This document shows positions 1 through 41,359 of a stretch of DNA of 41,359 bases, piece after piece (position 1 is the stretch's first letter; every line of letters starts with the position of its first letter). The translations under genes and the position numbers were made by a program. The notes beneath the pieces were generated by a model, which was not told where the DNA came from, did no database searches, and was given only the letters and a program-made list of their open reading frames with translations. This DNA is from Cochliopodium minus (lineage: Eukaryota; Discosea; Himatismenida; Cochliopodiidae): contig JAMYWO010000040.1 of NCBI GenBank assembly GCA_024220525.1, positions 86,187-127,545 on the forward strand, given 5' to 3'.

Positions 1-77
1 CTAAATTCTTCTAAAAACGAAACTTAAATTAAATTGATATTTACTCCTCCATTTCCACCTTACAAAAAGAGGTCAAG
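1..77. repeat. 77-bp direct repeat, copy 1 (scaffold start)
   Basis: Bases 1-77 are identical, base for base, to 34136-34212, and the two copies diverge immediately afterwards (c at 78, N at 34213). The second copy abuts a single N. An exact match that ends at a contig edge and has an odd length typical of a de Bruijn k-mer suggests an assembly-graph node rather than a transposon end. On the minus strand the repeat contains a short Gly-rich reading (GGNGG) flanked by AG and GT, like the tiny Gly exons of the gene at 7262-15213, so a multicopy Gly-rich exon family is one possible biological source. Confidence 0.9.
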
Positions 78-337
78 CTTTCAAACTTTGTCAACAAAAT
101 AATATAAATAATTAAATAATAAATTGATTTAATTTCACAATTCCTCTAAAAAGAAGTAACAAAACCTTCCTTTTGAAATTCTTGGAAATTTGCTATAACA
201 AATTGATTGTGAAAAACCCTAAAATTTTTTCTTTTTTAGCAAAGTGTTTAATTGAAACAATAAAATTTAATTAAAAACAGATTAAATAAATAAAGATTTA
301 ATTCCAATTTATTTTACAACAAAAAAATTTTCAATTT
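78..337. other. Non-coding flank at scaffold start
   Basis: AT-rich DNA downstream of the minus-strand gene that ends at 338. I see no coherent reading frame, RNA gene or repeat other than the 77-bp duplication just before it. Confidence 0.6.
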
Positions 338-910
338 TCAATTTCTGGAAGGTATGGGCCAATTATCAGGAGGAGAGCTTCTCAACTTCCAGAATTTATC
401 ATTTAACTTTGTTTTTCTATTGTTATCCCTTATGTTTTCTTGGTAAAACTCTTCTCTAAGGTTGGGTTGTTTCAGTTTAGATCTCATACAAAGTAGAAAA
501 AAGTTTCTTCTTTCTCCACATGAAGGAGATTTACCTTCTCTGTACATCATAGAAAATTTGTACTTTGGATCTTTGTATTAAATTAAAATTTATGAATTAA
601 ATAAATAAATAAGAAAGATTAATTTTTTATTTGTATTTTGGGATGGATAGGATGTTATTGGAGTTTGAGAAAGGATTTTATCATTGATTATTATTGAATA
701 ATTTTTATTTATAAAGACATTATTTCAATATATCTTATTCTATCTCTTATAAAGTGAAATGTGATAGATTATTGTATTGACATATCGATTCTAGATAGGA
801 TATTTTTTACCATTGCAATGAAAAAATACTTTCCAATATTTCCAGCATGAAACATCTTCATTTTGAGGAAGCAAATAATAACCTATATCTGAATTATCTC
901 CTTGAAACAT
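338..910 (-). CDS. Twin-CX9C (CHCH-like) protein of the DUF3128 / C22orf39-Emi1 family
   Basis: Two exons, complement(811..910, 338..570), joined in phase 1 across a GT-AG intron, give 110 aa. The join produces the family pattern: C-WKYWKVFFH-C, then a spacer ending YREGKSPSC, then C-GERRNFFLL-C. These are two exact CX9C motifs, as in small disulfide-bonded mitochondrial intermembrane-space proteins. The YxxGxSPSC spacer is characteristic of DUF3128 (human C22orf39, yeast Emi1). The start is the ATG at 910, because an in-frame stop lies a short way upstream. The C-terminal third is basic and has no recognised domain. It sits just downstream of NDUFA2 on the same strand; both are probably mitochondrial, which may be chance. 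The family's function is poorly defined, so none is assigned. Confidence 0.72.
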
Positions 911-1216
911 TAATGTGAGCAAAAAATTTTTGAACGATTTTTTTAAAATTTATATTTTTCTAGATTTTGTTAAATGATGATCAACATATATACTGTTGGT
1001 GATATACTGGATTAAAAGTAAAAGAATAAATTAATAGTAAAAATAAATATTTATGGTATATTGAAAAATAACTCTTTTATAAGAGAAATATCAAATAAAT
1101 CTCCATAAATTCTCATATTCATCAAAATACCATCACATTCTTTCAATATATCTTTTTTTTTTTTGTTAATTTTTATTTCACTCTTGTAATATAATAAGGG
1201 ATGATGTTTATTTCTC
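911..1216. other. Gap between two minus-strand genes
   Basis: About 300 bp between the NDUFA2 stop and the DUF3128 start. It holds an A-rich minus-strand open frame (about 1051-1248) that overlaps the NDUFA2 stop in another frame. I see no convincing gene in it. Confidence 0.5.
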
Positions 1217-1755
1217 TCAGTTGAATCTATATTCTGGATCATCTCCACATACTATGTCTACATCTTTAGGCACACTTTCATAAGAACGGTCCATAGTTCT
1301 TCCAATATTTACCAATTTAGCCAATTGTTGATCTATCTCATCAGGTGTTCTGCTCTCAATATCAATCATTACTTCTTCCATATAATCTGACGAGAAGAAA
1401 ATAAAAGTGTATAAATTAATATCAAAGATAAAAGAGTTATAATTTCTTTTATCTCTTACCATATCTCACCCATAATTGTGCTGGTGCTTTGACTGCTTCT
1501 CTAATCAAAAATGGCAGTCTAGGATTCAATTGTTTGAATTCTGGATAGCCTTTATTAAGCCAATCGCTGTATATTTGAGCATATATTAGAATTATAATGC
1601 ATATATTTTGATATAAGATTCATTTATAAAGTATATTGAGATATATGTTTATATTTCTTCATTTTTTACACTACTCCTTTATGTTTCAAATTATTGACAC
1701 TATAAAATACTCTAACTTCTTGTAAATTGGTTGATAATCTTGCTTTCCAGGACAT
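1217..1755 (-). CDS. NDUFA2: NADH:ubiquinone oxidoreductase subunit NDUFA2 (B8)
   Basis: Three exons, complement(1670..1755, 1460..1566, 1217..1386), encode 120 aa. The N-terminus MSWKARLSTNLQEVRVF matches the B8 start. The middle exon contains KGYPEFKQLNPRLPFLIRE followed by AQLWVRY, corresponding to the conserved family run NPxLPxLIRE...LWARY. The protein is an accessory subunit of mitochondrial complex I with a thioredoxin-like fold, in the matrix-arm N module. Phases agree at both introns (2 then 1), and the first exon splits a Val codon. Compared with the usual length of about 100 aa, the C-terminus is extended by an acidic tail ending in DDPEYRFN. Its presence implies a functional respiratory complex I in this organism. 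Confidence 0.88.
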
Positions 1756-1957
1756 TTTGTGTTAAAAGGTGCAATTACAATTTTTTTTTTATATTTTTAT
1801 ACATTAATAATTGTGAGGAGAGATGATTGCCAACAACAATATTGGATTCAGAATGTTAATAAAAAAATTTAAATCTCTTCAATGATTTTGACTGAATAAA
1901 ATAAAAAAATTAAAAAAAAATTTAAAAAACAACCCTTTTTAAAAAAAAAAGGGGAAG

Positions 1958-4867
1958 ATGTTTTTTAGTTGGAAAGTACAAGACAAAGAAAAAACTTTGG
2001 CACCTACAGAAGTGAAAGATACTACAAAAATAACATCAAATGTGGTGAGAGAAGAGCCATCAAGATTATCATTTCAAAAAAAGATTGGCAACACATCCAC
2101 AGGAACATTTGACACAAGAAGCAATCTATCAAAAACAAAAGATTTCAGCTTTACAGTAGATCAGTACGATCATCTCAAGAAAACAGCAGAAAATCTGATA
2201 GATAAACAAAAATCCACAGAAAATGAGCTTGTTACAAATGTAAGAAAGAAATTATATCTTGAATGAAATTGAATATACAATGATATACAGAAATATACAA
2301 GATATACTTTTGAAATTTGATTTTAAAACATAAAATAGTTTTCTAATTTGAAAATTAAAATATTTTCTTGTAAAAAATAAATATTAATTTTTTTTTATTA
2401 CAACAATTAGTCGAAGAGGATACAAGAATTACAAAAAGATCTTGTGGATAAAGAAAAGAACATCTCATCTTTGACTCAAGAGAAGATCCAATTAAAGAGC
2501 CATCTAGAGAGCAATGAAATAGCATGTCAAAAGATCACATTCAGCTGCAATGCTCTTGAGGGGATGGCAAATGCTATCAGCATGAAGGTGAGCGAACAAA
2601 ATTCTCAAATCAAAAAGGCAGAGGAAGATAAAAGGCAATTGGAGAACTATTTGGGCAAGTTGGTTAGGGATTTGGAGGTATTGAGGGAGAAAATGGGAGA
2701 ATTGAAGAAGCAGACTGAATTTTCATTGCAAAATAACAAGATATGTGAGTATTTTTCTATTCCTTGTTCTTTTATTCACTTGTTATACTTATTTTATATT
2801 TATAATTCTTTCCAAATTCTGTTTATAAATTGATTATTTCATCCTATTCTTTTCAATCATTTATTCATCTAAAACTATTTCCCATATTTTACAGTAAAGG
2901 AGAACCTTGAAGAATCAAAATTACAAAGCAATCTCTATCAACAAAAGATAAATGTATTGCAAAACGAAATAGAGAAAAAGAATGAAGAATTTGGTAAAAT
3001 TTTCTTTCAATTTTTTAAATAAATTAAATTATATTGAAAAATATAAAAAATTGATAGCAAATTTGAAGCTGATATCACAAAATAGATATGAGGATATGGA
3101 AAAAGAATTACAAAGAAACCTTCTCATTTATGAAAAAGATACCATAGAGAAGAAATCCATGATAGAGAGCTATGAAAAATCGAATATGCTCTTCAAAGAA
3201 CAAATAAATGAGATGATACAAAAGAATACCGAGTTAAAGAGACAGATCGAAACAAATGAGAAGGCAAATAGCAAGTTGAAAGAAAAAATCAACGAAACAA
3301 ACAAAGAGAATGGGTATAAATACTTTTTGCTAAGAAATATACTTGTTCTTTAGATATCTTTTTAAAATTAATTGTTTTATCTATTCATAATACTTTTATA
3401 AAAAGTGAAATAAAAGAATCGGTGAAGGAATATCAAAGATTATTGAGGGAGGTGGAGAAGAAGATGATGGAAGCTAATCAGGCGATAGTACAGTTGGACA
3501 AAGAGAGATCGGAAAGGAAGATAGTACACAAGGAAGAGATTGGCAAGAGAGATCAGTACATCAACGAGATGAACAAGAAAATGGAGAACTATCAATCGAA
3601 TGAAAAAGAATTGAAATCACAATTGATCCTATTAGAACAAGATCTCAAAGCAGAACAAAGGAGTAATCAAAAGATGTCGAATACTATCTCCGATAAAGAA
3701 AAGATCATTAACACCTACCAATCCAACGAGAAAGATTTGAAGGCTCAGTTGATTGTCTACGAACAAGACTTGAAAGAATGTCAGAAGGAGATTCAAAAGA
3801 TCACCCTTTCGGGGATGGAGAAGGAGAAGAAGATGGAGGAAATGTTCCACGCTAACAAGGAGCTCAAGTCCTTATTGGCATCAAAGGAGAAGGAAGCTGT
3901 CAAACAGATGGAAGTACTTAACAACAAGAACAATCTTTTGGAAAAGTCTTTGGAATCTTCAAAGGAGAGTGTCACCAAATCAAAGCAAAGTACTGAAGAG
4001 AAAATCAATGAGTTGATTAACAAAGTGAAGAAGGAGCAAGAGTTTACTGAGTCTCTCAAGAAAAACTTGGAGGCGAAGAGCTTGGAGATAGAAAAGTTTA
4101 AAATGGAGAAAAAAGAGTTTTCGGAAAAGTCCCTCAAGACTGAACTTCTCCTCAACAAAGCCAACGAAAAGTTGGAAGAGGTCGAGAACAAGCTCAAGCA
4201 AAACGAACAGGACAAAGTAAACTTGGTGAACGAGCATCACTTGGATACCAAGAAGGTGGAGCAAGTTGTACAAAAGCATCAACATGAGGTTGACAATCTC
4301 AAGATGGAGTTCAACGAGAAGTACCAGATCTTTTACACCCAAATACAAGAAAAGGATAAACAAATCTCTGAGATGAGAAAGGCCATTAGGATAGAGACTA
4401 CCAAGCTTGAGAACCAAGTCAAGGACAAAGACAAAGAAATCGACGAGTTGAAGAAGAAGGCTCTTGTTTCTTCTCAAAAGCTCAAGTCTCCCATTCCATC
4501 TTCTCAAAAGTCTTTGAAGAAAATCGACAACATTGAAGATGATGAATTCTCTTTGACTTCTCCCTTTGTCTCCACCGTTTTTGAGAAGGAGCCTCCTTTG
4601 ATGTCTCCCAGAAAGGCTCCCAGGAACAAGAAACCTCCTGTCAAAGTCACAAAGACTGCACCAAAGAAGGTTATAAAGAAAAGTGAGTTGAAGTTTTCTC
4701 AATCTGATGATCCTTTTGACATCATGTAATCTTTTCTTAAAATTTTCTTTTCTCTTTTATTTAACTTTATTTCCTTTTTTTATTGTAGGAATGCAAGCGA
4801 GGAGGTGACTGAACTTGACAAAATCAGAAAGAAAGTCGTTCCTAAAAAGAAAACTTCGAAGAAATAA
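1958..4867 (+). CDS. Long coiled-coil protein, possibly a SYCP1/ZYP1-type synaptonemal filament
   Basis: Six exons (1958..2239, 2411..2744, 2895..2993, 3058..3313, 3406..4725, 4789..4867) join in consistent phase to 789 aa. About 95 N-terminal residues are Ser/Thr-rich and not coiled. Residues from about 80 to 640 are almost continuous heptad repeat rich in K, E, Q and L. The last about 130 residues are Pro/Ser/Lys-rich (PLMSPRKAPRNKKPPVK) and end in a basic tail. This layout of globular N-terminus, one long coiled coil and basic S/TP-containing C-terminus is that of synaptonemal transverse-filament proteins; the end of the coil (KHQHEVDNLKMEFNEKY) resembles the HKxxYD region of SYCP1/ZYP1. 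Coiled coils look alike by composition, so a kinesin-tail-like, golgin or SMC-like protein is also possible. Function is inference; the gene model itself is solid. Confidence 0.8.
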
Positions 4868-4956
4868 TCTCCATTACTTGTCGAAAACAAAAAATAATAG
4901 AAAATATTAAATTATCTTCCAAATTTTTAAACCACATTTTTTTGTTTTTTTTTTTT

Positions 4957-5646
4957 TCAAAAATCTTTATTTGATTCGATATATTTTATTTCGAACTTTC
5001 CTTTGTTGTTGGGTGTTTCCCATTTCCCGGAGATCAAGAGATCTCCACTGTTTCTGTAGATAACACCCACATATTTCTTTGGCAACTCCACTTTCTCTTC
5101 TTCATTGTTATCACTTTCAGCTAAACTGTCAGTATTATCAACCAACAATGTTTCTTTAAAATAAAAATTAATTTTATTTTTATTATATTTATTTTTATAA
5201 CTTAATTTTCATTTATTTATTATTTTTATTTTTTTACCTTCGAATTGCAAAATCAAGTTTGTGTTTATGTCTCCTATTATATTTGTAGTGTAGTTTTGTA
5301 GTGACGGATGTTTTATTTTTCCAATAAACTCCCTATTCTCATCTATTGAATCTATTTTTAATTTTATCTCCCTTGTCTCAAAACTGTTCCCTACTTTTTG
5401 AGAGCTCACTCCACACTTAATTTTTTTTTTTTTGAGAGAATTAATTCTCGTTAATTTTTTAATTTTTTAATTTTTTTTTTTCACCCATATTTTGTTCTCA
5501 TATTCTTTCAAATCATTCCCTGTGTATAGATTTGTCTTCAGAGATCTTTTTCTCTTCTTATCATGATGGAAAATTTCAAAGTGGGACTTTTCATTTCTAT
5601 TGCATACATCTCCATAAAAGCATATTGGTTTTTTTGGTTGATCCAT
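4957..5646 (-). CDS. Small PBZ zinc-finger protein (poly-ADP-ribose binding)
   Basis: Three exons, complement(5485..5646, 5238..5415, 4957..5153), give 178 aa. Residues 5-28 hold a PBZ finger: KKPICFYGDVCNRNEKSHFE then IFHH, i.e. CxYGxxC...H...(F/H)H, the C2H2-type finger of APLF and CHFR that binds poly(ADP-ribose). A basic KKRKR stretch follows, which could serve nuclear localisation. The remaining 120 residues contain two beta-rich blocks (YTTNIIGDINTNLILQFEG; YVGVIYRNSGDLLISGKW) that read like one beta-sandwich or barrel domain I cannot name. Exon phases (0, 1) are consistent. A role in the DNA-damage/PARP response is inferred from the finger only. Confidence 0.75.
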
Positions 5647-6009
5647 GAAAATATATCTTGATTTATTGTTTATATAGGTTATTGTTGATATTGAAGGAAT
5701 TATTTACCAACAAAAAAATTCAACAATTTTTTTTTTTTCAATTAAATCAGTGAAAGAGATCTTTTTGAACATCACTACTGAATGACATTTCTCCATTATT
5801 TAAATCGTTCAAATAAATAGGTTATCTGAAAAAAAAGAAAAATTATTTCAACGTTAAAAATGAAATCCTTTAATTAAAAAATTGGAGATTTCAACAATAT
5901 TGAATCAAAATTCTAATATCACATTACTTATAATCAAATTATAAATTGCATCTGTTCAGCAATAAAAATAAATCTAATAAATAAAAAAAAAAATAGCTGA
6001 GAGAAGATA
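5647..6009. other. Divergent intergenic region
   Basis: Lies between the PBZ gene (minus) and IMP1 (plus) and so probably carries both promoters. There is a T/A homopolymer at 5729-5739. A short minus-strand open stretch near 5760-5800 has no supported exon structure. No motif is called. Confidence 0.5.
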
Positions 6010-7175
6010 ATGAAGAATATTCTCAAGACATATCTCAAGCAACCATTCAATAACTTGAAGATATTCATCAATGAGAACCAACAAGATCTCAAAAAGGTGA
6101 ATACAACCTGTTGGAGATTCCTCAAATATTTTGGATGTGTATATTTCGTCAATGAATACATTGTATCACCCATCAATCTGATAGGGCCAAGGCAAATACG
6201 ATAATATATACTACAAAAAATAATATTTTTTTTTTCTTGACAAGATCAGTATGTTGCCAACATTCAATCTTGCAGGGGATATAGTATTGGTGAATAAATT
6301 GCCAAAAAGATACGATACAATAATAAGAGGAGACGTAATAAAAAAAATTTTATAAAAATAAAATATTAAATAATAAAAAAATTAAAACAAAAAATAATTG
6401 AAATGTCATATTTTAAAATTTTTTTTTAAAAATAAATTTTTTTTTAAAATAAATTTTTTCTATTAAATTTTTTTTAATTTTACTTTTTAGGTAGTTGCTT
6501 TGAGATCACCTACTAATGCAAAGGAGAATTTGTGCAAGAGAGTTTTGGCAATGGAGGGAGACACCATTTATAATCAATATAATAACCAAGTAATTTTGAT
6601 ACCTCCTGGTCACATTTGGATTCAAGGTAATAATTTTTATTAACAAAAATAAATAATAAAAGAATGATATAAAAATAAAGAATTGAAAACAGATAAAAAA
6701 ACAAAAACAAAACAAAAAAATTTATAAATAATAAAATAAAAATAAAAAAATTTATGAATACAAAGAAAAAAAAAAATAATAAAAAATGACTTTAAATGTA
6801 TTTTGAACAGGAGATAACCCTGCGAATTCGACGGATTCAAGACATTACGGACCAATTCCTTACAATCTTTTGATAGGAAAGGTTGTTTTCAGAGTGGTTC
6901 CTTTCTATGAATTAAAGTTTGTAGAGAATGACAAAAGGTATCTTGAAAGAATTGCCATCCCTACTTTTGATGTGGACACTGTTTCAGAAGATCCAAAAAA
7001 ATTTTTGAGATCTTTGGATGAGTTTGATGGGAGAGAAGATTTTTTAAACAAGAAAGAAGAAAAAGATACTCTTGATACTGTTGTAAATGAATTTTTTGGA
7101 AACACCGAAAATGAAATCAACAATAAAATTATAAATGTAGATGAAAATAATGAATCTGTGAAAAAAGAAAATTGA
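6010..7175 (+). CDS. IMP1: Mitochondrial inner membrane protease subunit 1 (signal peptidase family S26)
   Basis: Four exons (6010..6191, 6250..6334, 6491..6626, 6811..7175) encode 255 aa. After an N-terminal region with a transmembrane stretch (RFLKYFGCVYFVNEYIV) comes the box GPSMLPTF with catalytic Ser61. Next is CKRVLAMEGD with general base Lys105, and finally GDNPANSTDSRHYGPIP, the S26 C-terminal signature. The order is that of IMP1/IMMP1L, which cleaves presequences in the intermembrane space. The Ser61 codon (AG|T) is interrupted by intron 1, whose donor is GC rather than GT; all other introns are GT-AG. An acidic C-terminal extension of about 85 residues, beyond the usual family end, carries no recognised motif. 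IMP2 is less likely given the RVLAxEGD context. Confidence 0.9.
6192..6249 (+). other. GC-AG intron inside the IMP1 active-site Ser codon
   Basis: The intron runs from GCAAATACG to GATCAG. No GT lies at a position that would keep the frame and restore GPSM. Using AAG|GC...CAG|TATG gives exactly G-P-S-M-L-P-T. The donor context AG|GCAA matches the usual compensation seen at GC donors. Confidence 0.8.
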
Positions 7176-7261
7176 AAAATCAAAATATATCAGAAAATAA
7201 AAGTGAAAAATGAATTATTTATTAAAAAAATATTTTTTATTCAATTATTTATTATTTTTTT

Positions 7262-10218
7262 TCATTTGTTTTCATTGTTTATTTGTTTCATAGAACTCAA
7301 CTGAACAAAACATCCAGTACATACTGAGACGTGTCTTTTGAAAGAAGAAGAAGTGACATACTTTTGTGAGCAACAATTAGAACAAAACAGTTCTCCACAG
7401 TTGTAACAGTTTTGTTTTTTGAGAAGCAGAAATCCTCTCCCACAGTCTTTGCAGTTTGTTTCGTTTTTGTGAAAGTTTACCCCTGATATATTGAATGCAC
7501 AAGTGTTACAAACTCGTTGAGGAACTTTGGAATCTATTTTGGGAATGAAAATTCTCTTCCCTGAGCAATCTCCACAAAATATTTCTCCACCTATTTTTAA
7601 AAAAGAATTTTTGAATTATTTTGTTATTTCTTTGAATTAATTTAAATTTATTCGAATTAATTACAAGATCTACAATGATGTTTTCTTTTAGTCAATGAAA
7701 ATTCTGATTTACATAATGTACAATTCTTTTTTTTGCAGTCTTGAACCTTTATAAAATTTTTTTTTAAATTTCAAATTATTTTTTTATTTTTATTTTTTTA
7801 TTTTACCCATTCCGTTGAACTTAATTGATTGTAGCAATCATCGCAAACACGCTCCATATTTACAGAACCCATATCTCCCAACTCAAATTTTTGGAAGAAC
7901 AGTCTCCACAAAATTTTCCCGCCTAAAATCCAAATAATTAAACAAAAATTTTAAAATTAATTTTTAAAATTCATTTACAAGATCTACAATGATGTCTTCT
8001 TCTGATAACTGAAAAAGGACTAAAAATTAATTTTTAAATAAAATTTTGTTTTATTTTTTTATTTTTTTCATTTTTTCATTTTTTTATTATATTTTTTTAT
8101 TTTATTATTTTTTTTATTTTTTTCATTTTCTTTATTTTTTTATTTTTTTATTTTTTTTTACACTTTACATCCCATGCAAGTCACAGTGTCTTCATCTTTT
8201 GCCATTGCCCAACGATCTCTTGCTGTTCAGAATGAACCAATGGAATTTTTGTAAAGGAATCTCAAAGTTGAAATCAAAAGAGGATATTTAATGTTGGAAA
8301 TTTCTTCAAGCTTCCAAAAACCTAGTTAAATTTTTTTTTATTTTTTTTTATTTTTTTATTATTTTATTTTTTTATTTTTTTATTTTTTTTTTTATTTTTT
8401 TTTATTTTTTTTTTTTTTATTTTTATTTTTTTTATTTTTTATTTTTATTTTTTTATTTTTTATTTTTTTATTTTTTTTTTTTATTTTTTTATTTTTTTAT
8501 TTTTTATTTTTTTATTTTTTTATTTTTTATTTTTTTATTTTTTTATTTTTATTTTTTTTTTACCTTCTTTTTGGAAGAAAGAGATTTGCAATGGTTTTTG
8601 ATGAGTTTGATCCTCTCTTCAATATCTTTCACTGTTTTTTTGTGACAAGTCAAAATTTTGAAAAGGCTTTTAAAAAATATTAAATTAAAATAAAAATCAA
8701 AAAAATAAGAAAAATATTACCAAAATCTAACTCTATTATAAGCACCTAAAAAATTAATATTTATTTTTTATTTTTTATTTATTTTTTTATTTTTTATTTA
8801 TTATTTTAAAATTCATTAATTTTTTCAATTATCTTGTTTATTTATTTTATTTATTTTATTTATTTTATTTATTTTATTTATTTTTTAATTTCAATTTATT
8901 TATTTAATTTTTTTGTTTATTATTTTTTTGTTTTTTTTTATTACCATCAACTTCTTTTTTGAGAGGAGAGAGGGAAAGGGAGGGGCAGGAAGATTTGAAC
9001 TTTTTCAAGGAGCAAATTAAGAGAGCGGAGATTTTGTCTTGAGGGGAGAAAGAGTTGGGGAAAAGGTTTGATTGAAAATCTTCTTCTTCAAATTTCACTG
9101 ATTCTCTTAATTCCTTGAAAGGTCTGAAAATAAGAAAAAATATTTAAAAATCAACAAAATAGTTTTACTATTGAATTAAATTTATAAAAAATATAGAAAA
9201 TATAATAATAATTGTAATAAATAATAAATATTGAAATAAATAAAAATTATTTAAAAATTAATACCATAGAAAATAAATTTAAGTATAAATATTTTAAAAA
9301 ATAAATACAAAAAAATTAAAAATAAGTTTTAAATTTAGAAAGAGATAATTTTAAAATTTAATTTAAAATGAATAAATACAAAAAATTAAAAAAAAAAAAG
9401 TAAATTAATTTAAATTGAAGAAAAATAAAATTTAAAAAAAAAAAAAAATTAAAACATATAATTTAAAGAAATAAAAATAAAATAAAAAAAAAAGATTTGA
9501 AAAATTTTTCGTACATCAAAAGAAGAGAATTTCGAATGAGTTTAGCAGACTTGGGATCTTCAGACTTCAAAAGAAAAGAAAAAGGAAGGATCACTTCATT
9601 TTTCTTTTTCATTTTGGGAATTTCTTCTATGGGAGTTCCTACGAGAAGAGGAGACAAAAACTCAACTGCGGAGGCGAGCTGGGTGATTTGGGGGAGTGCC
9701 ATTTGGTTTTTGTAGGTGTTGTTGTACTCTTTTTCTAAGTCGTGTTGTATCGTTGTGCATACTATTTCACTCCATGTTATTTCCGTTCCTTTTCAAATAA
9801 AATTGTTTTAAAATTTTAAAACAATTAATTTAATTATTTATTTATTTTTATTTTATTTTATTTATTTTATATTTTATATTTTATATTTTATATTTTATAT
9901 TTTATATTTTATATTTTATATTTTATATTATATTTATATTTATTTTTATTTTTATTTTTAATTTTTAATTTTTATTTTTAATTTATTTTATTTTTATTTT
10001 ATTTTTTTTATTTTTATTTTATTTTATTTTATTTTTATTTTATTTTTATTAATATTATTTATATATTATTTTCATTTCATTTTAATTTATAATTTTTAAC
10101 AATTAATTTTATTTAAATTTGATTTTGATTTTGATTTTGATTTGATTTTGATTTTTTGATTTTGATTTTGATTGATTTTGATTTTGATTTTTATTTTTTT
10201 ATTTTATTTTTATTTTTA

Positions 10219-10249
<31 letters not shown>

Positions 10250-13200
10250 ATTTTTATTTTTATTTACCAACAGAGTGTTGAAATTCCACTTGTGAAAAAT
10301 GGAGTCGAATAAAAGCTGCACCTTGTGAGAATGCTTAATGAACAAAGAATTCCAAATATACAATTAAAGAATTTGAAGATGTTGAAATTTTGGTTGAAAT
10401 CAACCTTTAAAAATAAATTAAAATAAATTTAAAATCAAAAAATAAATAAATAAGAATTAAAAATTTAAAAGAATAATAAAAAAATAAAATAAAATTAAAA
10501 TTCTTTCCCAAAAATGAAAAAATTAAAAATTAAAAATATTAAAAATTAAAATAAATTATATTCAAGAAAAAAAATAATTTCATTTAAAATCAATAAATTG
10601 AAAAAATAATAATTTAATTTTTTTTAAAAAATTAAAATAATAAAAATAATGTCAAACAAATTCAAAAATATTCAAAAATTCTTTTTACGGATCAAAATTG
10701 TTAGAAGAAATATCAGAGGAATCAACATTAGGAAAACAAAGCCATTTGGAAGTTCTAAGGAGAGGAAGTTTCAAGAAACTGGCTTTTCCATACCACCATT
10801 GAGTGGAAGAGACTTTCTCGAACTTGAGGTCGAGTAGGTGGTGTCTGAAAATGTGGATCTTTTCGGAGTTTGAGAGATCGTTTAATATAGACTTTGCTTT
10901 CTCGAGTGCGTTTGTTTGGGTTGGTCCTGTTGACAAGACGTGGCTTCCTATTTTTTTTTTTTTTTTTTTAGTAATTTAGTTTTATTTTTTATTTTTTGAA
11001 GTTTATTTTTTTATTTTTTTTTATTATTTTTTATTTTCAATGTTCCCATTTTTTTATTATTTTTTTTTGATTGTTTTATTTTTTTATTTTTTTTATATTT
11101 TTCATTTGTTTATTTCATTTTTTTAATGTTTTGTTTTCATTTTTTTATTTTTCTTTTTTTATTGTTTTATTGTTTGTTTTTTATTTTTATTTTTATTTTT
11201 TGAATCACATTAGTTTATTTATTTTAAACTTTTTTTATTTTTCATTTTTTCAATTTTTTATTTTTAATTGATTCAAAGTTTTGTTTTGATTTTAGTAAAT
11301 CTTATTTTTTAAAAAGAATTTATTTTCTCTTACCAGAAAAATACTTTCCGAAAAAAGAAATAGGCTCAGAAATGTTTGAGATGTTCTCCATGTTCTTTGA
11401 AACGTCCATAGTGCCAAAGAATAGAATGGATCCTTCCTCGTTTTTCCTTTTCCCATCTCCTCCATAAAAATGGTCAATTATGTCTTTTGGGTCCAATAAC
11501 GAAGAATATTGGTCGGCATTTGGGAGAATTATTAATCCTCCATTCTTTTAAATAAAAAATATATCCAAAATAAAATTTAATTTTTCTAATAAAATTTGAA
11601 AATAAGAATAAAAAAAATAAAGTAATTGATTAAACAATGTTAAAATCAAAATCAAAATCAAGATTATAAAATAGAAATTTTTTTCAAAAAAATTAAGAAT
11701 CAAAAAAAAAATTAAAAATCAAATTATTTAAAATTTTTGTTTTTTTTACATATCTCCCAACCCATCTTAATTTATTTTAAAAGAATAAGTTAATTTCTTT
11801 ATTTTTGATATTTTTTTGTATTACGAAACTTCATGTCTTTCTTTTTTGTTGTTGTAGGAGATTCCGCTGTATCTTTCCAAGTCCCAATAATCCACGGTCA
11901 ATCCGAACAGCTTGAACACTCTGTTCCTTTATCAAAAAAAAAAATTTTAAAAAATGAATTAAAAAAATAGAAAATTATCAATATAAAAATAAAATAAAAA
12001 GAAATAAATATTAAAAAAATATTTTACCAAATAATAAATTGATTACGCTCGATTTTAGGTGAAGCAATGAATAATACATCTATTTCAAAAAAAGATTTTT
12101 TAAAAAATAAATTCACAAAAATGATTTCAAAAAAAGATTTTTTTTAAAATTATTATATGCACAAAAAAATAAATGATTTCAAAAGAGATTTTGAAAAAAA
12201 AAATTTTTAAAAATAAATTAATTTTAACCAGCACTTTTCTTTGTATCCAACTTTGGATCGTAGATGGGAGAAACTCTCACTCTCAATTCACAATATTCAA
12301 TTAGTTTGTTTTTGTAGAAGAGTTGGACAGTGAAGGGATATGATTCAAAAAGTTTGCATTCTTCGCTCAATTTCAAAGAAAACTTGATTGAATGTGAATT
12401 GCAAGATGCTATTCCATCTATTCAAANNNNNNNNNNNNNNNNNNNNNNNNNNNNNNNNNNNNNNNNNNNNNNNNNNNNNNNNNNNNNNNNNNNNNNNNNN
12501 NNNNNNNNNNNNNNNNNNNNNNNNNNATGATGGAAGGAATTGTTGTGAATATTCACAATAACTTCCTTGGTTTCTCTTTTCCCCATTTGGGTGGAATAAA
12601 GAATAGACTTTATTTTAAGAGGGTATTCTACTGGAATTTCTGTTCCTACCACAGAATCCAAGAAAGGTCTTCCCAAAAGCTCCACTTTGCTTTGAAATGT
12701 GGCAGTACCAACATAAAATCCTTTTAAAATTTTTTTAAAAAATTAAATTAATTAAAAAATATTTAAAAAAATTAATTAAAAAATAATTAAAAATAAACTT
12801 AATTAATTAAAAAAGAAATTTAAAAATAATTAAAAATAATTCCATTTCCTCCAAAAATAATATTTACCTGGTCTTTTGATATCAGGAATTTCGAAGAGGA
12901 CTCCTACATATTCTTCTTTTAGTATTTTACTTTGCCCGGGTATTATTTCGTCCAAAACAATCCCTTCTGTCTTAAAAGTAACAGTAGGAGTGTTATCAAA
13001 CCTCAAAACACATCCCTTAGGCAAAGTAATTCCACCTAAAAAAATTAAAAAATTTAAAAAATAAATAAATAAATTAATAAACAAATTAATAAAAAAAATT
13101 AAAAAATTAAATTAATGATTTTGTTTTACCAACATTTTTCAGACATATATCACTTATTACTATTTCTTCACCAGGCTCGAAAATAATATCTTTATTTTTG

Positions 13201-15213
13201 CCATAAACTTTATACCCCTCACAAACAACATCAAAACAATTTCCGCTACTCAAAACCACATTGTTATTTTCGTCGACAATCCGATATAAAATACTTCCGC
13301 ATTTGGATTCTTCTCCAACTTTGCCAGGTTTTCCATTAATACCATCAGAACCTCGCTTCCCTTTTTTCCCTTCCAATCTCACTAAATTGTTTTGGTTGTC
13401 TCTTTTTTCTTTACATCCATTTCCTCCCTCCCCTCCTATTTAAAAAATATTAAAAAATATTAAATAAGAAAAGTAAAAATAACATAATTAAAAAAAAATT
13501 AAATCAAGAAAAAATTAAATTAATTTTTAAGTAAAAATAAAAAATTTCAAAGAAAATTTTTTTCAAACATAATTTTTTTTACCTAAACCTCCAACTCCTT
13601 CTTTACCTCCAATTCCTGGTTTGCCTCCTGTTGCATCAATTCCAAGTAGTACGAACAATTTGGAATCTCTAGATTCCACAACACAATTACCTCCATTACC
13701 ACCTCTTCCTCCACTGCCTCCATCTCCTCCTCTAACAAAAATAAAAGTTATAAATAATTTCCTTTATTATTTTGTTAAAATTTTGTTTACCTTCCTTTTA
13801 TAAATAAATATTTTTTTTAAAAAGAGAAAAAACACTTCTATTTGATACCTCCATCTTGTCCATTTTCTCCATCTCCATCCGCTGAATCGTTGCCTCTTTC
13901 TCCATCACCTCCACTTCCTTTGAGGAAAATAATTAAATCAAATAGAAAAAAATCATGTAAAACATTAAATTAATTACCTCCGTCCCCACCATCACCTTGA
14001 TTCATAAAAAATTAATAAACAAAATAAAAAAAATTAAAATGAAAATATTGAGTGTTTTACCCCCATTTCCACCACAACATTTAATGAGCAAAATCTCATC
14101 TTCTTTTAAAAAAATTTTTGAGTCAACACTCCCACTCAAAACTAATTCTTCGTTATCGTTCGATGATAGACTCAAAAAAATATCCTCCGAATGTTTTCCA
14201 TTCTCTCCATCACTCCCCTTCTTACCATTTTTACCACTAGTCTCTTTTGGACTGTTTGGACCTTTCTTTCCGTTTATGTTATTTGGATGTTCTCCTATTA
14301 TTGAATTGATGTTTTTGTTGTATGTTCTTTGTGCTACTTTTTGAATTATTTTTGAATTTTCTACTCTATTTTCTAAAAAAAAAACAAAAAATAAAAATAC
14401 AATTTTTTTTTAAATTTTTCTTAAAAAAATATCACCTGTGTTTGAAATAACTTTTTCTTTGAAAAATAAATAATTGAGATCTTTTTTTTTGATCTGATTT
14501 GTTTTTATGATTTTTTTCATCTGTTTATAATTTCTCCCCTTTGCAAAATTGATGTATTTTTGGTTGGTTTCTTCACTTAACATCTCATATTCTGAAGGAT
14601 ACAAACTTTTTATTTTTGGGTAAAAAACCTCATCTGAATCTCTTTCTATACATTTGCTCAAATAACCTTCTGACAATTCTTCTTCCAATTTTTCTTCTTC
14701 TTTTACTTTTTTAACCTAAAAATCAATTTCAATTTTATTATAATAAATATTTTTTTTTTTTGTGATTTACTTTTGGGAATGATGATATCCTTTTTAAGAA
14801 ATTGATTTTGAATTTTTTATTTTCTTTATAAATCTTGAGATTTTTCTTTTCTATTATTATTTTTACCATTTCTCTAATTCTTCCGAATCTTTTGCTTTGA
14901 ATATCACTGATTTTTCTCTTGTGGATACTTTGAATATCCAATCTCCTTTCTTTTCATCGATCAGATCAAGATCATAATCGTTCAATATTATATATCCTTT
15001 TTCCAATTCATCCTTTAATTGAATGCAGGATATTAAATTTGGTGATTCAATGATCAAATATATTTTATTATAATTTAGAGAAAAATCTTTTACATTTGGT
15101 TTATTATACCAATAAATAGAATTATCTTCTCTTAAAGTCACCCATTTATTAATCAAATTTCCATTTTTCTTTTTCTTCTCAAGCCATCCTACTCTTATAT
15201 TCTTCATTTCCAT
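7262..15213 (-). CDS. Giant PH / Gly-rich collagen-like / triple-FYVE protein, reading frame damaged
   Basis: 26 exons on the minus strand: 14867-15213, 14771-14789, 14436-14715, 14061-14372, 13978-13995, 13849-13917, 13583-13729, 13130-13435, 12868-13035, 12527-12720 (into the N gap), 12229-12417, 12028-12079, 11825-11926, 11750-11765, 11334-11544, 10689-10947, 10268-10404, 9515-9788, 8945-9123, 8721-8745, 8564-8666, 8162-8321, 7979-8019, 7807-7922, 7665-7746, 7262-7590; about 1,400 aa. Order: PH domain (VGWLEKKKKNGNLINKWVTL ... SEELEKW); Gly-rich part (GGDGGSGG, GKKGKRGSDGINGKPG); beta-sandwich blocks; a Rossmann/amidotransferase-like part (FGLTVDYWDLERYSG, GGLIILPNADQY); helical linker; three FYVE-type fingers. 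FYVE2 has all eight Cys and RKHHCRSC; FYVE3 replaces HHC with QNC. PH and FYVE suggest endosomal phosphoinositide binding. Lesions are listed separately, so it may be a young pseudogene or carry assembly errors. Confidence 0.72.
8330..8563. repeat. T(5-8)A low-complexity intron
   Basis: Almost pure runs of T separated by single A, forming an intron of the giant minus-strand gene. It contains no coding potential; open frames through it are compositional artefacts. Confidence 0.9.
9836..10265. repeat. Short-period A/T repeats in an intron of the giant gene
   Basis: Three blocks in one intron: 7-mer ATATTTT repeated about nine times at roughly 9866-9930, T(4-5)A runs, and a 6-mer ATTTTG block at about 10118-10192. 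No open frame of interest. Confidence 0.9.
12427..12526. other. 100-N scaffold gap inside the giant gene
   Basis: Exactly 100 N. The exon on its right (12527-12720) is still open at the gap edge, and the exon on its left starts at 12417 after a TAG acceptor, so the missing stretch contains the end of one exon and most of one intron. Confidence 0.98.
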
Positions 15214-15579
15214 ATGGAAGAAATAGAAAATTTTTTTTTTTCAAATGATTTATTTTAAAAAAAAGATCTCTTTTCCAATATGATTTCATTTTCAATACAA
15301 TTCACTTAATTTTACTTCAATATTTCTCAAATAATCAATTTTTATTACTTTGAAGGAAAATATTGATTATTTTTTCAAAAATTTTTTAAAAAGCTATCTT
15401 GAATTCCTTTAATAGGCGAAAATAACTTAGTTATATTCGAATCATTTTCTTTCAAATTTAAAAATTTTTTTTTTCACATTCTTAAATCCAAAATACTTTA
15501 AAAAGGATTATTTTTTTTTCATATAATCACTATAATTTAATTAAAAAAAAACACAAATCAAAATTAAAATCAAACAAGA
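15214..15579. other. Divergent intergenic region
   Basis: Between the PH-FYVE gene (minus) and eIF4G (plus); a probable bidirectional promoter. AT-rich, with an A tract just before the eIF4G ATG. No gene or defined motif seen. Confidence 0.5.
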
Positions 15580-17653
15580 ATGCAAGGAAAATATAAAAAC
15601 TACAAAACAACAAACAAGAAAGCAAAGCAAACCATACAAAGAACAACAAAAAGCAATCTTTCCTCTTCACCAATAATGAAAGAAGATAAAAAATTATTCA
15701 CTGAAAAGATAAAATATGATAATAATTACTTGATTGATCTCGAAAACAAAGGATCTGATAAGCCATCTCTTCAAATTGATATTTGGGAACAAATAAAACA
15801 ATCGCAAGAACTAAAACCTGAAGAAACCCCAAAAAAGGTCGAAGAGGTGAAGAAAGTATCAAAATATTCTGGAACATTCGCAGGGATAAAGAAGAAGGCA
15901 AACAAATACACCTCCACAAATTCCCAAAAACCAATAGCTTCAAAAGGTAAATAAATTTTCTTATAAATTTTTTTTTTTAATTTCAGACTAATTTTATTTA
16001 TTTATTTATTTAGTAGATCTCAAAAAGAGTTTAAAGATAACAGATAATGGATGGAAATCAAGTAGAAATTCTTTAATGGGTTCTGGAGAAAAAGAAAATA
16101 TTGTGAATTTCATCAGAAATTGTATGAATAAGCTTACAGAAAGCAATTATGAGAAGATAATCGGCAATTTCGACATGATTAGCATCGAGAATGAGGATCA
16201 ATTGAAAGAAATAGTAAAGATAATCTTTGATAAGGCCATCTCTGAAAAGATGTACTGTCATATGTATGCCAAACTCTGCAATGATCTCAAAGATAAATTG
16301 GTATTGAAAGAGAGCAAGATTTCTTTCAGAAACATGTTCATTAATGAATGCCAGAATCAATTCGAGAGCGACGAAAAGACGGCTGTGCCTCCATCACACA
16401 TTGTCGAAGAAATGGACAAAGAAGAATGGAAATATAATCAAAAACAAAGAATGTTGGGGAATATGAACTTAATTGGTAAAAGAATAAAATAATTTTCAAA
16501 TTTTTTATTTCATATTAATTTATTTTAAAACTTGATAGCTGAATTATTCAAAATCAATGTACTATGCGAGAAGATCATCTACTCATGCATCCAAAAACTC
16601 ATTGGAGATGTTAACGAACCTAACGAATCCTATCTCGAGCTCTTGTGCAAGTTGATCTCTGGGTTGGGAAAAAAGATTGATAATGAAAAAAACAAAGATC
16701 GCATTAACTCTCTGTTCAATACCCTTGACACCATCTCCACCAAGGTTTGCAGAAGAATATGTTTCATGATCCAAGATCTCAAAATGGAAAGGCAGAATGG
16801 ATGGAGAAGCAAACAACAAGAAATAAAGGAAATTGAAAAGAAAATCTCCTCTACTTCAAATGAAAAAATAGAAAAAGAAAAGACAGAAAAGAAAACACCA
16901 AACGGAAAAAGAATTATTGTGGTTAGGAAGAGCCAAAACAAATCTAATGACAGTCTTTCTTTATCAAATTCCAATCTTTCTTTGTCTTCTACTTTGAACA
17001 TTTCATCCAGTCCTAACAACATTCTCTCTTTGGAAGATAACGAATCTTTTACAAAAATCAAACAAAACTTTGAAGAATATTTTGAAAACGATGAGATTGA
17101 AGAGTTGGAATACTCCCTCTCCCATGATTTCGGTAAAGAAAAGTATCCTTTCGTTTTTGCCAAATCTCTCCTCATTTTCTCCAACTCTCCCAAGAAATAT
17201 GCATTAGTGGTAAACCTCATTCTCTCTTCTTTCAAATCTTCTTTTGACAACAAGAAAATTCTTTCCATTTTTCATTATTTATTCGAAAACTACTCTTCAT
17301 TCAACAAAGACTACCCAAAAATTGATGAAGTGTTAGCTTTCTCTCTATCCAAATTTTTTCCATCCTTTATCAACCTCTCTTTCTTCTCATCTCAATCTTT
17401 TCTTGACCTTCGCGATGTACAACCTTCACACAAACAACCTTCAGACAAGATGGGTACCTCTGCTGTCCTATTCACAAAGTTTTGTGAGTTTTTCCACAAA
17501 GAAAATGGATGGGAAAATTTCAAGGAAAACAGCAGTGATAATTTCGAATTTAACTTAAAATCGATTTTGAAGAGTGGGTCTGTTGAAAGTGATGTCACTG
17601 ATTTTTCTCAACACTATGACATCATCCAAAAATTTTTGTATAATGTAAAATAA
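15580..17653 (+). CDS. Compact eIF4G-like translation initiation scaffold (MIF4G + MA3)
   Basis: Three exons (15580..15946, 16017..16475, 16539..17653) encode 646 aa. The basic N-terminus contains YDNNYLI (Y46 to I52), a match to the eIF4E-binding motif YxxxxL-hydrophobic. Residues about 145-410 form a helical MIF4G/HEAT domain, with typical pieces LYAKLCNDLK-like MYAKLCNDLKDKL, FRNMFINECQNQFE and RICFMIQDLKMERQNGW. A low-complexity Ser/Asn/Leu linker follows. The last about 200 residues (EEYFENDEIEELEYSL onward) read as an MA3-type helical domain. Domain order is that of eIF4G, which bridges cap-bound eIF4E, eIF4A and the 40S ribosome; the N-terminal arm is far shorter than in animals or yeast. 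eIF-iso4G or a DAP5-like paralogue cannot be excluded. Confidence 0.85.
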
Positions 17654-17790
17654 TACACACATACACATTCTTTTGGTCAAAATTTATTTTTTCACCATTT
17701 TTTTTTTGTTATATTATGTGAAAAAAAAAAGTTTTTATTAAAAAGAAAAATTTTCTCGAAAAAGTTTTTTTTAATTTTTATTTTTAAATT

Positions 17791-18627
17791 TCAATTTGGA
17801 AATTGTTTGCAATATTCGTAAACAGCAATTGAACATGAAGTTGCAACATTTAAACTGTGTGGTATTCCATATATTGGTATTTCGACAACATCGTCCAGAT
17901 CTTTCAACATTTCATCTTTAATTCCGTCAGCTATTCATAAAAATAAAATATAAAAATACAAAAAATAAATAATTTTTTTACCTTCATTTCCTATTACTAA
18001 AATTGTCTTCCTAATATTTATGAATTAATTTTTTATTTTTTGTATTATTTTTCACCTAGGAAATTGATAAGTGAAAAGAGATACTGAGTTATTTGTTTGT
18101 TCAAGACCAACCAACTTATATCCCTCTTTCATTTTCTTCTCTTTCATCTTATTCAACGTTGAAGTATAAGATCTATTTATGCTTTTCGGTTTTTTTTTTT
18201 GATAAAAATAAAATGCTCCAAAAAAAAAAAAAATGTATATTAAAAACTTTACATATTTATATTAGAATCTCTTGAAATTGTTTGATCTATTTTATTATTT
18301 CCAATCAACCATAAATCTTCAATCCCAAAGCATCCTTAATTTTTTTTTTCCAAAGATAAAAATAAAATAAAGATGATGTGGAGATTATCAAACCAATTGT
18401 TCTGCAAATTGATGATAAATTGACATTTGACTTCAAATGGCAAGATACAAGAATCAAATCCCTTTTATTTATCATTTTGTTGGTTCTTTATGCCTTAACA
18501 TTTTCTGGTCGTTTATATTTATCCCCTCATCATCAGAGTGGTTGCTATAGCTCCTATTTGTCAGATTTTGGAGATTAAATAAGCCTAATTTTGGTCTAAT
18601 AAATTTATATTTTTTCATATTTTTCAT
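17791..18627 (-). CDS. SpoU/TrmH-family 2'-O-ribose methyltransferase, TRM3/TARBP1 catalytic domain type
   Basis: Six exons, complement(18500..18627, 18394..18461, 18253..18334, 18056..18172, 17982..18010, 17791..17930), give 187 aa with phases agreeing at every junction. SPOUT motifs appear in order: DLILVSCHLKSNVNLSSICR (motif 1, with the NxxxxxR core), GYKLVGLEQTNNS, KTILVIGNEADGI (motif 2), and VVEIPIYGIPHSLNVATSCS (motif 3). These form the trefoil-knot S-adenosylmethionine site. The closest pattern I recognise is the C-terminal domain of TRM3/TARBP1, which makes Gm18 in tRNA; here it stands alone without the long N-terminal HEAT region. The N-terminus is basic with few acidic residues, so mitochondrial targeting is possible. 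Either of two in-frame ATGs (18627, 18618) could be the start. Confidence 0.86.
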
Positions 18628-18875
18628 TTCAAGTTTTTTTTGATAAATGATTAAGAATTATTGAATAAAAACAGTTTTTATTGATTCTATGGCTTGTATC
18701 CTTTGATATCATTGCATGATAAATAGTTTTTAGAGAAGGATATTTTCGAGAATTTTCAATTTTATTGGAAAATTTATGTTTTTTTTTTTATTTTTGATCG
18801 TTATAAAATATAAAAATAAAAAAAAAATATTTGTCTCAAATAAAAGTATTTTAACCACAATCAAACATATTATAA

Positions 18876-19474
18876 ATGGAAGATAAAAATAATGAACAAA
18901 AACCTAATGTATTGACTGTCAAAATTCTTGGTATTTATCAATAACTCAAGAAAAATCCCTCTTTTTAATAATAACACCTTTATTAGGAAATGATGGAACT
19001 GTTATTGAAGTAAGAGCAAGACCATCCACTAAAATTGAAAAGCTTCTTCAAGCATATGCACAACAAAAAAATGGTAAAACAACAAAAAGAAAAATTAATA
19101 TATTGGAAATAACTAACAATAATAAAAACATCCCACTCATAATCATATATAGTCGAATCAAAACAAATAAAGGTAAAATAAAATTTTAGCGCATATTATT
19201 ATTTTTTTTTATTTATTTAATATACCATCATATTTAATATGTACACAATAAATGATACAATATATCAACCATATGAACTAAATCTTTGATTTAGTTTAAA
19301 ATAAATTTCTTATATTTTTTTTAATTCTATTTATAGTTAATGGATGCTGAAGGTAAATCCCTTTCTCCTTCTTCTACATTAGAAGAGTGCGAAATAGAGG
19401 ACGGAGATCAATTGTCAGTAGTAATTCACCAAGTAGGGGGAACAAAATTTGGGGACCTCTATTACATTTATTAA
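18876..19474 (+). CDS. SUMO-type ubiquitin-like modifier with C-terminal tail
   Basis: Four exons (18876..18930, 18987..19073, 19153..19172, 19337..19474) join to 99 aa. The beta-grasp pattern is that of SUMO: LTVKILGNDGTVIEVRARPS, then KIEKLLQAYAQQKN (compare SUMO KLMxAYCxRxG), then LEECEIEDGDQLSVVIHQVG. The chain reaches a diglycine and then a tail TKFGDLYYIY, which a Ulp/SENP protease would have to remove to expose the conjugating Gly-Gly. The 20-nt third exon is needed to keep the frame. A divergent ubiquitin-like protein of another class remains possible, but AYxxxxN spacing and DGDxL-Q-GG argue for SUMO. It lies head to head with the methyltransferase gene, about 250 bp away. Confidence 0.8.
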
Positions 19475-19808
19475 TAAAGTTGTGACATGACAAAATAAAA
19501 AATATAATTTAAAATAAATAAATTAAAAAATAAATTAAAAAATGAATTTAAATCTTTTTTTCTTGTGAGACTCATGATTGCCAGGAGTGATGTCGAAAAG
19601 TTATTGGGTAACTTCATTCCATTTAAAGAAAAATTAAAAAAATGATGTGGAAGAAAAAAAAATTAAAATCTTCCAGCAAAGAGTTTTTAAATGTACTTAA
19701 AATCTTGTTTGTCTGTCTCTTTAATGAATGTATAACAATAGAATAACAAACTTTTATTTACAAATAAAAATAATAAGAAAACACATTCATATTTTTGAAG
19801 AAAAACTT
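19475..19808. other. Convergent 3' intergenic region
   Basis: Between SUMO (plus) and the kinase-like gene (minus). A 23-codon plus-strand frame at about 19574-19645 (MIARSDVEKLLGNFIPF...) looks protein-like but is too short and unsupported to call. Confidence 0.45.
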
Positions 19809-21000
19809 TCAATCTTCAACCAATTTTTCCTTCAACTCGACAACTTTTTTCTTCAACATCTCAACCTCCCTTATTTTTTTTTCCAGTTCAGACTCCTTAA
19901 CTTGCAACAACTCGTCCTTCAACTTGATCAACTTGTTTTTGTATTCCAATTCATCGTCTTTCGTTTTGATCATCTGATCTTTCAAAGAGAGTTCTTTTTT
20001 AAAAGTATCATGGAGGTTCTGAATCTCTTTGTCCTTGAACTGGATGAAGTTTTCTTTCAGCTCGAGAAGGTTGTGGAACTTTTTCTCTTTGACAGCAAAT
20101 TCTGATAATTGTTCCTTCACTAAATCTTTTTTCTTTTTCTCGTTCACCACATTGGACAAAACAACAGAAGATATAGAAGAGTTTACTCTATGAAAAAAAA
20201 ATTAAAAATAAATTATTTCATTAAAAAATAAAAATTAAAAAATATTTAATTTCATCAAAAAATTATAAATTATTTGATTAAAAAAAATAAATAAAAAATA
20301 GTCATTAATTTCATTAAAAGTTTTTTTAAAAAAAAGTAAACCTGTGGTGTGGTGTAAATACTTTTGATTTTAGAATGAGGTTTCTTATTTTGTTTATGTC
20401 GTAAGGATGTGGTATTTTGAACTCTTTGTTCTCTGACAAAGGTTTGTAAATGTCAATGTGTTTATGGTAATGATTAACAAAACAAAAGTCTTTTTTTTTT
20501 AAAAAAAGAAAAATTAAAAATTTTTAAAAAATAAATTAAATAATAGAAATTAAAAAAAATAATCAACAAAAAAAAAAAAATAACCTAATAGAGTGGAAAT
20601 TAATTTGTCCAATGTTATTCTTTGTTCTACTTTCTCTAGGCACATGCTCTCGATCAAGTTGTTGATTTCATCAGCCAGCTTAATTTTTGTGGAAAAACCG
20701 AGCTGTTTTAAAGTGACCCCCAAAGAATACACATCACTTGCGAAAGTCCTTTTTTTGTTCTTTTGTTCTGGAGCAGTATAAATTCCACCTGTTAAAAAAA
20801 ATCAAAAAAATTAAAATTATTTTTTTAATATTTATTTTGTCTTAATTTTTTATTTTAAAATTTTTTTTATAAAAATTGTTTTTGTTTTTCTTTACTAATT
20901 GGGATAGGAATGGTGAAATTCTCTTCGATGTTTACTGAGCCTCCAAAACCCACAAATATGAAATAAATACTTCCATTTTTCTCGAACCACATAATATTTT
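19809..21000 (-). CDS. Pseudokinase fragment with C-terminal coiled coil, N-terminus missing
   Basis: Exons complement(20896..21000, 20585..20788, 20342..20489, 19809..20187), in consistent phase, give about 278 residues of a protein-kinase C-lobe plus tail. Visible are the strand after the catalytic loop (NIMWFEKNGSIYFIFVGFGG), the APE region (GGIYTAPEQKNKK), subdomain IX (SDVYSLGVTLKQLG) and a helical end. Where DFG is expected the chain reads GFG (FVGFGGS), so the Mg-binding Asp is Gly. The last about 115 residues are a K/E/L-rich coiled coil. Upstream exons (N-lobe, HRD loop) are not present before the single N at 21159, so the gene is cut by an assembly join. An active kinase would need confirmation that this Gly is not a sequencing error (GGT versus GAT). 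Confidence 0.68.
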
Positions 21001-21158
21001 CTAAATATTGTTTTATTTAAAAATTTTAAAAAGTTAAAAAATTAAAAATTACTTAAATAAAAAAATTAAAAATTAATTTAAAAATTGAAAAATTGAAAAA
21101 TTGAAAAATTAAAAAATTAAAAAAAATTGAAAAAAAATAAAAAAAATTAAAAAAAATT

Positions 21159-21159
21159 N
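21159..21159. other. Single-N join in low-complexity DNA
   Basis: One N embedded in A/T repeat sequence. The gene to its left (minus strand) has lost its 5' part and the gene to its right (plus strand) has also lost its 5' part, so real sequence is probably missing here. Confidence 0.8.
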
Positions 21160-21240
21160 AAAAATAAAAAATAAAAAATAAAAAATAAAAAATAAAAAAT
21201 AAAAAATAAAAAATAAAAATAATAAAAAATAAAAAATAAA
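21160..21240. repeat. AAAAAT tandem repeat
   Basis: About ten copies of a 7-mer AAAAAAT-like unit directly after the single N; probably part of an intron of the following ankyrin fragment and a likely cause of the contig break. Confidence 0.85.
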
Positions 21241-21253
21241 AATTATTTTGTAG

Positions 21254-22153
21254 ATAGATCTAAATCTCAAAAACTTGGAATTTGAAAACACCCCCCTTCA
21301 TATTTCACTTCTCTTTAGTGAGAACACTGACATTCCAATTTATTTAATGGGAAACAACACTATCAATTTGAACGTCCTTAATAAAGATGGTGATTCTTTT
21401 GTCCACATGGCTTGCGAAAGGTTATTTTAAAATAAACTCCTTTTTTTTTGATTTATTTTAAAGTTTTATTTAATTTTTAATTTATTTTCAAACATTTTTT
21501 TTCAAATTTTTTTGTTAATAAATTTATTTAAAATATTTTTGTTATTCTCATTTATTTTTTGATTGATTTTTAAATTTTAAAATTTTAAAATTTTAATTAT
21601 AAAGGGTTGGTTTCTTGGAAGTTTTGAGATTTTTTGTTGAACTAATGGGGTTCGACATTAATTTGAAGAACGTGGATGGCGACACTCCCTTGCATTTCGC
21701 TTGTTCTAACGAGTCTGACAATTCTGAAAATATTCGTTATTTATTACGGAGGTTCGCTGATATAAACATTATAAATGTCGATGTAATTTTTTTTATTTTT
21801 ATTTTTATTTTTAATTTATTTTTAATTTATTTTGGTTTTATTCATTTATTTTTTTGTTTTTTTTATATATTTTTTCAATATTTTAAATTTTTGATTAGGA
21901 CTCATCTCCCTTGACGTTACTTCAAGAATCTTCACAGTACGAAAAATACAAAGACTTCTTTGAAGAGGGGAAGATCTGGTCCACCTCTACCCACCATTTC
22001 TTTAACTACGAAGTCAAACTCAAAATCAAAAACTTTTTGTTGTCTTTAAAGTTGAACACCAAGAAGATTAGGAAGGTTCCCAAGCCGATCACTCACCTCA
22101 TTTTTCAAATGTTGGTCAACCAAATGTTTTTGGAAAAACAGTGTCTATTATAA
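21254..22153 (+). CDS. Ankyrin-repeat protein, C-terminal fragment
   Basis: Exons 21254..21420, 21605..21782 and 21899..22153, in phase, give 199 residues with no initiator. The first exon opens inside a repeat loop (IDLNLKN) and runs into ENTPLHISLL, so at least one upstream exon is missing beyond the N at 21159. Two fuller repeats follow (DGDSFVHMACER, DGDTPLHFACSN with the usual helix pair). The C-terminal exon is basic and helical (KIRKVPKPITHLIFQMLV), somewhat like the short helical caps that follow ankyrin arrays in SOCS/F-box-like adaptor proteins, but I cannot assign it. It is a scaffold type of protein; partner unknown. It could be the displaced 3' end of an array like the one at 37653-41208. 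Confidence 0.7.
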
Positions 22154-22819
22154 TTTTTTTGAAAAATTTTGAAACATAAAGAAAAATATTTTTATCCATC
22201 AAAATTAAATTTTTGTTAATTTTATTTTAAAAAAAAAATATTTTGAAGAAATAATTCTCCAAAAAAACTTTGAAAATTTTTGGTTTACAACTTTACTAAA
22301 TAAAAATAACTAAAATCATAAAGTCAAACAAAAAATTCGTTTTAATTTTGAGGTCTTTGAAAACTACAAAGAATATTTGACAGTTCCAAAAAAGTTTTCC
22401 AATCTTAATTCACAAAAAGAAATTAATTCTTTGAAAAGGATTGAAAACTTTCTTTGATTTGACTGACTCCAAAATAAACAGTAAAAATATATTTTCTCTT
22501 TCTAAAAAGGAGTTTAAAATTTTTTTTTTGATATTTAAATAAATGAGGCAAATTATTATTGAGCACAAAATGTCAGCTCAATTAAATGTATTTTCAATTT
22601 TATGAAACGAAATTTGTTAGATTTACGAATTCCCTACAAAATATTTTTTAAAAGCAAAAATAAAAAGAATTTACGCATTTAATTGTCAATCAACAGTATT
22701 CTTTATTCAAAATATTTTTCAAGATGATTTTGCTTTGAAAGAAAAAAATAATAAAAATTTATAATTATAAATTTTTTATAAAAAATAAGGAAGGGAATCG
22801 AATATAATAACTCGAGAGA
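22154..22819. other. Intergenic, with one orphan exon-like frame
   Basis: About 660 bp of AT-rich DNA. At 22324-22458 (plus) an AG-preceded frame of 44 codons ending in TGA (EVFENYKEYLTVPKKFSN...) has protein-like composition, but no start or partner exon is visible. The rest is featureless. Confidence 0.45.
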
Positions 22820-25662
22820 ATGATTTTGGATGATCCTTTTTTGGATATAGATGATATAAATTTCTTCCAAGAAGAAGATACTAAAATCACTATCCACAAT
22901 AATGATGATAAAGAAATGGAAGAGAATATAAAGCATTTCAATCAACAAACTAACATCAAAAATAACAATAATGTAGAAAATGTAGAAAATGTAAAAGTAG
23001 ATTTGAAAAAAGATGATAAAGGTACCATCATAATAAAAATATAAAAAATATATTTTTATTAACTTGAATGGAGCATCAAAATGATTATAAATTTTTGATT
23101 ATAATCCTATAATATAAATATATATTTATCACTCCCAAAATATATTTATTAATTCTTCAAACAAAAAACCAAAAACATAAATTTACCAAGAAAAATCTTT
23201 TATTTGATCAATAATATTCGATATAATAAATTCTAATCAAAATATATCCTTTTTTCTTACTTTTATATTCACATTATATCAATGATATTTGATTCATTGT
23301 GTTAAAATGGAGTATTCTAAGGACTCCCACCCATTCAATCAAAAAAAAAAACAGAAATAGGAGATATAATCAATTATTTTTTTTTTAAATGCAATATAAT
23401 CTCCTGCAAATCAAAATTTTAAAAAAAAATATCATTTAAAGTTCAAGTGGGTGATATATCCCTCAATCAAACAAAAATAAATACGATATAATCAATCCTA
23501 AAAGTAAATAAGTTGATATAAAATCTAATTATAAAGATGATAAAAGTATGTGGAGTATTTAAGATATTATTTCAGCAAAATAAAAATTTAAATTTTTTTT
23601 CAAATTTTATTTAGATACAAGAAACTTCAATTGTGCTCCATGGATCGTCGATATATTGAAAAGGGAATACAAAAAGATTCTCAAATTTCAACAGATGATC
23701 AAAGATACAAAATTACAAATCAATCAATATATCGAAGAAGCCAAGAAATGGAAGGAAGAGAGCGAGATGAAGCAAAAAATGAAGATGGAAGAATTGTATC
23801 AAGATTTCAAATTAAATGAAAAGAAGTTGAAAGAAGTATTGGAAAATAATTATGCAGAAAGGGTAAGAAATAATAATCTTTTGTTTTGAAGAATATAATC
23901 TTATATGCAGTTCAATAATCAGAATAATTCTTATTATAAGAAAGCACGCACATAAAAAAAAAAGATAAAATATAATTTTTAAATTTTTTTTCTTCATTAG
24001 CTTTATGATCTCATCTTTTCAATTATTATTATCCAATATCAAATTATGATCAAATATCTTCAAAAAAATAATTTTTTTAACCATAAATCACTCTGAGTAA
24101 TTAAAGTAGTTGATGTTTTAAAATTAATTTGGTCAATAAATTTTGTTTTCCATTTATCATCTATCAGATTAATAAATTGAGATCTTTTATATCATTTAAA
24201 TAAGATGTTGATTGAAAAGAGATTTTTCAATTATTCTTTTTTGATTTTTTTTTAATTTAATTTTTAATTTAATTTTCAATTTATTCCAATTTTTTCAAAT
24301 TTTTATTTAAAAGGTCCATCAAGCAAAAATAAAGGGAATGTTGGAACTCAAAGAAAAAAGAGCATTAAAAAAAAAAGAAAGGACGAAATCTCTTTCCTAC
24401 TCAGAAATAATCAACAGTAGCCACATTATTAAAAAACCCACGGGAAACACCCTCCGAAGCATGCTCTCCATCAAGCAGGAGCTTGACATGGAGATCTCCA
24501 AAGAATACAGAAACGCTCTCAGTGAATTAACAACCACTGAAAGAGAATATTTGGCGGATTTAAAATTAATTGAAATGGTAAAAAAGAAATTATTTATTCT
24601 AAAGGTTTTTATTTTTTAATATTTTTAATTTGGTATTTCTTATTTATTTTTATTTTTACAATTTTTTTATTCAATATTTTAAATTTACTTTAAATTTTTT
24701 ATTCATTTTTAAATTTGCATTTATTATTGATTATTTATTATTTTTAAATTATTTAAAATTTATTTTCTTAAAACGCTGAATTAGTTTTATTTGTATTTAT
24801 TTTTTTCAATAAATTTTTATTACTTTGACATTTTTTATTTATTATTTCTTTTATTTATTTTTATTAATTTTAATGAAATAGAATTATCTTAAACCTTTTA
24901 AAATGAACGCGAATATGGACCCGAAAAACAAAAAAGCGAAGCGATTCATCACAGAACGCGACATCACCAACATTTTTGCAAATTTGGAACATATTTTATT
25001 TATTCATAAACAACTCTTGGAAGAATTAAGGCAAGAAGAAAATCTGCCTATCAAACAACAAAATATAGGTAAAAAATCATTTTCTTTTTTTTTTTAAAAA
25101 AATTTTGTTAACTTTATAATTTTTTTTTATTTTTTTTTTCACTTATTTATATTAAATTTTAATTTATAGATCGAATTTACTTTTTAAAATTGGAAGAAAG
25201 ATTATTTTTAATTTTTTTTTTTGATATAATCTTTTTTTTGTTAATTTAATTTTTATTTTTATCTTAAAGAACTTTTTTAATTTCATTTATAATCTTTTTT
25301 TCGTTGGAAAAAAAGGATTTGTTCTTTTAAAATATTGCGACCTATTCACGTGTTACCTACAATACTGCTCCAACTCAGAAATCCAACGACAGACGATAGA
25401 AAGGCTAATGAAAGACTCGCCAGAGTTCCTCAAGTTCCTCGAGAACGCCAAACAACAAGAAGTGCAAAAGGGCGTAGACCTCCGCTCTCTCCTCATCAAA
25501 CCCCTGCAACGTTTTTGTAAATATCCCATGTTGTTGAAGCCCATGAAGGAGAATGCTCCTAATGATCCTCCCAAATCTTATGACGACATGCAGTCTGCTT
25601 ATGACAAATTTAAAAGTGTCATCGAGAAGGTCGAGAGCATGATGGACGAGATGGATTTGTAA
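22820..25662 (+). CDS. RhoGEF (DH domain) protein without a PH domain
   Basis: Five exons (22820..23021, 23615..23862, 24314..24577, 24882..25068, 25316..25662) encode 415 aa. The N-terminus is acidic and Asn-rich; exon 2 is coiled coil (KKWKEESEMKQKMKMEELYQ). The Dbl-homology domain begins about residue 215 with SELTTTEREYLADLKLIE (CR1), continues through ITNIFANLEHILFIHKQLL and FVLLKYCDLFTCYLQYCSNS, and ends with the CR3 helix LLIKPLQRFCKYPMLLKPM. This domain activates Rho-family GTPases by nucleotide exchange. The protein stops about 45 residues after CR3, leaving no room for the usual PH domain. The last exon is clearly more GC-rich than the others. Intron 1 (592 bp) is unusually long for this window. 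Confidence 0.88.
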
Positions 25663-25983
25663 TTATAAAAATACAAAAAAAAATGTACTAATCTTTGCGC
25701 TCTTTTTTTTTTTTTTTTTTTTTTTCTTCTTTGAATCAATTTTGAAGAGATAAAAAAAAAAAACCAACAAATTTTTTCCTTCACCCAAAAAAAAAAAACA
25801 CAAAAACAATAACTTTCGGATGATTTATTCAAATTCACTTTTTTTTCTAAAAATAAAAATTAAAAAAATTTTATTCAAAAAAATTTCCAATCAAATAATT
25901 TTATTCAAAAAAAAAAAATTCACACTTCATATTTCTCTTATTTGATCTCTATCTTTTGCTTTTCAATTTTTTCCTTTTTTCTT
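25663..25983. other. Convergent 3' intergenic region
   Basis: Between RhoGEF (plus) and the MAPR gene (minus). Contains a 21-T run at about 25704-25724 and several A/T runs; no gene seen. Confidence 0.6.
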
Positions 25984-26830
25984 TCATATTTTTGTCACTC
26001 TTTCTTCAATGCTGTCATCAATCAAGTAACCCACAAGTGGATACTTTTCTTCTTTTTCAAAAAATCTAACCAATGATCCAATGATTCTTTTTGATCTTTT
26101 TCAGATCATCATATTTTCTGTTAAGACACTCTTCTTTGAAACATCTTTTGTTTCAAAATTTTGATAAATTTTTATTATATTTTTTTATTTTTATTTTATT
26201 TTTTATTTTTATATTTTTATTTTTTTATTTTTTTATTTTTTTATTTTTTTATTTTTTTATTTATTTTATTTTTTTATTTATTTTATTTTTTTATTTTTTT
26301 ATTTTTTTATTTTTTTATTTTTATATTTAATTTTATTTTTTTATTTTTTTACAAATCAATGAAAGCGTTTGTTGCATCTCGACCTGAAAAAAGATGATAT
26401 CCTCCTTCCTTTTTTTGTTCAAAAAAAGAAACATAAAAAAAAAAAACTTTTTCAAAAAATAAATACTTTTCCATAGAATTTTTTTCCTACAGGTTTGGAT
26501 ATTTGTTTAATTATGATTTATTATGCTGCTTATTCATTTTATACCACTTGTTACATCGTAGACTTTTTTATTGATGGATAAATAGATCTGATAGGGATTT
26601 CTCCCATCATATTCTTTCAGCTCCTCTGGTGTGAAATTCCTCAATTCTCTTTTTCCTTTGAATAGATTGGTAATCTCTGGGTTGGTGAAGAGGATATATA
26701 AGAATATTCCCATCACTATTATTATTGCCACTATCGCTACGTACAATATTGTTCTGCATACTAATGTATCTCCTCTATAATCTCCTCTATTATCATCTTT
26801 TGAAAGTATCTCTCTTTTCTTTTCTTCCAT
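25984..26830 (-). CDS. Membrane-associated progesterone receptor (MAPR/PGRMC)-type cytochrome b5-like protein, frame break near C-terminus
   Basis: Exons complement(26545..26830, 26467..26486, 26353..26408, 25984..26144). An N-terminal cytosolic stretch and one transmembrane helix (ILYVAIVAIIIVMGIFLYIL) precede the heme/steroid-binding fold: LRNFTPEELKEYDGRNPYQI, YLSINKKVYDVTSGKKFYG, EGGYHLFSGRDATNAFIDL. This is the MAPR version of cytochrome b5, whose Tyr residues bind heme; members act at the ER membrane on P450s and sterol metabolism. The last exon starts in frame (DDLKKIKKNHWII) but the family ending EKYPLVGYL lies one nucleotide out of frame; either a single extra base at about 26066, or an extremely short intron of 19-22 nt, would restore it. 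The 20-nt second exon is required for phase. Confidence 0.78.
26161..26350. repeat. T(6-7)A low-complexity intron of the MAPR gene
   Basis: Runs of T broken by single A between the GT donor at 26352 and the AG acceptor at 26145 on the minus strand. Long plus-strand frames here (Phe/Ile/Leu/Tyr only) are compositional. Confidence 0.88.
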
Positions 26831-27255
26831 TCTCCCTCAAAATCGTTTTTTTTTTTATTTGTAGAATAATTTCACAACAAATCAACAATAAAGTTAAAGA
26901 ATGTTACAAACATCGATCATTAAAATATTTAAGTTTTATTTTGAGAATCAAGATTTTTCAACAGAACAACACAATAGAATGCAATGTCTCGTTTAAGATT
27001 TTTGTTTCAAAACATTGAAGACCCAAACTCCCAAACACCATTACTATTTTTTTAAAGTCTATTTAGTTATAGTTTTTGAAATTTTAGTCATTATTCTTTT
27101 TATTTATTTTATTTTATTATATTTTATTTAATAATAAGCCATCTGAAATGAAACATGGCTTCTGTTCCTACTCTTAAAGCATAAATAATGCACCTTCTTT
27201 CAAAAAATTTATTTTTTTATTTAATTTATTACAAAATAAATTAAATATAAAAAAA
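26831..27255. other. Divergent intergenic region upstream of the selenoprotein gene
   Basis: Between MAPR (minus) and the deiodinase-like gene (plus). AT-rich; an A run precedes the ATG at 27256. No RNA gene or defined promoter motif seen. Confidence 0.5.
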
Positions 27256-29088
27256 ATGAGTGAAGAGTTCTTTGGTAAATTTATTGAATCAGAAAAAAAA
27301 GAAATCAACCATTATTTCAATTCATATTCACCTAAAATTTTAATTTTTATACAGTTGAATTCGATAAAAAAAGTGTATCGGCAACAGTGGACCCCCATAA
27401 CACCACTATACTTGAATTAATCAAGCAAGTAGGTGCAGATCAGGCTTCAAGCTATGTCATTAAAAAAAATGGGAAGGAACTGTTCAAGTATAGCAAATTC
27501 AGTAGGAATAATTTGAATCAAAAATTGAGTGAATTGACAGAAGATAAACCAAAATATCAACCCAAAATGACTCGTATGTTTTTTCCAACATCAGGTATAA
27601 AAAAAAATTTTTTTTTAATATTTTTTCTTTTTCTTTCATTAAATTTATGCAATGATCTTAATTCAAATTATATATTATGGATTTTATTATATGACTTACC
27701 ATTCATCTATCCATTCCATAACCATAAAAATATATTAAAATTTAAATTAAATATCCTTTCAACAATATATTTTATTTTTTTTTATTCCCTCTAATTTCTT
27801 TTTCTATTTTAGGCAAGAGCGGATTTCAATTCTTTCAAGGAAATGAACAATTGATCGGAAACAAGATGGAAAGAGATCAATTGATCAAGATGTACAGAAG
27901 GGAGAACGAATTGAGATTGAGTGAGGAGATTCAACAGAAGATGGATGGATGCCAAATGGACGATGATGATGCATATGCTGATTTGTTGGACAATTTGCAA
28001 AAGGAAGTGTTGAAAGGTAAACAACATTTCTCACAATAATATTATTTTATCAAAATTATTTATAAATTAATAAATTAATAAATTAATAAATTAATAAATT
28101 AATAAATTAATAAATCAATAAATTAATATGATTTTTCCTTTTTTCTAGAATTTGGATATCAAGGATCTGATGAAGATGTCTCTTTATTCAGGCAACAACT
28201 CAGTTTCTATCCTGAAGATAAGGAGCTCAAGTCCATTCCCCTCTACTCCAAATTTAATCGTACAAGAGACGGACCTCTCCAAGTAGGAGATGAACTTTAT
28301 GTAAAAAATAAAAATCAATTCATTTAATTTAATATTATTTAAATCTTTTTTAATTTTATTTTTTATTTTTTTATTTAATTTTTAAAATTTCTATTTTGTT
28401 TAATTCAATTTTGATTTTAAGGATACGACATTGTGTCACATCAATGACCCTAACTCTAGAGTATCATTGGTAGAATTCTACAAACAAGAATGCGATAGAA
28501 GAAAAATCCCACAGGACTCCCCTCTGGTGATCATTGCGGGCAGTATCACCTGACCTCCATTTTTGGTTCACTCTTCTGCTTTAGAAGAGATGAATCAAAA
28601 ATTCTCTCATCTCGGTGTAGTCTTTTTGGCTGTGTACATCACTGAGGCTCATGCTAGAGGTACACATCTTTTTTTATTTAATTTTAATACAATCTTTTTT
28701 ATTAAATTTATTAATTTTAATTCTAATATTTAATTTTATTTATCAAAAAATAATTTTTAACAATTTTAATTTTTGTCAAAAATTTTTATTTTAAACATTA
28801 GACGAATGGCCTTGTGGAAAGTCTCTTTCTTTCTGCGACCAACCAAAAACCAATGAAGAACGTTGCCACCTCGCCAACTTGGCCAAAGAAAAATGCAACA
28901 TCTCCTTCCCCTACCTCGTCGACACCATGGACAATCAATTCGAGTCCGCCTACGCAGCTTGGCCTTTCCGTTTCTACGGCTTCTTGAATGGAAAGCTTTC
29001 TTTGAAACCCCAACCTAATACTCAACATTATGCTTATTTGATAGATGATCTTGAGAATTGGCTTAATGACAACATTTCTCAAAACTAA
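27256..29088 (+). CDS. Iodothyronine-deiodinase-like selenoprotein (in-frame UGA = Sec249)
   Basis: Six exons (27256..27274, 27355..27594, 27813..28016, 28149..28300, 28422..28659, 28802..29088), all phases agreeing, give 379 aa if TGA at 28551-28553 is read as selenocysteine. The context IIAGSIT-U-PPFLVHSSA matches the deiodinase active site GSxT-U-PPF. The frame stays open for another 130 residues of family-like sequence: VVFLAVYITEAHARDEW (deiodinase EEAHxxDxW), then PYLVDTMDNQFESAYAAWP (VDTMxNxxSxxYAAxP) and the C-terminal thioredoxin-fold strand GFLNGKL. It ends at a normal TAA. Residues 1-215 contain a beta-grasp-like start and an acidic helical part with no domain I know. Protist homologues are probably not thyroid-hormone enzymes; a selenol redox or reductive dehalogenase role is inference. 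A candidate SECIS follows the stop. Confidence 0.9.
28056..28130. repeat. 8-mer AAATTAAT tandem repeat in intron 3 of the selenoprotein gene
   Basis: About eight copies of an 8-base AT unit, with one C substitution at 28113, inside the intron 28017-28148. Confidence 0.9.
28551..28553 (+). other. UGA selenocysteine codon
   Basis: TGA directly between ACC (Thr) and CCT CCA TTT (Pro-Pro-Phe), exactly where deiodinases carry Sec. It lies in mid-exon with strong coding sequence on both sides, and the downstream part continues over a correctly phased intron. Confidence 0.88.
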
Positions 29089-29413
29089 TCTTCTTTATTT
29101 TTTCTTTTTGATTTTTTTTTTTTTTGCTTTTTACATTTTTTTCTTCTACTTTTTTAAAAAAAAAAAGGAATTCATTTTCTTTTTTTTTCTTTTTATGATT
29201 ATTTTTGTTCAAATTTTTTATTTTATAGAAAAGACAAATTTATGACAATAAAAATTAGAAAAAAAAAAAATTCTCTTTATTTTCTTTATTTTTCTAAACC
29301 AAACACTTGTTCTCAAACAAAAATTGAATGGTAAAAACAATAAAAAAAAATTAAAATTGAATTAATATAATTTATTTTATTTACAAAATTTTTTTTTGTA
29401 CAGTTTAAAAAAA
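29089..29413. other. 3' region of the selenoprotein gene and convergent intergenic DNA
   Basis: T/A-rich region between the selenoprotein stop and the phosphatase stop (minus strand). It contains the SECIS candidate described separately; otherwise only homopolymer runs. Confidence 0.6.
29178..29262 (+). promoter_or_regulatory. Candidate SECIS element
   Basis: About 105 bp after the stop codon, ATGA at 29195-29198 is followed 12 nt later by AA at 29211-29212, the spacing expected from the SECIS quartet to the apical loop. A 3' quartet partner TGAC lies at 29243-29246. Between them TTTGTT can pair with GACAAA, with a few mismatches nearer the quartet. Below the quartet a T-rich 5' side faces an A-rich 3' side, giving a weak helix I. 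The base composition makes chance pairing easy, so this is a candidate that needs a folding test. Confidence 0.5.
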
Positions 29414-31151
29414 CTAATAAATAATTTTTGAATAAAAATAATTTAAGACTTTATAAACAAAGAAATACTGAACATAGTTTTGAATACAACCAGTTCTTTG
29501 AGATCTAATGTGTTGAACAAGACCAGGTATGTTGATCTTGTGGGAAAGAAACTCCCTCTGTCTAAAATTTGACAAATTTTGCTCCTTATAATGAAGTAAA
29601 AGTTGTGCAGCTAAACAGAAAGACATATAAACTCCTGTTCTACCAATACCAGCAGAGCCTTTTAAATATAAAATTATAAAAACAAAAAAAATAAAAAAAA
29701 TTCTTACAATGAACAATAGTGGGTCCATTCAAATTTGAAGATCTTCCTTCATCTTTTTTAAAAATTAAAAAAAATTGAAATAAATCAAAAAAAATGTTAA
29801 AATTTTGAACCTTCATATTTTTTTTGAAGATTGAAAATATCAATGATGGATTGAACATCACTTGGCACACCACAATCAGGAAACCCATTAAAATGAATCT
29901 GATAAACTTCGCGAGTGGAGTTGTACTCAAAATTGAAAATGCGGATCTTTCTAACTTTGAGGAGGTTTGCATCTCCTAGGTTGAACTCTTCCAACAAAGT
30001 GATGCAGAAGTGGGAGAAGTTAAGTGGTGCTCTTTTTTCAGGCCAGTATTGATAAGACTTTATTTTGCTTTTTAAAAAAATGAATAAAAAAATTCAAAAA
30101 TAAATGTTGATTTTTTTTTAAAGTTTTAAACAAAAATTTAAATGAAAATAAAAAAAAAAATTTTTTTTTTTTACTTGTTTTCGATTAAAGAACACAAAGA
30201 AACAACAACTTTGCAATCAGAATCCCAAACCATGTCATAAAAATCAGAAACAGTAGACTGAAGGGGAGCCTGTGTAGCAATAAAAGAAGACTGAAAAGGA
30301 TGCACACCCCTCACATGATTCGCGTTGATGTACTTTGCGTCCTCATTGCTGTTTTTTTGAGGGGACTCGGAGATTGGGGAGTCAAAAGAGAGATTCTCCA
30401 CGCTGGCTAGGAAGAGGGGAAAGCTGAGGGTTGGGAGTGATGTCATGCAGAAGCTTGTTCTGCTTTTCTTTGTGAATTTGTATCTAGTTTTTTCTTTACA
30501 TAGAACGTCAGTGTCTTTTTTTAAAAAAAAAAAAAATGATTAAAACATTAAATTTGAAATAAATAATAAAAAAAAAAGAAAAAAAATAAAAAATAATAAA
30601 GATTAAAACATTTTAGTTTAAATTATTGAAATATTTAAATTTTTAAAATTCAAAAAAAAATGATAAAGTTTGTACTCGTTTGAAGCTTTCTGGTTGAGAT
30701 TTAAAAAATTAAGATTAATGGAAGGAGATAAAGAATAAGAAAAAAACATATTTAAAACAAAAAAATATATTTACATCTGTTTTTGTTCCAATTTTCATAA
30801 TCACAAGATCTATTAAAATTTTAAAATTCAATTTTAAATTTCTTTAGATTTAAATTCAAAAATTGGTTTTTTTTTTTACGTCGGATATTTATTTTTCTTC
30901 TCTTGGAAAGACATCTTGTTGGTAAGATATGGTGTTCTTTTACATATTACTTCATACTCTTCCTTGATTATTTTTTCAAAGTTCTCCATGCTGAAATCTT
31001 TCTCGTTTGGATCAACTTTGGGTGCGATTTTCAATGAATACCCTCCAAAATCAATATCTTTAAAATATTTATCCGCATAATCTCCATCTATGCCTTTGAT
31101 CCTAATTATAGGAAATGATTTAATTTTTTTAAATTTAGACGAAATTATCAT
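29414..31151 (-). CDS. Classical protein tyrosine phosphatase, WPD-loop Trp replaced by Phe
   Basis: Six exons, complement(30880..31151, 30775..30809, 30175..30514, 29811..30067, 29708..29752, 29414..29658), give 397 aa. PTP motifs are in order: KNRYTDVL (KNRY loop, Tyr codon split by an intron), KYINANHVRG, FIATQAPLQSTVSDFYDMVW, KIKSYQYWPE, and the P-loop HCSAGIGRTGVY with nucleophile Cys317 and Arg323. The family WPD loop (WPDxGxP) reads FPDCGVP, keeping the general acid Asp. The C-terminal helix QRTGCIQNYVQYFFVY matches the Q-loop. It removes phosphate from phosphotyrosine in cytosolic signalling proteins. About 90 N-terminal residues (GIDGDYADKYFKDIDFGGY) carry no recognised domain. A two-codon-class splice (45 nt exon) lies directly before the active site. 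Confidence 0.9.
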
Positions 31152-31212
31152 TTAAAAAATTAAAAAATTTTTTATATCTCTTCAATATCATATATTCCTT
31201 TTGTTTCAACTT

Positions 31213-31359
31213 TTACTTTTTGGATAAATCTTTATCATGTTTCATAATATTTTTCCTTTTTGGCGATTCCAAACTTAATGTAAGATTTTTTACCATCTTC
31301 GGTAATTCTCTTTCCATCTGATTTGTTTTCTCCAACAGATTCTTTCTATTCACCTTCAT
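31213..31359 (-). CDS. Possible 48-aa basic small protein
   Basis: One uninterrupted frame starting at ATG 31359 (MKVNRKNLLEKTNQMERELP...) and ending with TAA. It is rich in Lys, Asn and Leu and denser in codons such as CTG, TTG and CCG than the surrounding DNA. No family resemblance; no neighbour gives it a role. It might be one exon of a larger undetected gene, or chance. Confidence 0.3.
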   Translation of the reverse strand: MKVNRKNLLEKTNQMERELPKMVKNLTLSLESPKRKNIMKHDKDLSKK

Positions 31360-32070
31360 TTAAATCTATTTAATCTGATTTTTCTTTAGTTAAACGCTTT
31401 GTAAGTAAAAAAATCCTTTTTTTATTTTTTTTTTTATTTTTTTTATTTTATTTTTTTTATTTAAAATCAAAATTATCGTAATTCATAAAGTTTATTAGAA
31501 TAATCCATTCTTATGGCAAGATTAGTACAAATATTTATTGTCATTTTATGTTTCTCAACGAGCTTGTTCTGTTTGGATGTTTAATATTAAATTTTTTGAG
31601 AAAACGAAACTTGCTTTTTGTACTAACAACAAGATAACAAAGTTTTAACCAAAAATCTTTATATTTGTCCATAATATTTGGTCTTGTTAGTCAAATAAAT
31701 TTTATTTTATTTTTTTTTATCATAATTCCAAATAAAATTTGAATGAATTGAAGATATTTGAACTTCATAATAACAGATAATGGAATATAGATTTCGAAGA
31801 ATATTGAATCCTTAATTTCCAAATTAATATCCCTTAAATTATGATGAAAAGATCAAAAAAAAAAAAAATGATTTGAACTTTAAAAAAATCAAATAACGAT
31901 TACGTAATTGAATTATATGAAATCAAAAAAATGTTTTTGGTAAACGTTGATGATCTTCAATTATTTTTTTTATGATCACTCAATTCAACGTTGAAGAAAA
32001 TTAAAACCAAAAATCAAACTTCTCTTCAAAAAAAAAAAAAAAAATCGAAAACCAAACAAATACAAAAAAA
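31360..32070. other. Intergenic region without recognised gene
   Basis: About 700 bp, AT-rich, with T runs at 31417-31460 and an A run just before the ATG at 32071. I see no coherent exon, tRNA or repeat. Confidence 0.55.
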
Positions 32071-32496
32071 ATGAGCGAAATTATATGCTTTTATGAAACA
32101 TTTTCAAGTGAATGGGTCATTAGAGAAGCTGTAAATAAAATATTGAAACCATATTTTTAAAATTTCAAATATAATAAAATATTCTACTTTTAGGGTCTCT
32201 TTCACTATAATATCAATGGAAAAGTTGTACAAGTAAAAGATAAAAGTAAGGAACATTCAAAAAATATAAAATTTATTTATTAGGTGAATTTATTTCAAAT
32301 TTATTTTAAACAGCAAATTCCGAAAATCATTATCTTATTCCACATGAACACTTTCACATTGTAAAATTCTTTTTAAATCTTTCAATTTAATAATTTTAAT
32401 TCTCATATATAAATACAGTGTTCTTCTTATCGTGAAGCATTATCTCTTGCTATAACTGGTGTACGTAATCAAAAGAAATTGGATGAGAATAAATAA
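32071..32496 (+). CDS. Unknown 78-aa protein, four exons
   Basis: Exons 32071..32130, 32194..32245, 32314..32360 and 32419..32496 join with matching phases (0, 1, 0) to 78 aa: it begins MSEIICFYETFSSEWVIRE, has a central HYNINGKVVQVKDK strand-like segment and a His-rich PHEHFHICSSY motif, and ends in a basic helix. I do not recognise the family. The orderly splicing over three short introns supports a real gene. It is plus-strand, in tandem with DPM3 about 280 bp downstream. The HxxH...HxC cluster could bind metal, but that is speculation. Confidence 0.6.
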
Positions 32497-32635
32497 ATGG
32501 ATGTCGAAGGGCATATCAAACACTAATTTGCACAATATATAAAATAAATAAAAATTTAATAAAAGAAGAACAAAATATCTTTTTATCCACACATTATTCA
32601 ATTCTCCTTTCTAATTTGATGTATAAATAGGTTTT

Positions 32636-32760
32636 TTATGAAATTTCAATATTAAATGCTAAAACATCTACATCAATATTTTGAGAACCAAATTCATATC
32701 CTTCCAGAAAGGCCATTGATTCATTTAAAATAAAAATCTTGTTCTTCTTGTTGAAAATCG
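32636..32760 (-). CDS. Orphan terminal exon of an unidentified minus-strand gene
   Basis: After a TTTTTCAG acceptor at 32761-32768 the frame reads AIFNKKNKIFILNESMAFLE and on to ...DVDVLAFNIEIS, then TAA at 32636. Composition is clearly protein-like. Its upstream exons would have to lie across or beyond DPM3, which occupies the opposite strand from 32778, and none is found before the profilin-like gene at 33509. It may be a relic, or the last exon of a gene whose intron overlaps DPM3. Confidence 0.35.
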
Positions 32761-32777
32761 CTGAAAAAAAAAAAAAA

Positions 32778-33148
32778 ATGAAAAAGATAGTTAGATGGTC
32801 CATCATGTTGACCTTTTTCATGCTAATCTGGTATTCCATTGTATATAAAATCATAGATTTGGATCTTAGTGCTCCCTTTCGCCAATTTGTTTGGACTGTA
32901 AAAAAAAAATCCAAAAAAATTTTGATCACCATTTTCATCATTTTAAAACAACATTATAACATCTATAGCTTCCTATCTATTTATTAATTTCATTTGCATG
33001 TTATTCATTGGCTGTTATCGCTTACAATATGATATTCTTTCCTGAATGTCCTGGCGAATATGAAAAATTGCAAAATGAGATCCATCAAGCCAAACAAGAT
33101 CTTACCAAAAAAGGATTTAATTTCAAGAGGGGATTGAAACAATATTAA
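32778..33148 (+). CDS. DPM3: Dolichol-phosphate mannosyltransferase subunit 3
   Basis: Two exons (32778..32897, 32969..33148) give 99 aa. Two transmembrane helices (WSIMLTFFMLIWYSIVYKI and PIYLLISFACYSLAVIAYN) are followed by a cytosolic tail FPECPGEYEKLQNEIHQAKQ then DLTKKGFNF. The order LPxYLLxSxxCY...F..C....ELQ.EI..AK.DL...G is the DPM3 signature. The subunit is a small ER membrane anchor whose C-terminal coiled part holds the catalytic DPM1 at the membrane; the complex makes dolichol-phosphate-mannose for N-glycans and GPI anchors. The start is the ATG at 32778 after a poly-A run; an in-frame ATG upstream would add residues that do not fit the family. Confidence 0.92.
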
Positions 33149-33508
33149 TATTGGAGGTGAAATGTGACTCATTTATTTATAATATAGAACAAGGAATCAA
33201 TTAAATTATTTTTATCAAGATAATACAAAGTAGATCTTCAATTGGATAGATTTGAAAATAAAATTAACAATCATATATCATCATAAATATATTTTGAAAA
33301 GAAAATTATAGATATAATCACGAAATTAAACCTTATATCATCTTCAATATCCAAAAATATCAGCCAATTAAATATAAAAGTTGTTAATTTAAAGTTAATT
33401 CAGTTCATACAACTTAATAAAGCAAGATGGTTTAAACAAGTTTAATATTTCAATTTTGAAAGATATTCTTAAAATCCAAAAAGAAAATAAGAAGTTTTGA
33501 CTGTGAAA
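33149..33508. other. Convergent intergenic region
   Basis: Between DPM3 (plus) and the profilin-like gene (minus). AT-rich with scattered ATAT/TATATC motifs; no gene seen on either strand. Confidence 0.55.
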
Positions 33509-34039
33509 TTATAATCCCTCTTTTATCATCGATTGAATGGATTTATGCACACTCATGCTGCACTCTGTAGGTGCGACATTTTTATAGATCGAGACGATAT
33601 AGTGCTTGGAACTCTTCATGACGATCACTCCTGAATGATATTCCCTGCATACCAAGAGATCATCCTCAATCTTCTGTATCACATGTTTTTTGCCCATCAA
33701 ATTCAATCCCTTCTTCAAAGATTCATCCTTCTTAACGAAACTATCAGAGATAAATTTGCATTCCTCCTCAGATAAGTTAAATCCCTCTGAATTTTTCTTC
33801 AATTTACCAAAAAGATCGATAATGGCTACATTTTCTATTGTTTCCTTCTTTATGAGCCCCGATACCAATTCATCTAAGAAATCTGATTCTTTGAGCTTCT
33901 TCTGCTTGATGGATTCTTCTGATTGGTTCTCTTTTCTCTTTCCGTTCTTCACTTCGAGCTTCCCTTCAACTTGCCTTTGCTTTATTTTTTCAATCTCTTC
34001 GTATGCTTTTCTGGTATTTTCATTTCTTTCAATTTCCAT
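33509..34039 (-). CDS. Profilin-like domain with charged N-terminal extension
   Basis: A single exon of 176 aa. Residues 1-60 are a charged K/E/Q coil (EEIEKIKQRQVEGKLEVKNG). From about residue 90 the sequence follows profilin: SEEECKFISDSF, KKGLNLMGKKHVIQKIEDDL, then GVIVMKSSKHYIVSIYKN (compare profilin G-x-x-I-x-K-T-x-Q-x-L-I-x-G-x-Y) and a terminal amphipathic helix SVHKSIQSMIKEGL. Profilins bind actin monomers and proline-rich peptides; the first helix and strands of the canonical 125-aa fold are shortened or unrecognisable here, so binding is uncertain. An in-frame TAG lies just before the ATG at 34039, supporting that start. Confidence 0.6.
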   Translation of the reverse strand: MEIERNENTRKAYEEIEKIKQRQVEGKLEVKNGKRKENQSEESIKQKKLKESDFLDELVSGLIKKETIENVAIIDLFGKLKKNSEGFNLSEEECKFISDSFVKKDESLKKGLNLMGKKHVIQKIEDDLLVCREYHSGVIVMKSSKHYIVSIYKNVAPTECSMSVHKSIQSMIKEGL

Positions 34040-34135
34040 CTATTCTCTTCTTTTATTTGTTTGATTTTTTTTTTTAAAGTATTATTTTCAATTTTTATAT
34101 TTATATTTATATTTTTAAATGTTGAATTCTCTGAA

Positions 34136-34212
34136 CTAAATTCTTCTAAAAACGAAACTTAAATTAAATTGATATTTACTCCTCCATTTCCACCTTACAA
34201 AAAGAGGTCAAG
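34136..34212. repeat. 77-bp direct repeat, copy 2, at a contig end
   Basis: Identical to 1-77 and immediately followed by the single N at 34213, after which the sequence is unrelated to 78 onward. It lies upstream of the profilin-like gene. Confidence 0.95.
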
Positions 34213-34213
34213 N
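34213..34213. other. Single-N join between contigs
   Basis: A lone N directly after the 77-bp repeat. Scaffolders place a single n where the estimated gap is negative but no overlap was found, so adjacency of the two sides is a weak inference. Confidence 0.75.
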
Positions 34214-34338
34214 TTTTTTTCTATTTATCTTTTTTTCTACATTACCAAACCTTTTTCCTCTTTTTTTTTCATGTAACCAAATTTTTTGTTAATTTTTATT
34301 TCAATAAAACATCAATAGCACATAATACACAATTATGG

Positions 34339-35320
34339 ATGCTCTCCAAATTCTTTGATCCTCCTACTGACGGAAAGATTGTAAGATTTTACTTCTCCTT
34401 TTAAAATTTCATCCTCGTTTAATTATCTTCAATCATAAAATAGGTACATCCATGGCCCTCATCCATATTAGATACGAGCTCGGAAATTTTAAATTTATTG
34501 TAAAAAAAAAAAATTAATATTTTAAAATTTAAATTTATTATTTATTTTTCTTAACAAAAGAGGATATGAAGATATGAAAAATATTTTTTTTCACGATCTA
34601 ATTCCTCATCACCATCACGTTGAAGTTCCAGAAGAAAAAATGAATGTTAGTTTCAAGATTGAAAGAAAACAAGGAAATGTTCCTCGAATGTTGTTCAGTA
34701 GACAAAGTGTTTTCATAAAACATTCGAACCAAACTTTCATCGAGTGTTCTGTTCGCGGAACTATTTACATTGTGATAAAATTTTTTAAAAATAAACAATA
34801 AAATTTTTTAAATGAAATAATAACATATTATTTTTGCGAAAATCAGGATATGCAAACTGGTTTGCCTTCTTTTTCTTTGGTTCACCTTGAAAGTATTTCA
34901 GAATCGAACATTCCTGAGAATAAAATTCCCTCTTTCTTTCATTTGCCTCCAAGTAAGGTTTTTTAACAAAAAAAAATAGAAAACTAGTTAAGACGTAAAT
35001 TAATTATTCTCTTTCTAACTTTTTATTTTAAAGATGAGATGGTTTTTTGTTTGGATCTTGATCATGAATTGCCATTTTTAGCCCAAAGATTACTTGACAT
35101 AACTAAACCTAAATTGAGCATCCAAAATGACCCAATCATTCAACAATCGAACATGAATGATCATGATCATCAACTTTGTTTATCTCAAGATTTCACTTTA
35201 TCTAGATTTGATTCTTTCAATAATGATTTTAATCTTTCCAATAATAATTTTATTTTTCCCAATGAAAATCCTTTTTCATCTGATCTTAATTTTGATTTTG
35301 ATGATGCCTTTCATTTTTGA
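34339..35320 (+). CDS. PAS-domain regulator, probably 5'-truncated paralogue of the next gene
   Basis: Exons 34339..34380, 34444..34499, 34561..34771, 34847..34952 and 35034..35320 join in phase to 233 aa. A PAS-like core begins with SSILDTSSEILNLLGYEDM, closely parallel to FIIDCSPMFLNLLGYKTL in the following gene, and continues with beta strands up to SLVHLES. The C-terminal half is acidic, Asn/Asp/Phe-rich (FDSFNNDFNLSNNNFIF), as in activation domains, and ends FDFDDAFHF. The ATG at 34339 is only 125 bp after the contig join, and the paralogue has its DNA-binding exons upstream of PAS, so a zinc-cluster part may be missing here. It probably acts as a nuclear transcription regulator; the ligand of the PAS domain, if any, is unknown. 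Confidence 0.68.
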
Positions 35321-35563
35321 ACAGGAGGAGAATTTTATTTATCTTCCGAAAAAGAAAAATTAAAATGTTTTTTTTTTTGTGTTTATCAATATGAAAAACC
35401 CATTTCTTTTGGATACTAATAAAAAATCTCTTTGTTTTATTTTTCTAAAAAATTGAGAGAATTTGAGGATTCAAACAACATCCTCTGTTCAAATAAAAAA
35501 TATAATAAAAAAAAAAAAAAAATCGTAAATTTTAAGTTTAAATAACCAGATATTTTAAGTGAG

Positions 35564-37445
35564 ATGAGTATTAATAACAATAGTAAAAGAGATATTGTCG
35601 CATGTTGTAAGATCTTCCCTATTCATTTTCTTCATAAAAAAAAATATATAAATTTTTTTTCTTCATTTACAGTAAATTGCCGAAAGAACCACAAAAAATG
35701 CGATGGAAAAAGACCTTGTGAATATTGTGCTAAAAGAAAAGTAGAATGTTTGGAAAATCAAAAGAGGAAACCTACAGGTTTGAAAAATATAAAAAGATCC
35801 GCTTTATAATTTTTTTTCCTCTCAATAAAATTATATTAAACTCAAAATAGGAAGACCCAAAAAATCAGAATCTGATAAAAAAATAAAGGTTGATCCATTT
35901 CAATTGAAATGTACTAAATGTGATGCCAAACAAAACGATGGTGGTAACATATAAAAAAATTAATATTTTATTTTGGAAATCATGGAAAAATCTATATAAA
36001 GCCAAATTCTGTTCTCAATGTGGTAATATATTCTCAGATTTTACATTTTCAAATATAAAATTTTATATATTTTTTATTTTAAATAGGAGACAAATTGCCA
36101 GAAATTCAAGCTATTAATACAGAATTATACAAAGAAAATGAAATTCTCAAACAAAAAAATGATCAGTTGATGAAAATTATTGAATTGAAAGAAACATCCT
36201 GTAAATTTTCTTTTTTAAATAATTTAAACGAGAGGAATTTTTAAAGATCATCCTCTTTTCATTTATATACATATTTAATTCATTTCCATCTCCATTATCT
36301 GCTTTATCTCATCATAATTTAAATATAAAATTAAAGTTCCTTCAAATATAAAAGAAAAAGAATGAAAAATCTTTAATATTAACTATAGATATTCAAATTT
36401 ATTTATTTTTAGTTGATTTTCAGATGTTCTTTCTATAATATATAAAAAAAAAAAAGTTTTAAAGAGGAACTAAAATTATAAATTCCGCATTGTAAAATAA
36501 AAAATAAATAATTTGATATTGAAAGGATATTAGTTTATTCATGATACCCTTTTCTTTTTTTATTTAATTAATTTATTTTTCGAAAAATTATAGCACAAAT
36601 ATGGTTTTTATTAAAGATGATACCCTACGAAATGAAACAAGAAAAAAAGTTACAGTAAGATAATCATTTAATAAAAAATGATATTGATTCAAAACTTACT
36701 TGACTTTAAAAAACAGCCCATCTCCATCATTTATCATAGATTGCAGCCCTATGTTTCTAAATTTGCTTGGATACAAAACTCTAAACAACGTTTACTATCC
36801 CGACTTGGTTGCCAAAAAACATCATACAGAATTCAGCAAAGACGAACAGTTCAACATTGAAGTCATAGAAAACCAAAATGTTCCAAAGCTTACTTGGAAA
36901 CAAAATATGGTGATGAGACATTCTCAAGGATATTATGTTAATATAATAATTAATGCCACTGCTTTTGTTGTAAGAAAAAAAAAACTTATGTTAAAAAAAG
37001 AAAGGTTTTTAAATTTAATAAAAATTTCTCATTTTAAGGACAAAGATGTAAAACCCAATGTAACAATGGTCTATATAGAAAAAGTTCTGAATACTAGGTA
37101 ATCATTTATTTTTTACTTTTTATTATACTTTAATTTTTCATCATAATAATTTTTTTTTATTAAAGAATAGAAGAAAGTGAAATTTCACCATTTACTATTC
37201 CAACAGATATTAAATATTTTGGGGTTGTCAATGATGAATCTCCAGATATCATCAAAAACTCCCTTATTCGATCTAAATTTCTCAAAAAGAAAGATTTATA
37301 CCAAGATCTCAACCCAACCGAAAATTTAAATAATGCCAATGACATTCAACTTCATGCTTTGGCAAATGTTTCTGTTGCTATTTCTAATGAATCTAATTTT
37401 CGAGAAAGTTCCATTGATTTTGATCTCATCTTTTCCAATTTCTGA
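35564..37445 (+). CDS. Zn2Cys6 - zinc-ribbon - PAS transcription factor
   Basis: Nine exons (35564..35606, 35673..35777, 35851..35943, 36002..36022, 36087..36200, 36594..36654, 36717..36969, 37039..37097, 37166..37445) give 342 aa. Splicing in the first intron creates the binuclear cluster CLNCRKNHKKCDGKRPCEYC then AKRKVEC: CX2CX6CX5CX2CX6C, six Cys for two Zn, the GAL4-type DNA-binding fold. A second CX2C pair set (CTKCDAK...FCSQCG) forms a zinc ribbon, with the second pair on a 21-nt exon. A short coiled coil (LYKENEILKQKNDQLMKII) could dimerise, and a PAS domain follows (PSPSFIIDCSPMFLNLLGY). The combination resembles ERT1/AcuK-type regulators known from fungi. Exon 3 could end 3 nt earlier. 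It is in tandem with its PAS paralogue. Confidence 0.85.
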
Positions 37446-37652
37446 AAGAAATCCGTTGATTTTTAATGCTTTTTTGATTTTCTTTAATCTTTCTCTTTTG
37501 TTTGTTCTTTTAAAAATGAATTTTAAAATTATTACATTTCAAATAAAACACTTTTCATTGCTTTTTGTGTTTTAATTCTTCTAAAGAGTTTTTGTATTCA
37601 CTAATTTTCAAGTTTTCATTTGTATTGTGATTGTATCTAAATAATAAAAAAA

Positions 37653-40600
37653 ATGAAAGATAATGTTTATAATGAGGTTTATTCTTATATAATTCCTTTT
37701 TCATAATTTTATCTGATTTATACGTTGATTAGTTCATTGAGACCTTGAAGAAGAAAGAGGAAATCGATTCAAAAAGTTTATTTATCGTTCTGAAAGAGAA
37801 TTCCTTACTCGATACCAAAGATAAAGAGGGAAATACGATATTGCATCATCTTTGTGAGAAGATAGAGGATCTGGAACACTTTAAATTTTATTATGAGAAA
37901 ATGGATGGAATAGATAAAAATATGAGGAACAAAGAAGGAGAGACACCATTTTATATGGCATGCAAATCAAATCCCAATTTGAATATAATCTTATTTATGA
38001 TGAATGATTGGCAAATAGATAAGACAATGAGAAATGAACAAGGGAAAGGATATATGCATTATATTTCTCAGAACATCAACATGGAGATAATAAAGCATTT
38101 CCAAGAGGTGAGGAATGATGATTTCCTATTGAAGAACAAGTTAGGGAATACACCGATACATATGGCGGTGAGATACAACACAAATCTCGATGTGATAAAG
38201 TATTTGATAGAGAAGGGATATGATATGAAGATGGGAAACAATTTCAACACAGATTCCATCCTACATTCATTCGTGAATGAGAATCTGGAGATCATTAAAT
38301 TCATGATTGAGAAATTTGAAGTGGATTTCAACAAAATGAAAAACAACAAAGGAAACAATCCCTTGCTCATGTTTTTCTCCCACAACAAGAATCTAAATGT
38401 TATCGAGGCTGTCAAATTCATGGTGGAGAGGGATGATGTAAATCTCGAGGTGGAATCTGAGAAGGGTGACACTATCTTGCATTTGGCTTGTCAAAAATCA
38501 GACAACCTGGAAGTAATAAAGTATTTGATGGATAAAATAAAGGTAATTGAATTAAACTTGTAGTAAATTTAATTTTTTTTTTTCAATATTACATTTAAAA
38601 TTTTTTGGATTTTTAAAACTAATTTAGTTTTTTAAAAATAATTTTTTTTCTTATATTTTGAAATTTTTTTAAGATTTTTTATTAAAGCTTTTTCAAAAAT
38701 TTTTTGAATATCAAACAACCTTATTTTTTAAGAAAGAAATGTTTTTCATTTAAAATTTAATCTCTATTAAAAGATTGATCTTAAAAAAACAAACAAATTG
38801 GGATACAATCTCCTACATTGCGTCTGTTCAAACAACAGAAACCTTGAATTCATAAAATACGTCGTAGAAAAAACCAACCTGGACGTTTCACTACTGACAA
38901 ATGAAGAAGAAAATGCTCTCCACCTTGTATGTTTGTACAATCAAAACTTGGACGTTGTTAAATATTTTATCGAAGAGAAAAAGATTGATATCCATTTGAA
39001 GAATAAAAGGAAAGACAATCCTTTCGAGCTTGCCTGCCTTCAAAACAATAGTTTGGAGGTTGTTAAGTATTTGGTTGGTGTTTATAATGTTACAAGTGAT
39101 ACACTTGACGATTTTGATAACAACGCTCTACATTTTTCTGCAGAAACAAATAAAAAGTAAAAAAAAATTTTGTTAATTTATTTTTAATTTTTAATTTTTA
39201 ATTTTTAATTTTTAATTTTTAATTTTTAATTTTTAATTTCTAATTTTTAATTTTTAATTTTAAATTTTTTTAATTTTTAATTTTTAATTTTTAATTTTTA
39301 ATTTTTAATTTTAAATTTTTTTTTTTGAATTTTAAACAGTATTGAAATAATTAAGTATTTTGTCGAGGAACTAAAATTCGATGTAGATTTAGAAAACCAG
39401 AACGGAAGTACTTGCATTCAATACGCCTGTCTTTCCAACACCTTGGAAGTGGTGAAGTATTTGATTTCTAAAAGTGAAAATGATTCCCAATTCACAAACG
39501 AGAAAAGTTACAATTTTTTTAATTTTTATTATTTTTTGGTTTTTCAGTTTTATTTTTTTTATGATTTTTTTAAAAATTTTTTTATTTTTTAATATTTATA
39601 ATTTCTGTTTTTATGATTTTCTTTTAATATTTTATACTAATATTCATTTAATTTGAGTTTTTTTTTGAATACTTATTAAAATTTATTAAATTTTTTTCAA
39701 AGGCGAAAATTATTTACATTATGCTTGCGAAAAGAGCGAGAGTTTAGAGACAATAAAGTATCTTATTGAAGAAGGAGTAGATTTATCACAAGCAAACGAA
39801 GATTTTGGAAATACACCCTTCCACATCGCATGTTCTTTTAATAAAAATCTCGAGGTGGTCAAATATCTCCACAATGCGATGGAAGACAACTACTATGTGC
39901 TTAACAACAAATCTGAGACTGCTTTGCACGTCGCGTGTGAGTCCAATAAAAATTTGGAAATCATCAAAGTAAATTTTTTTTAATTATTAATTATTTTTTT
40001 AGTATTTATTTAATTTTTCTTTTAAAGATAAATTAAAAATATTGTTTTAAAGTTAATTTTTTAATCAAACAATATTTTTTATTTTTCACTCAATTTTAGT
40101 TAATTATTTCAAATTAAATTTTTTGTTTAAATTTATTTTAAAAATGTTTTTTTTTTCCATTTTAAATCAATAATTTTTCAAAGATATTATTGTTTCAACA
40201 ATTTAATTAAAAATATTGTTCTAAATTTATTTTTTTTTATTTTCAATTGAATAATTATTTTCATTTTTATTAAATAAAAACTCATCATTTCCAAATTAAA
40301 AACTTTTTTTTTTGAACTTTCGTGTAATTTTTATATTTTTTCTAAAAAAAAAAAGTTTTTGATAGAAGTAGGAAAATTAGATCCGACATTGATCAACGAT
40401 ACAGGCTACGACAGCTTGCATTTCGCCTGCTACTCCAACTGCTTGGAAATAGTAAAGTATCTTATCGAAGAACAGGCAATGTCTACCAATGTTCTGACGG
40501 ATGGAGGAGAGACCATCCTTCACTTGGCTTGTGAGAAGAATGACAGTCTTGATGTTGTAAAGTACCTCGTTCAAAATACTAAATTGGATGTAAATTCAAG

Positions 40601-41208
40601 AAACAGCAATGGTAATTACCGAATTCTAAGATCTTTTTTCTCTTTTTTTCTTTTTTTTTTTACATTTTAATTTTAATTTCTTATTTTAAATTTTTTTAAA
40701 TTTTTTATTTTCATTTTTATTTACTTATCATCATTATTTCTTATTTTGTTCATCTTAATTATTTCTGATTTTATTTTTCTTAATTATCTTTCTCATTTTT
40801 TTTTTTCTTAAATTTCATTTTTGTTATTATTTAATTCAGATTTATTTTTGTTATTTAAATTTGATTTATTTTTAATTTATTTAGAATTTTCGTTAATTTC
40901 ACTTTTTTTTTCTTAAATTTAATTTTTATTCTAATTTTTAATACATTTAAAAATTATTTAAATTTTTTTTTACTTTTCAATAAAAAATATTTACAGGAAA
41001 TACACCGTTGCATTTGGCCTGTCTTTTTAATAACAAACTGGAGATTTCAAAATACCTCATTGAAGAATGCCACGTAAAAACAGACATACTAAACAATAAA
41101 GGAGAGAGTATTCTCCATTACGTCCTTGAGAACAAAAACGATCTTGAATTTGTCAAATACATTGTAGAAAAAACAAATGTAAATTTAAATAACAAAAATA
41201 AAAAATAA
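37653..41208 (+). CDS. Long ankyrin-repeat protein, array ending in mid-repeat
   Basis: Seven exons (37653..37676, 37733..38542, 38774..39156, 39340..39506, 39703..39968, 40356..40611, 40997..41208) in consistent phase give 705 aa made almost entirely of about 18-20 ankyrin repeats, mostly 33-38 residues with the pattern KGDTILHLACQKSDNLEVIK and NTPLHLACLFNNKLEISKYL. No other domain is visible. Ankyrin arrays are protein-binding scaffolds. Exon borders cut repeats mostly at the same point, after the second helix (VIKYL or KIK), as expected for exon-by-exon growth. The last exon runs into A-rich DNA and stops within a loop (NVNLNNKNKK), so the true C-terminus may be lost in collapsed low-complexity sequence or lie beyond the window. 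Confidence 0.82.
39176..39322. repeat. 7-mer TTTTTAA tandem repeat in an ankyrin-gene intron
   Basis: Around 18 near-perfect copies of a 7-base unit between exons 3 and 4 of the ankyrin gene. Confidence 0.92.
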
Positions 41209-41310
41209 AATAAAAATAATAAAAATAATCAAATAAATTTAAAATAATGTAATAAAATTGAAATAATAAAAATAAAAAATGGAAAAAAATGCAAAAAAAT
41301 AAAATATCAC

Positions 41311-41359
41311 CTTTGCGATAAATATTGTTTCATAGATGTCCAATATAATTCTTTTTCAT
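41311..41359 (-). CDS. Possible exon of a minus-strand gene cut by the window edge
   Basis: Reading inward from the window end on the minus strand, the frame KELYWTSMKQYLSQR ends at a GT donor at 41309-41310 (AG|GTGATATT). The composition is protein-like but only 16 codons are visible. Confidence 0.3.

Follow-up and report, generated by a model that had tools for sequence, protein, structure and literature searches.

A predicted selenoprotein of Cochliopodium minus that combines beta-grasp, Protein C10 and deiodinase-family domains

The genome of the discosean Cochliopodium minus (GenBank assembly GCA_024220525.1; 44.65 Mb in 598 contigs) carries a gene that we judge, with high confidence, to encode a selenoprotein, whose in-frame UGA would be read as selenocysteine (Sec) by virtue of a SECIS-like element and whose product would be a soluble protein made of a beta-grasp, a Protein C10 and a deiodinase-family domain. 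Selenocysteine decoding of this UGA, at 28551–28553, is very likely. Sec-containing deiodinase homologues are already known in protists; what is new here is the ubiquitin-like/C10/deiodinase architecture, in a gene family that comprises six loci or more. All positions given below are those of the window, i.e., the whole stretch of 41,359 nucleotides that was analysed (contig JAMYWO010000040.1, positions 86,187 to 127,545 of the forward strand), the G+C content of which ranges from 17 to 31% when calculated in 2-kb steps.

Gene structure and transcript

The coding region, as defined by splice reconstruction and by the open reading frame of a transcript, occupies positions 27256..29088 of the plus strand and consists of six exons (27256–27274, 27355–27594, 27813–28016, 28149–28300, 28422–28659 and 28802–29088) separated by five introns, all of the GT..AG type, and terminated by a TAA at 29086–29088. 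Splicing yields a product of 379 residues in which codon 249 is the TGA in question, and the approximately 130 family-like residues that the initial annotation had placed after the TGA, across an intron and up to a TAA, form part of this predicted product. Of the span that it had assigned to the gene (27256..29262), the start stands and the end does not: coding stops at 29088, and position 29262 is a short way beyond the SECIS candidate, in the 3′ flank.

The transcript-derived EukProt entry P0001 (248 aa), which was examined as a protein only and covers exons 1–5 but not exon 6, is identical to the genome model in 247 of 248 residues, residue 216 being the sole mismatch (genomic N, transcript K), and thereby supports exons 1–5. 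Its open reading frame, labelled complete, ends directly before the TGA, implying that the stop is present in the assembled mRNA and is neither spliced nor edited out there, an eventuality that had been named beforehand as one capable of overturning the selenoprotein interpretation.

The deiodinase-family domain

The T4_deiodinase domain (PF00837) extends from residue 212 to residue 373 (28440..29067, plus strand) and is split by the intron at 28660–28801. With a C placed at the Sec position, the Pfam match has E=1.6e-20 and 73.9 bits against a curated cut-off of 27, and the structure chains of DIO3 (4tr3; E=5.4e-14) and DIO2 (9h48; E=3.3e-13) are likewise matched. Residue 249 falls on the catalytic residue of the DIO3 and DIO2 chains, being aligned to Sec170 of DIO3, and the SxT-U/C-PP nucleophile motif is present as GSIT-TGA-PPF; the original proposal that the TGA occupies the catalytic position of GSIT-U-PPF is therefore confirmed. 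As to the designation “deiodinase-like”, membership of the family holds, while the label itself constitutes no evidence for thyroid-hormone chemistry.

The features common to the window protein and DIO1–3 (PF00837; 4tr3, 9h48) are the Pfam family, the nucleophile position (170) and, in DIO3 numbering, S167, T169, P171, P172, F173, Y197, E200, H202, W207, R225 and R260; Q218 and Y280 are kept as well. On the other hand, other residues occupy the positions of C168, D211, H219, Y257, F258 and R275, and nothing corresponds to C239; Asp211 has become K, His219 has become P, and Arg275 is aligned with P in one alignment and with T in another. In the accessible parts of two published accounts, roles in substrate binding, as a relay or as resolving residues are attributed to D211, H219, R275, C168 and C239 (PMC7506546, PMC11592359). 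Only one of the two active-site histidines of DIO1–3 is thus found, His202 being kept and His219 replaced by P in the window protein and in the paralogues C149 and C5 alike; the relative C43 also lacks H202 and W207.

These data bear directly on whether the protein could be a true iodothyronine deiodinase whose substrates, like those of the vertebrate enzymes, are iodinated tyrosines resembling thyroid hormone. Family membership and the retention of S-x-T-U-P-P-F, Y-x-x-E-A-H and W207 speak for such an activity, as does the existence in Dictyostelium discoideum of a Sec deiodinase homologue (DI, didA) for which the available portion of the report describes a SECIS of type II and a 75Se band that matches (PMC2375036). 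Nevertheless, the replacement of His219, Asp211 and Arg275 and the loss of Cys168 and Cys239 make it unlikely, even if these losses are indecisive, given that DIO1 and DIO2 also vary at position 275 and DIO2 varies at position 168. Furthermore, as stated in the accessible part of another study, didA has been ruled out as the DIF dechlorinase, its null mutants displaying normal activity (PMC3205185); this finding bears on a different substrate. Since several of the residues with which the vertebrate enzymes handle thyroid hormone, such as His219 and the basic residue at 275, are missing, thyroid hormone is probably not the substrate, as judged from sequence comparison.

The N-terminal half

Contrary to the initial annotation, according to which the N-terminal 215 residues match nothing and constitute a novel domain, this half of the protein contains what is probably a domain of the Protein C10 family and, upstream of it, a predicted beta-grasp. 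The latter corresponds to residues 1–68 (27256..27539, plus strand; split by the intron at 27275–27354) and is probably ubiquitin-like, a call that comes mainly from a predicted model with weak structural matches, the top ones being unrelated small proteins. The helical C10 domain (PF14974) corresponds to residues 107–182 (27872..28231, plus strand) and is interrupted by the intron at 28017–28148. In the window protein itself the Pfam P_C10 match lies below the 27-bit cut-off (E=0.096, 13.2 bits), as it does in the transcript form P0001 (E=0.042, 14.4 bits), in the database relatives P0002, P0005 and P0006 (E=1.8e-4, 1.7e-3 and 3.8e-3, respectively) and in the paralogue C5 (18.4 bits); C149 is the sole paralogue in which the cut-off is exceeded (E=5.6e-7, 30 bits). 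P_C10 is matched at E≤0.1 by four of the 11 members of alignment A4, all four scoring under the cut-off.

Nothing significant was retrieved from the PDB when the C10 segment of P0002 was used as query, and the AlphaFold model of the C10 part, being of low confidence (mean pLDDT 63.4), was not used. A genome search with PF14974 returned nothing, which says little because no control matched either and because the domain of C149 spans an intron.

Averaged over 19 residues, hydropathy in the N-terminal half reaches at most 0.59, indicating that this half contains no stretch resembling a membrane anchor. The window protein accordingly differs from DIO1–3 in having a beta-grasp and a C10 domain and in lacking a membrane-anchor-like N-terminal stretch, in addition to lacking His219, Arg275, Cys168 and Cys239. 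Protein C10 (C12orf57/GRCC10, PF14974) is a free-standing small protein, whereas in the window protein the C10 domain lies between the beta-grasp and the selenoenzyme domain.

Paralogues and selection downstream of the UGA

The genome contains at least six deiodinase-family loci, this number being a lower bound. Two paralogues, C149 and C5, found by searching the genome with the window protein, were read as far as the stop, starting at the counterpart of window residue 78; the splice models of these two, as well as those of C43 and C358, are predictions made from genomic DNA alone. The predicted spliced forms of C149 and C5 each contain one internal in-frame TGA, located at the same codon as in the window gene, and in the predicted splicing C43 reads GSNT-U-PPF and C358 reads S-U-PPF. 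A TGA is therefore present at the Sec codon in all five loci in which this codon could be read (window, C149, C5, C43 and C358); at the sixth locus, on contig C10, the exon with the Sec codon was not found by eye, an N being present upstream of the first exon found.

Downstream of the UGA codon the window protein is identical to C149 in 79 of 129 positions and to C5 in 79 of 126, the corresponding values upstream being 92/170 and 84/170, so that conservation is no lower downstream than upstream; C149 and C5 are identical to each other in 72 of the 126 positions after the codon. In this region dN/dS is ~0.30 for window/C149, ~0.19 for window/C5 and ~0.13 for C149/C5, rough values inasmuch as dS is 1.0 to 2.5, and third codon positions represent the largest class of differences in the three pairs (63/120, 63/117 and 67/131). 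Taken as sequence comparisons, these figures indicate that what follows the UGA is under purifying selection in the gene family.

In C5 (L058) and C358 (L019) the predicted splicing has the Sec codon split as TG|A by a phase-2 intron; no genomic frame with an in-frame TGA exists there, and both loci would be missed by scans for in-frame TGA. In C149 (L057), TGA is used twice, as the Sec codon and as the terminal stop.

Seen as proteins, 7 of the 12 database matches (P0001, i.e., the gene's own transcript, P0004, P0005, P0006, P0009, P0010 and P0011) end exactly before the Sec position, which points to mis-annotation, and four others (P0002, P0007, P0008 and P0012) stop upstream of it. The remaining one, P0003, has W at the Sec position (GSFSWPP), which may reflect either a gene caller that renders TGA as Trp or a real TGG.

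The SECIS-like element

A SECIS-like element is located at 29191..29250 of the plus strand, with ATGA at 29195–29198, AAA at 29211–29213 and TGAC at 29243–29246. The same arrangement, an ATGA separated by 12 nt from an AAA and followed farther on by YGAC, with 8 to 10 of 10 possible helix II pairs, is found after the stop codon of all six loci. When formulated as a rule (ATGA-N12-AAA...NGAN with at least 8/10 helix II pairs), it identifies the window site as unique in 82.7 kb, i.e., in the two strands of the window taken together; the rule is also satisfied by 27 out of 5000 shuffled versions of the window flank.

A covariance model (R2) was built, with 4-nt flanks, from seven other elements of the genome (five from paralogues and two from Rdx or SelW-like genes), the window element being excluded. 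Over both strands of the window, R2 ranked the window element first, with 27.8 bits and E=0.0011, the next match having 20.7 bits; the best background match in 54.7 kb of other loci, some of them overlapping, searched on both strands with default filters, reached 21.1 bits. A score of 33.4 bits was obtained for an element outside the model, that of a tandem SelW-like gene; the best match lying outside the elements, antisense to one of them, had 21.8 bits. In the seven elements of R2, 84.4% of the cells are paired, compared with 50.8% in shuffles, and the covariation score is 0.931 as against 0.239, a figure that is inflated because the choice of the seven relied on a pairing rule that had first been noticed in a set of four elements, the window element among them.

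Other analyses were less favorable. An earlier type of model, R1, made of three elements with 12-nt AT-rich flanks, does not have the window site among its 46 matches, and the single-sequence fold of the window element is no more stable than those of shuffled sequences (z=-0.46; 67 of 200 fold as well) and leaves the AAA unpaired. Rfam found no SECIS in the window at the gathering level, nor in the window 3′ flank or in three paralogue loci at the E-value level, and a genome-wide search with SECIS_1 returned nothing, no control being matched either; these negative results are set aside inasmuch as Rfam also misses the stronger paralogue elements.

Tandem SelW-like (Rdx) genes on C79 (L059:1704-2146 and 2338-2778) have an in-frame TGA (WGTS-U-GYR and WCTR-U-GYK, respectively) and a SECIS-like element after each gene, and another Rdx-family gene, on C25 (L060), has a SECIS-like element downstream.

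The thermodynamically ordinary nature of the element and its absence from the matches of R1, together with the existence of a transcript entry consisting of a 248-aa open reading frame labelled complete, would fit a UGA that is a real stop, the gene then encoding a 248-residue protein and the deiodinase part being either a decaying remnant or a sequence reached only by leaky read-through. We consider this very unlikely in light of the degree of conservation after the UGA, of the excess of third-position differences and the dN/dS values of 0.13 to 0.30 over the three pairs, of the TGA found in all five readable loci and of the 27.8 bits scored by the SECIS-like element.

The selenocysteine machinery

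The initial annotation implied that the organism should possess a Sec machinery, and tRNA-Sec, SepSecS, SelD and EFsec were in fact found in the same genome; a lack of such machinery had been named as an outcome that would refute the selenoprotein reading. The tRNA-Sec has the anticodon TCA (UCA in the RNA) and 66.4 bits; SepSecS is represented by five exon matches, the best with E=1.3e-32; SelD (E=3.4e-63) has an open reading frame of 360 aa without TGA and its active site, which we take to be the motif KGCGCK, appears to be Cys. EFsec, on contig C511, matches the eEFSec chains 7zjw and 5izk with 1.4e-37, compared with 8.4e-6 for eIF2gamma. A search for PSTK carried out exon by exon with TIGR03575 gave 0 matches, with a control that matched in only 1 of 14 genomes; a PSTK gene rich in introns could have been missed by it.

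Several other selB matches, out of a total of 18, were considered as EFsec and rejected: C359 was read as eIF2gamma, that on contig C10 as EFL-like, C231, C533 and C271 as EF1A-like and C72 as no EFsec; those at C42:178937 (with a score similar to that of C231), C47, C34, C103, C81 and C42:53468 were left unread. The genome would thus contain both an EFL-like factor (C10:235094, L027; open reading frame of 418 aa without TGA) and an EF1A-like gene (C231, L024).

A reassignment of UGA to Trp or Cys in this organism, with no selenocysteine involved, finds a point of support in the W of the relative P0003 but is extremely improbable, since the window, C149 and C5 proteins have three Trp codons each, all of them TGG, the seven ordinary Cys of the window protein are encoded by TGT or TGC, translation of C149 terminates at a TGA, the open reading frames of SelD and of the EFL-like factor are free of TGA, and tRNA-Sec(TCA), EFsec and SepSecS are present.

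Proposed mechanism

In the selenoprotein that we propose, the UGA at 28551–28553 would be read as Sec under the direction of the SECIS-like element that starts ~100 nt downstream of the TAA; the insertion of Sec itself is something we infer. The product would be soluble and would consist of three parts, namely a beta-grasp that is probably ubiquitin-like, a Protein C10 domain and a deiodinase-family thioredoxin fold with Sec as its nucleophile. It might function as a selenol-based reductase, the Sec attacking a halogen, peroxide or disulfide substrate and a thiol resolving the resulting intermediate. The resolving thiol could perhaps be provided by one of the two omega-loop cysteines (EWPCG..LSFC), which the window protein shares with C149 and C5 and which become candidates for this role because the protein lacks both the proximal and the distal Cys of DIO3. 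The N-terminal domains may act as adaptors, and the protein would most likely serve as a soluble reductase of the selenol type, perhaps as a dehalogenase, that these domains bring into position.

Relationship to known proteins and significance

Among the algal members of the DIO family, 80% are Sec forms, according to the part of the source that is available (PMC7539508). Compared by description, the Dictyostelium and algal proteins resemble the window protein in being Sec-containing protist homologues, and no C10 or ubiquitin-like domain is mentioned for them in the accessible portions of the two reports (PMC2375036, PMC7539508); against these homologues, C. minus is set apart by its six or more deiodinase-family loci. 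A bacterial deiodinase-like selenoprotein of PF00837 with a UxxC motif is listed in a 2026 review, accessible in part; as far as its description goes, it has Sec in the same family but UxxC where the window protein has U-P-P-F (PMC13188914). In the literature searched, which was covered in part, no report of the ubiquitin-like/C10/deiodinase architecture was found, and among the matches listed a single paper, an expression study (PMC10665055), has deiodinase and C12orf57 together.

The presence of Sec deiodinase homologues in organisms that are not known to use thyroid hormone raises the question of the role that this family played before its use by vertebrates, and a single genome offering at least six loci with extra domains and a recognisable SECIS signature represents a tractable case in which this question can be addressed.

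C12orf57 is the product of a human disease gene and we know of no function assigned to it. The fusion described here offers a testable clue to this disease-linked family. It is with reserve, as a tentative idea that may well prove incorrect, that we regard the ubiquitin-like, C10 and Sec deiodinase combination as a selenoprotein architecture that is conserved among microbial eukaryotes and has not been described before; the fusion would then suggest that C10 was ancestrally a partner or adaptor of thioredoxin-fold selenoenzymes or of their substrates.

Other genes in the window

Elsewhere in the window, the minus strand encodes at 33512–34039 a profilin domain preceded by ~56 charged extra residues at the N terminus, and the plus strand encodes an ankyrin-repeat protein at 37733–38560 and, at 15992–17650, a MIF4G domain that is divided between two open frames.
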